DNA from: Chamaesiphon sp. 336R_metabinner_41
Lineage (GTDB): Bacteria > Cyanobacteriota > Cyanobacteriia > Cyanobacteriales > Chamaesiphonaceae
Assembly (NCBI GenBank): GCA_025359915.1
Contig: JANYDE010000047.1
Span: forward strand, 1-45,308
DNA: 45,308 bases
Reading direction: 5' to 3'
The notes beneath the pieces were generated by a model. The model was not told where the DNA came from and made no database searches. It was given only the letters and a program-made list of their open reading frames with translations. This document shows, piece by piece, positions 1 to 45,308 of this stretch (position 1 is its first letter; every line of letters begins with the position of its first letter). The position numbers and the translations under genes were made by a program.

Positions 1-410
1 TATACATTACTTGTACGGATATATCGATTTCTTCACTAATTTTAGTTGATTTTAGCCGATTTCATTGAACTTGACTAACTTTTTATTGTTTATATCTCTC
101 TCTGTGTCTGGGTTTTGGCTTTTGTCAGCAAGCCCTAAATATGGAAGCATCTTTTTTCTCTATCAATAATTGTTGTATCGGCTGTTGTCGAAACCTTTGA
201 TTTTAATAGATCGGAACTTAATACAAAGCAATCTCTTTCTATACTCGCGATCTCGAAGCAGCCATGTAAAAATCTAGGCTTATAATTAGCATTGCAAAAC
301 GGTTGGAAAATAACTTCTCTCTAAAGGTATACTTTAAATTTGTCTTTGGATATATCAACGACAAGATTCCCGACTTCTTCAAGAAGTCGGGGATCTAATA
401 ATATGATTGG
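1..410. other. Non-coding stretch at window start
   Basis: AT-rich sequence with no convincing reading frame on either strand. The only structure I see is the strong hairpin at 365-395, described separately. It may be the downstream region of a gene lying left of the window. Confidence 0.5.
365..395 (-). terminator. Strong hairpin, probable terminator and dispersed repeat
   Basis: A nearly perfect 15-bp stem (365-379 with 381-395, one G-T pair) lies just downstream of the 68-residue minus-strand gene ending at 411, so it can end that transcript. Its right arm, GAAGTCGGGGATCTAA, recurs exactly at 4514-4529 in the hairpin behind the BON lipoprotein gene. This looks like a dispersed cyanobacterial hairpin repeat reused as a terminator. 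Confidence 0.6.
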
Positions 411-617
411 TTAGTTTCTGTAGTTAGCATACATCCAGCAGCGTGGTAAATCTTCGCCAGATGGGAAGGCTAGATCCTGCTTGATAAATTGAGTTGGCTC
501 TTGCTCTTCCTCACCTTCTTGAATTCTACCGACAATCTCATTTCTGAGAGGGTTGAATAAAGTTTCAATATCTGCAATCTTAATTAGGGTTTCCGAACTT
601 TTGATTTGAAGAAACAT
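411..617 (-). CDS. Conserved hypothetical protein, 68 aa
   Basis: Small soluble protein of unknown function. It has an amphipathic N-terminal part, an acidic middle (EGEEEQEP, about residues 35-42) and a C-terminal block ending FPSGEDLPRCWMYANYRN. The pattern 'TLFNP...GR...GEE.QEP..F.K.DL.FPSGE.LP.CW' is one I recall from small cyanobacterial proteins without an assigned role, so I take it as real. There is no signal peptide or membrane segment. It stands alone, with a hairpin terminator directly downstream and an AT-rich upstream region. Confidence 0.6.
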   Translation of the reverse strand: MFLQIKSSETLIKIADIETLFNPLRNEIVGRIQEGEEEQEPTQFIKQDLAFPSGEDLPRCWMYANYRN

Positions 618-740
618 TTTAATTTATTGGCGATTAGCTAGGTTTCGATCGTTATACCTAAATAATATTTTATTTATCAAAAATTGAAAATATCTCATTA
701 GACTGATATTTTATCTACATTTTGGGAGATTGATCGTGAA

Positions 741-976
741 TTAGTCAAGATTAAAATAGTTATAAATACAATAACCAACAATTACTAAAGCCCATGCCAT
801 ACTTTGAAATACATCCATCGCCCAGCCCAAAACCTGAACCATCAACCCCCGAACCAGCACCATCACCACCACCAGAAATATACCCATCACCAATTCCCGA
901 ACCACCCCTATTACCAGTTCCTGAACCGTCGCCATCACCTACTTTTTTGAGTAACGTGTTTACAGGTCATCGCTAA
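741..976. repeat. Proline-rich low-complexity tract, coding strand uncertain
   Basis: A C-rich, degenerate repeat of CCN GAA CCN-type units. On the plus strand 794-976 reads a 60-residue Pro/Ser/Glu protein with repeated PEP and PSP units; the repeated PEP codons differ mainly at third positions, which hints at protein-level constraint in this frame. On the minus strand 741-938 reads a 65-residue, very hydrophobic, Val-rich protein ending in a plausible membrane segment. Neither start has a clear ribosome binding site. It may be a fragment of a larger Pro-rich repeat gene. I cannot choose a strand with confidence. Confidence 0.4.
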
Positions 977-1053
977 AATTTTTCATCACAACTTCTGTAT
1001 GAAAAATGTTTGCACATAGGTACTGCACAAGGGTTGAAATCGGTGCTAGTGAC

Positions 1054-1107
1054 GCAAAGTCCGCGAAGGCGGACTGACATATATTAGTCCGTAAAGGCGG
1101 ACTTTGC
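1054..1107. repeat. Nested inverted repeat of AGTCCGC/GCGGACT units
   Basis: Arms GCAAAGTCCGC (1054-1064) and GCGGACTTTGC (1097-1107) are exact reverse complements. Between them are two smaller hairpins built from AGTCCG and CGGACT (about 1059-1074 and 1086-1103). The unit looks like a cyanobacterial palindromic intergenic repeat. It lies downstream of the minus-strand gene ending at 1179 and may also act as its terminator. Confidence 0.6.
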
Positions 1108-1178
1108 ATCATCAGCCGAGACTTTAGTCTCCAGGCTATTCTTAACCCGAAATAATGCTATTTATCTGTCAAATATTT

Positions 1179-1799
1179 CTAACCAGCCGCCGCTACTAAT
1201 TTGCCTAAAATTACTTGGACAGCTTTTTGACCTGGTGGTAATGTTTGGACAAAACCTTCTAATTCTGAGGCAGGTTTTTGAGTGGCTTGAGAGCTATCAA
1301 TTAGGGATTTAATATAGCTGTTGTAAGAATTCACCGCACCCGTTAAGAGTGTTGGATCGATCGAACCATCTCCACTTCTAATCCCCTGCATCGATCGAGC
1401 TAATTGTTGCGCTGGCTCACCTCCACCCAAGGCAACGACGAGAGCGTCGCGAGCTGGGGGATTGGCATCTACCGCAGAATTGATGACTGTAAAGGCAGTT
1501 TCAGCCGCCGCCGGATCGACGTTGACTGGATTACCACCGACGGTTTGACTGCCACTGATACTCGCTGGTGTGAGCGTAGCACTGAGAGCATTAACTTTGC
1601 TCTGGGAGCCATTTGCAAAGGTGGGACGGGTAGAGGTCTGTGGGGTGGCTCCGCTACCGATCGCACCATTGACTGGATCGGCACCATAAGGAGGATTACC
1701 AATAATATCTACAAATTTTTGGGCTTGAACGGGATGACTGATTGAGAGTGCGATCGCAATAGTTGAGACAGTTGCTAGAGTAAAGTTTTTGAAGTTCAT
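1179..1799 (-). CDS. Secreted hypothetical protein, about 206 aa
   Basis: Begins with a clear Sec signal peptide (MNFKNFTLATVSTIAIALS, then a VQAQ cleavage site). The mature part is rich in Ala, Gly, Ser, Thr and Pro with little charge, as in exported or cell-surface proteins. I recognise no domain. A TTG start nine codons upstream (1826) is possible, but the ATG at 1799 places the signal peptide correctly. The next gene upstream (SLH protein, same strand, 1980-3512) is also an envelope protein; the gap of about 180 bp contains an inverted repeat, so they are probably separate transcripts. Confidence 0.65.
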   Translation of the reverse strand: MNFKNFTLATVSTIAIALSISHPVQAQKFVDIIGNPPYGADPVNGAIGSGATPQTSTRPTFANGSQSKVNALSATLTPASISGSQTVGGNPVNVDPAAAETAFTVINSAVDANPPARDALVVALGGGEPAQQLARSMQGIRSGDGSIDPTLLTGAVNSYNSYIKSLIDSSQATQKPASELEGFVQTLPPGQKAVQVILGKLVAAAG

Positions 1800-1889
1800 A
1801 GGACAGTTATATTTTAAAGTTAACAAATTGGATTAAGGAGGTAATCATCGGTTTTAATCGTGCAGTGGTCGATCGTTATCGACTCATAA

Positions 1890-1972
1890 GGAATGAGGAT
1901 TTAATAATATACATATCTGCCTTTATAGCGATCTTTGGTAGGGGCAATTGCAAGTTACTTAATCCTCATTCC
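1890..1972. repeat. Intergenic inverted repeat, 12-bp arms
   Basis: GGAATGAGGATT at 1890-1901 is mirrored by AATCCTCATTCC at 1961-1972, enclosing about 60 bp. It sits between two minus-strand genes, directly after the SLH-protein stop codon. It could be a terminator or a very small mobile-repeat relic. There is no clear T-run. Confidence 0.4.
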
Positions 1973-1979
1973 CAAATAT

Positions 1980-3512
1980 CTAGAACTTAACGCCGATACC
2001 ACCGCCGATCGCAAAGCGACTTTTTGGCCCAGTATTTTGGTCGCCTGCAACATCCAGTAAAGCTGGAGTTACTTGCAATCCAATACTGTCTCCGAGTTTG
2101 ACTGTTAGCGGCAAGCTAACGCTCAAATTGCGACCATTGTAATCAGCAGCAACAGCAATATTTTCTGAGAAGCGGAAACCCAAACCACCAAAAATATTAG
2201 CGGTGTTATTATCTACGGTCAGATCGCCAAAGTTACGGAATCTGCCGTTTCCAGCCCCAACCGAGGCAGTGAAATTGCTCGTTTGACCAACTGGTAAGAT
2301 TCCAGTCAATACGCCGTAATAAGTGTCCTTCGGATCGTTAGCAGCGGTATAGCCATTGCGAATGGCATTTTCCCAACCAGCCGCGATCGCTACATTCTCA
2401 CCCAAAAGTTTATGGAGCTTGAAATTCACGCCACCGCGATCGGCAACAGTAGTCCCAGCGGCAGTATAAGAGGCTTCCAGACCGACGAAGTTTCGGGCAT
2501 CGCCTAAGCCGATACCCGCACCGTATACGGTGCTATTGCCGTCGCCTGGAGGAGCGATCGCTGCTGGTAAATTGCTCTGATAGCCAGCCCCGACAAACAG
2601 ATCGCCCCAATTTGCTCCAAATGCACTAGGGGTGGTAATTCCTGTTGCTGGTGCATTCACGGGCTTACGGACGGCTGCGGCGGTGATTTCTGGCACCATA
2701 CCAACGCTTGTCCGATTCAACAAGTCTTGTTCGCTAATTTTGGCGACGGTAGCGCAGTTGACGACATATTTCTGGGCGGGGTTGTCGCCTGCTAGAGCTG
2801 GTAATCTACCAGTCGCGACCAAAACTTGATGGATGGAAGCCGCGACATCGGCTCTTGTGGCGACTCGGTTGGGGTCGTAATTTTTATTGGTGGGGTAGGA
2901 TAGGCTGACTGATACGCATTTTTGAGTAGCAGCAAGCAGCGCATTCCGACCATAACTGGGCACTTGAGCAGCATCAGCGAATAGCTCATCTACTCTGTCG
3001 GGTGAACCATCTGGCTGTAATTTACTACCATTGGCTAGGGATACGAGTGACTCGATCCGAATGATATTTTGGGTAGGAGCAAAGGTTTTGTTGGGATATC
3101 CAGCCAAGAATCCCGATCGATAGGCTTTGTCAATTACTGCGGCTGCCCAATAGTTTGCGGGTACATCTTTGAAAGTGATGGACTCACGCATCGGTGACAA
3201 TTCAAACGCTTTGTTTAGCAAGGCTGCAAATTCAGCTCTGGTCACTGCTTGGTCGGGTTTGAAAGTACCATCGGGATAACCAACAATGATATTTTTGTCA
3301 ATTAATACTTTGATAAAAGGTGCTGCCCAATTATCTGAATAATCGTTCAGATTTGCTTGGGCAATTTGGGTACTATTGATGGCTGAATCTGGCTTGAGTG
3401 TGGATGTAGGTAGCGCAGATGCCCTAGTTCCACTGGTGAGAATAGTCGCACTCAATAGAGTAATGAGTAGAGCAATATTTTTAATGCCGATCGGTCTTAG
3501 ATTGTAGATCAT
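1980..3512 (-). CDS. SLH-domain outer-membrane beta-barrel protein, 510 aa
   Basis: Has an N-terminal signal peptide (hydrophobic stretch, about residues 10-30). Three S-layer homology repeats follow: about 56-105 (NWAAPFIKVLIDKNIIVGYP, then TRAEFAALL), 114-162 and a more divergent copy at 173-235. After a Pro/Ala linker, residues 300-510 show alternating hydrophobic/polar strands and end in the aromatic GGGIGVKF typical of outer-membrane barrels. SLH domains in cyanobacterial envelope proteins bind the peptidoglycan layer, so this should be an envelope-anchored outer-membrane protein, perhaps a small porin. It differs from the classical SLH/OprB porins in having more SLH repeats and a shorter barrel. 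Function is inferred from architecture. Confidence 0.8.
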   Translation of the reverse strand: MIYNLRPIGIKNIALLITLLSATILTSGTRASALPTSTLKPDSAINSTQIAQANLNDYSDNWAAPFIKVLIDKNIIVGYPDGTFKPDQAVTRAEFAALLNKAFELSPMRESITFKDVPANYWAAAVIDKAYRSGFLAGYPNKTFAPTQNIIRIESLVSLANGSKLQPDGSPDRVDELFADAAQVPSYGRNALLAATQKCVSVSLSYPTNKNYDPNRVATRADVAASIHQVLVATGRLPALAGDNPAQKYVVNCATVAKISEQDLLNRTSVGMVPEITAAAVRKPVNAPATGITTPSAFGANWGDLFVGAGYQSNLPAAIAPPGDGNSTVYGAGIGLGDARNFVGLEASYTAAGTTVADRGGVNFKLHKLLGENVAIAAGWENAIRNGYTAANDPKDTYYGVLTGILPVGQTSNFTASVGAGNGRFRNFGDLTVDNNTANIFGGLGFRFSENIAVAADYNGRNLSVSLPLTVKLGDSIGLQVTPALLDVAGDQNTGPKSRFAIGGGIGVKF

Positions 3513-3787
3513 GATTTATGAATCGGGATTTTACTAAGGGATGAAAGAATTTGAGCGGATAGTCGATGGTCGGGTAGACGTAATTTGGTTTTTACTCAAA
3601 CAAATATTGTTTATTCGCAGCGGTTGTCTTGGGATAGCTGACTAAATTATCAAGAGCAAAGTTTACAGCACCAATCCTTTACCTACCTTCTTCAGTTGTA
3701 CTAATATTTTTCAATCTAAAAATCATCAAATAGACAGACTTTAAATTATTTTCTAAAATAATATCTACCCCTATTGATAGATACCAT

Positions 3788-4465
3788 CTATTTTGAACTA
3801 ATTAATCCAGCCACAATATTAATCATCATTGCCACAATTGTTGTATTGAAAAAGAATGATAAAACACCATGAATTAAGCTCAGTCGGCGCATTTCGCGGG
3901 AGGTGACACTAATATCAGATACCTGTCCAGTCATCCCAATTACAAATGAGAAGTAGAGAAAATCCCAATAATCTGGCTCGATCTCACCAGGAAAATCTAA
4001 ACCATCTGCTTTACATTCAGCCAGCGTTCGTTCTGGTTGATAGTAGAGATGAGCATAGTGTTGAGCGAAAATAGTATGTACCAGCATCCACGAACTAACG
4101 ATCGTGATCATCGCCAGCCCTAGATGAAAAAATAACAGACTATTCTCCTTACCTTTGTCTTGCAAAATTAGACCGATCGCTACCACACTGATACAAGCGG
4201 CGATCGTAATTAAGCTTGAAATCATCACCCGTCCTTCATCTTCTTGCCGAGCAAAACGGCGCATGATCTGTGGGGTAGCGCGGAGCATCAGTCGCCAAGT
4301 TAAAACTAGAAAGCAGATCGTGAAGGCATCCCAACTACATAAGAGCCGCGATACCAAGTGAACTGAAGGAGGCAATAATACGGCGACTATTCCCGCAAGC
4401 AGTGCAGACAGCCATAGTCGAGGGCGAATGGTAAGTTTTTTAGGTAGTATAGAATCTGATTTCAA
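3788..4465 (-). CDS. DUF1345 family membrane protein
   Basis: Integral membrane protein of 225 aa with five to six hydrophobic segments. The block DFLYFSFVIGMTGQVSDISV followed by REMRRLSLIHGVLSFFFNT is the hallmark of DUF1345. An acidic cluster (ARQEDEGR) follows the second segment. The family has no established function. It is flanked on the same strand by the SLH gene downstream and the BON lipoprotein upstream, with a terminator-like hairpin at 4494-4527 separating it from the latter, so it probably has its own promoter. Confidence 0.85.
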   Translation of the reverse strand: MKSDSILPKKLTIRPRLWLSALLAGIVAVLLPPSVHLVSRLLCSWDAFTICFLVLTWRLMLRATPQIMRRFARQEDEGRVMISSLITIAACISVVAIGLILQDKGKENSLLFFHLGLAMITIVSSWMLVHTIFAQHYAHLYYQPERTLAECKADGLDFPGEIEPDYWDFLYFSFVIGMTGQVSDISVTSREMRRLSLIHGVLSFFFNTTIVAMMINIVAGLISSK

Positions 4466-4493
4466 AGTGATAATCTGGTGAAGATTGTGGGGC

Positions 4494-4527
4494 AGATCCC
4501 CAACTTCTCCTTTGAAGTCGGGGATCT
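4494..4527 (-). terminator. Hairpin terminator behind the BON lipoprotein gene
   Basis: AGATCCCC-A-ACTTC (4494-4507) pairs with GAAGT-C-GGGGATCT (4514-4527) with one mismatch. It lies about 20 bp after the stop of the minus-strand gene at 4549. The arm is shared with the hairpin at 365-395. Confidence 0.6.
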
Positions 4528-4548
4528 AACGGTAATGGCTGAAGGAAA

Positions 4549-5019
4549 TTAATTTTTCGCAGGGGCAACAGCTACTTTTGTTGTGACTGTACTGACACCT
4601 TTAATTGCCTTGGCTAATCCATCAATTCGATCGAATTGAGCTTGAGTAGGTACTGTACCCGTTACCATCACGGCACCACTCTTGGCAGTCACCGCTAGGG
4701 CACTAGCAGGTAAATTAGCTTCTAATTTACTCCGCACTTCACTAGCTACATCACCATCATTGCGGTTAGTAGCTTTACCGTCATTAGCTACGTTATTTCG
4801 CTGTTCTTTCGCCCGAATATCAGAATTTAACTGGTCTTTTCTGACTTTACTAGCAGCATCGTCTTGATTCGATTTAGCTGATTCGGTACTTGGCGTTTCT
4901 ACTTGGTTTGCAGCAGTCGAATCAGGTGCTTCACTGCTGGTTTTAGCCACTTCTTGACAGCCAGTCATCGTAAGTAAGATCAGACCGAAAACGGGGATAA
5001 AAGTTTTTGGGGTAATCAT
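4549..5019 (-). CDS. BON-domain lipoprotein, 156 aa
   Basis: The start at 5019 gives a lipoprotein signal, MITPKTFIPVFGLILLTMTG, with the lipobox cysteine directly after it, and has a good upstream AGAGGAAAC ribosome binding site. A longer in-frame start at 5085 would hide the signal. The middle is a charged Ser/Asn/Asp/Lys linker. The C-terminal 65 residues form a BON domain (SEVRSKLEANLPASALAVTA, then GAVMVTGTVPTQAQ), a fold linked to envelope or phospholipid binding and osmotic-shock survival. It follows the YflT-type stress gene on the same strand with a gap of about 100 bp, so the two may be cotranscribed. Confidence 0.85.
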   Translation of the reverse strand: MITPKTFIPVFGLILLTMTGCQEVAKTSSEAPDSTAANQVETPSTESAKSNQDDAASKVRKDQLNSDIRAKEQRNNVANDGKATNRNDGDVASEVRSKLEANLPASALAVTAKSGAVMVTGTVPTQAQFDRIDGLAKAIKGVSTVTTKVAVAPAKN

Positions 5020-5118
5020 GAGTTGTTTCCTCTGGAAATAATGGAATGAAAGTGGGTTTGGAATCGAGGAGCAGAGTCCCAGCACATTCGTGGCTAGGAC
5101 TCTACTATTGACTTATGC

Positions 5119-5697
5119 CTAGCCCAGATCATGAGTATGTTTGGCTGCGGCGTTACTTACATCGTATACTTGCCACTTACTGACACCTTTGCGGGTCATA
5201 ATCTCTCCCGCATTGCGAACTTGATTCTCAGTGCCATCGACAACGACGAGATAGTAGCCTTGTTCGAGCAAATCGCTATAGACTTGGGCATCGTTATCAG
5301 GAACACCCAATCCAATCAGCGCACCCAGCAAACTCGCTCCACCCGCACCAATCGCCGTTCCAGCTAGAGTAGTAGCTAACGCGGTAGCCGCTGCACCAGC
5401 CATTAAGACTGGCCCTACGCCAGGAATAGCTAAAGTACCTAACCCAACTAATAAACCAGTGACACCGCCTACTGCACCGCCTGTGACAGCCCCTGCCACC
5501 GCGCCTTCATCAGCTTTATTATCAATACTGCTCTGGACTTCTACACCAGCAACGCTATCGTCAGCATCAGCATTTCGTCCGACAACTGAGACGTTATCCA
5601 TTGAAAATCCGCTACGTTTGATTTCTAGTAGCGCATTTTCTACTTCCAGACGATTAGAAAAAACACCTACTGCTCTCCGTTCGTGATTCATGTCCAT
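5119..5697 (-). CDS. General stress protein, YflT/17M-like with Gly-rich membrane-like core
   Basis: Of 192 aa. The N-terminal 45 residues (RRAVGVFSNRLEVENALLEI, then FSMDNVSVVGR) match the heat/general-stress YflT-type domain. Residues 65-130 are Gly/Ala-rich and hydrophobic (AGAVTGGAVGGVTGLLVGLG), a glycine-zipper-like segment. The C-terminal part repeats an alpha/beta unit (VYSDLLEQGYYLVVVDGTE). A paralogous architecture appears at 9860-10639. A candidate stress promoter element lies about 115 bp upstream (5809-5821). The role, stress protection perhaps at membranes, is inferred from family and context. Confidence 0.8.
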   Translation of the reverse strand: MDMNHERRAVGVFSNRLEVENALLEIKRSGFSMDNVSVVGRNADADDSVAGVEVQSSIDNKADEGAVAGAVTGGAVGGVTGLLVGLGTLAIPGVGPVLMAGAAATALATTLAGTAIGAGGASLLGALIGLGVPDNDAQVYSDLLEQGYYLVVVDGTENQVRNAGEIMTRKGVSKWQVYDVSNAAAKHTHDLG

Positions 5698-5808
5698 AGT
5701 TTTTATCCTGATAAAGTTAGATTTGATTTGATGAAAATCGATATCTTTGGTACATTCTCAGCATATTTAAAATGTCAGTCTAAATCGTCTACATTTCGAG
5801 AGAGCTTA

Positions 5809-5821
5809 GATCTATCAAAAG
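5809..5821 (-). promoter_or_regulatory. Candidate stress promoter element CTTTTGATAGATC
   Basis: Reading the minus strand gives CCTTTTGATAGATCT about 115 bp upstream of the YflT-type gene. Twelve of 13 bases match the copy upstream of psaE (19624-19636). Related copies precede the csbD-like gene, the HLIP gene, the secreted 116-residue gene and, more weakly, the alpha-amylase. The motif is inferred by eye. Confidence 0.4.
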
Positions 5822-5845
5822 GAGTAACTACTAAGCTATTAATCT

Positions 5846-5879
5846 AAAAGCGATCGGCAAATATTTGCCGATCGCTTTT
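5846..5879 (-). terminator. Perfect hairpin terminator
   Basis: AAAAGCGATCGGCAAA (5846-5861) and TTTGCCGATCGCTTTT (5864-5879) form a perfect 16-bp stem with a two-base centre and a U-tract on either strand. It lies 65 bp downstream of the minus-strand DUF2949 gene and upstream of the YflT gene, insulating the two. Confidence 0.75.
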
Positions 5880-5943
5880 GGTGTTGACAATTTGACACGA
5901 TCGTTCGATCTCCTAATATATTGCGATCCAGAGTAAAGGTGGA

Positions 5944-6144
5944 TTAATAAATATAGGATTCAAACCAGTCGTAAATTCGTTCGAGTTCTAATAGAGTAAC
6001 CAAACCATATTGCCAGAGAACGATCGGCAAGCTGCCATAATCAGACTGAGATTGCTTGAGAGCTAATTGAATAGAATCATCGGATAGATTCAGATTTTGA
6101 CGCAGGAAGTCGATAACTTGAGGAAGATCGTGTTTGGACATCAA
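5944..6144 (-). CDS. DUF2949 family protein, 66 aa
   Basis: The sequence LPIVLWQYGLVTLLELERIY followed by DWFE is the signature of DUF2949, a small cyanobacterial family of unknown function. The protein is soluble and mostly helical. The upstream half (VIDFLRQNLNLSDDSIQLAL) also fits the family pattern. It lies 70 bp downstream of nblA on the same strand and has its own perfect terminator. The two could be cotranscribed, but I see nothing that proves it. Confidence 0.8.
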   Translation of the reverse strand: MMSKHDLPQVIDFLRQNLNLSDDSIQLALKQSQSDYGSLPIVLWQYGLVTLLELERIYDWFESYIY

Positions 6145-6212
6145 ATTCTAATTTTTGGTTAAATTTGGATGAGTAATTCAGTAGTGAGAGCTATTTGCTG
6201 GAGTCGTTTAGT

Positions 6213-6386
6213 CTATACACCATTTTTGATTAGATGACGAATGACATTATCTTTGACAAGTAGCTGCCTAGAAATTTCGACAAATAGTTCCCGAAGTTGA
6301 TCTACTGAGAGATTGAGCGTATTCAGCTCGATAGTTCTCATGTTAAATTGCTGTTCGATTGATAGTTCAAAGCATTCTGATGGCAT
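6213..6386 (-). CDS. nblA: NblA, phycobilisome degradation adaptor
   Basis: Small protein of 57 aa that recruits phycobilisomes to Clp protease during nutrient or light stress. The family pattern is clear: FELSIEQQFNMRTIE, then NLSVDQLRELFVEISRQLLV and a short basic end (DNVIRHLIKN). The length is typical. The ATG at 6386 is chosen because GGAG stands seven bases upstream (TTGGAGTTGTCTT); a longer frame to 6407 lacks this. No NblA-binding phycobilisome genes are nearby; instead it sits among general stress genes, consistent with bleaching being part of the stress response coded here. Confidence 0.85.
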   Translation of the reverse strand: MPSECFELSIEQQFNMRTIELNTLNLSVDQLRELFVEISRQLLVKDNVIRHLIKNGV

Positions 6387-6504
6387 AAGACAACTCCAAT
6401 TTTGCAATATTTTTTCACTTGAATTAGTAAATTAAAATCGGCTCAATCGGCTAAAATTTTTAGATATCTGAAGGTCATAGGTTATCTAAAAGCCGATCGA
6501 GTGT

Positions 6505-6771
6505 TTAAGCATTACGGACTATTAAACCCCACAGGTAGATAGCCAGCATCGAGCCTAATACCGCGATCGCTAGCCCAGGAATACTCAAACTAGTAGCGGC
6601 AAGTTGAATACTTCCCGTCGAGATGAGGCTGTACAAACTACCACCGACAAATGCGCCAATAATTCCTAAAATGATTGTGGATAGAATCCCACCGCCTTGA
6701 CTACCAGGATAGATAGATTTGGCGATCGCACCAGATAATAAGCCGAGAACTGTCCATGCAAGAATGTTCAT
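6505..6771 (-). CDS. GlsB/YeaQ/YmgE family stress membrane protein
   Basis: Of 88 aa, with three hydrophobic helices and the family glycine pattern: WTVLGLLSGAIAKSIYPGSQ, then GGILSTIILGIIGAFVGG. The family (also named transglycosylase-associated protein) is small, membrane-bound and induced by general stress. The predicted length matches. It is transcribed leftwards and diverges from the plus-strand barrel gene at 7182 across a 410-bp intergenic region. Confidence 0.85.
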   Translation of the reverse strand: MNILAWTVLGLLSGAIAKSIYPGSQGGGILSTIILGIIGAFVGGSLYSLISTGSIQLAATSLSIPGLAIAVLGSMLAIYLWGLIVRNA

Positions 6772-7181
6772 GATTTTTGTATTTGAAAGTGTTGAGCGAA
6801 GGTCGAGTTTTGAATCCCGCCGCTTCGTTTGGATAATCCTAGAATAGCTGCTTCCTGGGAAAAATAAGTCTTCCTGATGAGGTAATTAGGTAGAGTCAAA
6901 AGTAGTATTCTCTACTGCGATTTTGCAGGTGAGGGCTGCTCTATTTTGCTGTGAAAAATAACGGTAGCAACGATTCTAAACAGATAAATACCTATTCAAA
7001 CGACCTTGATACTTTAGAGAGATGAAATAGATAGATTTAAGTTTTAAATTGGATGTATGGGAAAGCTAGAGTTTCTGTTTGTTCTGTTTGATCGATATTC
7101 GATTCTAGATATCCGATCGCATAGTCTTCTAAGTAACCAGATAGATCTCCTGACTAAAATCCAAATCAAAAAAATAACATC
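6772..7181. other. Divergent intergenic region, about 410 bp
   Basis: Separates the leftward YeaQ-type gene from the rightward beta-barrel gene and must contain both promoters. I find no reading frame with coding character. AATTAGGTAGAGTC near 6886 weakly resembles the stress motif described elsewhere, but it is too far from the gene to call. Confidence 0.4.
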
Positions 7182-7640
7182 ATGAACATCAAACTAACCC
7201 TCATTGCATTGCTAAGTATGACTACTTTGTTTGTAGCTCAACCTGCACAAGCACAAACAAAACCTAACCAGATCGCTCCTTCTGTATCTTTTGGCGGTAG
7301 AACGACGGTATTTGGTGTAGATTCTAGATTTCCAGTCACCCCAAATATCTCAATTCGTCCGGCAATCCGCTTTCCCAGCGGTGGCATTGTGCTTGGTACT
7401 GCTGCTACCTACGATTTCGATATCTATGGTAGCGATACTCGACTAGAACCTTACGTCGGTGCTGGATTAAACCTCTATACTGGCGACAATAATAATAGCG
7501 GAGCCAACGTGACTGGCTACCTTATCGGTGGTGCAGACTACTCGCTTAATGACCAATTTGCACTCAAAGGCAATATTGCAATCCCTTTCAAAAGTGAATA
7601 TTCCACCGATGTTACACTCGGTGTTGGCTACAAATTTTAG
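7182..7640 (+). CDS. Small outer-membrane beta-barrel protein, 152 aa
   Basis: Starts with a Sec signal peptide (MNIKLTLIALLSMTTLFVAQ, then PAQAQ). The mature 125 residues are amphipathic strands with paired turns (YDFDIYGSDTRLEPYVGAGL; GYLIGGADYSLNDQFALKGN) and the chain ends LGVGYKF, a C-terminal aromatic as used for outer-membrane insertion. It resembles opacity/OmpA-like eight-stranded barrels. It is a single gene followed by a hairpin terminator at 7682-7718. The specific function is unknown. Confidence 0.7.
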   Translation: MNIKLTLIALLSMTTLFVAQPAQAQTKPNQIAPSVSFGGRTTVFGVDSRFPVTPNISIRPAIRFPSGGIVLGTAATYDFDIYGSDTRLEPYVGAGLNLYTGDNNNSGANVTGYLIGGADYSLNDQFALKGNIAIPFKSEYSTDVTLGVGYKF

Positions 7641-7681
7641 CCAAAAATTTTAGATCTAAGAGATCCGAAGTTACTAACAAG

Positions 7682-7718
7682 GGATACACCCCTACAAATT
7701 GATTGTGTAGGGGTATCC
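7682..7718 (+). terminator. Hairpin terminator of the barrel gene
   Basis: GGATACACCCCTACA (7682-7696) pairs with TGTAGGGGTATCC (7706-7718) with a two-base bulge, 40 bp after the stop codon of the barrel gene. Confidence 0.6.
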
Positions 7719-7812
7719 TGAATCCACTACTTTAGATAGATTGAGATTCCCTCGATTAGATTTATGGTTTAGAAGTAGCAACAATTAAATAAAAAACTTT
7801 AAGGATTTCAAC

Positions 7813-8034
7813 ATGGAAAAACTTGGAACTGAAAGAGATACATACGATGCTAATATCATCCCCGCTGAAACTGCCGCCAGAAAAGAGCGCGAAGGTGATA
7901 ATTACAAGCAAATTCCTGAAGGAAATCTAGAAGGAGGAGCCGCGATCGACAACGAAGGCTTACTCAATAATTATGCCGTTGAGCCAGAAATGTATTATGA
8001 GAATCCTGGTGATGTAGAAACAAGCACAACATAA
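7813..8034 (+). CDS. Conserved hypothetical hydrophilic protein, 73 aa
   Basis: Small acidic protein with no hydrophobic segment, rich in Glu, Asn, Asp and Gly, so likely intrinsically disordered. The C-terminal block NYAVEPEMYYENPGDVET looks like a conserved motif, which argues for a real protein. The ribosome binding site TTAAGGATTTCAAC precedes the ATG at a suitable distance. It is a single gene with an independent hairpin terminator (8098-8117). The composition fits the hydrophilic stress proteins around it. No known domain. Confidence 0.6.
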   Translation: MEKLGTERDTYDANIIPAETAARKEREGDNYKQIPEGNLEGGAAIDNEGLLNNYAVEPEMYYENPGDVETSTT

Positions 8035-8361
8035 GAGCTATCCGTAGTTCCAGACAAATTGATTAGAGCAGAGTGATAACCAGTGAAATACTTTGAAAGC
8101 GATCGTTAACGATCGCTCTTTTTAGTCATTTATTATAATTGCTTTTTTCTTGAATCTAGGCAGGTATTCAATTATTGTCATCATCCTTTAGAGAGACAAT
8201 CTGAATATATTTTCTCTTTCAATAGTAGGACAATTATTTAATTTCGATTCCTTTTACTTCAGTCTATAGGTTGATTCGCTAGCTAGTGAATTCGGGATAA
8301 CCTAAAAACATCAACACGGAAGTCGAAAGCAAATTACTTCCAATCACAACGGAAAATATCA
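8035..8361 (+). other. Intergenic region with terminator, upstream of the secreted CsbD-like gene
   Basis: Contains the hairpin at 8098-8117 and then about 240 bp of AT-rich sequence that must hold the promoter of the gene at 8362. TGAATTCGGGATAA near 8287 matches 13 of 14 bases of a sequence at 21601-21614, inside the inverted-repeat region at 21597-21703. The meaning is unknown. Confidence 0.35.
8098..8117 (+). terminator. Rho-independent terminator
   Basis: The perfect palindrome AGCGATCGTTAACGATCGCT followed by CTTTTTAG, 64 bp after the stop of the 73-residue gene. Confidence 0.75.
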
Positions 8362-8799
8362 ATGAAAATTTCTTCTTTCTGGAAACAAACTATCCGTACT
8401 GTTCAATTTTCCTTAGCGGCTCTTGTTTGTAGCGTAGCTCTGAACTTTGCTGCGGCGGCTCCTACTCTCGCTGCTCAATTACAGGTTCCTACCCCACATC
8501 TAGCCCTATTTGGCATCGGTGAAGGTCGAAAAGCTGAAGGCAAGGTCGAGCAGCTCGTTGGTAAAGTTCAAGCGAAAACTGGTAATAAGCTTGAAGGCGC
8601 ATCTAAACAAGTTGCCGGACGCGCTAAGTCTGATATCGGTCGCGTCGAAGATGCTGCCCAAGAAGCTGGCGATAAAGCAGGTCAAATGGCTAAAGATGCT
8701 CGCAAAAGTGCTGCGAAAAACATGAGTAATGCTCAAGACAGCATGAAAGATACTGCCAATGATGCGATCGATAGTGTGAAAAAGCTCATCAATAAATAA
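8362..8799 (+). CDS. Exported CsbD/LEA-like stress protein, 145 aa
   Basis: Has an N-terminal signal peptide (FSLAALVCSVALNFAAAAPT, then LAAQ). From about residue 55 comes a CsbD-like repeat region (GKVEQLVGKVQAKTGNKLEG, then ASKQVAGRAKSDIG), followed by a Lys/Ala/Asp-rich amphipathic helix with LEA-like 11-residue periodicity (DAAQEAGDKAGQMAKDARKS). CsbD proteins are small general-stress proteins, normally cytosolic; the signal peptide would place this one in the periplasm or thylakoid lumen. It is followed after 49 bp by another secreted small protein, a likely two-gene unit. Confidence 0.75.
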   Translation: MKISSFWKQTIRTVQFSLAALVCSVALNFAAAAPTLAAQLQVPTPHLALFGIGEGRKAEGKVEQLVGKVQAKTGNKLEGASKQVAGRAKSDIGRVEDAAQEAGDKAGQMAKDARKSAAKNMSNAQDSMKDTANDAIDSVKKLINK

Positions 8800-8848
8800 G
8801 TTAATATTCAATCCATCTAATTTATCAATATCTACAGGAGAAAAACTG

Positions 8849-9178
8849 ATGTCTTTCCGATCCTTGTTTTCGATGTTCGCTGTATTAGTTGTCTCTGCGG
8901 CACTAATTCTCGGTTTAGTTACTACTCCCTCGCTGGCAGGATCTAGCAGCGTGACTAAAGGTACCGAACAATTGCCTAAAATTGACGCGGCGGCAGAACG
9001 AGTAGCCGAACGCTCTTCCCCAATGGAACTCGAAGAAATTGAAGCTCGTAGTGAAGGTGGTCTCAATGAAATTCAAGGCTCTCTTGATGCCAACAAAATG
9101 CACAAAGCTGACACATCTAAACCAGGCACGGCGTTAGCAAAGAAAATAGAGAAAGTACTTGACAAAGTTAGCAAATAG
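8849..9178 (+). CDS. Exported hypothetical protein, 109 aa
   Basis: Signal peptide with the hydrophobic core SLFSMFAVLVVSAALILGLV and the cleavage region SLAGSS. The mature part is charged, mainly Glu, Lys and Ala, with an LDKVSK end and no cysteine. No recognised domain. ACAGGAGAAAAACTG before the ATG is a good ribosome binding site. The closeness to the preceding exported CsbD-like gene (49 bp) suggests cotranscription and a shared role outside the cytoplasm. Confidence 0.65.
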   Translation: MSFRSLFSMFAVLVVSAALILGLVTTPSLAGSSSVTKGTEQLPKIDAAAERVAERSSPMELEEIEARSEGGLNEIQGSLDANKMHKADTSKPGTALAKKIEKVLDKVSK

Positions 9179-9266
9179 TCTAATCGAGCTAACTGGGGTA
9201 GTTGTAAAGTTGAAATCTTACTTTTACCCCGATCCAAAATATCTACCAATAGGTTAATTAAATATC

Positions 9267-9815
9267 ATGGCAACTAGAGCAATTAATATCGGACTGAGCG
9301 ATCGCGAACGAGAAGGTTCAATTGGGCTATTAAATATGGCTTTATCTAATGCTTATCTCCTGCTGATTAAAACTAAAAAATATCACTGGGATGTCGTTGG
9401 GCCACAATTTATGACCTTACACAAACTTTGGGAAGAACACTATCAAACGCTCTCCCTTAGCGTCGATGAGTATGCCGAACGCATTCGGATGTTGGGTGGT
9501 TATCCTGTCGGTACAGCCGCCGGATTCTTGGCATACTCGACTCTAACTGAAGACCCTGGCGATATCCTGGGTGCAACTGAGATGGTCACTAGACTGGTGG
9601 ATGACCATGAGGAAATTATTCGGGGCTTACGATCGGCGATCGATGCTTGTACTGATGAATTTCACGATGCTGGTAATGCTGATTTCTTTACCGCTCAAAT
9701 GGAACAGCATGAGTCGATGGCGTGGATGTTGCGATCGTTTATTGAAGGCGAATCTGTTCAATCTAACGGTCAAATTCCGAGCAGTACTGCTGTTGGTATC
9801 CCTGCTGGAGTCTAA
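9267..9815 (+). CDS. Dps family ferritin-like DNA-protection protein
   Basis: Of 182 aa, a typical Dps length with a short extra tail. The ferroxidase centre residues are present: [20 protein letters not shown] and, eleven residues on, [12 protein letters not shown], the usual H, H, D, E ligands shared across a dimer interface. The protein oxidises and stores iron with H2O2 and may coat DNA, protecting against oxidative and desiccation stress. The N-terminal tail is short with few basic residues. It is 45 bp upstream of the YflT-ChaB gene on the same strand and may be cotranscribed with it. Confidence 0.9.
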
Positions 9816-9859
9816 ATCTATCAACGCAACTCTCTAACCTTTACCCTTCAGAAAATCCG

Positions 9860-10639
9860 ATGACAACGATAATAGCTGAAAATCAACCAATTAACGACAT
9901 ACAGATTATTGAACGGACGGTTTCCGGCGTGTTAGAAAATCAAACACAAGTCCAGTCCACAATTAAACGGCTGATCGATCGCGGCATCCCTGCTGAAGAC
10001 ATTTCCGTGATGGGACGTAATTTTGAGTCAAATACCCGCGTTACTGGATTTATCACCAAGAAAGATGTGATTTTAGGTGGTTTGAAACAGGGCGCGATCT
10101 TCGGATCTCTGTTTGGTTCGGCTCTGAGCCTGCTAACTGGAGTCGGTGTGCTATTTATCCCCTTTGTCGGGCCAGTCGTCGCTGCCGGACCGATCGGGGC
10201 GGCATTACTGGGAGCGACATCTGGAGCCTTGGCTGGGAGCGCAGGCGCAGGCTTGGCTTCTTTACTCGCAACTCTAGGCATGACGGAAGAGAAAGCCGCG
10301 ATTTACCAAACACTTGTCTCTGCGGGTGAGTTCTTGTTGATGGTAGATGTGCCGGAAACTAAGACTGGTGAGTACCAATTACTACTAGAAAGTGCTGGAG
10401 TCAAGGAAATCCATACCAGCGAGAAATCTTTGCCCCGTCCTTGTGCTGGCAAATGTAACAGCCCCGAAGATCTGACTCAAGATGTGAGATCCCATCTCTC
10501 TACCGAGGCGCAAAAGCTTTTCATTGAGGAATATAACAGCGCGATCGACAGTGGCAAGGATACTAATGATGCCCAACATGACGCATGGGATCGCATCCGC
10601 GCTAGCTTTACTGAAGACGATCGTGGTGTTTGGTCGTAA
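9860..10639 (+). CDS. YflT-like stress domain fused to a ChaB domain, 259 aa
   Basis: Residues 18-60 form a YflT-type domain ([32 protein letters not shown]). Residues 75-150 are a Gly/Ala-rich hydrophobic core, and 150-185 a second alpha/beta unit ([18 protein letters not shown]). After a Cys-containing linker ([11 protein letters not shown]) the last 60 residues match ChaB ([34 protein letters not shown]). ChaB alone is about 76 aa and is annotated as a cation-transport regulator, with an uncertain role. Compared with the paralogue at 5119-5697, the ChaB part is extra. It lies directly downstream of dps and ends at a hairpin terminator. Confidence 0.8.
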
Positions 10640-10690
10640 TTCAAAAGCTAATTCGATCGACCTAAATTAAACTTTTCAGCGGCTTATCGT

Positions 10691-10713
10691 CCCGACTTAT
10701 CGAGTAAGTCGGG
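10691..10713 (+). terminator. Hairpin terminator after the YflT-ChaB gene
   Basis: CCCGACTTA (10691-10699) pairs with TAAGTCGGG (10705-10713) around a five-base loop, followed by GCAATTTTAGTTTT. It lies about 50 bp after the stop codon. Confidence 0.65.
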
Positions 10714-10811
10714 GCAATTTTAGTTTTGACCTTTTCCCTAAAATGTGAACGGTCTTGAAATAGATCGAGAAGTAAATCTAATTTCGATTTGATATTTATG
10801 AAAAGATCCGA

Positions 10812-11381
10812 TTACCTCCGGTAGGCTTCGCCAACGATCTCAGCTTTAAATCCAGGTAATAACGGCGAACTTAACGTATCACCAGCTAAAAGTGTCGCTA
10901 CTAATTGCAATTGAGCATCGATGCGTCGATAGATTTCTAGAGTTTGTAATTGCCAATTGACGATCCAATATTCCTGTACGCCATAACGAGAATATAACTT
11001 CAGCTTGATACTTTTATCTCGCTGTTCGTTTTGTGCGCCGGAGGAGAGAATTTCTACTACCAACTCTGGCGCGATGGTAAAGTGTCCCGCCTCATCAATA
11101 CCGCGCTCCAATCGCGATTGACTCGCCCACACCAAATCGGGAATCACCGCATCCGTTGGAGTGAAAACTAAACCAGGAGCTTGAAATGGTTTCCCCAGAT
11201 TAGTGTGTCTAGACCAAGATTCTAGTTCAAAATGAATGTTCCCACTGATACCTTGATGGCGAATATGGGGGGCGCGAGTCACAAACAGTTCTCCTTCAAT
11301 AATTTCATGTCGCAACCAGCCACCATCATCGGGCATGGCATCGAGATCTGCGGTTGTCCAGTAAAGAGAATTAACGACCAT
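10812..11381 (-). CDS. Uma2 family endonuclease-like protein (DUF820)
   Basis: Of 189 aa, the normal length. Family motifs are present: HEIIEGELFVTRAPHIRHQG near the N-terminus, a PDLVW strand, APELVVEILS with the conserved acidic residue, and KLKLYSRYGVQEYWIVNWQ. The fold is restriction-endonuclease-like and the family is hugely expanded in cyanobacteria, but activity is unproven for most members. It is on the strand opposite to its neighbours and probably stands alone. A 130-bp MITE lies 60 bp upstream of its start. Confidence 0.85.
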   Translation of the reverse strand: MVVNSLYWTTADLDAMPDDGGWLRHEIIEGELFVTRAPHIRHQGISGNIHFELESWSRHTNLGKPFQAPGLVFTPTDAVIPDLVWASQSRLERGIDEAGHFTIAPELVVEILSSGAQNEQRDKSIKLKLYSRYGVQEYWIVNWQLQTLEIYRRIDAQLQLVATLLAGDTLSSPLLPGFKAEIVGEAYRR

Positions 11382-11441
11382 CGGTTTTACCTGCTAAGGC
11401 TTATCATTATTTTAGCTCATTCAAAGAGTCCAGCCGAGATA

Positions 11442-11571
11442 CTATAGCGATCCTAATTTGATTTACTATTAAATCAGTACATCTGCTCATGACTCAAACT
11501 ATTGATGAATAACGGTTAAAGCATAATTAATTTGTACTAAAACTTTAGATTCTCATTTAGGATCGCTATAG
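11442..11571. mobile_element. MITE-like element with TA target duplication
   Basis: CTATAGCGATCCTAA at the left end (11442-11456) and TTAGGATCGCTATAG at the right end (11557-11571) are exact inverted repeats. A TA dinucleotide flanks both ends (11440-11441 and 11572-11573). The 130-bp interior has no gene. TA duplication is the mark of IS630/Tc1-mariner transposition, so this is probably a non-autonomous relative of such an element. It lies between the Uma2 gene and the histidine kinase. Confidence 0.7.
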
Positions 11572-11573
11572 TA

Positions 11574-11873
11574 CTATTGGCGGGTTGATGCAGTCCTTAT
11601 TTTCCGATTGCAGTTATCCCTACATTAGAGCGTAATAGCCGATCTTTTCTGCTGTAAAAAACGTGTTATTCTGGTTGTATAGAAGTAATAAATATATCAT
11701 TTATATTACTTCTGCCTAAATATTTGACCTACTCAATTCTACAGTTGTTCTAGAATATTTGATGTAGCTCTACTTTTCAATTACAGAGCAAAAAATCACG
11801 GAATCGAACTAATTTTTCGTTAACTTCCGGTCTATTCCTCTGAATTCTCCACCTTATAGAGGGAATCAGTACA
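11574..11873 (+). other. Upstream region of the histidine kinase gene
   Basis: About 300 bp with no coding frame. It contains the hairpin AGAAGTAATA (11681-11690) / TATTACTTCT (11704-11713) with a 13-base loop, which could be an operator or a transcription stop. AGAGGGAATCAG ahead of the GTG at 11874 supplies the ribosome binding site. Confidence 0.4.
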
Positions 11874-13019
11874 GTGAATATCGACAGCCAGAGTGAGATT
11901 GTCAATAATAGAACTCTAAGTATTTTAATCGTAGATAAATTGCCAGGTAGTACAACAACCCTGGGCTGCTACCTAGTTCAACCACAGATTGAGCCAGATC
12001 TGATTTGGGAAGCTACGGACACTAGCGACGTTTTAGTCCTATCGAAACAGTTTGCGCCCGATGTGATTTTACTTAACTTGAAGAATACTGAGATCGATTG
12101 CGAAAGCTTTATTGCCCAGCTTCAACTTCTGGCTGGAACTTATCTTTTACCAACGATCGCAGTTTTGCGCGATGTCGATCGATCGAGTCAACAAAGTAGT
12201 GAAATATCTTTATCCGATCGAGCAGAATTACTCCAAAATCTCCAAGCGCAAATCGCTGCCCAATCACAAGTTGAGCAACAGTTGCGCGAACAAATGGAAT
12301 CGCAGACAGATCTAATTGAAGAACTAGCCCAGGCCAATGATTTATTCAGACAACGCAATCAAGAACTCGATGCTTTTGCGACGATCATTTCTCACGATCT
12401 GCGTGCGCCGCTGAGAGGAATTGCTAACTTAGCGACTTGGTTAAGTGAAGATTTAGAGGATGTGTTAACACCAGATACACGCCAACAGCTTGGTCTCATT
12501 GAGAACCGCGCGCGACGGATGGATTTGCTAATTACTGACTTACTGGCATACGCTCGATCTGGTCAACAGCGGACTGAAAAAGTTGTTGTTGATGTCAATG
12601 AACTCCTGACCGACATGATTGATTTCCTGGCAATAAGTAATGAGTTCACCATTGAAATTGGATCGAAAATGCCGACTTTAATCACAGAAAAACTCGCACT
12701 TCAACAAGTATTTAGCAATCTGATTGTTAATGCCGTCAATCATCACGATCGTCCTAATGGACGAGTAAAAATTGTGGCTCAACTTCAATCAGATTCATAT
12801 TTATTTGAAGTTATTGATGATGGCCCAGGGATTAGATCGAACGATCGAGAACGAATTTTTGAGGTGTTTCAAACCTTGCAACCGACATCTGAAAATTCAG
12901 ACAGTACAGGTATCGGACTAGCCATTGCTAAAAGGATTGTCGAACTCCGTTCCGGTCAGATTTGGGTTGATTCTACCGTTGGAGCTGGATCGAAATTTAG
13001 CTTCACTTGGGCTGTTTAG
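11874..13019 (+). CDS. Histidine kinase with degenerate N-terminal receiver-like domain
   Basis: Of 381 aa, GTG start with AGAGGGA upstream. Residues 15-105 look like a receiver fold (LSILIVDKLPGS; PDVILLNLKN) but the usual phosphoacceptor aspartate is replaced (LNL), so it is probably not phosphorylated. A coiled coil covers about 115-165. The HisKA domain has SHDLRAPL with the phosphorylated His at residue 174. The HATPase domain has the N box (NLIVNAVNHH), DDGPGI and STGIGLAI. There is no membrane segment, so it is cytosolic. The nearest response regulator gene, 20262, is not adjacent. The partner is unknown. Confidence 0.85.
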   Translation: MNIDSQSEIVNNRTLSILIVDKLPGSTTTLGCYLVQPQIEPDLIWEATDTSDVLVLSKQFAPDVILLNLKNTEIDCESFIAQLQLLAGTYLLPTIAVLRDVDRSSQQSSEISLSDRAELLQNLQAQIAAQSQVEQQLREQMESQTDLIEELAQANDLFRQRNQELDAFATIISHDLRAPLRGIANLATWLSEDLEDVLTPDTRQQLGLIENRARRMDLLITDLLAYARSGQQRTEKVVVDVNELLTDMIDFLAISNEFTIEIGSKMPTLITEKLALQQVFSNLIVNAVNHHDRPNGRVKIVAQLQSDSYLFEVIDDGPGIRSNDRERIFEVFQTLQPTSENSDSTGIGLAIAKRIVELRSGQIWVDSTVGAGSKFSFTWAV

Positions 13020-13123
13020 AGCTGAGAACAACCTCATAAATTGCCCTTAACTTACCTCTAAAGATAGATTCGATCGGGGAATGAGATAGATAAACTCAGA
13101 TAGATTATTAGTGGTAAAAATTC

Positions 13124-14818
13124 ATGCAGGAATACGATATTGTTATCATTGGTGCAGGTCACAATGGGCTTGTTTGTGCTAGTTACTTACTCAAAGAAGG
13201 CTATAGCGTTTTGCTGTTGGAAAAACGCTCGGTTCCGGGTGGCGGTGCTACTACCGAAGAAGCGATGCCGGAAGAGGCTCCTGGCTTTAAATTCAATCTG
13301 TGCGCGATCGACCACGAGTTTATTCACCTCGGCCCGGTGGTGGAAGAATTAGAGCTAGAAAAGTATGGACTCAAGTATTTGTTCTGCGATCCAGTTGTAT
13401 TCTGTCCGCACCCCGATGGTAAATATTTTCTCGGACGCAAGTCTGTGACAGCAACCTGTGCAGAGATTGCGCGTTATAGTCCGCGTGATGCCGAGCGGTA
13501 TCGCGAATTTATCGATTTTTGGCAACGACTGCTACAAGGCATCACTCCGGTGTTCAATGCACCGCCTAAATCGATCATCGATATTGCTGGGAATTACGAT
13601 ATCCCCAAACTTCAAGATTTATTTTCCGTTTTAGGGCCGCCGAACAAAACCTTAGATCTGTTTCGGACGATCCTGAGTAGTGCTGAGGACAATATTAGTG
13701 AATGGTTTGACTCGGAGTTCCTCAAAGCACCCCTGGCGAGACTAGCTTCGGAATTGGGTGCGCCGCCCAGTCAGAAAATGCTGGCGATCGGGGCGATCAT
13801 GATGGCAATGCGTCATCATCCTGGGATGGCTAGACCTGTGGGTGGGACTGGTGCGCTGGTAGCTGCGCTGTTGAAATTGATTCGGAGTTTGGGTGGTGTA
13901 GTATTGACTGACCAGGCGGTGGAAAAGATCTTAATTGATGATGGTCGAGCTGTGGGAGTTCGGGTCAAAGGCGGAACTGAGTATCGCGCCAAACACGGGG
14001 TGATTTCTAATATCGACGCACAACGGCTATTTCTACATCTCGTAGATAGTAATGATGTGGCTAAAGCCGATCCGCACCTGCGCGATCGATTAGACCGTCG
14101 CATTATCAATAATAATGAAGCGATCCTCAAAATTGATTGTGCCCTATCCGAACCATTGCGTTTCGATCGTTACCAACATCAGGATGAATTTCTAGTTGGT
14201 TCGGTGCTGATTGCCGATTCGGTCAAGCAGGTAGAAATCGCACATAGCGAGCCAACCGTCGGCAAAATTCCCGACTCCGACCCGTCCATGTATGTAGTAA
14301 TGCCAACTATGCTCGACCCTTCAATGGCTCCTCCAGGCAAACATACGCTGTGGATTGAGTTTTTTGCGCCTTATCAAGTAGAAAACGCCGCAGGAACTGG
14401 GTTAAACGGGACGGGATGGACGGATGAATTGAAAAATAAAGTTGCCGATCGCGTGATTGATAAGTTAGCCGACTATGCCCCCAATGTCAAAAATGCAATC
14501 ATGGCGCGACGGGTAGAAAGTCCGGCGGAAATCGGCGAACGGCTAGCCGTCTTGAAGGGCAACTATTATCACATCGATATGAGTTTGGAACAAATGATGT
14601 TTTTCCGTCCCTTACCCGAGCTGGCAAACTATAAAACGCCGATTGATGGGTTATTTTTGACTGGGGCCGGAACTCATCCAGGCGGTTCGATTTCGGGAAT
14701 GCCAGGTCGCAATTGTGCGCGAGTATTTTTGCAGGCAAATCAACCCTTGAAACAAGCAGTCAAGGAAGCCACAGAATCGATCGGCTCGACAGTTAAATCC
14801 ATTTTTAACCAAATCTAA
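13124..14818 (+). CDS. crtO: CrtO-type beta-carotene ketolase
   Basis: Of 564 aa, slightly longer than the Synechocystis CrtO I remember, and similar to it along the whole chain. The N-terminal FAD-binding motif is DIVIIGAGHNGLVCASYLLK. Family blocks include FNLCAIDHEFIHLGPVVEEL, GVISNIDAQRLFLHLV and GTGWTDELKNKVADRVIDKL. The C-terminal FAD/substrate block is LTGAGTHPGGSISGMPGRNC. CrtO converts beta-carotene to echinenone, the carotenoid used by orange carotenoid protein and by membrane photoprotection. The extra C-terminal 25 residues are charged. It is a single gene, fitting the photoprotective theme of the region. Confidence 0.88.
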   Translation: MQEYDIVIIGAGHNGLVCASYLLKEGYSVLLLEKRSVPGGGATTEEAMPEEAPGFKFNLCAIDHEFIHLGPVVEELELEKYGLKYLFCDPVVFCPHPDGKYFLGRKSVTATCAEIARYSPRDAERYREFIDFWQRLLQGITPVFNAPPKSIIDIAGNYDIPKLQDLFSVLGPPNKTLDLFRTILSSAEDNISEWFDSEFLKAPLARLASELGAPPSQKMLAIGAIMMAMRHHPGMARPVGGTGALVAALLKLIRSLGGVVLTDQAVEKILIDDGRAVGVRVKGGTEYRAKHGVISNIDAQRLFLHLVDSNDVAKADPHLRDRLDRRIINNNEAILKIDCALSEPLRFDRYQHQDEFLVGSVLIADSVKQVEIAHSEPTVGKIPDSDPSMYVVMPTMLDPSMAPPGKHTLWIEFFAPYQVENAAGTGLNGTGWTDELKNKVADRVIDKLADYAPNVKNAIMARRVESPAEIGERLAVLKGNYYHIDMSLEQMMFFRPLPELANYKTPIDGLFLTGAGTHPGGSISGMPGRNCARVFLQANQPLKQAVKEATESIGSTVKSIFNQI

Positions 14819-14918
14819 CTACAGTAACTCTTGCCGATCGATGAGAGCTGGATCGAACAGCTTGTTTTTCCATTTTCCTACCAATAACTAGTAACTTAGG
14901 TTATTAATTTAAATCTAC

Positions 14919-14931
14919 CTTTTGGTAGAAG
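14919..14931 (+). promoter_or_regulatory. Candidate stress promoter element CTTTTGGTAGAAG
   Basis: Eleven of 13 bases match the psaE-upstream copy at 19624-19636. It lies about 185 bp before the ATG at 15116. The left flank ATCTACC also forms a partial inverted repeat with GGTAGA. Confidence 0.35.
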
Positions 14932-15004
14932 GTTTACCAACAACTAAATGTTAGTCTAGTATTGTAGGTTCGTTGAGCATGGTAAAGAAATTTTCCTTTG
15001 ATCG

Positions 15005-15045
15005 AGTAGTGATCGAGCAATCTAAAACGTTGCTCAATCACTACT
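15005..15045 (+). promoter_or_regulatory. Long leader hairpin upstream of the 116-residue gene
   Basis: AGTAGTGATCGAGCAA (15005-15020) pairs with TTGCTCAATCACTACT (15030-15045), 15 of 16 bases, around a nine-base loop. There is no T-run behind it, so it is less likely a terminator of crtO than a structured 5' leader or operator. Confidence 0.4.
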
Positions 15046-15115
15046 TTGAAAATTGATTAACGATGGTGAAAAATTCCAGTTTTAACTAAGTCATAAATAT
15101 TTAAGGATGTGTGTT

Positions 15116-15463
15116 ATGAAACATTTATTAGCGTCAGCATTATCAGACAAAGTGGCTGATGTTCGTAAAGCTTTGTTCAATATTTTTTGGTCGATTGGAT
15201 TAGCTAGTTTGTTACTTGCTACAAACTTAGTCTTTTCCCAGTATGGATATGCAGCAACTCCAAGCCAGCAAGGCAATCCCAGCGTGATTCAACCATTTGA
15301 ATTAACGAAGCCAGCAGCAACCCGTGAAGAGGCTTACGATGAGATCGCTGAACTCAATAAAGACCCCAAAGCACTAATTGCTGCTGAAAACAAAGAAGAA
15401 AAAGCCGCAGAAAACCTATTTAAAGCAGAACAAAAAGCTGCCCAAGATCTCGATCTTAAATAA
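15116..15463 (+). CDS. Exported or membrane-anchored hypothetical protein, 115 aa
   Basis: Start chosen at 15116: AAGGA lies eight bases before it, while the ATG at 15107 overlaps that sequence. Residues 20-42 form a hydrophobic helix (IFWSIGLASLLLATNLVFSQ) followed by YGYAATP, a plausible signal-peptide cleavage site. The mature part is Glu/Lys/Ala-rich with an amphipathic helix (KEEKAAENLFKAEQKAAQDL). No known domain. Composition resembles LEA-like protective proteins. A stress-motif copy and a leader hairpin lie upstream. It is followed by the hydrophilic gene at 15581. Confidence 0.6.
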   Translation: MKHLLASALSDKVADVRKALFNIFWSIGLASLLLATNLVFSQYGYAATPSQQGNPSVIQPFELTKPAATREEAYDEIAELNKDPKALIAAENKEEKAAENLFKAEQKAAQDLDLK

Positions 15464-15580
15464 TCAAAATAACTTTTAAGCAAGTAAGACAGCACTGCTT
15501 CTGGATGCGCTCCGCTTTGGGTAATGCTTCAGTTGAGGTTGCTGTCATCTCCCAAACATTAAATAAGGCGGAAGTTTGAT

Positions 15581-15829
15581 ATGAATATGAAAGATAATGC
15601 CGAACAAGTAGCAGCCCAAACTCACAATGGTGCAGAAGAGCTTAAATCTAAAGCTGGGGATATAGTGGAAAACGTCAAAGATAAAATCGGTGATGCGATC
15701 GACAGTGTTAAGGCTAAGATGGACAAGGCTGAGGATAAACCCTCTGAAGTTGTGGGCGAACCAAATGACGAAGATGAAGCTAAGAATGCGGTTGCTGAAG
15801 CAAAGGCAGACGTTTACAACCTGAAATAA
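15581..15829 (+). CDS. Hydrophilic LEA/CsbD-like stress protein, 82 aa
   Basis: Highly charged protein without hydrophobic core or Cys. The central helix has LEA-like periodicity (ELKSKAGDIVENVKDKIGDA; IDSVKAKMDKAEDK). An AAGGCGGAAG sequence precedes the ATG. It is probably disordered when hydrated, as are the neighbouring CsbD-type proteins. The frame remains open for 44 further codons after the TAA stop (see the next entry), so this protein may once have been longer. Confidence 0.6.
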   Translation: MNMKDNAEQVAAQTHNGAEELKSKAGDIVENVKDKIGDAIDSVKAKMDKAEDKPSEVVGEPNDEDEAKNAVAEAKADVYNLK

Positions 15830-15964
15830 TTCGTCGAAATCATAGAATCTAAAAAGTCGATCCTCCGGGATCTAGTCGAAGAACGACGCGAAGTTAGGCA
15901 GTCGAAACAGCAACAAGAAATTTTGCACGACTTAGTTGCATTGATGGGTGTTGAGTCTAATTAG
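15830..15964 (+). pseudogene. In-frame open extension after the stop of the 82-residue gene
   Basis: Directly after the TAA at 15827-15829 the same frame stays open for 44 codons to a TAG at 15962-15964. The translation has protein-like character: a Glu/Arg/Gln-rich coiled-coil helix (LRDLVEERREVRQSKQQQEI) followed by LHDLVALMGVESN. It has no start codon of its own. It could be the C-terminal part of a gene split by a nonsense mutation, or the remnant of a separate gene. Confidence 0.4.
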
Positions 15965-15985
15965 TAACTAATTTTCAATTCATGT

Positions 15986-16014
15986 GATGCGATCGGTTAA
16001 ATATCGATCGCATC
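15986..16014. terminator. Hairpin between convergent genes
   Basis: GATGCGATCG (15986-15995) pairs with CGATCGCATC (16005-16014) around a nine-base loop. It lies between the rightward 82-residue gene and the leftward DUF2294 gene and may terminate either transcript. Confidence 0.55.
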
Positions 16015-16106
16015 GCATTAATTGAAAACATTATCCAGCAGTCAACATTCGATATTGTCACACCGAGATCGTGACGATTAGGGTATATTTAGATACGATC
16101 GAAATC

Positions 16107-16529
16107 TCATTTCTTAGCTGCTTTAGCTGCTTTAGCTGACTTAGCTGCTTTAGGCGTTGTCTCAGTACTCTTTGTAGCTGGCATCTTAGACAAAACTGCC
16201 AAGATCCCGGTGCGTCCCGTTTCCATCGTGGCATCACTGAGTAAATCCTCAACTGACACTGATAAAACAGACTCGATCGTTTCTTTAATAAAAGGTTTAA
16301 TCGCATCACTTAAATTCGATCGCATTTGTTCAGCAATCCGATCTTCCCCAGTTTCAACTAATAAATTTTCGGCTGGAGTAATGGAGTTTTCAATCACGAT
16401 CGCTACTTTTTGATCGAATAATTGACAGGTGATTTTGCTAGGTTGATGTCCGAGTTTTTCTTTGTAGAGAGCCAGAAGTTTCTGAGATAGCTGTCTTTCT
16501 AGTTGACCGCTAGTTAAATCTGAAGTCAT
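16107..16529 (-). CDS. DUF2294 family protein with Ala/Lys tail
   Basis: Of 140 aa. Residues 5-115 fit DUF2294: GQLERQLSQKLLALYKEKLG, the strand KITCQLFDQKVAIVIENSIT, PAENLL, and a final strand region SVEDLLSDATMETGRTGILA. The family function is unknown; members occur in stress and regulatory contexts. The last 14 residues are a repeat of Ala-Ala-Lys and Ser-Ala-Lys, encoded by an iterated TTAGCTGC-type DNA repeat (16110-16150), a basic tail that could bind nucleic acid or be a replication-slippage product. It is transcribed opposite to its neighbours. Confidence 0.75.
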   Translation of the reverse strand: MTSDLTSGQLERQLSQKLLALYKEKLGHQPSKITCQLFDQKVAIVIENSITPAENLLVETGEDRIAEQMRSNLSDAIKPFIKETIESVLSVSVEDLLSDATMETGRTGILAVLSKMPATKSTETTPKAAKSAKAAKAAKK

Positions 16530-16852
16530 GATGTTATTTTTAATTATGGACGTAGATCTCTAATCAACAAGCTGCAAGCGCACCAACTGAGTCAAGTTGG
16601 GGTTGAGGTTGCTGGTAAGGATGTAGTTCTCGACTTCTTTGGATTAGAAACCCAGAGAGCGATCGGAGAGAGCGAGTTTGAGAACCTTGCCGTATATCAA
16701 TTTAAAGGCAGAAGGCTCTGAAACAACATCATCTGCGATGTTAGCTTCGATAATCTTAGGTTAGCTGATAACTATCACTTCTTACGAGTACCCTTGGAAG
16801 TATCTTGCTGCAAGTTTCATATTCCTTTAGGTAGAGAGATGCTAAGATTTTT
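16530..16852 (+). other. Intergenic region with possible gene remnant and promoter
   Basis: Lies between the divergent DUF2294 and metallophosphoesterase genes. On the plus strand 16524-16721 stays open for 65 codons without a start codon; the part reading VGVEVAGKDVVLDFFGLETQ has a coding look, but I cannot assign it. CTTTAGGTAGAGA at 16825-16837 resembles the stress motif seen elsewhere. Confidence 0.35.
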
Positions 16853-18553
16853 GTGAAATATATCTCTTTGGATAGAAGGTCGATCGCTCGCAAAGTGATA
16901 AAGTTTTTAACAGCTCCAAAACTATCAGCAATGAAATTAGTTTCCGATCCGTCGATCGATCTCAAGATTGCCAAAATGCAGGAACGAATGCGATGGAATC
17001 ACCCATTGTTTGAGCAGTTGAGGATCGATCGGACCCAACTAGAATTAAGTGATGGAGAGGGAGACGGCGAAGGGTTTACTTTTTGCGTGTTGGGCGATAG
17101 TGGCAGTGGCGTTCATCAGCGCGATAGTCCGCAGCGGCGCGTTGCCGAACTAATGTTGCGAACGTCTCCCACAGCTAAGTTTATCCTCCATACAGGCGAT
17201 GTCGTCTACCTCGTCGGATCGAGTGAACAGTACCCAGCAAATTTTATTCGACCCTATCGCGAACTATTAGTGGGTGGTGATGCACCCGGTCGAATCCGCT
17301 ATGACTCGATGGTATTCAATCGCCCATTTCTGCCAGTACCAGGCAATCATGATTACTACGATTTGCCGATCGCTTATGGGCTACTTTCACAACTTTTACG
17401 ACCACTGAGAGCCGCTTTTCGCTATTATATTGATTTGGATGTAGGCTGGCATGGTTCAGATTGTGGCGATGCCTATGCTAGAGCTTTTTTAGACTATCTC
17501 CAGGATGTGCCCGAATCAGCACTTCAGCAGCATCTAGAGCGACATTATACTGCCCAAACCGCTACTGGTAGAGGGTTGTGTTATCACCCTGGAAAGTTCA
17601 CTCGGCTCCCCAATCGGTATTATCGGTTTCGCTATGGAGGGATTGACTTTTTCGCGCTAGATTCCAATACCTTTAATGTTCCACTGCCGATTCCGCTTCA
17701 CGGACACTGCGTGAACGAACCTAACCAGAAAGGAGCAGCTCATCGTCAGCGGTTGCTGGCAGATCTCGATCGACTGCAAGTAGAACGCGACAAACATTTG
17801 ACAGCGATAGTCAATTTAGACCCCGATCGTGCTAATCAGCAGCCGCCAGATCCCCGAGAACTTCTCGATGATTTACTAGGAAAGGTCGAACAAATTGAAG
17901 AATCAATTCGAGATCTGGAAAAACAGCTAGATCCTAATACCGCCAGTCAGAAAATCGATATCGAACAATTGGAGTGGCTCGAACAGGGACTAGTCAGATC
18001 TTGGCAAGATCCCACAGTGCGGGGCAGAATGATCTATTTCCATCATCCGCCCTATGTCACCGAAACCACTAAATGGAACCAAGGTCAAACCCTAGCAGTA
18101 CGACATTATTTACGTACCGTATTCGATCGAGTCGAACTTCAAGTCAAACAGCTCATCGAGCGTCGTCCGTTAGTCGATTTAGTCCTGTGTGGTCATGCTC
18201 ACTGCTTTGAACACCTGGAAACCCTAGAAACTGGTCATGCCGATCGACAAATTCAATGGGTGATTTGTGGTGGTAGCGGCTTTAGTCTACGTCGCCAACG
18301 CCCAGAGGGCACAATTCTGCAAGAACGGGTGAATGGGCAGTTGCAAGATGTGGCAGTCTCTCATCAGTTTATTGGTAAGACCGGACATGGCACAGATAAA
18401 CACCGCGCCTACTCATTTCTGGAAGTTGATGTCGCCCCTGGACGAGAATTGAAATTTAGGCTCAAACCTCACGTTGCAGCCTATCATCAACGAGAATGGG
18501 AATACTACACCAGTGAGTCAGGGCAGCGATCGGTTGGAGATCATTATCTTTAG
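16853..18553 (+). CDS. Calcineurin-like metallophosphoesterase, 566 aa
   Basis: Contains the full metal-binding set of the superfamily: GDSGSG (Asp at 82), TGDVVY (Asp at 116), GNHD (Asn 165, His 166), HHPP (His 397-398) and GHAH (His 448, His 450). Cytosolic, with no signal peptide. Between residues about 200 and 380 there is a long insertion including a coiled-coil-like segment (VEQIEESIRDLEKQLDPN) not found in minimal phosphoesterases. The substrate cannot be predicted. The GTG at 16853 gives the longest frame; the ATG at 16931 is possible and would leave room for the promoter-like motif at 16825. A hairpin terminator follows at 18674. Confidence 0.85.
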   Translation: MKYISLDRRSIARKVIKFLTAPKLSAMKLVSDPSIDLKIAKMQERMRWNHPLFEQLRIDRTQLELSDGEGDGEGFTFCVLGDSGSGVHQRDSPQRRVAELMLRTSPTAKFILHTGDVVYLVGSSEQYPANFIRPYRELLVGGDAPGRIRYDSMVFNRPFLPVPGNHDYYDLPIAYGLLSQLLRPLRAAFRYYIDLDVGWHGSDCGDAYARAFLDYLQDVPESALQQHLERHYTAQTATGRGLCYHPGKFTRLPNRYYRFRYGGIDFFALDSNTFNVPLPIPLHGHCVNEPNQKGAAHRQRLLADLDRLQVERDKHLTAIVNLDPDRANQQPPDPRELLDDLLGKVEQIEESIRDLEKQLDPNTASQKIDIEQLEWLEQGLVRSWQDPTVRGRMIYFHHPPYVTETTKWNQGQTLAVRHYLRTVFDRVELQVKQLIERRPLVDLVLCGHAHCFEHLETLETGHADRQIQWVICGGSGFSLRRQRPEGTILQERVNGQLQDVAVSHQFIGKTGHGTDKHRAYSFLEVDVAPGRELKFRLKPHVAAYHQREWEYYTSESGQRSVGDHYL

Positions 18554-18673
18554 ATTTATGAAGAATTTCATACCAAAGATCGATCGTGGTCAGCGTATGC
18601 TTGAGATCAATTTGAGGAAGATATTGCAAATATATGATTGCAAGATACCCAATCAGCAATGCCACAATAATGC

Positions 18674-18697
18674 GGGAGCAATTAATAAATTGCTCCC
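18674..18697 (+). terminator. Hairpin terminator after the phosphoesterase gene
   Basis: GGGAGCAATT (18674-18683) and AATTGCTCCC (18688-18697) form a perfect 10-bp stem with a four-base loop, between convergent genes. Confidence 0.65.
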
Positions 18698-18737
18698 ATA
18701 TAAAACAATACATCTTAGATTGTAACAGACTACGATC

Positions 18738-19265
18738 TTAGTCTCGATCGCCCAATATTTCTACCTTTGTCCGATCGATAATGTCAATTAGTTCTTGACG
18801 ATCGTGTTCCCGAATCAAATATCGCCAAGCAAACTGGATAACTGACACCAAACCCACAATTTTCAGGAGTGGCGTAACTAGAGGAATATCATCAATTGTC
18901 CCCAAGACTGCGAACACAAATTTAGCACTAATAATAGCTAGAGCAATCCAACCTAGAGTGATAAAAAGTGGCCGATTGTTGTTGAAAAATTCAGTGACGA
19001 TGGACTTTGCTTGTTCAAAAGATGCTGTTAGCTCTGACTGAGTTGATTGCCAAGCTTCGGCTGAATCGATTTTTGGCTCATCAGTCACGATTGTTGGTTC
19101 GATCGTTTCAGGCAAATCTGCTAGGGTGCTGGTGTTCATTTCAAATATCTGAGTTGGTGCGTTTTCATTTGTTGTGATTGATTCAGCATCATCAGAAATA
19201 TGTGTAGGTAAAGATTCCGTTTTCATGCTAATTTCTCGATCGTCTCTGATAATATTATTTTTCAT
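18738..19265 (-). CDS. CAAD-domain membrane protein (CURT1-like), 175 aa
   Basis: The N-terminal 90 residues are hydrophilic and acidic. A segment SELTASFEQAKSIVTEFFNN, probably an amphipathic helix, leads into two membrane helices (LFITLGWIALAIISAKFVFA and the helix after IPLVTPLLKIVGLVSVIQFA) and the end WRYLIREHDRQELIDIIDR. This is the CAAD domain of cyanobacterial aminoacyl-tRNA synthetases and of the CURT1 thylakoid-curvature proteins; here it is free-standing, so a thylakoid or membrane-shaping role is the likely one. An alternative ATG at 19226 would remove 13 residues; neither has a strong ribosome binding site. Confidence 0.8.
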   Translation of the reverse strand: MKNNIIRDDREISMKTESLPTHISDDAESITTNENAPTQIFEMNTSTLADLPETIEPTIVTDEPKIDSAEAWQSTQSELTASFEQAKSIVTEFFNNNRPLFITLGWIALAIISAKFVFAVLGTIDDIPLVTPLLKIVGLVSVIQFAWRYLIREHDRQELIDIIDRTKVEILGDRD

Positions 19266-19370
19266 TAGAGTTGTGTAGATAATTTAACTGCTTTAGATCA
19301 TGATATCTATAGGCAAGATTGCTTTTCATCTATAATTAGAGAGATATTTCTTGTAGAATCCAGAATATAT

Positions 19371-19610
19371 TCAAGCTTGACAATATCGATCGACTAACGC
19401 CTGATAGTTAGCTTGATATTTTGAATCTTTAAGCACAATCTCAATCCGAATATCTCCGCAATCATGACTAGGTAGGCTAGCAAGTGCCTGCAATAGTTCA
19501 CTAGCAACTTTGAGTGAATTAGTAGACCCATAGACTGTCGGCGGACTTATTCGTCGATCTAAATTTTCGGGCAAAGGATCGAATCCGATAGCACTAGATT
19601 CCGCTATCAA
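19371..19610 (-). CDS. Hypothetical protein, 79 aa, TTG start
   Basis: Soluble protein with no known domain. The C-terminal half looks like a strand-helix unit (DIRIEIVLKDSKYQANYQAL, then VDRYC). The only start is a TTG without a convincing ribosome binding site, so the true N-terminus is uncertain. It diverges from psaE, sharing a roughly 95-bp intergenic region that holds the stress motif at 19624. Amino-acid composition is reasonable for a real gene. Confidence 0.4.
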   Translation of the reverse strand: MIAESSAIGFDPLPENLDRRISPPTVYGSTNSLKVASELLQALASLPSHDCGDIRIEIVLKDSKYQANYQALVDRYCQA

Positions 19611-19623
19611 TTAATATATCTGT

Positions 19624-19636
19624 CTTTTGATAGATG
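19624..19636 (+). promoter_or_regulatory. Candidate stress promoter element CTTTTGATAGATG upstream of psaE
   Basis: Reference copy of the recurring motif, 69 bp before the psaE ATG. The last part (GATAGA or GGTAGA in other copies) vaguely resembles the -10 element GGGTAT of SigB/SigF-type sigma factors, which would fit a stress promoter. This is inference. Confidence 0.4.
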
Positions 19637-19704
19637 CTAGATCGCCAGTTTGTTTGCTATCGTTACTGACATTGATAAGCTACAAAGTTACAGAGGAAAA
19701 TCTT

Positions 19705-20079
19705 ATGATTGAACGTGGGTCTACAGTTCGGATTCTTCGATCGGAATCTTATTGGTTTCGGGAAGAAGGTACCGTCGCCGCGATCGACAAGAGTGGTATC
19801 AAATATCCCGTAATTGTGCGGTTTGATAAAGTTAATTATGCGGGTGTCAATACCAATAACTTTGGATTGCACGAGCTACAAGAAACAGCCGCGCCGACTG
19901 CAAAATCCAAATCGACTGCCTCACCTGGAGGTAAGCAGACAACAATCGAGCCAGCTACCCGCCGCACTGGGCAAGGTGACATGAAGGCCGATGTTCGCCC
20001 AGGTGCCGATCCTGAATCAGCAGCCGTAGACGATCCAACTGTTGAAGGTGCGCCTAATCAAGGAACAGAATCGAGATAG
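19705..20079 (+). CDS. psaE: Photosystem I subunit IV (PsaE) with long C-terminal extension
   Basis: Residues 1-60 are PsaE, the SH3-like stromal subunit of photosystem I that helps ferredoxin dock and supports cyclic electron flow: [30 protein letters not shown], then [20 protein letters not shown]. The loop between VNY and VNTNN is only Ala-Gly, lacking the GYSGSASG-type insertion of Thermosynechococcus and Synechocystis and resembling plant PsaE. Ordinary PsaE ends near residue 70; this one carries about 55 more residues, Pro/Thr/Gly/Asp-rich and disordered. The ATG at 19705 has AGAGGA upstream. No other photosystem gene is near. Confidence 0.88.
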
Positions 20080-20261
20080 ATAATTGGGGGCACTTCACAA
20101 ATTGCCCCACAACCATCTTTTGTAGACTACATTCTACACTTGAGCTTAACCGCTGCGATCGATCCAGATCTGCGGTAAATGCCAGCACAGCAATACTTTT
20201 CAAGCTAAGTTAAAATCTGGATCTAGACACATTAACTCTTTACTTGGAAGTAGGTATCGTT

Positions 20262-20981
20262 TTGGAACAGCCCATTCGGATTGCGATCGTTGAAGACCAT
20301 GAACTGACACGGATGGGGCTAGAAGCAGCTCTTCAACGCCGCGATGGACTGGAAGTCGTTGGTGATGCTGCTAACGGTCGTCAGGGTTTAAATCTATTAA
20401 ACAAGACTAAGCCCGATTTGGCGATCGTGGATATTGGTTTACCAGATATTGATGGAATTGAACTGATTCGGCTATTTAGGGAAGGTCAAGGCGAAAATCC
20501 GGTTACTACCAAGATTCTAATGTTGACGATGCACAGCGGCGAAGACTCGGTCATGGCGGCATTTGCAGCAGGCGCAGATGCCTACTGCATGAAAGATATC
20601 AACATGGATAAACTCGAAGAGGCAATTCGATCGACTCATGCAGGCAACCCCTGGATCGATCCGACGATCGCTAGTATTGTTCTTCACCAACTGCGCCAAA
20701 ATACGCCATCAGCAGCAGTTATCGATCGAGACAAAACCATCCAAATTAAAGGCTTGGATGGCGATTACGCTGACATCGTTGGTAGTGCCGGATTAACCGA
20801 TCGAGAAATCGAAATCTTACAATTAATCGTGCGCGGCTCTAGTAACTCAGAGATTGCCGAGCAGTTATTTGTGACTGTCGGTACTGTCAAAACCCACGTT
20901 CGCCATATTTTAAATAAACTCTGCGTAGACGATCGCACCCATGCCGCAGTCTTAGCTCTACGAGGCGGTTTAATTGAGTAG
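20262..20981 (+). CDS. NarL/FixJ family response regulator
   Basis: About 239 aa. The receiver domain has the acidic pair EDH, the phosphoacceptor Asp in VDIGLPDIDG (residue 57 from this start), the Thr in LTMHSGED and the Lys in YCMKDIN, so all switch residues are intact. The C-terminal LuxR-type helix-turn-helix reads LTDREIEILQLIVRGSSNSE followed by TVKTHVRHILNKL. The TTG at 20262 has GGAAGTAGG seven bases upstream; a TTG at 20244 would add six residues but lacks one. No kinase is adjacent; the orphan kinase at 11874 is the nearest candidate partner. Confidence 0.88.
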   Translation: MEQPIRIAIVEDHELTRMGLEAALQRRDGLEVVGDAANGRQGLNLLNKTKPDLAIVDIGLPDIDGIELIRLFREGQGENPVTTKILMLTMHSGEDSVMAAFAAGADAYCMKDINMDKLEEAIRSTHAGNPWIDPTIASIVLHQLRQNTPSAAVIDRDKTIQIKGLDGDYADIVGSAGLTDREIEILQLIVRGSSNSEIAEQLFVTVGTVKTHVRHILNKLCVDDRTHAAVLALRGGLIE

Positions 20982-21088
20982 ATCTAATGGCGATCGATCC
21001 TAACGACTAAGTTCGATTCCAAACAACTCGACAAATATCGATCGCTACTCTATCAAAAGAGAGCGATCGAGCAGTTCAACATCCATCT

Positions 21089-21101
21089 CTTTTGGTAGAT
21101 G
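21089..21101 (+). promoter_or_regulatory. Candidate stress promoter element CTTTTGGTAGATG
   Basis: Twelve of 13 bases match the psaE-upstream copy. It lies about 118 bp before the ATG of the double CsbD gene. Confidence 0.4.
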
Positions 21102-21218
21102 GTTCTGCCTGTTAGGTTCTGTAAAGTAAAGACATCGAGAGATTTGATAGATTAAGTTGACAAAAACACTTAGTTAAAATCCTCGGTCTTTAAACCAAAA
21201 CTTACAGGATTATTTGCT

Positions 21219-21554
21219 ATGAGTATCGAAGAAAGAGCTAAAGCCGCTGCTAAAAATGTTGAAGGTAAACTTCAAGAAGGTGTTGGCAATTTAACGGGAA
21301 ATAATGCCGATAGTCTGGAAGGTAAAGCAAAGCAACATGAAGCTGATGCTCGCAATACGGCTGAAGACCTAAAAGAAAAGGCTGCCGATTTAGCTGAAGG
21401 TGCAGCAGAACGGGTAAAAGCTGCGGCTTCAAATATTTCGGGAAAAGTAGAAGAGATGATTGGTAATGCCACTGACGATCCAGCAAAAGTAGCTGAAGGC
21501 AAAGCTAAACAAGCTGAAGGCTACGTCCGCAACGCCAAAGAAGATCTTCGCTAA
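21219..21554 (+). CDS. CsbD family stress protein with two CsbD repeats
   Basis: Of 111 aa, hydrophilic. Two CsbD units are visible: GKLQEGVGNLTGNNADSLEG with KAKQHEADARN (residues 16-47) and GKVEEMIGNATDDPAKVAEG with KAKQAEGYVRN (residues 75-106). A single unit is about 55-60 aa, so this is an internal duplication. CsbD proteins are abundant general-stress proteins of unknown biochemistry. The candidate stress motif is 118 bp upstream. It is monocistronic. Confidence 0.85.
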   Translation: MSIEERAKAAAKNVEGKLQEGVGNLTGNNADSLEGKAKQHEADARNTAEDLKEKAADLAEGAAERVKAAASNISGKVEEMIGNATDDPAKVAEGKAKQAEGYVRNAKEDLR

Positions 21555-21596
21555 TAGCTAACCTTTGGTAGTTTCCGATCACACATAACTTTTTTT

Positions 21597-21703
21597 AACG
21601 TGAGTTCGGGATAAGCTGCACGAACAGTCGCGGGTGGGTGTTGAGCGAAACCAATATCCTTAACCCGTTGGCGTAGCATCTGGAACCAGGAGAAACTCAC
21701 GTT
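21597..21703 (+). ncRNA. Candidate structured RNA or small repeat element closed by a 10-bp stem
   Basis: AACGTGAGTT (21597-21606) and AACTCACGTT (21694-21703) are exact inverted repeats about 87 bp apart, and the right arm runs into seven T residues. The inside contains no reading frame. A closing stem plus a T-run fits a small RNA ending at a terminator, but it could equally be a mobile inverted-repeat element. I recognise no known RNA family. Confidence 0.3.
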
Positions 21704-21901
21704 TTTTTAGAGTAAATCTAGGTGGCTTAAATCGCCTATATTTATCTCTTTACTAAGTATCTACGCAGAATTAATTGCACAATATTTTGACTAGATGCCT
21801 TTTTCATCAGGGATTTGAAAATCTTGACTATGCAATTAATTCTGTTCAAGTACTTATTAATACTCGATCGCTAAATTATTTCCCTTAAATTGGAGTTTAC
21901 T

Positions 21902-22075
21902 ATGCCACGTCTCATTGGAAAACAATCGAATCCAGGCATCCCACTTAGTCTGTTAGTCTTAGCATCGATCGCGACAATAACCGGATTAGAATACGTCGGA
22001 GCTATCAATATTGTCAACGAGTTTGGTAACGATAGATTAGAAATACGTAGCTATCCATCACAACCGACAAATTGA
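21902..22075 (+). CDS. Small single-span membrane protein, 57 aa
   Basis: The ATG at 21902 has GGAG six bases upstream, so I prefer it to a TTG at 21890 that overlaps this site. One hydrophobic helix (PLSLLVLASIATITGLEYVG) lies between short polar ends. No recognised family. It is 50 bp upstream of the PRC-barrel gene on the same strand, suggesting cotranscription. Confidence 0.5.
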   Translation: MPRLIGKQSNPGIPLSLLVLASIATITGLEYVGAINIVNEFGNDRLEIRSYPSQPTN

Positions 22076-22126
22076 GCCAGATTTACACAGATAAATAAAA
22101 TATTAATAAAGTTGAGGACACAACAA

Positions 22127-23608
22127 ATGCGTAAAGGTAATGACATCATCGGCAAAGCAATTGTTGCTTTTGATACTGGCGAGAAAATTGGTAGAGTTAA
22201 AGACTTGATTTTCGATCAAGAGCGTAATTATTTAGTGGCTTTACTCGTCCAAGAAGGCGGTTTGATGAGTGAGGCTAGGGTTGTTCCCCTAGTGGCGATT
22301 CAGTCGATTGGCATGGATGCAGCGATCGTCAGTAGTGCAGATAGAATCATCCCTGCCAAATCAGATCCGACTGTAGCCAATATTCTCGATCGCAATAACA
22401 TCATGACTGGCACCCATATCATGACTGTATCCGGTCAAGATTTGGGCAAAATGGTGGATCTCTATTTTGATGAAACCAGTGGCGCGATCGAAGGATATGA
22501 AGTCTCTGGGGGGATTTTTGCCGATGCTTACTCTGGTAGGTCTTTTGTCCCCGCCGTCCAAACCCTGCGAATCGGCAAAGACTACGCCTTCGTCCCAGTG
22601 ATGGTAGCAGACTTGATGGAAGAACAGGTGGGTGGGATCAAAGCTGCCATCCAAGATACGAGCGATAAGATGCAGGTAGCCGCCCAAAAAGCTGGCGAAC
22701 AGATTTCCGAAGTCAGTCGTCAGGCTACCACTCAAATTGCTAACGCGATCGTCGATCCTGAAAGTCAAAAACAGTTTGTCCTGGGGCGCAAGACAGAATC
22801 AGAAGTCCTCCGTCCTGATGGATCGGTATTTATCCCCGCTAACAAGTTGGTAACGGTTGCTGATGCTAAGGCGGCGGAACAATTAGGCATTTTGGATCGG
22901 CTTTACCGTGCTGCTGGTGGCAATCTGACTGAGGATGCGATGCAACGGGCGCAAGAAATTGGTAAAGACGTGAAGGACAAAGCCAGCGATGTCGCTCAAG
23001 GCGTAAAGGACAAAGCCAACGCTGCGGCAGCTCACTACACGATCGATCAAGCTTTGGGACGCAGAGTGACAACGACAGTCCGCACCCGTAACGGTTCGAT
23101 CGTCGCAGCATCAGGTCAAATCGTTACGCAGCAAACGATCGAGCGGGCACAGACACATCATCTGGAAGAGGCACTATTGCGCTCTGTCGGTCTTTCCACC
23201 AGTAATGCGGCTAAATCTAGTACGAATGATGCCCTAAATGCAGCCTCTTACCAGCTTGGTCACACAGCAGATCGCTTCTCTCAATCGACGATCCAGGGGA
23301 CAAGCTCTGTCATTGATTGGGTGAAACAAACCAGCGAGAAAGTCCGCGCTCAGAGTACTCACGCGATCGAAGAACAACAAATTAAAGGTGCCCTCGGTCG
23401 TGCCACCACTCGCGTAATTTTGGACAAGCAAGATCGGGTGATTTTAAATTTGGGTGAATTAATTACTCATCAATCGATCGAGGCTGCTAGACACTCTGAA
23501 GTGTTGGAAGTCTTACTATCATCGGTTTATACCAAAGCCCCTGAGTTTAGCCAAGCAACCTTAACCGCTCCAGAAGCAGGTCGAGCATCTTTACCCCACG
23601 CTAGTTAA
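22127..23608 (+). CDS. PRC-barrel protein, AvaK-like, 493 aa
   Basis: Start at the ATG with GAGGACACAAC upstream. Two PRC-barrel domains are seen at about 1-75 (DIIGKAIVAFDTGEKIGRVK; NYLVALLVQEGG) and 90-165 (SGQDLGKMVDLYFDETSGAI). Residues 170-210 and 270-300 are helical and LEA-like (QEIGKDVKDKASDVAQGVKD), and two later segments again suggest short repeats (ALGRRVTTTVRTRNGSIVAA; ALGRATTRVILDKQDRVILN). The architecture recalls the akinete marker AvaK of filamentous cyanobacteria, a PRC-barrel protein abundant in resting cells; that link is from memory. It is first in a run of four or five closely spaced stress genes (22127-24692). Confidence 0.7.
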   Translation: MRKGNDIIGKAIVAFDTGEKIGRVKDLIFDQERNYLVALLVQEGGLMSEARVVPLVAIQSIGMDAAIVSSADRIIPAKSDPTVANILDRNNIMTGTHIMTVSGQDLGKMVDLYFDETSGAIEGYEVSGGIFADAYSGRSFVPAVQTLRIGKDYAFVPVMVADLMEEQVGGIKAAIQDTSDKMQVAAQKAGEQISEVSRQATTQIANAIVDPESQKQFVLGRKTESEVLRPDGSVFIPANKLVTVADAKAAEQLGILDRLYRAAGGNLTEDAMQRAQEIGKDVKDKASDVAQGVKDKANAAAAHYTIDQALGRRVTTTVRTRNGSIVAASGQIVTQQTIERAQTHHLEEALLRSVGLSTSNAAKSSTNDALNAASYQLGHTADRFSQSTIQGTSSVIDWVKQTSEKVRAQSTHAIEEQQIKGALGRATTRVILDKQDRVILNLGELITHQSIEAARHSEVLEVLLSSVYTKAPEFSQATLTAPEAGRASLPHAS

Positions 23609-23629
23609 ATCTACACTGGAGATCGTCTC

Positions 23630-24046
23630 ATGTCAGAAAATAATCGGGTTCAAGCAGTTGTAACAAATATCGCGATGGCGATTAAATATCGAGTTCTGGC
23701 TTTTTTCAACCGCCACGAGGGAGAAATTCAGCAATTCAAACGACAAGTCACTGATAAAACTACGGAACTCGTTGGCGAAGCCTCTCTGAAAGAGATTCGC
23801 GGTTTAGCTCAACGCTATCCAGAACGATATTCGGCACTCAAACAGCAGGCAAGTCAAGCGCAAACTTGGTACGAACAACAACTCACCGAGCAGAAAGCTA
23901 ACCCAGATCGCCCTCTCCTAGTAGACCAAAATAACCACCGTTTAACCGGAAAAATGGAAGAATTAGGTCGAAACGTTGCCCAAACAGAACGCGAAGTTCG
24001 ATCGAAGATTGCCGCTAAATTGCAATCGAAAACACCGAAATCTTAA
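23630..24046 (+). CDS. Hypothetical hydrophilic helical protein, 138 aa
   Basis: A charged, Gln/Lys/Glu-rich all-helical protein (GEIQQFKRQVTDKTTELVGE; SALKQQASQAQTWYEQQLTE) without membrane segment or recognised domain. It starts 21 bp after the PRC-barrel gene, so the two are almost certainly cotranscribed. It may be a partner or companion in the same protective response. No further function can be given. Confidence 0.6.
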   Translation: MSENNRVQAVVTNIAMAIKYRVLAFFNRHEGEIQQFKRQVTDKTTELVGEASLKEIRGLAQRYPERYSALKQQASQAQTWYEQQLTEQKANPDRPLLVDQNNHRLTGKMEELGRNVAQTEREVRSKIAAKLQSKTPKS

Positions 24047-24085
24047 TCCCAAAATTCTCTCACATATTCATTTGGAGCATCAATT

Positions 24086-24271
24086 ATGAAATTACTACGT
24101 TATATTTTAGCGATCGCTTTGCCCCCAGTCGCGATTTTTCTAGAGTACGGGATCGGTACCACTTTGTTGATCAGCATCGGACTGACCCTACTCGGCTGGG
24201 TGCCTGGTTCGATCCATGCTGTCTGGGCAACAGGTCGCTATTACGAAAACGCCGGATCGGAAAACAATTAA
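24086..24271 (+). CDS. YqaE/Pmp3 family small membrane protein
   Basis: Of 61 aa, two membrane helices. The family pattern is present: RYILAIALPPVAIFLEYGIG, then the second helix and GWVPGSIHAVWA. Proteins of this family (Pmp3 in yeast, RCI2 in plants) are induced by salt, cold and drying and affect membrane potential. TTTGGAGCATCAATT precedes the ATG. It sits in the same gene run as the PRC-barrel protein, 39 bp after the previous gene. Confidence 0.85.
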   Translation: MKLLRYILAIALPPVAIFLEYGIGTTLLISIGLTLLGWVPGSIHAVWATGRYYENAGSENN

Positions 24272-24287
24272 TAACAAGGAGCAAATC

Positions 24288-24692
24288 ATGACTGGATTTT
24301 TATTAACCACATTAGTTACCGCACTCAGCTTGTTAGTAGTAGATACACTATTTTCTAGCGTTTATATTAGTAACTTTCCCGTTGCCATCATTGCGGCGAT
24401 CGTTTTAGGTCTAATTAATAGTTCGATTCGACCGATATTGTCCCTACTATCTCTACCAATTAATCTATTAACGCTTGGACTATTTTCCTTTGTAGTCAAT
24501 GGAGTTTGTTTCTGGTTGGCAGGGGTATTAGTACCTGGATTTTCTGTCAGCGGGATTGCCGCAATTCTGCTAGCCCCAGCGATCGTTTCACTCAGTACAA
24601 CCTTCCTCAATAGTTATCTGGTCGATCGCAGCTTGCCCAGTTTCGCCAATCTAACCAATTCTGACAAATCGCTAGAGTCAGGGCAGGAATAA
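24288..24692 (+). CDS. Phage-holin-4-like (PF04020 type) membrane protein, 134 aa
   Basis: Four hydrophobic segments. The pattern AAIVLGLINSSIRPILSLLS followed by LPINLLTLGLFSFVVNGVCF is typical of the 'phage holin family' membrane proteins common in free-living bacteria, where no lytic role is known. The ATG at 24288 has AAGGAG upstream; the frame extends further 5' but into the preceding gene. It is last in the 22127-24692 run and is followed by a hairpin terminator. Confidence 0.8.
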   Translation: MTGFLLTTLVTALSLLVVDTLFSSVYISNFPVAIIAAIVLGLINSSIRPILSLLSLPINLLTLGLFSFVVNGVCFWLAGVLVPGFSVSGIAAILLAPAIVSLSTTFLNSYLVDRSLPSFANLTNSDKSLESGQE

Positions 24693-24734
24693 CAGATTGT
24701 GTCGATCGCAGCTTTCCTCAACACTTAATTTTAA

Positions 24735-24770
24735 ACATCATCCAGTTAGCTTCTAAGCTGCTGGTGATGT
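24735..24770 (+). terminator. Terminator closing the PRC-barrel gene run
   Basis: ACATCA-T-CCAG pairs with CTGGTGATGT, and the inside pairs further through AGCTT/AAGCT. The stem is followed by CTTTTTCT. Confidence 0.65.
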
Positions 24771-24806
24771 CTTTTTCTGTCGGTGTATAGGAGAAGTACT
24801 ATTTAA

Positions 24807-24884
24807 CCCACATTCCGCACTTCATCAAAAACCGACTACCGCACGGTTAAAATCGCTGATTTATTTGAAGTACACAAATGTGGG
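24807..24884. repeat. Short inverted repeat, possible insertion-sequence relic
   Basis: CCCACATT (24807-24814) and AATGTGGG (24877-24884) lie 62 bp apart, with TTAA beside each outer end. The interior has no gene. The arms are short, so this is tentative. Confidence 0.3.
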
Positions 24885-24963
24885 ATTTAATTTGTGAAAC
24901 GATTTCACCCTTGGCAATTTCCTTGCGTACCATTGCAGCTAACTAGTAGCTGAAACATAATTG

Positions 24964-25380
24964 CTAATTGGAAGTTCTCGTCTTTTGAATCATCTCTTGA
25001 ATTGTCTCAGTTTCGCCAATTTCATAAAGAACGATCCTCTTGCAGAGGGGCTGTGCCAACGAACCATCCTCAATGGTAAAGATTTGCTGAACTGTTGTAT
25101 CTACCAGTAAATTGCCTTGCAAATCTCTGATGACTTGATGAACAGTAACAACATTTCGATTGTTTTCATCCGTCTCAAATTTTAAGGCTTCAAGCTGCAC
25201 TTGAATCACCTGATATTGATTAGTCCAGTATTCGCGCACCGCGTCGCGTCCATAGACGAAACCACCTTCTACCCCATTCGCCCATTTCACGTCTGGGTGC
25301 ATCACCGAGATAATTGTTTCAAGCTCGCGATTGTTGAAGGCTTCGTACAAACTTTGCAAAAACTGTTGATTTGAACTCAT
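24964..25380 (-). CDS. SnoaL-like (NTF2 superfamily) protein
   Basis: Of 138 aa, an alpha+beta cone protein: LYEAFNNRELETIISVMHPD is the usual helix-turn with a following VKWANG strand, and GRDAVREYWTNQYQ and LLVDTTVQQIFTIEDGSL complete the fold. Family members include ketosteroid isomerase-like enzymes and ligand-binding proteins; the substrate is unknown. It is transcribed away from the transglutaminase-like gene, the two sharing an 88-bp divergent promoter region. Confidence 0.8.
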   Translation of the reverse strand: MSSNQQFLQSLYEAFNNRELETIISVMHPDVKWANGVEGGFVYGRDAVREYWTNQYQVIQVQLEALKFETDENNRNVVTVHQVIRDLQGNLLVDTTVQQIFTIEDGSLAQPLCKRIVLYEIGETETIQEMIQKTRTSN

Positions 25381-25468
25381 GATTCAGGCTTAGTCAATGT
25401 CACGAATGATTTAAGATTACTATATCTTAGACCGATCGCTTTTTCCAACAGCAAGATAATCTAAACCA

Positions 25469-26266
25469 ATGAAACTAGAAGTCGGTTGCCATCTCAAATT
25501 TGACGCACTTGAACCTACACCGCTCGTGCTAATGCTCAAACCTCGCAGCGGTGACAGTCAATGGATTTTACGAGAGGCTTACTCATTAGCACCTTTTGTA
25601 CCTGCAAGGGAATATACCGATGCCTATGGCAATCTCTGTCAGCGGTTAACGACTCCCGTGGGGGCGTTTAGTATTCGCACTGAAGCATCGATCGAAACTA
25701 GTGACACGATTTCTGTTGCACCAGGCGCACCGATGACATCGATCGATTGCTTGCCCGATTGGACTTTGCAGTTTTTACTACCTAGCCGCTACTGTCAGTC
25801 AGACCAACTCATCGACTTAGCGGAGGAAATCAGCGCGGATTGTCTGCCAGGATACGACCAAATAGCCGCAATCTCGGCATGGATTCACGATCGAGTCGAG
25901 TATCAGTATGGTACCAGCAATGCCTCTACATCCGCCCTCGATACCGCCCAGCAGCGGGTGGGAGTCTGTCGGGACTTCGCACATCTGGGTATTGCCTTGT
26001 GTCGCGCTCTGGACATTCCGGCACGGATGGTAGTTGGCTATCTCTACCAATTAGAGCCAATGGACTTGCACGCCTGGTTTGAAGCCTATCTGAATGGTCA
26101 GTGGTACACTTTTGATGCTACCCAAGCACAGCCGCGCGGTAATCGTGTCGCGATCGCCTATGGACGAGATGCGGCTGATGTGGCTATGGCTACTCAGTTT
26201 CGCCCATTGACTTTGACTAGTATGGAAGTTTGGGTCAACCCGATTACCGATTTGGAACTATCATAA
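25469..26266 (+). CDS. Transglutaminase-like cysteine protease-fold protein
   Basis: Of 265 aa. The N-terminal beta domain is followed by the transglutaminase core with an intact triad: Cys in VGVCRDFAHLGIALCRALDI, His in MDLHAWFEAYLNGQW and Asp in YTFDATQ. Bacterial members are usually hydrolases or amidases acting on peptides. There is no signal peptide, so it is cytosolic. It is divergent from the SnoaL gene. A small membrane-protein gene follows after 26 bp and may be in the same transcript. Confidence 0.85.
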   Translation: MKLEVGCHLKFDALEPTPLVLMLKPRSGDSQWILREAYSLAPFVPAREYTDAYGNLCQRLTTPVGAFSIRTEASIETSDTISVAPGAPMTSIDCLPDWTLQFLLPSRYCQSDQLIDLAEEISADCLPGYDQIAAISAWIHDRVEYQYGTSNASTSALDTAQQRVGVCRDFAHLGIALCRALDIPARMVVGYLYQLEPMDLHAWFEAYLNGQWYTFDATQAQPRGNRVAIAYGRDAADVAMATQFRPLTLTSMEVWVNPITDLELS

Positions 26267-26292
26267 ATTCTTGTCTAGGAGCGAATTAGCCA

Positions 26293-26595
26293 ATGAACAC
26301 CACATTATTCGACAAACTATTTAGAGATGCTAATGGTGAGATCGTCATCGCTCAAGCACCAAATTTACCATTGATTGTTTGGCTTGCAGCTAGCTTACTC
26401 AAATTAATTGATACAAATAAAGATATCGATTTAGGATTGGATATCCTCGCTGCTGGTTCCTTATTTATCTGGGCTATCCAAGAATTATTTCAAGGTGTTA
26501 ATTACTTTCGTAGAGGTTTGGGTGCGATCGTCCTGATTTGGTTAATCGCATCAAAAATTCAGCAAGTAGCAACTGGTGAAGTTGCGTTACAGTAA
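26293..26595 (+). CDS. Small membrane protein, 100 aa
   Basis: Three hydrophobic segments (LPLIVWLAASLLKLI; LDILAAGSLFIWAIQELF; LGAIVLIWLIASKI) separated by short charged loops. A TAGGAGCGAATTAGCC ribosome binding site precedes the ATG. I recall similar short membrane proteins in cyanobacteria without a named function. It lies 26 bp after the transglutaminase gene and 29 bp before the alcohol dehydrogenase gene, so these three may form an operon. Confidence 0.6.
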   Translation: MNTTLFDKLFRDANGEIVIAQAPNLPLIVWLAASLLKLIDTNKDIDLGLDILAAGSLFIWAIQELFQGVNYFRRGLGAIVLIWLIASKIQQVATGEVALQ

Positions 26596-26624
26596 ATAAA
26601 CTTTCAACTGAACAACAACAATCC

Positions 26625-27668
26625 ATGAAAACTACTGCCTACGCAGCCGAAACCGCTACAAGTCCTCTCGCACCTTTCCATTTTCAACGTCGCGATCTTG
26701 GTAAGCATGATGTTCAGATCGAAATTCTATATTGCGGCGTGTGTCACTCAGACTTACACACCGTCCGTAGCGAATGGCAAGGTACAACTTACCCCTGTGT
26801 TCCTGGTCATGAAATAGTTGGGCGGGCTGTCCAAGTCGGCGAGGAGGTCAACAAATTTAAAGCCGGAGATACCGTCGGGGTCGGCTGTATGGTCGATTCT
26901 TGCCGCAGTTGTGCCAACTGTCAAGACAACCTCGAACAGTTCTGCGAAAATGGAACCACTTTTACTTATAACTCTGCCGATAAACATACTGGCGGCATAA
27001 CCTATGGTGGATACTCCGATGGTATTGTAGTAGACCAAGCTTTTGTCCTAAAAATCCCCGATAACTTGGATCTTGCTGCCGCCGCTCCACTCTTGTGTGC
27101 TGGAATCACTACTTATTCGCCATTGCATCATAACAATGTGAGCAAAGGTCAGAAAGTTGGTGTGGTTGGACTTGGGGGACTGGGACACATGGGGGTAAAG
27201 TTGGCAAAAGCTCTAGGCGCACATGTGGTTGTCTTCACCACCTCATCAAATAAAGTTGAAGATGCACTCCGACTCGGAGCAGATGAAGTAGTCAATTCCA
27301 AGAATGCTGATGAGATGAAAAAACATCTAAATAGTTTCCATTTCATTCTTGATACTGTGTCTGCTCAACATGATATCAATGCTTATTTGGTACTTTTAAA
27401 ACGTCAAGGCAACCTTACCCAAGTTGGTGTGCCACCAGAACCACTATCATTGAATGTTGGTAGTCTAATCTTTGGTCGGCGGAGTCTCAGTGGTTCCCTG
27501 ATTGGTGGCATCAAAGAAACTCAAGAAATGCTAGATTTTTGTGGTAAGCATAATATCACTTCCGATATCGAGCTTATTTCGATTCAGCAGATCAATGAAG
27601 CTTACGATCGATTGGTGAAAAGCGACGTTAAATACCGCTTCGTCATTGATATGGCATCATTACAATAG
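26625..27668 (+). CDS. Zinc-dependent NAD(P) alcohol dehydrogenase (CAD/YahK type)
   Basis: Of 347 aa, normal for medium-chain dehydrogenases. The catalytic zinc site shows CGVCHSDLHTVRSEW and PCVPGHEIVG; the structural zinc lobe has four Cys in DSCRSCANCQDNLEQFC; the cofactor fold has GLGGLGHMGVKLAKALG. The sequence is closest to the cinnamyl-alcohol-dehydrogenase-like aldehyde reductases, which usually prefer NADPH and broad aldehydes. It may detoxify aldehydes from lipid peroxidation, in keeping with the oxidative stress genes around it (inference). Confidence 0.88.
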   Translation: MKTTAYAAETATSPLAPFHFQRRDLGKHDVQIEILYCGVCHSDLHTVRSEWQGTTYPCVPGHEIVGRAVQVGEEVNKFKAGDTVGVGCMVDSCRSCANCQDNLEQFCENGTTFTYNSADKHTGGITYGGYSDGIVVDQAFVLKIPDNLDLAAAAPLLCAGITTYSPLHHNNVSKGQKVGVVGLGGLGHMGVKLAKALGAHVVVFTTSSNKVEDALRLGADEVVNSKNADEMKKHLNSFHFILDTVSAQHDINAYLVLLKRQGNLTQVGVPPEPLSLNVGSLIFGRRSLSGSLIGGIKETQEMLDFCGKHNITSDIELISIQQINEAYDRLVKSDVKYRFVIDMASLQ

Positions 27669-27755
27669 GCAGTAACTTAACTCAGCACAAAACTTCCAGA
27701 CTGAATAAATGTTAGCATTATTGATGATTGCTGCGATCGAGCTAGATAATTCAAT

Positions 27756-27850
27756 AGACTTCCTGCGAAAGTCAGGCTTTAGGCTTTAGGGAGAGTCATA
27801 GACAAAAACAGTATTAGAAAAGACTTTATTTTTACTTCCGCAGGAGGTCT
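27756..27850. mobile_element. MITE-like element, 95 bp
   Basis: AGACTTCCTGCGAAAGT (27756-27772) and ACTTCCGCAGGAGGTCT (27834-27850) are inverted repeats matching at 15 of 17 positions; the interior (61 bp) has no gene. It sits between the ends of two convergent genes. It is probably a non-autonomous insertion-sequence derivative; the parent family cannot be named from this sequence. Confidence 0.55.
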
Positions 27851-27858
27851 AATATTTA

Positions 27859-28629
27859 TTAACGATCGATAAACTCTCGATCGTACTGAGGTGATTGGGT
27901 GCCTAGTTGTCGATCCCAAAAGGTAAAGTACAACCCATAATGTAATGTGTATTGATGATGGTGAATTGCATGGTGAGCTGGCCCTGTAAACCAGCGACTA
28001 CACCAGTGATGAGGGAAATTAACAGGTAATCTTTCAAGTCCCAAATGATTGACTACTGCCCACACCGTCATCGTGATTAATATGGCAATGACTGTGATAA
28101 AGTGCAGTGGAATTACAAAAACAATTGCCACTAAAAATAAGGATTGAACGATCGCTTCTGGCGGATCGAAAGCAAAGGATGTCCAAGGGGTGGGTTGTTT
28201 CGATCGATGGTGTCCTTGATGCCACCAGCGGAATAACAATGGGTGATGGAACAATCGATGCAAAAAGTAAAAATAGGTGTCTTGGAGGACGATCGCGATG
28301 GCATAGCTAACGCCTAAATACCACAGGGGATATTCATACACATCGCTATACAGACGGGTGATGCCTAGTTCGTATGCTGTGACGATCGCTGCTGCGGCTA
28401 ATGCAAATACAACTGAGGAAATTACCGAAAGTTTGATGTCTCGCCTAATTGATTTCCAGGGTGGTGCCAATTTATTGCTGCTTTCTAACAGAGGTTCTTC
28501 ATCAGTGACAGTAGCTTGACTGAATGTTCCATACAATAGCAGATGAGTTCCTCCGGCTAAGATAAAATATCTGGCGAGGATAATGCCAAAGAAAGCAAAT
28601 CCATAAAATGCAAATGAGTGGTCGGTCAA
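27859..28629 (-). CDS. Sterol desaturase/fatty acid hydroxylase family protein
   Basis: Of 256 aa with four to five membrane segments. The di-iron histidine boxes of the family are visible: HRLFHHPLLFRWWHQGHHRS and a C-terminal HHAIHHHQ followed by the conserved YFTFWDRQLGT. The family oxidises lipids, sterols or carotenoids; the substrate here is open. It lies downstream of the HLIP gene on the same strand (gap 116 bp). With crtO in the region, a carotenoid or lipid substrate is attractive but unproven. Confidence 0.85.
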   Translation of the reverse strand: MTDHSFAFYGFAFFGIILARYFILAGGTHLLLYGTFSQATVTDEEPLLESSNKLAPPWKSIRRDIKLSVISSVVFALAAAAIVTAYELGITRLYSDVYEYPLWYLGVSYAIAIVLQDTYFYFLHRLFHHPLLFRWWHQGHHRSKQPTPWTSFAFDPPEAIVQSLFLVAIVFVIPLHFITVIAILITMTVWAVVNHLGLERLPVNFPHHWCSRWFTGPAHHAIHHHQYTLHYGLYFTFWDRQLGTQSPQYDREFIDR

Positions 28630-28745
28630 TTTGGCTATCTCTAGTGAATGTTTAGGTGCGATCGAATGTAAGTTAATAAATTCTAGTTAAATCGAAGAAG
28701 GAAATCTAATATTCTAGAGACATTGGATTTCCTGCCGATCTGAGA

Positions 28746-28970
28746 CTAATTAACTGGAATAACGACTGTTTGAACTAGATCCCAGTAGTGTAGAAAGCCT
28801 TGATTAGAAGCTAATTCAGTTATTAATGCAGCCACAAATCCAATCATAGCAAAACGACCGTTCCAGTTCTCAGCCTGGGGCGTAAATCCCCAATACCAGC
28901 GGTTGCGATTTTCTTGGAGAGTGGGTGTATCAATAATTGGTGTAGTGATTTTTTGAGTAGGATTTGTCAT
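28746..28970 (-). CDS. High-light-inducible (HLIP/Scp) chlorophyll-binding protein
   Basis: Of 74 aa with one membrane helix. The chlorophyll-binding signature ENWNGRFAMIGFVAALITEL matches the ExxNGRxAMxGF pattern of the light-harvesting superfamily. HLIPs bind chlorophyll and carotenoid, dissipate energy and protect photosystem assembly under high light. The N-terminal region (RNRWYWGFTPQAENW) is typical. A stress-motif copy lies about 110 bp upstream on the same strand (29081-29093). Confidence 0.88.
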   Translation of the reverse strand: MTNPTQKITTPIIDTPTLQENRNRWYWGFTPQAENWNGRFAMIGFVAALITELASNQGFLHYWDLVQTVVIPVN

Positions 28971-29080
28971 GATGGATACCCTAAATTATGTATATGGTTA
29001 TAAGAATTAGTGCGAGTTTGAGCAGTAAAATAATTACTCATTACCCTGACTAAATATTATCAATCGTGAACAGATGTGAG

Positions 29081-29093
29081 CATCTATCAAATG
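29081..29093 (-). promoter_or_regulatory. Candidate stress promoter element CATTTGATAGATG
   Basis: Minus-strand copy matching 12 of 13 bases of the psaE-upstream element, about 110 bp before the HLIP start codon. Confidence 0.4.
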
Positions 29094-29120
29094 GGTGAGA
29101 TCTTAGCTGCTTGCGACAGC

Positions 29121-29239
29121 CAAATCCACAAGGGGATTAATCCCCTTGCTAATAGCCAAATAAAAGAACCAAGTTTAAATTTAGTCCTCTTTAGAGGACT
29201 AAAACTATGAGACTGGGGATTAATCCCCAGGCGGATTTG
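29121..29239. repeat. Cluster of three palindromes inside an outer inverted repeat
   Basis: CAAGGGGATTAATCCCCTTG (29129-29148), TTTAGTCCTC/GAGGACTAAA (29180-29203) and CTGGGGATTAATCCCCAG (29213-29230) are three hairpins. They are enclosed by CAAATCC (29121-29127) and GGATTTG (29233-29239), so the whole can fold as a cloverleaf-like multibranch structure. It is probably a complex cyanobacterial palindromic repeat. Confidence 0.65.
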
Positions 29240-29332
29240 AATGAAGCATTAATCTTTCAGTGGGAAAGAAGTAGACATTCCCCAATAATCATCAGTATCA
29301 ACATATACAAATTAGTCGATCGATAGATCACT

Positions 29333-29346
29333 CTTTTGGGAGATAG
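29333..29346 (+). promoter_or_regulatory. Weak copy of the stress promoter element upstream of alpha-amylase
   Basis: CTTTTGGGAGATAG resembles CTTTTGGTAGATG with one inserted base and changes. It lies about 80 bp before the ATG at 29426. Confidence 0.25.
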
Positions 29347-29425
29347 ACAAGTCAATCTAAATTCACCGAAGATTACGAGGTATCCAGGTTTTAATCTGGA
29401 TTTGTCAACTTTATAAAAAGTAATT

Positions 29426-30913
29426 ATGTCTGACCCCAACGGTGTAATGATGCAGTATTTTCATTGGTATTGCCCTGAAGATGGTAGTCTGTGGAACCAA
29501 GTGGCAGAAAAGGCTAGTGATTTAGCCCAGGCTGGCATCACATCACTCTGGCTACCACCTGCATACAAAGGCACTGGTGGCGGCATGGATGTCGGCTATG
29601 GAGTTTACGATCTGTTTGACTTGGGCGAATTTGACCAAAAAGGCTCAGTTCGGACTAAATACGGCACCAAGGATGAATATGTTCGCGCTATTCAAACTGC
29701 TCAAGCAGCGGGGATTCGGATCTATGCTGATGTGGTGTTAAATCACAAGCTAGGTGCAGATTTGGAAGAAGAGATGGAAGCAACTCCATTTAGTCAAGAC
29801 AATCGGAATCAGACAGTTGGTGAGTATCAGAATATCAAAGCTTGGACACACTTTACCTTCCCTGGGCGGGCAGGCAAATATTCGCCGATGGAATGGCATT
29901 GGTGGCATTTTGACGCGATCGATTACAATGCTTTTAATCAAGGTGAATCTGCTGTTTACTTACTTAAAGGTAAATCTTTCGACAATAATGTCGATCTAGA
30001 AAAAGGTAATTTTGATTACCTCATGGGTTGCGATCTGGATATGGAAAATCCCGAAGTTGTAGATGAACTCAAGTATTGGGGTGAATGGTATTATGACACC
30101 ACTAACGTTGATGGCTTTAGATTTGATGCCGTCAAACACGTATCGGCAGAATTCTTTCAGGAATGGATCGAACACGTTCGTAATTATGCCAAACGCGATC
30201 TATTCGCCGTGGGTGAGTATTGGTCATATGAAGTAGATGCGCTCCATTATTTCATTGAAGCAACTCAAGGTAAAGTTAGTTTATTTGACGCGCCATTACA
30301 TTACAATTTCCATGTTGCTAGTCAAGCAGGTGAGAATTACGATCTGACCAAAATTTTTGATAATACCCTAGTTCAACATCAACCGACTCTTGCTGTCACC
30401 CTAGTAGAAAATCACGACTCTCAGCCACTCCAGTCGCTAGAATCGATCGTTGAAGCTTGGTTTAAGCCACTTGCCTATGCGCTAATTTTACTCAGAGAAG
30501 CCGGATATCCTTGTGTTTTTTATGGCGACTATTATGGCGCGCATTATAAAGATAATAAAGACGGTAATGAGTACGAAATTTGGATGGAATCTCATCAATT
30601 CTTAATCGATAAATTTCTTTATGCTCGTCAAAATTATGCTTATGGCGAACAACGAGACTACTTCGACCATCCGAATACGATCGGTTGGGTCAGAATGGGT
30701 GATACAGAGCATCCTAGCGGCGTAGCAGTAGTATTGACTAATGGTGCAGATGGCAGCAAATGGATGGAAATCGGACATCCTAATTGCACCTATATCGATA
30801 TCACTGAACATGTGCAAGAGCCAGTTACGAGCAATGACGATGGCTGGGCAGAGTTTCGCTGTAATGGTGGCTCAGTTTCGGTGTGGATTCAGCAATCATC
30901 TGAATCTAAATAA
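29426..30913 (+). CDS. Cytoplasmic alpha-amylase (GH13)
   Basis: Of 495 aa without a signal peptide, so it acts inside the cell, on glycogen or maltodextrins. The GH13 regions are intact: DVVLNHK, DGFRFDAVKH with the nucleophile Asp 234, VGEYW with the acid/base Glu 264 and ENHDS with Asp 331. The N-terminal MMQYFHWYCPEDGSLWNQVA and the long B domain (KAWTHFTFPGRAGKYSPMEW) match the liquefying, AmyS-type bacterial amylases (GH13_5). Internal glycogen breakdown could feed compatible-solute synthesis under drying or salt stress (inference). Confidence 0.9.
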   Translation: MSDPNGVMMQYFHWYCPEDGSLWNQVAEKASDLAQAGITSLWLPPAYKGTGGGMDVGYGVYDLFDLGEFDQKGSVRTKYGTKDEYVRAIQTAQAAGIRIYADVVLNHKLGADLEEEMEATPFSQDNRNQTVGEYQNIKAWTHFTFPGRAGKYSPMEWHWWHFDAIDYNAFNQGESAVYLLKGKSFDNNVDLEKGNFDYLMGCDLDMENPEVVDELKYWGEWYYDTTNVDGFRFDAVKHVSAEFFQEWIEHVRNYAKRDLFAVGEYWSYEVDALHYFIEATQGKVSLFDAPLHYNFHVASQAGENYDLTKIFDNTLVQHQPTLAVTLVENHDSQPLQSLESIVEAWFKPLAYALILLREAGYPCVFYGDYYGAHYKDNKDGNEYEIWMESHQFLIDKFLYARQNYAYGEQRDYFDHPNTIGWVRMGDTEHPSGVAVVLTNGADGSKWMEIGHPNCTYIDITEHVQEPVTSNDDGWAEFRCNGGSVSVWIQQSSESK

Positions 30914-30937
30914 TTTAACCTACCTCTTAAATTTCTG

Positions 30938-31540
30938 ATGAGCATGAAAACCCATAAGAAAGAAGCGATTGAGGCTCAAGCCGATCGAGATTCATTGGTT
31001 GAAGCAATTGAAAATTTGCCAGAGCAAGTAATCAAAAATTTTGAAACCATCGATCGGCACCAATATCGCCACCAGCAAAAAGCTACAGCCGATCGCCGAA
31101 TTCTTAATCGAATTGCTGCTGTTTTCGGTCGTCCCCAATTCCTCTATTTTCAAATAGTATTCTTCGCTATTTGGATTGGATGCACTAACTTAGCAGAACG
31201 AAATATTATTACCAAAAATTTCCCCCTATTCGATCTGCATTTACATGGTCTAGAAATTGCTTCACTATTAATTTCTACCGAAGTACTAATCGACCAAAAT
31301 CACCAGCAAAAACTGAATAAAGAACAATCCCGTCTAATGCTACAGCTCAATCTTCTCACCGAGCAAAAGATTGCTAAATTAATATCATTAGTTGAAGAAC
31401 TTCGTACCGATCTGCCTAATGTCAAAAATCGCGATGATTTGGAAGCTGAAGTAATGCAGCAGTCGATCGATCCTCAAGCAATTTTAGAAGTTCTCCAACA
31501 TCATTCAGCACATCTGACACCCACCACTTCTGAAAGCTAA
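30938..31540 (+). CDS. DUF1003 family membrane protein, copy 1
   Basis: Of 200 aa. The family core is ILNRIAAVFGRPQFLYFQIV (short helix then first membrane helix) with a second hydrophobic segment (GLEIASLLISTEVLI), followed by a coiled, charged tail (LMLQLNLLTEQKIAKLISLV, EELRTDLPNVKNR). In typical DUF1003 proteins the second helix follows DPYPF; here the corresponding stretch is FPLFDLHLHG. It is 25 bp after the alpha-amylase gene and 5 bp before its own paralogue, so the group is probably one operon. Function unknown. Confidence 0.75.
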   Translation: MSMKTHKKEAIEAQADRDSLVEAIENLPEQVIKNFETIDRHQYRHQQKATADRRILNRIAAVFGRPQFLYFQIVFFAIWIGCTNLAERNIITKNFPLFDLHLHGLEIASLLISTEVLIDQNHQQKLNKEQSRLMLQLNLLTEQKIAKLISLVEELRTDLPNVKNRDDLEAEVMQQSIDPQAILEVLQHHSAHLTPTTSES

Positions 31541-31545
31541 AATTA

Positions 31546-32148
31546 ATGGAAAACAAAGCAGGTTTTGATTCCGTTACGGCATCAGACTACCTAAATATAA
31601 ATGAACTACTGCCACAGCAAGTAATCGAAAATATCGAGGCGATCGCTTCACATCAAGATCGCCACGACCAAAATTCTACTGCTTTTCAGCGAATCATTGA
31701 CGATATTGCTGCTGCCTTTAGCCGCTCTCAATTTTTCTACTTTCAGGTGATATTTTTTACAGCTTGGTGGATTTGTAGCTACTTATCAAAGCAACACATT
31801 TTATTCACAGACTTCCCCCGATTCAATTTGCGTGAAGAAGGTTTAGATGTGGCTGGATTGTTAATTTCTACTGGAGTTTTGATCTACCAAACCCGTCAGG
31901 AAAAAGTCAGTAATGAGCGATCGCTGCTGATGCTCCAACTCAATCTAATTACCGAGCAAAAGATTGCCAAAGTGATATCATTAGTAGAAGAACTGCGAAT
32001 CGATTTACCTAATGTCAAAAATCGTGCAGATCTAGAAGCTGAAATTATGCAGCAGGCGATCGATCCTCAAGCAATTTTAGAAGTAATCCAACAAACAGCA
32101 ACCTCCCCAATCATTGAAACCGATCGAGATAAACTAAATGAAACCTAA
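31546..32148 (+). CDS. DUF1003 family membrane protein, copy 2
   Basis: Of 200 aa, a tandem duplicate of the preceding gene with the same length and order of segments. The tail is best conserved (SLLMLQLNLITEQKIAKVIS; VEELRIDLPNVKNRADLEAE), while the N-terminal 40 residues and the membrane part have diverged. Its last 11 bases overlap the start of the lipid kinase gene, implying translational coupling. Two copies could form a heteromeric complex (inference). Confidence 0.75.
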   Translation: MENKAGFDSVTASDYLNINELLPQQVIENIEAIASHQDRHDQNSTAFQRIIDDIAAAFSRSQFFYFQVIFFTAWWICSYLSKQHILFTDFPRFNLREEGLDVAGLLISTGVLIYQTRQEKVSNERSLLMLQLNLITEQKIAKVISLVEELRIDLPNVKNRADLEAEIMQQAIDPQAILEVIQQTATSPIIETDRDKLNET

Positions 32149-33097
32149 AGCTTGTCTGATTTTCAACCCTGTTGCTGGACAAGGAAATGCCGAGGAAGAT
32201 CTCGCTCAGATTCAGTCTCTACTCGATTCAGAGATCGATTTAGAAGTAGTCGTAACTACGGCTGAATGCGAACCTGGACAACTGGCGACAAGTGCGATTG
32301 AGCGCGGTGCTACATCGATCATTGCCTCCGGTGGTGATGGCACTTTATCCGCCGTCGCCGCTGGGCTGATGGGCAGTAATATTCCGCTGGGGATAATTTC
32401 ACGGGGAACAGCCAACGCTTTCGCCAACGCTCTGAATCTACCGACAACGATTCCCGCCGCCTGCGCCTCGATCGTGGCGGGTCATACTCAAGTAGTAGAC
32501 ATGGCTCTGTGTAATGGTTTGCCAATGGTGCTGCTGGCTGGAATTGGGTTTGAAGCCGAGACAGTAGAGCTAGCAGATCGAGATGCCAAAGATCGATTGG
32601 GGATGCTGGCTTATATCCTCGCTGGATTCAAGCAAGTGAGCAGTCTCGACCAATTTGAAGTCGAAATCGAGCTAGAAGACAAAATTATTGCAGTTTCCGC
32701 CGCTGCTATCACGATCGCTAACGCCGCTCCAGCCAGCTCAATTTTAGCCCAAGGATCGGCGGGAGTCGTATTTGATGATGGAATGCTCGATTTAACAATT
32801 GTCGCCCCAGCTACGCCACTAATCGCGATCGCTACCGCCTTCGATCTCCTTAGCTCCACCCTCCGAGGCGTAGCATCCCAGCGCGAAGAAGTCGGTTTTT
32901 TGCGATCGAATCGATTCAAAATTACCACCACACCGCCTCAAAAAGTGGTGCTAGATGGCGAGATAATTGGCATGACTCCGATCGATATCGAGTGCATTCC
33001 TGGCGGTTTAACCATTTTTGCCCCTCAAACTGAAGGAGTCCAACCGCTAGAACGACTGGAAGGACTACCCAATCTCAAAATTGAGATGAAAGCCTAA
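32138..33097 (+). CDS. YegS/BmrU-type lipid kinase (diacylglycerol-kinase catalytic domain)
   Basis: Of 319 aa. Residues 3-15 carry the nucleotide-binding start CLIFNPVAGQGN; ASGGDGTLSAVAAGLMG is the GGDGT motif, and LGIISRGTANAFANALNLP is the GTxNDFA-like substrate/ATP loop. The C-terminal part is the beta-sandwich domain of the family (VVFDDGMLDLTIVAPATP; KVVLDGEIIGMTP). Such enzymes phosphorylate diacylglycerol or related lipids or sphingoid bases at the membrane. The ATG overlaps the end of the second DUF1003 gene, so these membrane genes are translated together. Confidence 0.88.
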   Translation: MKPKACLIFNPVAGQGNAEEDLAQIQSLLDSEIDLEVVVTTAECEPGQLATSAIERGATSIIASGGDGTLSAVAAGLMGSNIPLGIISRGTANAFANALNLPTTIPAACASIVAGHTQVVDMALCNGLPMVLLAGIGFEAETVELADRDAKDRLGMLAYILAGFKQVSSLDQFEVEIELEDKIIAVSAAAITIANAAPASSILAQGSAGVVFDDGMLDLTIVAPATPLIAIATAFDLLSSTLRGVASQREEVGFLRSNRFKITTTPPQKVVLDGEIIGMTPIDIECIPGGLTIFAPQTEGVQPLERLEGLPNLKIEMKA

Positions 33098-33100
33098 TTT

Positions 33101-33330
33101 GGGATCGAGCCGAGATACGTGTAAAGTGGTGTCACTTAGATTAGCAGACCCAAAATTTAGGGGTTTTGAGAAGTCTTAGCAGACAGAAAAGCACCATTTC
33201 TCCCCAATTGATATCTGCTAGTTTGAATTAGCAGATATCAATTGACTAAAAAGTTATAAAATTGAACGCCACACATAACAAACATTTCAAGCGAAGTGGC
33301 ACCTTTTTACACGTATCTCGGCTTGACCCC
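33101..33330. mobile_element. MITE-like element, about 230 bp, with 30-bp terminal inverted repeats
   Basis: The left arm contains AGCCGAGATACGTGTAAA (33109-33126); its exact reverse complement is in the right arm (about 33305-33322), and homology continues inward (GGTGTCACTT against GGTGCCACTT) and slightly outward. The centre holds a perfect 16-bp hairpin, CAATTGATATCTGCTA (33205-33220) with TAGCAGATATCAATTG (33229-33244). No gene is inside. It lies directly beside the tyrosine recombinase gene and marks the switch from stress island to accessory DNA. Confidence 0.65.
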
Positions 33331-33360
33331 TAAATGAGATAAAGTTATTATTCAATCTCA

Positions 33361-34320
33361 TTACTCTAGTAAATTTCCTAAATCTTTAGTAGCTTTACCC
33401 TGCAACTGATGACGATTATCGTCATAAATCATCAACGTACTCAAATTTTGATGTCTAGACAAGGATTGAGCAGCTCTGACATTCCCCTCACTCACATCTA
33501 AATAAGCCGTAATCGCACTATGTCTCACCCGATGGGGTGAAAGATCGATCCCAACAGGTTCAGCATACTTCTTGACGATTCTAGCGATATCTTTACCATC
33601 TAATCGATGACCATTATTACTCACAAATAAGGCTGAATTTTCACCACTCGGCTTAACTAGTAAATAGTCATTAATAGCACTAACTACGGCTGGATTGAGA
33701 TCGATCGATTGCAGTTCTAGTGTCCCCTTCCCCAGAATCATCAATCTACTTTCTTGAGGTAGGAAGTTAGATTGATCGAGTGAAACAATTTCACCCCTTC
33801 TCAAAGCATTATCCCATAACAATCTACAGATAGCATAATCACGCTTACCTAATATTGTAGATCGATCGATCTCTGCCAACACACTACGATATTCATCAAC
33901 AGTCCTCCCTCTCGTATCCCGATATTTCTGACTTCTTAATCCCTTCACATCGCTCAAACTAAAGCCACATAAACCTCGCTTTCTCGCATAATCAACCAAC
34001 GATTTAAGAGCTGACAAACGTTGATTGATAGTAGCACTAGATAACTTCAAATCGATTAATATCTTTCGATAAGTCAGTACAAAGGTGAGAGCATCAGCTT
34101 GAGAGAGTAAGAGAAAGCTCTGAATGGCATCTGAAATTGAAAGATCTGGGTAAACCTTCAGACAAAAATCAGCCAGAGCTTTTGTGTAAGATCTCCGAGT
34201 AGTTTCTTTAATCTGAAGATCCAGAAAACTATCCCAGATCTCCACTCTCGAATCGGGGATAATAGAAACGACTTCTAACGCACTATTTATTCTAATTAGT
34301 TGAGAAATTGGAATTTGCAT
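33361..34320 (-). CDS. Tyrosine recombinase/integrase
   Basis: Of 319 aa. The N-terminal SAM-like DNA-binding domain (about 25-115) has the pattern TRRSYTKALADFCLKVYPDL. The catalytic domain shows the complete set: Arg 174 (ALRRGE), Lys 198, His 263-x-x-Arg 266 (HRVRHS), His 290 and nucleophile Tyr 299 (STLMIYD). The size and lack of a long N-terminal arm-binding domain resemble XerC/D-type and plasmid resolvase-like integrases more than phage integrases. It is the last gene in the leftward group with the toxin-like genes, and a MITE-like repeat adjoins its 3' end. Confidence 0.88.
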   Translation of the reverse strand: MQIPISQLIRINSALEVVSIIPDSRVEIWDSFLDLQIKETTRRSYTKALADFCLKVYPDLSISDAIQSFLLLSQADALTFVLTYRKILIDLKLSSATINQRLSALKSLVDYARKRGLCGFSLSDVKGLRSQKYRDTRGRTVDEYRSVLAEIDRSTILGKRDYAICRLLWDNALRRGEIVSLDQSNFLPQESRLMILGKGTLELQSIDLNPAVVSAINDYLLVKPSGENSALFVSNNGHRLDGKDIARIVKKYAEPVGIDLSPHRVRHSAITAYLDVSEGNVRAAQSLSRHQNLSTLMIYDDNRHQLQGKATKDLGNLLE

Positions 34321-34379
34321 TATCTATTACATATTAAATTCGATCGAATCGCTATGATGGCTGATAATTCACGGATGTT

Positions 34380-35369
34380 TCACATAAATGGAAAAATCTC
34401 ATCACCCGATTCACCAATAGTTCTGATAGTTTTATCTAACCCCAGATCGATCGCCAATAAGTCAATACCATCAATTAATTTAGAGCGAAAAGCTTCAGAA
34501 ATTGTCAAATTTTCATAACAATGAAATCTAAGATCGGCATCTGCTTGAAATTTGCTTAATGCAGCTTTTAATGGTATTATAACTCTATAGGCAGTCTCGG
34601 CTTTCTCGATTGCTAAATGTGGTATGAATTTCTGATTTCTCAAGAAAGCTAGATCGATCAGATCGCGTGAATGAACGCTAGGATCGTTATATCGATCCGC
34701 ATTGGCTAATAATTTACTCGTAAAACAATCACTAATACTCAAACACTTAACTGGCGACCAACTCGGTTGACGGGGTGGATCTAACTCGAACCGTGCTTCG
34801 GCAATAATTTCCGTCTTAATTGGAATTCCATCGACAATAATCGCCATTCTAATCCCATATTGGTCGGCAGTAAATCGTTCGATTTCTAGATCTGAGTTAT
34901 CTTTTAATAGAATACGTGGATTGAGATCGCTAATTGCATTACGCAACTTGCGATAGTCAGATCCCAAGGCACAGATAAAGTCAATATCATTACTAGTACG
35001 ATATTCACCCAGATCTAATGAGATTAGTGTACCACCACCAAAATAAGCTCGACATTCACTCAGAAATTCACAATTTAAACTTTCCAGAACTCTATAAATT
35101 AATTGATGATGGTCGATCTGAAAGTCCATAAATTCACTGGATAACCACGATTTGCGATCGAATGCGAGTTGTTTGATAAATGCCAACTCACTAGCAGGAA
35201 GATTAGTAATGTGACGATACCGCCAACCACGTTCATAACTAGCAAGCATTTCTAGTTGAGTCAATCGGTAGACATCCGCAATTTGCCAGCCGAGAAATTC
35301 TAGAAAAGGTAGTTTATAAGGCTGAACGATCTCCATAATATCAATATTTCCACCAACCAATTCAACCAA
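34380..35369 (-). CDS. AbiEii-like nucleotidyltransferase
   Basis: Of 329 aa. The nucleotidyltransferase signature is GGGTLISL (111-118) followed by YRTSNDIDF with Asp 128 and Asp 130, as in AbiEii/AbiGii toxins. Downstream, CFTSKLLANADRYN and SRDLIDLAFL match the conserved Lys and RDhhDL motifs. AbiEii-type proteins are the toxins of type IV systems and act on NTP/tRNA. The usual AbiEi antitoxin with its winged-helix domain is missing. Its start overlaps the end of the GNAT gene by eight bases. The first 85 residues are an unusual N-terminal addition. Confidence 0.75.
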   Translation of the reverse strand: MVELVGGNIDIMEIVQPYKLPFLEFLGWQIADVYRLTQLEMLASYERGWRYRHITNLPASELAFIKQLAFDRKSWLSSEFMDFQIDHHQLIYRVLESLNCEFLSECRAYFGGGTLISLDLGEYRTSNDIDFICALGSDYRKLRNAISDLNPRILLKDNSDLEIERFTADQYGIRMAIIVDGIPIKTEIIAEARFELDPPRQPSWSPVKCLSISDCFTSKLLANADRYNDPSVHSRDLIDLAFLRNQKFIPHLAIEKAETAYRVIIPLKAALSKFQADADLRFHCYENLTISEAFRSKLIDGIDLLAIDLGLDKTIRTIGESGDEIFPFM

Positions 35370-35883
35370 ATATTTGCGATATACTTTTCATAGTCCGAAA
35401 TAGTTTGTCAGAACAACCAGGAAAAGTTTTAAAATCAAATCTTTGGTAGAATCTAACTGCATCATCATCAATTGCATCTACTACCACAGCAAAAGAGCCA
35501 GTGGCTTTACTGATATTCAGACTACGTTGAAAAGCATCCATGATGATTAATTTTCCCCAGCCAAATCCTTTATAGTCTAAATCTATGGCTAATCTACCGA
35601 TTAAAGTAACGCCAACAATCGGATATTTAGGCAGCTTTTTAATAATTGCTTCGGGTAATTGTTCCAAATTTATCCCACTCATCGACAGAGTGTAATAGCC
35701 AATTATCTTTTGACGAGCGAGATCGTAAATAACATAAGGAATCGCGATGTTTTTCTTTTTATCTTGGGTGGCACAGACATGCAAATATCGATCGAGTTGT
35801 TCGTTACCACAGCTAAAAGCTGCTTTATCATGATGAGCGGCGAGGAGTTCAATCGAAAAATCAGTAGATTCAGGATTTAGCAC
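35362..35883 (-). CDS. GNAT acetyltransferase toxin (TacT/AtaT type)
   Basis: Of 173 aa, GTG start. The toxin-type start FSCGNEQLDRYLHVCATQDK is the usual signature, followed by GYYTLSMSGI, the acetyl-CoA-binding loop region RLAIDLDYKGFGWGKLIIMD and DDDAVRFYQRFDF near the end. Such toxins acetylate the amino group of charged tRNAs and stop translation. Its start follows the stop of the DUF1778 antitoxin gene with no gap, and its end overlaps the nucleotidyltransferase gene. The trio looks like one transcript. Confidence 0.88.
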   Translation of the reverse strand: MLNPESTDFSIELLAAHHDKAAFSCGNEQLDRYLHVCATQDKKKNIAIPYVIYDLARQKIIGYYTLSMSGINLEQLPEAIIKKLPKYPIVGVTLIGRLAIDLDYKGFGWGKLIIMDAFQRSLNISKATGSFAVVVDAIDDDAVRFYQRFDFKTFPGCSDKLFRTMKSISQIFG

Positions 35884-36204
35884 TCACCTTTGTCCCTGTT
35901 TACTCATCATCTGCTGGTACCATTTAGCATCAGCAATCCCGCGTTCGCTGGGAGGCTCAGGATTTAACAATGCTTCAGCAAATATTAGCCGATCTCGATC
36001 GGTTAATTCAATCAGTTCACGATCTTTAATCGTTTGGGTAGCCGCATCAGCCAAAACGGAAATCATGAATTCAGTCAGGTTCTGTCCGCGTAAGCTGGCG
36101 GCTCTCTCCATCAGTTGTTTTTGATCCACCGTTACGCGAGCTTCTAGTCGAGCAGTCTTACCAACTTTATGAGGTTTAGTGGTGGGATCTGTGTCTAGTT
36201 CCAT
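35884..36204 (-). CDS. DUF1778 (TacA-like) ribbon-helix-helix antitoxin
   Basis: About 106 aa from the ATG at 36204. Longer starts at 36240 and 36312 are in frame but add sequence unrelated to the family. The N-terminal RHH domain reads KTARLEARVTVDQKQLMERA, ASLRGQNLTEFMISVLADAA. The C-terminal region (RLIFAEALLNPEPPSERGIA) is the toxin-neutralising arm. DUF1778 proteins pair with GNAT toxins and repress their own operon. A cluster of inverted GGACAT/ATGTCC motifs lies upstream. Confidence 0.85.
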   Translation of the reverse strand: MELDTDPTTKPHKVGKTARLEARVTVDQKQLMERAASLRGQNLTEFMISVLADAATQTIKDRELIELTDRDRLIFAEALLNPEPPSERGIADAKWYQQMMSKQGQR

Positions 36205-36231
36205 GCTTTTAATTCGAGAAATTGGGTGATT

Positions 36232-36314
36232 TAAGGACATTATATCATAGTACGGCTTTAGAGCGTACAATACTTGAACTGTCAATGTCCGCAAAGGACA
36301 ATTATCGGACATTA
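36232..36314. promoter_or_regulatory. Candidate operator region of the toxin-antitoxin operon
   Basis: Contains GGACATTA at 36235-36242, AATGTCC at 36284-36290, GGACA at 36296-36300 and CGGACATTA at 36306-36314, in both orientations. A separate GTAC-GTAC palindrome lies between. Multiple half-sites upstream of an RHH antitoxin gene fit autorepression. The region also separates the operon from the divergent HNH unit. Confidence 0.4.
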
Positions 36315-36388
36315 GAATCTGATTAGGTAAATTTGAGGCGTTCGGCTCGATCGTGATATAATTGACTGGTCAAACACCTCTTACCCAT

Positions 36389-36733
36389 ATGTCCCAACCA
36401 TTGCAATATTTGACAAATGAGCAGGGTGAACGTGTTGGAGTCTTATTAGACTGGAACACCTATGCTAGACTTGCCAATCCACTAGGTTTGGATGAGGAAT
36501 GTTTGGTGGGATTGAGTATCGATGAGTTAACAGCTCTGGCAAGTTGTAAATTGGCTGTGGCAGAGCAAACCCATTTGGACAATCTAGTGTCCAGAAATAC
36601 AGAATCGTTGCTTTCCACCGATGAAATAGCTGAGTTAGATGACTTATTGGCGAAGGCAGATCGATTAACGATTCTCAAAACTCGTGCTAGATACACGCTC
36701 AAGTGCTTGGAACAGAGTGTAAAGGCAGCATGA
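36389..36733 (+). CDS. Small antitoxin-like protein upstream of an HNH endonuclease, 114 aa
   Basis: The start at 36389 gives MSQPLQYLTNEQGERVGVLL, then DWNTYARLANP. This N-terminal strand-turn-strand-helix is like Phd/YefM-type antitoxins that begin with 'YLTDENG.R.GVVLD...Y'. The remainder is helical and acidic (STDEIAELDDLLAKADRLTI), with the C-terminal KTRARYTLKCLEQSVKAA. Its stop codon overlaps the start of the HNH gene (ATGA), a strong sign of coupled expression. Role as antitoxin or DNA-binding partner is inference. Confidence 0.6.
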   Translation: MSQPLQYLTNEQGERVGVLLDWNTYARLANPLGLDEECLVGLSIDELTALASCKLAVAEQTHLDNLVSRNTESLLSTDEIAELDDLLAKADRLTILKTRARYTLKCLEQSVKAA

Positions 36734-37158
36734 GTGTTTATATTCGGGTTGAATTACAGCGAAAAATTCGAGATCGCTTTGGTGAATGCTGTGCCTATTG
36801 CCAGACAGCAGAATTTCTGACAGCAATGACGTTTGAATTCGAGCATATTATTCCTCTTGCGGTTGGTGGGGAAACGACATTTGAAAATCTTTGTTTTGCC
36901 TGTCCATCTTGTAATCGCTATAAGGGAGATCGTCAGACTGCCATCGATCCAGAAAGCGGCGAAACGGTGGCGTTATTTCATCCCCAGGAGCAAGTTTGGA
37001 AACAACATTTTGTCTGGAGTGAAATTGAGACGGAAATGAGGGGATTGACAGCGGTTGGTCGAGCTACCATTACTGGATTACAGATGAATCGTCCAGCCTT
37101 GGTACGGGCAAGGGCAATGTGGGTTAAATTGGACGAGCATCCGCCAAAGTTGATGTGA
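36730..37158 (+). CDS. HNH endonuclease, 142 aa
   Basis: The HNH fold is clear: a CxxC pair in FGECCAYCQ, EFEHIIPLAVGGETTFENLC with the catalytic His and Asn, then FACPSCNRYKGDR with the second CxxC. The C-terminal part (WSEIETEMRGLTAVGRATIT) is helical and typical of the small cyanobacterial HNH proteins. It overlaps the preceding small gene by four bases. HNH nucleases of this type occur in restriction, homing and toxin-like settings; the exact target is unknown. Confidence 0.85.
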   Translation: MSVYIRVELQRKIRDRFGECCAYCQTAEFLTAMTFEFEHIIPLAVGGETTFENLCFACPSCNRYKGDRQTAIDPESGETVALFHPQEQVWKQHFVWSEIETEMRGLTAVGRATITGLQMNRPALVRARAMWVKLDEHPPKLM

Positions 37159-37223
37159 ATAAATGAGATTGTTTGATGAACTGTATTTTTGTTAGGCGAT
37201 ATGTCTTGAGAGAGGAATAAATA

Positions 37224-37361
37224 ATGGAAGGAAAAGATTTACTAGATCAACTTGAAGTTTGTTGCCCAGTCTGCGGTAGCAATAGTTTCGGGAATGACGA
37301 AACAAATACACTCAGTTGTAATGAATGCGATTATTCGGAGCCAGAACATGAGCCAGATTAG
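37224..37361 (+). CDS. Small zinc-ribbon protein, 45 aa
   Basis: Reads MEGKDLLDQLEVCCPVCGSN followed by a turn and LSCNECDYSEPEHEPD. The two CxxC pairs form a zinc ribbon. GAGAGGAATAAATA before the ATG is a good ribosome binding site. It is too short for many gene finders. It lies 23 bp before the Cys/His-rich gene at 37385 and may be the first gene of the HIRAN/HipA-like transcript. Confidence 0.6.
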   Translation: MEGKDLLDQLEVCCPVCGSNSFGNDETNTLSCNECDYSEPEHEPD

Positions 37362-37384
37362 TCGTTCTGAGGTTTGGTAGGATC

Positions 37385-37870
37385 GTGCCCACTAAAGTCC
37401 CCCACAATTGCTTTCAATGCTCCAAGGTCGGTAATGATGAGGCTAAGTTAAAGTCTTGCTGGGACAGTAAGCTTTGCCCTGCTAGACGGCATTATCATCG
37501 CAATCGTGGCAAGTTGTCGCTAGAACGTAAGGCGAAGCGATTGGGTGCTAGTAATATCGTTGAGATTGCGGTTAATATTCCCACGGGGTTCGCTGCTAGT
37601 GTAATTTTCTATCGAGAACGGCAAGATGCGCCAGTACATGCGATCGCGGCTGAGGTATGGCAGAGCGATCAGGGGAAGGTGTTGATGGTACAGCCGATGC
37701 ACTGTTTGGGTTTGTCTCCGGCTCAGGTGGTGGAGGTGATGGTGGAGATTTTGAAGGCTTGTTCTGGTGAGTTGGGAGTAGAAATTACTAAGTTTGCGAA
37801 TAAAGTGGAGTTACATCCATCTCAATGTCCAATCTTGGATTGTCCGATAAGTAGTACGAAATATGTCTAA
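37385..37870 (+). CDS. Cys/His-rich protein coupled to the HIRAN/HipA-like genes, 161 aa
   Basis: GTG start. The N-terminal 45 residues carry a probable zinc site: CFQC, then CWDSKLCPARRHYHRNRGKL. The rest is an alpha/beta domain (NIVEIAVNIPTGFAASVIFY; VHAIAAEVWQSDQGKVLMVQ; ELGVEITKFANKVELHPSQC). No known family. Its end overlaps the start of the HIRAN gene by eight bases, so they are translated together. A zinc-binding, nucleic-acid-binding or antitoxin-like role is possible but unproven. Confidence 0.55.
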   Translation: MPTKVPHNCFQCSKVGNDEAKLKSCWDSKLCPARRHYHRNRGKLSLERKAKRLGASNIVEIAVNIPTGFAASVIFYRERQDAPVHAIAAEVWQSDQGKVLMVQPMHCLGLSPAQVVEVMVEILKACSGELGVEITKFANKVELHPSQCPILDCPISSTKYV

Positions 37871-38555
37871 AGTTACCGCGTTATATTTAGGGGCTGAAGT
37901 TGAAGATAAGCTCTGGTTCCCCGTTAGGAAGATGATTTGGCATGGGGAGAAGTACCATACTGGATGCGTTGGTGGTGTGAAGGGTTTAATTGAGGCTGCT
38001 CCACTGTGGCGGCATTATTTTCAGCCGGAAGCTTTTGGGTTAATTAAGACTACTCGCGATATTCATTGTGATTATGCTTGTAGAATGCCTTTGGATAGAC
38101 CTGAAGAAATGCCTTGGTATTTACCTAGTTTAGGATTACCAGCAGATATTCTCAATCCAATTGCGTTTGTGGCTAGAAATGGTGGTTATCGGGAAACTGA
38201 CAGTCTCGATATTTTTCCTGAAGTTGAAGCAGATTCGGATGGTTGTTATCGGTTTTATTTTTTACTCAGGAAGCTGTATTTAGTTGAGGAAGCTGCTGTA
38301 GACAAAGTGGTTCGAGGAGATGATATCGAGTGCGGTGATGGCTGGGCAATCCATCAACCGACAGGGAACAGGATTGGGATTTTGCCAGGTTATATTAGAG
38401 CTTTATTTACAGAGCACAGATCGCAGGTAGAGATGAAAGTTCACCAAGTCAATATGGAAGGACTTCTACAAGAGAGATTATTATGTTCGTTGACTTGTAA
38501 GGGATTTATCCCTTTTACTACTGCTGAATATTTGCCACTAGGAGATCTCAATTGA
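37863..38555 (+). CDS. HIRAN-domain protein paired with a HipA-like kinase, 230 aa
   Basis: The N-terminal unit has a KLWFPVRKMIWHGEKYHTG pattern like the WFPVGRL block of these proteins. The middle carries GYRETDSLDIFPEVEADSDG, and the C-terminal half is HIRAN-like: RFYFLLRKLYLVEEAAVDKV, then the strand block NRIGILPGYIRALFTEH. HIRAN domains bind DNA 3' ends in eukaryotic HLTF; in bacteria they occur next to kinases and helicases. It overlaps the gene before it (8 bp) and the kinase after it (4 bp, TTGA). It may supply the N-terminal part missing from the kinase (inference). Confidence 0.65.
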   Translation: MSKVTALYLGAEVEDKLWFPVRKMIWHGEKYHTGCVGGVKGLIEAAPLWRHYFQPEAFGLIKTTRDIHCDYACRMPLDRPEEMPWYLPSLGLPADILNPIAFVARNGGYRETDSLDIFPEVEADSDGCYRFYFLLRKLYLVEEAAVDKVVRGDDIECGDGWAIHQPTGNRIGILPGYIRALFTEHRSQVEMKVHQVNMEGLLQERLLCSLTCKGFIPFTTAEYLPLGDLN

Positions 38556-39904
38556 TATCTTCATTTTCAATTTATCGAGTTGAGCCAAAAGATCGCTATG
38601 GTACTGACACAGGTGTTGATGCTGAGGGTCGTTTTTACAAGTATTGGTGCAATCATCCCGAACTGGGGCATTGTTTATTTAAAGCCGCAAGTCCCGATGG
38701 ATTAACTCCTAGAGAACGTCGCTGGGATTGGAGTGAGAAGGTTGCGGCTGAACTAGGGAAGTTGTTGGGTTTACCCATCGCTCGGACTGAGTTTGCGGTT
38801 GGATATGCTCAAGAGCTTGGGGGTTACATTGATGGGACTTTATCAGTAGATTATACGCCTATGAATGGGCAAGTAATGAGCTGTCGTCGGTTTCTGTCGA
38901 TCGTCGATCCACTGTATGAGGTGGAGTCGGTAGATGGTTTAGATGCGTATAATGTTGAGAATGTTCTAAACTATCTGCAAAGGCACTCGGTTGGTTTACC
39001 GCTGAATTGGTATCCGCCATTGGGAATTGAAAATGGTGCAGATGTGATGGTGGGATATCTACTATTCGATGCGTTGATTTCGGCAACAGATAGACATGAT
39101 GAAAATCTAGAGCTGGCTATTTTAGAAGCGGGCTATTTTCTCTGTCCAACTTTCGACCACGGTGATAGTTTGGGTGTTAAGTTGTTAGCTGAGTCTAGAG
39201 CAAACGAGTATCGACGTGCAAGAAGAGTTGGGGCGGTGAATATGAGCATCGTAAGTCACCCTTCAAATCTTGTCCCACAGCAGCTAGAACTAGATTTGTG
39301 GCAGATACTAGCTGTCGCGCAAACCGAACCTACTACGGTCGGGTTTATCGAGCTGTGCGGTCATTTAGATGGGTTGAATCTGGTTGATGGGGCGCGGGCG
39401 ATTGGAGAGATTGCCGAGATTTATCGAGTTCGAGCGGAGACAATTTTAACTGAGATTACTGCGGCTTATTTACCAGTTAAAGAGCCAATTGTACCTGATG
39501 AGTTATGGGCGCATCTGTATCGTTCTACTTTTATTTTACGGGATGAGCATCTGTATTTGGAAGTGGAGCATGATTATCCAATAGAGCGTCAGTCGGTGAT
39601 TAAGTTGGGGGTGGAGGCGGATGAGGTGGCTGCTTGCGTGATGATTCAGGCGGTAATGGGAAATGCTCACGAGGAAGAGATCGAGCTGTGGGCGAGTCGG
39701 ATTCGGGGGGTGATGGTGGAATGTGGGGAGATGTTGTTGGTGGAGTTGCAACAGAAATCGGGTTTGAATCTGGTAGATTTATGGTTGGGGCTGTTGTTGG
39801 GGGATACTGGTTGTGTGGTTAGTCGTCAGTTGGACTATGAAATTGATTTTAATGTCGATTTTTACGATCGATCTGGGATTTGGATCGTTGAGCTAGCAAG
39901 GTAA
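38552..39904 (+). CDS. HipA-like Ser/Thr kinase, 450 aa
   Basis: TTG start overlapping the previous stop, with AGGAG upstream. The ATP-site lysine is in HCLFKAAS (Lys 44) and the helix-C acidic residue in WDWSEKVAAELGKLLGLPIA. The catalytic loop is ATDRHDEN (Asp 180, Asn 185) and the metal-binding loop is TFDHGDSLG (Asp 202). This is the HipA/phosphatidylinositol-kinase-like fold; the usual HipA N-subdomain is lacking. After about residue 220 there is a C-terminal region of some 230 residues without a recognised domain. HipA-type kinases phosphorylate tRNA synthetases or ribosomal proteins; the target here is unknown. Confidence 0.75.
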   Translation: MISSFSIYRVEPKDRYGTDTGVDAEGRFYKYWCNHPELGHCLFKAASPDGLTPRERRWDWSEKVAAELGKLLGLPIARTEFAVGYAQELGGYIDGTLSVDYTPMNGQVMSCRRFLSIVDPLYEVESVDGLDAYNVENVLNYLQRHSVGLPLNWYPPLGIENGADVMVGYLLFDALISATDRHDENLELAILEAGYFLCPTFDHGDSLGVKLLAESRANEYRRARRVGAVNMSIVSHPSNLVPQQLELDLWQILAVAQTEPTTVGFIELCGHLDGLNLVDGARAIGEIAEIYRVRAETILTEITAAYLPVKEPIVPDELWAHLYRSTFILRDEHLYLEVEHDYPIERQSVIKLGVEADEVAACVMIQAVMGNAHEEEIELWASRIRGVMVECGEMLLVELQQKSGLNLVDLWLGLLLGDTGCVVSRQLDYEIDFNVDFYDRSGIWIVELAR

Positions 39905-39941
39905 GCATTAATTGATGTGATTGAGTAATATTAGGGGCAAA

Positions 39942-41813
39942 ATGTCGAAACAGAATCCAGAGAATCCAAGCAAATCGAATCAGTTCCTCAAGGCTTTAAC
40001 TCAACCAGAAATTACTCTATTACTTGATGCATTATTAGGAGTTTTATCTTCTGAATTAAAGGAACAAGCTATCTCCCAACTTTCGGCAGACACCCAACAA
40101 ACTGTCAGACAAATCCTCGATCGACCATTGCTTCAAGCTGCAACGAAATCGACTGTGATAGAAACAGTTTCTCTGGCAAAACAGGCTGAGATTTGGTCTG
40201 AACTTTGGCGAGAGTGGGATACAATTGTCTGCGAAGCTGCGGAAGAGGAAGGGAAATATATTGTTCGAGAAGCTGATTGGGAACAACCTTACTTTGACAC
40301 GACTACATTTATTGAAGATTTAGAGAGTGTTGCCAATAAAATGCAACCGCTAATCAAAATCGCCTTCGAGCATAAATTTAGTCCCGAACCTGATTTTGTC
40401 ACAGCACTTCTGGACGCAGAAACAGATGTTACTTCAGGCATTCCAGATTGGATGGAAATTGATGGGTTGTGTTTAGAGCAGCATTTAACTGATTGTTTAT
40501 TGCAAGGAGAATGGCTAAATATTCGGCATCAAGGACAAGATGCTTTTCAGTTTGCAGAGTGTATTCGCGAGTACGAACAGCAATTCGAGGAAATACAATT
40601 AGATAGTGATACAGTTTTTGAGTTTCTAATTCAGTTATCTGAACCAGATCGGCAAATTATCTTAACAGGATTAACCGCAAACAAAGAAACGGCTATTTGG
40701 AAAAGTGTACTAGCAAATATACATTCTTGTTGGCAACAGTTTTATTTGCATTCGATCGAGCAATATGCACCAGATCGCTACCTAAAAGAATTGCGAACAA
40801 CAATTCCGCAACAGTGGCAAAATGGGTTGCCGATTATTGAGGAATTATTGAATCAACAGAATTATTCAGAAAGTTTGGTAGCGATCGAAGAAACACTCAG
40901 TTCATTACTGAAAAACAATCGCAGTGATGTAGCCTGGACACCGGAAACTTCAATGTTGGTAGCTATTTCAGGTTTATATTATGATAGCAATTCTACCAAT
41001 ATTAATATGTTGCTGCGCTACTATCAGCAAACTGCACAGGGATTGAATCAAACCGAACGAGCTAATGCACTAGAAATTCAACAAATAGGGATCGATCGAT
41101 GGTTTAATTGGTCGAAGATGTTTGCTGCTTTTGTTGAAACTTCTCTATCAGAATCTACTCGTCAAGCTTTGTTTACATCCTGGAAAGATTATGTCGTGAG
41201 TCGAACTAACTCTTATAGCTGGAAAAAAGTTGATAGCTGGTGGCTTTGTTGGTTGATTGACAGTATTGACGATCGCCAAAAAGGAGTAAGTTGGTTTCAA
41301 TCACAAATAACTCAATGGCTGGATAATCTACCTATAGATAAAACTCAATTAGGCGAGAATTACGATCGACTGCGATTGTTGACTAAAGATTTGACAGAGA
41401 TCTATCATCAAGGACAATCTAGCTATTCTCAATTCTATCTAGTAGTGATTCACCCTAAAGGATTTTCTACTCAAAGTGATGAATCTCGACGAGAGTATCT
41501 AAAAGCATCTGCACCAGATAATTTGTTCGATCTGGTGATGAATTATTGGAAAGTCAATCTTCACCAATTTGTGCCGAAACCGGAGTTAGTCCAGAATGCT
41601 GAGTACACAAAACATGCTCAGTGGATGGTTGCATTGAAGGAACTATCACCACAAGACTATGAAACTCTCTTGGCTCAGTGGAAAGTGGTACATAAACGCC
41701 GAATTAATCTGTGGAAAGCTATGAAACAGATGGGGTCAGCTAAGATGAATGTCCGAGTAACTATCGAGGTTTCAACGCCCCCAACTGCCATAGCTATAGC
41801 AACAGATGAGTGA
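39942..41813 (+). CDS. Large all-helical protein of unknown function, 623 aa
   Basis: The ATG at 39942 has AGGGGCAAA before it; a TTG at 39921 gives seven more residues. It is cytosolic and almost wholly helical, rich in Gln, Trp, Leu and Glu (KQAEIWSELWREWDTIVCEA; WSKMFAAFVETSLSESTRQA; WWLCWLIDSIDDRQKGVSWF). I see no zinc, nucleotide-binding or catalytic motif. The next gene is coupled to it, so they act together. From memory, homologues of the downstream protein sit beside SWIM zinc-finger genes, but this protein has no CxC...CxH SWIM motif. Confidence 0.6.
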   Translation: MSKQNPENPSKSNQFLKALTQPEITLLLDALLGVLSSELKEQAISQLSADTQQTVRQILDRPLLQAATKSTVIETVSLAKQAEIWSELWREWDTIVCEAAEEEGKYIVREADWEQPYFDTTTFIEDLESVANKMQPLIKIAFEHKFSPEPDFVTALLDAETDVTSGIPDWMEIDGLCLEQHLTDCLLQGEWLNIRHQGQDAFQFAECIREYEQQFEEIQLDSDTVFEFLIQLSEPDRQIILTGLTANKETAIWKSVLANIHSCWQQFYLHSIEQYAPDRYLKELRTTIPQQWQNGLPIIEELLNQQNYSESLVAIEETLSSLLKNNRSDVAWTPETSMLVAISGLYYDSNSTNINMLLRYYQQTAQGLNQTERANALEIQQIGIDRWFNWSKMFAAFVETSLSESTRQALFTSWKDYVVSRTNSYSWKKVDSWWLCWLIDSIDDRQKGVSWFQSQITQWLDNLPIDKTQLGENYDRLRLLTKDLTEIYHQGQSSYSQFYLVVIHPKGFSTQSDESRREYLKASAPDNLFDLVMNYWKVNLHQFVPKPELVQNAEYTKHAQWMVALKELSPQDYETLLAQWKVVHKRRINLWKAMKQMGSAKMNVRVTIEVSTPPTAIAIATDE

Positions 41814-41836
41814 ATATCAAGATGAGTGAATATCAA
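41805..41836 (+). repeat. 16-bp tandem duplication at a gene junction
   Basis: GATGAGTGAATATCAA occurs twice, back to back (41805-41820 and 41821-41836). Each copy contains ATGAGTGA, where the stop of the upstream gene and the start of the downstream gene meet. The first copy holds the used stop, the second the used start. Confidence 0.9.
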
Positions 41837-42943
41837 TATTACGAATTTCAGACGATCGACTGTCCGTTGACACCAAAAGAACAGGCAGAAATTAAAGAGC
41901 TATCTAGTCGGGTAAAACTGACACCGACTCAAGCAATATTCCTCTATAACTATGGGGATTTTCGCAACAAGCCAGAAGATGTATTGACTAAATACTTCGA
42001 TCTGATGTTTTATATCGCTAACTGGGGGACTTGGCGATTGATATTTCGGTTCCCAAAAGCGATCGTCGATCCGAAATTATTTCAAATTTACACTTTACGC
42101 AATGCCATAACAATTACCCAAACTTCCAAATATATTGTCCTAGATCTTGAAATTAATCAGGAGGAGGGAGGAGCATCAGGCTGGATCGACGGCGAGGGCT
42201 GGTTGTCCAAATTGTTGCCACTGCGGGAAGATCTGTTGGGTGGAGATCTGCGCTTGTTATATCTGGTATGGCTACGAGTGGCTTCAGAACTGGCGGGATA
42301 TGTGTTGGATGAAGATCCAGTTGAACCACCAATTCCCGCGAATCTGAGCCAGCTTTCACCTGCTCTGAAGGAATTTATCAAACTGGTAGAACTCGACTCC
42401 GATTTGGTTGCGGCTGCGGCTCTGGAAAGTCCGAATCGAGAAACGGGTAAGGATTCACCGTTGGAAGGCTGGCTATCTGCGCTGACAGAAGCAGAACGGC
42501 AAGAATTCTTACTCAAACTCGTTCGGCGCGAACCTCATGCTGACTTACAATTGATTAATCGATTGAAAGAGTTAGCAGGGGCTGGAAAATCGACTCCTCA
42601 GTCAGTTCCAGGACATCGACGATTATCAGAATTACAAGAAATTGCTAATACGGTAAAAGAGCAGCGTCAAGAGCAAGAACGAAATGCAGCCAAAACAAAG
42701 CGGAATCAAGCATTAGCAGCACTAGCACCGAAGGAAGCCCAAACCTGGGAACGAGTGGTAAAGCTGATTGAATTTAAACAATCTCAACCTTATGATGAGG
42801 CAACTGCTTTACTCAAAGATTTGCGCGATTTGGCAGAACAGCAGGGACGATTGCCTGAGTTTAGCAAACGCTTTGAGCAACTCAAGTCGGACTACAGCAG
42901 TCGTCCAGCATTAATGAAGCGATTTAGATCGATCCGTGTTTGA
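41822..42943 (+). CDS. Conserved protein of unknown function (YYEFQ family), 373 aa
   Basis: Start at the second copy of the duplicated ATG; the first copy reads only seven codons before a stop. The N-terminal MSEYQYYEFQTIDCPLTPKE followed by ELSSRVKLTPTQAIFLYNYG is a pattern I recall from proteins of many bacteria, of unknown function. The block FDLMFYIANWGTWRLIFRFP and the LREDLLGGDLRLLYLVWLRV region are also conserved-looking. The C-terminal third is a long charged coiled coil (TVKEQRQEQERNAAKTKRNQ). It is transcribed with the helical protein upstream and with the genes that follow. Confidence 0.65.
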   Translation: MSEYQYYEFQTIDCPLTPKEQAEIKELSSRVKLTPTQAIFLYNYGDFRNKPEDVLTKYFDLMFYIANWGTWRLIFRFPKAIVDPKLFQIYTLRNAITITQTSKYIVLDLEINQEEGGASGWIDGEGWLSKLLPLREDLLGGDLRLLYLVWLRVASELAGYVLDEDPVEPPIPANLSQLSPALKEFIKLVELDSDLVAAAALESPNRETGKDSPLEGWLSALTEAERQEFLLKLVRREPHADLQLINRLKELAGAGKSTPQSVPGHRRLSELQEIANTVKEQRQEQERNAAKTKRNQALAALAPKEAQTWERVVKLIEFKQSQPYDEATALLKDLRDLAEQQGRLPEFSKRFEQLKSDYSSRPALMKRFRSIRV

Positions 42944-42999
42944 GATTTACGAACAAATAATCTCTGGAAATATCAAGTTTATTGTAGGCAAAAACTTTA

Positions 43000-43221
43000 A
43001 TGCAAGATCGAGTAATTGACTATTTAGAAGAACACATTCCCGAACTAGCAGAGTCTGCGGTAACTCAAGCTTATTGGCAGTCTTTAGCGGCTGGAAATAG
43101 CGTCTTAGAAAGTGAAAATGGGATTATCTACGAACGGTTTCCTGATGGTTCTAGTAAGATGGTGAAAGCGATTGAGCCACCCACTCCAGTCGCAATTGGG
43201 GCGAGACGGAAATTATTATGA
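43000..43221 (+). CDS. Hypothetical protein, 73 aa
   Basis: Soluble protein without a known domain: a helical start (MQDRVIDYLEEHIPELAESA) and a short strand hairpin (ENGIIYERFPDGSSKMVKAI) with a basic end. The middle IIYERFPDGS looks conserved. No clear ribosome binding site. It lies 23 bp before the topoisomerase gene and 56 bp after the coiled-coil gene, within the same gene train. Confidence 0.5.
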   Translation: MQDRVIDYLEEHIPELAESAVTQAYWQSLAAGNSVLESENGIIYERFPDGSSKMVKAIEPPTPVAIGARRKLL

Positions 43222-43244
43222 ACGCTCGAATGTTCGTCTAAATT

Positions 43245-45308
43245 ATGCGAAATCTGCTGATTGTTGAATCTGCTGGCAAAATTAAAAAGCTCAAAAGCAT
43301 CCTCGGCTCCGACTGGGATGTCAAGGCTTCAATCGGGCATATTCGCCAACTCGCCAATGATGGAGAAGGCTCGCTGGGGTTTGAATTGGGTTCAAATACA
43401 ATCGACTGTCGCTACATTCCCCGCGACGACAGAGCTAAACAAACGATCGCTGGACTAATCGCCGCAGCCAAACAAGCAGATCGAGTATTCATCGCCTCAG
43501 ATCCCGATCGCGAAGGCGAGGTCATCGGTTGGCATATCGCTCAAGTATTAAAGCTCAAACAGCCCCAGCGTGTTGTCTATCAGGAGATTACCGAGTCTGC
43601 TGTCAAAAAAGCAATTGCTTCTCCCCGCTCCCTAGACATGGCTCTAGTAGAAGCAGGTAGGTGTCGCGATTGCCTGGATAAATTGGTGGGCTATAAAGGA
43701 TCGCCGCTAATCTGGCGACTCAACAACGGAGCCAAAAGCGTCGGTAGAGTCCAGTCTGCAACCCTTCATCTAGTTTGCCAACGAGAGCGGGAAATTCAAG
43801 CCTTCATACCTCAAGATTATTGGTCGGTATTTGTAGACTATGCTGAAGGGTTCAGAGCCTTCTACAATGGCACTGCTCAGGCTGTCTCGCCAACAGCAGA
43901 TGAGGAAACTAGCGATGATGCGGGAGCGATCGAAAAAGTCGCCGAATCGACTCGCATATTGAGTCAAGCTGAAGCTGACAGGTTAGTGGAAATCGGTAAA
44001 GCTAACCCCCATCAAGTTAAAACCATTGAAGGTAAACTTGCACCCAAAAAGCCACCCGCTCCATTTATCACCTCATCGCTCCAACAAGCGGCAGGTTCGC
44101 GATTGAAGTTTAGTCCCGAACATACGATGTCCGTCGCTCAGAAGCTCTACGAAGCGGGGTTAATCACCTATATGCGGACTGATTCGGTCGAACTCAGTCA
44201 GGATTTTTGTAAAGCTGCAAGGGAATGGCTGATGTCCCATGACAAAGATAATGTACCGACGAAGGTATCGAAACAGCGCAGTTCTAAAGACGCTCAGGAA
44301 GCTCATGAAGCGGTCAGACCGACAGATATCACCAAAGCCTCAAGCGAACTCAAACAGCAGCTTTCAGCGGATGAATTCGCGCTGTACGTGATGATTTGGA
44401 TGCGATCGATCGCTTCCCAATGTAAACCCGCACAGATTCGTAAAACCACGATCGTTACTCAATCTGGCGAGATCCAGTGGCAAGCCAGAGGGCAAATGCT
44501 GGAATTTGCTGGCTATGCCAAGTATTGGAAGGACATTAGCGGTGATGCCGTATTGCCTAGCTTGCAACCAAAACAACCACTTACCGCAGCGAATGTCAGT
44601 CACGAGCAAAAGCAAACCCAACCACCACCATGTTATAGCGAGCCTAAACTCGTTCAATTGATGGAACGTCGTGGCATCGGTCGTCCTTCAACTTATGCGC
44701 CGACGATTGCCACACTCAAGCAGCGTAATTATGTCGAGTTAGTCAAGAGCAAAGTGCAACCGACGACTGTGGGTTTGCAAGTAGATGATTTTCTGATGCA
44801 AGCTTTGCCAGAGTTGATTCAATCGGAGTTTACTGCGGGGATGGAAACTCAACTCGATGCGATTTCCAAGGGTCAGCAGGAATGGCAAAGTTATCTAATT
44901 GAATGGAACCGGAGCTATTTCGCACCAGCGTTAAGTAAGGCGACTAAGAATCTACCGGAGCAGGATTATGGATCGTTTCAGGGAAAGGAGCTAGAGAAAT
45001 CACGTTTTAAATGTCCGACTTGTAGCAAGTCGATGTCGAAGGTACCGACAAAGAAGGTGAAGAAGGGCTATTTTCTCAAGTGTGAGGATGGCTGTAAAGA
45101 TCCAGATGGCAAAGGGTTAGTGATGTTTTGGTCGGATCGATCCAATGAATGGCAGATTCCGCAACCTAAAACCGAGCAGTCATCGCCAGCGAAGCTCACC
45201 GAACATTCTTGTCCAGTTTGCCGGAAACCGCTAGAAGAATACAATTACAGTAAGGATGGGCAAGCAAAATCAATGCTGCGATGTTCGGATGCGGAAGCTA
45301 GAACCAAG
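43245..45308 (+). CDS. topA: Type IA DNA topoisomerase (TopA-like), 3' end beyond window
   Basis: The frame is open from the ATG at 43245 to the last base (688 codons seen). The TOPRIM domain has LLIVESAGKIKKL with Glu 8 and ASDPDREGE with Asp 86, Asp 88 and Glu 90. The DNA-cleaving Tyr is residue 309 in LITYMRTDS; HEAVRPTD, MERRGIGRPSTYAPTIATLK and the C-terminal zinc ribbon (CPTCSKSMSK, CEDGC; then CPVCRKPL) are in order. It relaxes negative supercoils. It differs from a chromosomal TopA in position: it ends an accessory gene train. Such extra copies are common on plasmids and integrative elements, which fits the recombinase nearby. Confidence 0.9.
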   Translation, partial: MRNLLIVESAGKIKKLKSILGSDWDVKASIGHIRQLANDGEGSLGFELGSNTIDCRYIPRDDRAKQTIAGLIAAAKQADRVFIASDPDREGEVIGWHIAQVLKLKQPQRVVYQEITESAVKKAIASPRSLDMALVEAGRCRDCLDKLVGYKGSPLIWRLNNGAKSVGRVQSATLHLVCQREREIQAFIPQDYWSVFVDYAEGFRAFYNGTAQAVSPTADEETSDDAGAIEKVAESTRILSQAEADRLVEIGKANPHQVKTIEGKLAPKKPPAPFITSSLQQAAGSRLKFSPEHTMSVAQKLYEAGLITYMRTDSVELSQDFCKAAREWLMSHDKDNVPTKVSKQRSSKDAQEAHEAVRPTDITKASSELKQQLSADEFALYVMIWMRSIASQCKPAQIRKTTIVTQSGEIQWQARGQMLEFAGYAKYWKDISGDAVLPSLQPKQPLTAANVSHEQKQTQPPPCYSEPKLVQLMERRGIGRPSTYAPTIATLKQRNYVELVKSKVQPTTVGLQVDDFLMQALPELIQSEFTAGMETQLDAISKGQQEWQSYLIEWNRSYFAPALSKATKNLPEQDYGSFQGKELEKSRFKCPTCSKSMSKVPTKKVKKGYFLKCEDGCKDPDGKGLVMFWSDRSNEWQIPQPKTEQSSPAKLTEHSCPVCRKPLEEYNYSKDGQAKSMLRCSDAEARTK

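Follow-up and report, generated by a model that had tools for sequence, protein, structure and literature searches.

An apparent four-part HipA-like system in Chamaesiphon is probably two nested modules, one of them broken by a deletion

The window analysed here, the whole 45,308-nucleotide stretch from Chamaesiphon sp. 336R_metabinner_41, contains a run of genes that a first-pass annotation had read as a four-part HipA-like system. Two stacked modules are most likely present instead, as indicated by an empty orthologous site, by the linkage of the Cys/His protein (CH) to a protein termed X and by a deletion in the kinase. We consider it probable that a HipN–HipI-type pair, consisting of a HipS–HIRAN protein followed by a HipA-like kinase, was inserted at the CH/X junction of a resident HNH–ZnR–CH–X locus, that a later 308 bp deletion took the kinase C-lobe and stop codon and fused 216 kinase residues to X, and that the family of this pair is a toxin–antitoxin or abortive-infection module. 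The features referred to below are as follows; the zinc-ribbon, CH, HIRAN and kinase reading frames were each confirmed.

33361–34320, minus strand: tyrosine recombinase at the edge of a toxin/defence gene group (Pfam Phage_integrase, 1.5e-19)
36703–37158, plus strand: HNH endonuclease (PtuB/IscB-like HNH), upstream neighbour in the resident locus (Pfam HNH, 7.9e-12; PADLOC PtuB, 1.6e-13)
37224–37361, plus strand: zinc-ribbon protein (ZnR), 45 residues, part of the resident ZnR–CH–X locus; open reading frame confirmed
37385–37870, plus strand: Cys/His protein (CH), 161 residues, N-terminus zinc-finger-like in the alignment (CxxC...CW....C..RR)
37846–39274, plus strand: inserted segment of 1,429 bp that contains the HipN-type and truncated kinase genes (blastn; junctions compared base by base)
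37863–38555, plus strand: HipN-type (HIRAN) protein, 230 residues, putative antitoxin/sensor
38552–39904, plus strand: open reading frame first read as a kinase, 450 residues, apparently a truncated kinase fused to gene X
38552–39199, plus strand: HipA-like kinase part, residues 1–216 only, with the N-lobe and catalytic motifs; C-lobe missing
39199–39200, no strand: deletion junction with a 2 bp GA microhomology (blastn of the window against contig C96)
39242–39904, plus strand: gene X, 220 residues, a separate open reading frame in C96, C13 and sister genomes; predicted C-terminal winged helix
39921–41813, plus strand: gene Y, 630 residues, no assigned function, downstream and common to the window and G248:C174 (blastn, HMM match)
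41810–42943, plus strand: gene Z, 377 residues, no assigned function, downstream and common to the window and G248:C174

The HipN-type protein, its kinase partner and known systems

No usable family was obtained from Pfam or NCBIfam for the CH, HIRAN and kinase reading frames (P0002–P0004); families for P0003 and P0004 came from PADLOC and, for P0003, also from structure. The HIRAN protein matched the PADLOC profile PDC-M03B (E 8.6e-17). Its AlphaFold2 model (pLDDT 93.1) was compared with known structures using VIA-align, which assigned residues 4–121 to the HipS/HipA N-domain fold and residues 124–223 to the HIRAN fold; the matches were 7vkb_B (Z 6.3), 7ab3_E from the HipBST complex (Z 5.8), 3k2y_D (Z 8.3) and the HLTF HIRAN domain 4s0n_A (Z 6.7). 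The fold was resolved by VIA-align, Foldseek having returned nothing below E 0.001 (best 3k2y, 0.05). No Pfam family, DUF3037 and DUF1829 included, was matched at E up to 1. A SWI3 identity, for which only weak PDB sequence matches were obtained (E 0.012 and up), was rejected because the fold shows HIRAN and HipS. The original HIRAN assignment therefore holds, as does the suggestion that this protein supplies the HipA N-subdomain, which is absent from the kinase (the catalytic lysine already lies at residue 44). The predicted HipS plus HIRAN architecture is that of HipN (Gerdes et al., 2021).

The hipIN system, in which the HipI kinase is accompanied by HipN as a putative HipS–HIRAN antitoxin, was set out by Gerdes et al. 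(2021; PMC8262856), and both the arrangement and the idea of sensing DNA ends or phage were already proposed there. The window resembles hipIN, as outlined in that text, in having a short HipA-like kinase without N-subdomain-1 and a partner with HipS-like and HIRAN domains. It differs in that the HipN-type gene lies upstream of the kinase, the published order being kinase first, and in that the kinase is truncated, fused to X and nested in an unrelated operon. The complete core kinase domain of hipIN is lacking in the window copy and present in its paralogue on C96. PADLOC models the pair as the candidate defence system PDC-M03; the adjacent window proteins match M03A and M03B, the A profile only in part, and the paralogues match at full length. 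No paper was found for the term PDC-M03 in the literature searched, and 'PDC' does not occur in the PADLOC server paper (PMC9252829).

HipBST likewise has a HipS-fold partner upstream of a kinase without the N-subdomain, but in the window HipS is fused to HIRAN and no HipB-type helix-turn-helix (HTH) match was found among the eight neighbouring proteins searched. In sequence, CtkA is a closer match than HipT to the kinase profile. The same lack of a HipB-type HTH gene among the eight neighbours separates the pair from HipBA, as do a kinase that is not a full-length HipA and a winged helix in X with no HipB-type match. HipL carries kinase, HipS and HIRAN in one protein, whereas the window divides the same three domains between two genes. 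HipAD/DS-6, a HipA-like kinase with DUF3037/DUF1829 that is described as phage-protective in PMC13092281, also has a non-HipB partner; in the window this partner is HipS–HIRAN, with neither of those domains. The claim that the module differs from HipBA and HipBST is thus correct for the pair, although the arrangement itself was published in 2021 and is modelled by PADLOC. The absence of a HipB-like HTH stands as far as Pfam and NCBIfam families in the eight neighbours are concerned, with the qualification that the C-terminus of X is, at modest confidence, a predicted winged helix.

In the cyanobacteria sampled, whose HIRAN and kinase loci are not phylogenetically independent, every intact or nearly intact kinase had a HIRAN neighbour (32/32), whereas 13 of the 45 HIRAN-type places lacked such a kinase and 32 had one; one HIRAN scan scored at most 11 candidates per genome, and HIRAN genes may be missed. 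This one-sided dependence is as expected of a toxin and its antitoxin; gene length could, however, explain in part why kinases are lost where HIRAN genes are kept. At G155, G087:C26, G249 near 2.49 Mb and G245:C129, kinase fragments were seen with no HIRAN gene. Linkage is tight for HIRAN and kinase, but the grouping of zinc ribbon and CH with the kinase is not conserved. The HIRAN gene precedes the kinase in the window and in most loci of the genus; in a 244-genome sample of the phylum, own genome excluded, the kinase came first wherever both genes were present. The pair was also found beside an integrase in a marine Vibrio phage and in a C. difficile phage, a position that is a usual site for cargo. 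Nine closer HipN proteins, used to scan viral contigs, had no relative there.

For the family, we infer that the HipS domain would hold the kinase inactive while the HIRAN domain would bind DNA ends. Exposed ends, on phage DNA or at damaged forks, would free the kinase, which would then phosphorylate a translation target, and growth would stop. The literature search found no experimental test of kinase release by DNA ends or of HipS–HIRAN as an antitoxin. The pair could alternatively be a non-toxic DNA-damage signalling kinase: HLTF and Rad5 HIRAN domains act in fork repair (cited in PMC8262856), no report of toxicity was found in the literature searched and several loci lie on the 6.3 Mb contig G249:C1, which is probably a chromosome. 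We regard this as rather unlikely, although worth some weight, since intact kinases were not seen alone and the partner survives kinase loss, kinase decay is frequent, pairs adjoin phage integrases, tyrosine recombinases and (by eye) relaxase-like genes, and another pair with a HipA-like kinase, HipAD/DS-6, protects against phage.

Loss of the kinase C-lobe

The catalytic residues of the kinase had been described as intact. Lys44, Asp180, Asn185 and Asp202 are indeed present, and do not vary among the 29 other aligned kinases, but the 450-residue frame is not one kinase and the C-lobe is missing. The match of the window kinase to PDC-M03A (E 1.4e-42) spans only profile positions 3–206 of 305, whereas the intact paralogue covers positions 2–301. 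This paralogue, on own-genome contig C96, is a 331-residue kinase followed by a stop codon and then by X; in blastn, C96 has an extra 308 bp at the point where window positions 39199 and 39200 meet, and these encode the kinase C-lobe and stop codon. In alignment, the missing segment falls on the C-lobe of other kinases, CtkA (3akj) aligns through the same region (profile 47–297, E 5.5e-20) and, of the 60 alignment columns conserved at 70% or more, 13 lie past residue 216. The kinase frame stays open across the junction and runs into X, the linker at 39200–39241 being translated in a frame other than the ancestral one of the kinase. The window kinase appears, from one assembly and one paralogue, to be a deletion fusion in which the last third of the kinase was lost. 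With its C-lobe missing and residues 1–216 running into X, this copy is probably dead and is unlikely to be toxic. What the window copy encodes is probably an antitoxin and a dead kinase; it might yet give protection from the paralogue on C96, to which it is 94% identical.

The dN/dS value was 0.19 for the window kinase against C96, and 0.12–0.17 for the X half. The kinase value counts against the reading adopted here: selection constrained that part over much of the interval since the two copies diverged, a signal that is unable to date the deletion. At the 15 residue differences, the rarer residue is in the window in 8, in C96 in 3 and tied in 4; polarizing substitutions as a means of dating was dropped because the sites (8 versus 3 of 15) were too few.

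The kinase–X fusion could be a working chimera in which X, bearing a winged helix, stands in for the C-lobe and anchors the kinase to DNA, as the open frame, the retention of all catalytic residues and the purifying selection in both halves would allow. This seems improbable: the entire C-lobe, present in other paralogues and in CtkA, is absent, the linker is out of frame and no second kinase–X fusion was found among the fetched kinase loci. We give similarly little credence to an assembly artefact, in which the cell would have a whole kinase and the junction would be a mis-join between copies. The genome is in 169 contigs with several related copies, and contigs C96 and C13 end inside this gene set; against this, the divergence between window and C96 DNA is 6% on the upstream side of the junction and 11% on the downstream side, so that the join is not simply C96 sequence, and a 2 bp microhomology is common in real deletions. 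A genuine deletion in an inserted pair is the reading that we retain.

The insertion site and the resident locus

Comparison with related loci identifies the HIRAN–kinase pair as an insertion at the CH/X junction. A locus in a same-genus genome, G248:C174, carries the zinc ribbon, CH, X and the downstream genes without the pair, and has the 6 bp TCGATG in place of the 1,429 bp of the window. DNA identity is 92–94% on both sides of this empty site (93.8% over 39275–41790; blastn). Own-genome contig C13, which begins inside CH, shows the same empty junction. The last CH codons were replaced at the insertion, encoding CPRCHNN in the empty sites and CPISSTKYV in the window. TTGTCC, present at 37840–37845 and 39270–39275, was rejected as a target-site duplication: 6 bp is weak, the right end in C96 reads TTGCCT and the six empty-site bases are lost. 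The zinc ribbon, for which Pfam matches were weak only, is at the same position in the G248, G249 (two loci), G246 and G245 loci.

The conserved partner of CH, judged from gene neighbourhoods, is X and not the kinase. Of 40 inspected CH loci outside the window's own genome, X is next downstream in 37, and HIRAN and kinase genes stand beside CH in one. HIRAN, kinase and CH occur in a row at G252:C23, in an order differing from that of the window. Among the fetched kinase loci, which extend about 1.5 kb to each side, CH was found only in the window and at G252:C23, and the C96 contig ends before the CH position. The proposal that the zinc protein is the antitoxin finds no support, given the single co-occurrence in 40 loci and the sister ZnR–CH–X locus without the pair. 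A single module of all four proteins, suggested by contiguous genes, by overlaps that were borne out (CH/HIRAN, 8 bp; HIRAN/kinase, 4 bp; the zinc ribbon does not overlap CH, ending 23 bp before it) and by G252:C23, is very improbable in view of the empty sites and these linkage counts.

The C-terminus of X is only likely, from its model, to be a winged helix (Foldseek best E 0.26; VIA Z up to 7.6), and PDB sequence searches with X and CH produced no useful match (best E 5.8 and 0.17). At Nostoc-type loci CH, X and a tyrosine recombinase are directly adjacent; elsewhere HicAB, VapC/Phd, RES, AbiEii, YafQ-like, YhcG, Uma2 or HNH genes lie between or beside them, as HipN–HipI does in the window. 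In 11 plasmid records, hand-picked and non-random, from 25 listed among the 60 matching and with three from one strain, a tyrosine recombinase was annotated near CH in 9/11, compared with 3/11 control stretches about half a record away (one-sided Fisher p 0.015). Toxin–antitoxin annotations (5/11 versus 2/11) did not differ significantly. Of the CH stretches, three spanned about 8.5 kb and one 10.6 kb, versus 14.5 kb for the controls, which works against the recombinase claim. As a tentative possibility, CH, X and the recombinase may together make up the core of a mobile or cargo-collecting element of cyanobacteria, in which CH and X would be DNA-binding accessory factors steering recombination or cargo expression; on this view HipN–HipI in the window would be cargo that came in at the junction of CH and X. 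No such element turned up, judging by title and the start of the abstract, in a literature search on tyrosine-recombinase/toxin–antitoxin hotspots in cyanobacteria.

Implications

A false four-part system can be taken off the list of candidates, and its origin traced to a defence-type pair nested in another operon and then broken. More novel as a lead is the CH–X pair, whose position next to tyrosine recombinases on many cyanobacterial plasmids is unexplained. For the HipN–HipI family, the genomic asymmetry (no intact kinase without HIRAN; 13/45 HIRAN without an intact kinase) independently supports the published HipS–HIRAN antitoxin idea, and the genome itself holds closely related intact (C96) and broken (window) pairs that are suited to a clean comparison.

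An inserted pair between CH and X

The window locus is ordinary in kind: a HipN–HipI-like (PDC-M03) pair, now degenerate, that sits inside an operon unrelated to it. The genome comprises 4.2 Mb in 169 contigs, of which the window is C10 (handles without a G-number refer to this genome, G-numbers to comparison genomes and L-numbers to retrieved loci). The four open reading frames lie where the first-pass annotation had placed them, with the overlaps it gave of 8 bp between the CH and HIRAN genes and 4 bp between the HIRAN and kinase genes; the zinc-ribbon gene and the next frame, CH, are separated by 23 bp without overlap.

Positions in the window:
37224–37361, zinc-ribbon gene
37385–37870, CH, encoding a Cys/His protein
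37863–38555, HIRAN (HipN-type) gene
38552–39904, kinase frame
39242 onwards, start of X, a gene of 220 amino acids, lying within the kinase frame here

The upstream stretch 33361–37158 holds a cluster of recombinase and toxin/defence genes, including a tyrosine recombinase, AbiEi–AbiEii as a single frame (PADLOC; AbiEii 1.2e-73, AbiEi 9.5e-24), a GNAT acetyltransferase with a TacA antitoxin (Pfam 1.8e-20) and a weakly RelB-like gene (E 0.12) that overlaps an HNH gene.

Contig C174 of G248 matches the window with 91.9% identity over 36856–37845, 93.8% over 39275–41790 and 86.5% over 41820–45301, and is the orthologous locus. Between 37845 and 39275 the window has 1,429 bp where G248:C174 has the 6 bp TCGATG. 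The same empty junction is present on C13, a contig that starts inside CH. At both empty sites CH ends in CPRCHNN and X starts with MPQQLEL, the two genes overlapping, and CH likewise runs directly into X at four more loci (L100, L101, L102 and L107). The HIRAN–kinase pair at the window locus is thus best read as an insertion. A second, different junction between pair and CH was seen in G252:C23 (L103:291–2350), with the order HIRAN, kinase, CH and then another gene.

Truncation of the kinase

A paralogue on C96 is 94% identical to the window pair. At the DNA level, window positions 38313–39199 align to C96, and positions 39198–39560 pick up 308 bp further along; in C96 these 308 bp help to complete a kinase of 331 residues that ends at a stop of its own, upstream of X. 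Because 308 is not a multiple of three, their loss shifts the window frame past the kinase stop into X, and the kinase frame is a fusion of a truncated kinase with X. The PDC-M03A profile covers 2–301 of 305 positions in C96 and only 3–206 in the window. The lost part is integral to the kinase: alignment pairs the missing segment with the C-terminal lobes of the paralogues on C119, C132 and C120, the match between the kinase family profile and CtkA (E 5.5e-20) extends across it, and 13 of the 60 well conserved kinase columns lie beyond residue 216. The catalytic residues reported earlier as intact are indeed kept, but the 450-residue frame is not one kinase, as the comparison with C96 shows; since those residues survive, an active-site check was blind to the truncation. 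In C96 itself (L009:753–4758), a tyrosine recombinase and a 1,001-residue frame, transposase-like as judged by eye, stand where the X of the paralogous locus breaks off.

Between the window and C96, dN/dS was 0.19 for the kinase part (216 codons), an average over the time before and after the deletion, and 0.31 for the HIRAN part (79 codons). Values were 0.12–0.17 for X (against G248, C13 and C96) and 0.03–0.09 for CH (against G248 and C13); CH and X are clearly under retention.

The HIRAN protein and its linkage to the kinase

The window HIRAN protein matched PDC-M03B in PADLOC (E 8.6e-17). A Pfam scan of it gave no match; its C132 paralogue matched Pfam HIRAN (E 2.1e-7). An AlphaFold2 model (34 sequences; pLDDT 93.1, pTM 0.89) was compared with known structures using VIA-align. 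Residues 4–121 matched 7vkb_B (Z 6.3, 3.0 Å, 99/102), 7ab3_E of the HipBST complex (Z 5.8, 3.4 Å, 99/101) and the HipA N-domain (3dnv, Z 5.4; 7czo, Z 4.3), and residues 124–223 matched 3k2y_D (Z 8.3), Rad5 6l8n (Z 6.8) and the HLTF HIRAN domain 4s0n_A (Z 6.7). We take 7vkb_B and 7ab3_E, in part from chain length, to be HipS chains, and 3k2y and the matched portion of 6l8n to be HIRAN domains. The Z scores are modest and each match spans about one domain; with these presumed identities, the best 12 rows are all HIRAN, HipS or HipA structures. The model thus points to a HipS–HIRAN layout, that is, HipN, the name given to this layout in passages of Gerdes et al. (PMC8262856). In that paper the HIRAN domain is already proposed as a sensor of phage DNA ends whose action releases the kinase. 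This family mechanism, already published as a proposal, is plausible; no experimental test of it was found among the papers that the literature searches listed.

Linkage was surveyed in a draw of 244 genomes and 40 relatives, own genome included. Each of the 32 kinases judged intact or nearly so (12 and 20 from the two sets) has a HIRAN gene close by, a tight linkage of the two genes. The C96 copy, among the 32, runs off its contig; two of the 32 are domains within frames of about 2,150 residues; one G249 kinase lacks the first 26 profile positions and has its HIRAN gene 1.4 kb off with a frame between; and the G081 and G180 kinases match just some 100 positions of the profile, yet have 308-residue frames. 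HIRAN-type places numbered at least 45 (lists of 25 and 27 with 7 in common, the former scoring at most the best 11 candidates per genome), and 13 were counted as having no intact kinase. At nine the kinase is truncated, split or a remnant (the window, G266, G246:C620, G264, G250, G129:C7, G064, G167:C3 and G030), at three (G072, G129:C9 and G099) none was found within about 1.5 kb, and G246:C248, close to a contig end, is a doubtful case. Contrary cases, kinase fragments without a HIRAN gene, occur in G155, G087:C26, G249 (2.49 Mb) and G245:C129. An asymmetry of this kind would be expected from a toxin that cannot do without its antitoxin, in counts that mix in gene length and shared ancestry.

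Within the genus the HIRAN gene mostly comes first; in the broader sample the kinase gene precedes it. Two HipN–HipI pairs stand in direct tandem in G248:C176 (L109:1672–4953), and a tyrosine recombinase gene lies directly upstream of the pair in C120 (L013:5351–8103) and G246:C620 (L108:33–2414). In C37 (L014:2321–8785) a HipA-like kinase domain opens a 2,154-residue frame with a HipN-type gene upstream, an arrangement repeated in G246:C339 (2,147 residues). Beyond the kinase, the C37 frame gave no Pfam match (E up to 1, bar one weak match), no PHROGs match and no believable PDB match; by eye it contains KADFDGDQ, which resembles the NADFDGD motif of RNA polymerase.

A position beside a phage integrase is a usual one for cargo. 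Outside cyanobacteria, the kinase and HIRAN genes occupy it in two phages, one of Vibrio (Vinavirales; PQ189359, L150:10953–13770) and one of C. difficile (PP767789, L151:3092–5890), and the C132 HipN was matched by 5 of 50,697 phage records. Passages of a 2025 paper (PMC11706625) describe HIRAN and HipA genes adjoining diDNase genes in Gram-positive bacteria.

CH and X as partners

Forty CH loci outside this genome were inspected: 11 from the 244-genome phylum draw (all places), 18 from the relatives (27 match rows, nine without a locus; viewed with flanks of only some 1.5 kb each) and 11 from the 60 PLSDB plasmid records with a CH match. X is the next gene downstream, within about 300 bp, at 37 of the 40 (10/11, 16/18 and 11/11, respectively), counting L093, where a small frame intervenes; it is partial or in pieces at L096, L097 and L162. 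The exceptions are L086 (contig end), L047 (a damaged locus whose CH shares one frame with a fragment of X) and L090 (G252:C23, another gene). CH belongs with X. The proposal that the zinc ribbon and Cys/His protein form part of the kinase module did not hold: HIRAN and kinase genes stand beside CH at only one of the 40 loci (G252:C23).

The gene just 5′ of CH varies, and includes HNH, AbiEii, YafQ-like toxin, YhcG nuclease and Uma2 genes (the last four by Pfam) among others, with HicAB and RES phosphorylase upstream at some loci by annotation; at Nostoc-type loci a tyrosine recombinase directly adjoins CH upstream. The model of X is only fair (pLDDT 70, pTM 0.37), and its last 75 residues are likely to form a winged helix. 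On many cyanobacterial plasmids the CH–X pair often adjoins a tyrosine recombinase (L152–L162, L040–L050); one lies near CH in 9 of 11 plasmid stretches, from records chosen non-randomly among the listed matches, versus 3 of 11 controls taken about half a record away. The CH–X pair with its tyrosine recombinase is the most novel lead of the analysis.
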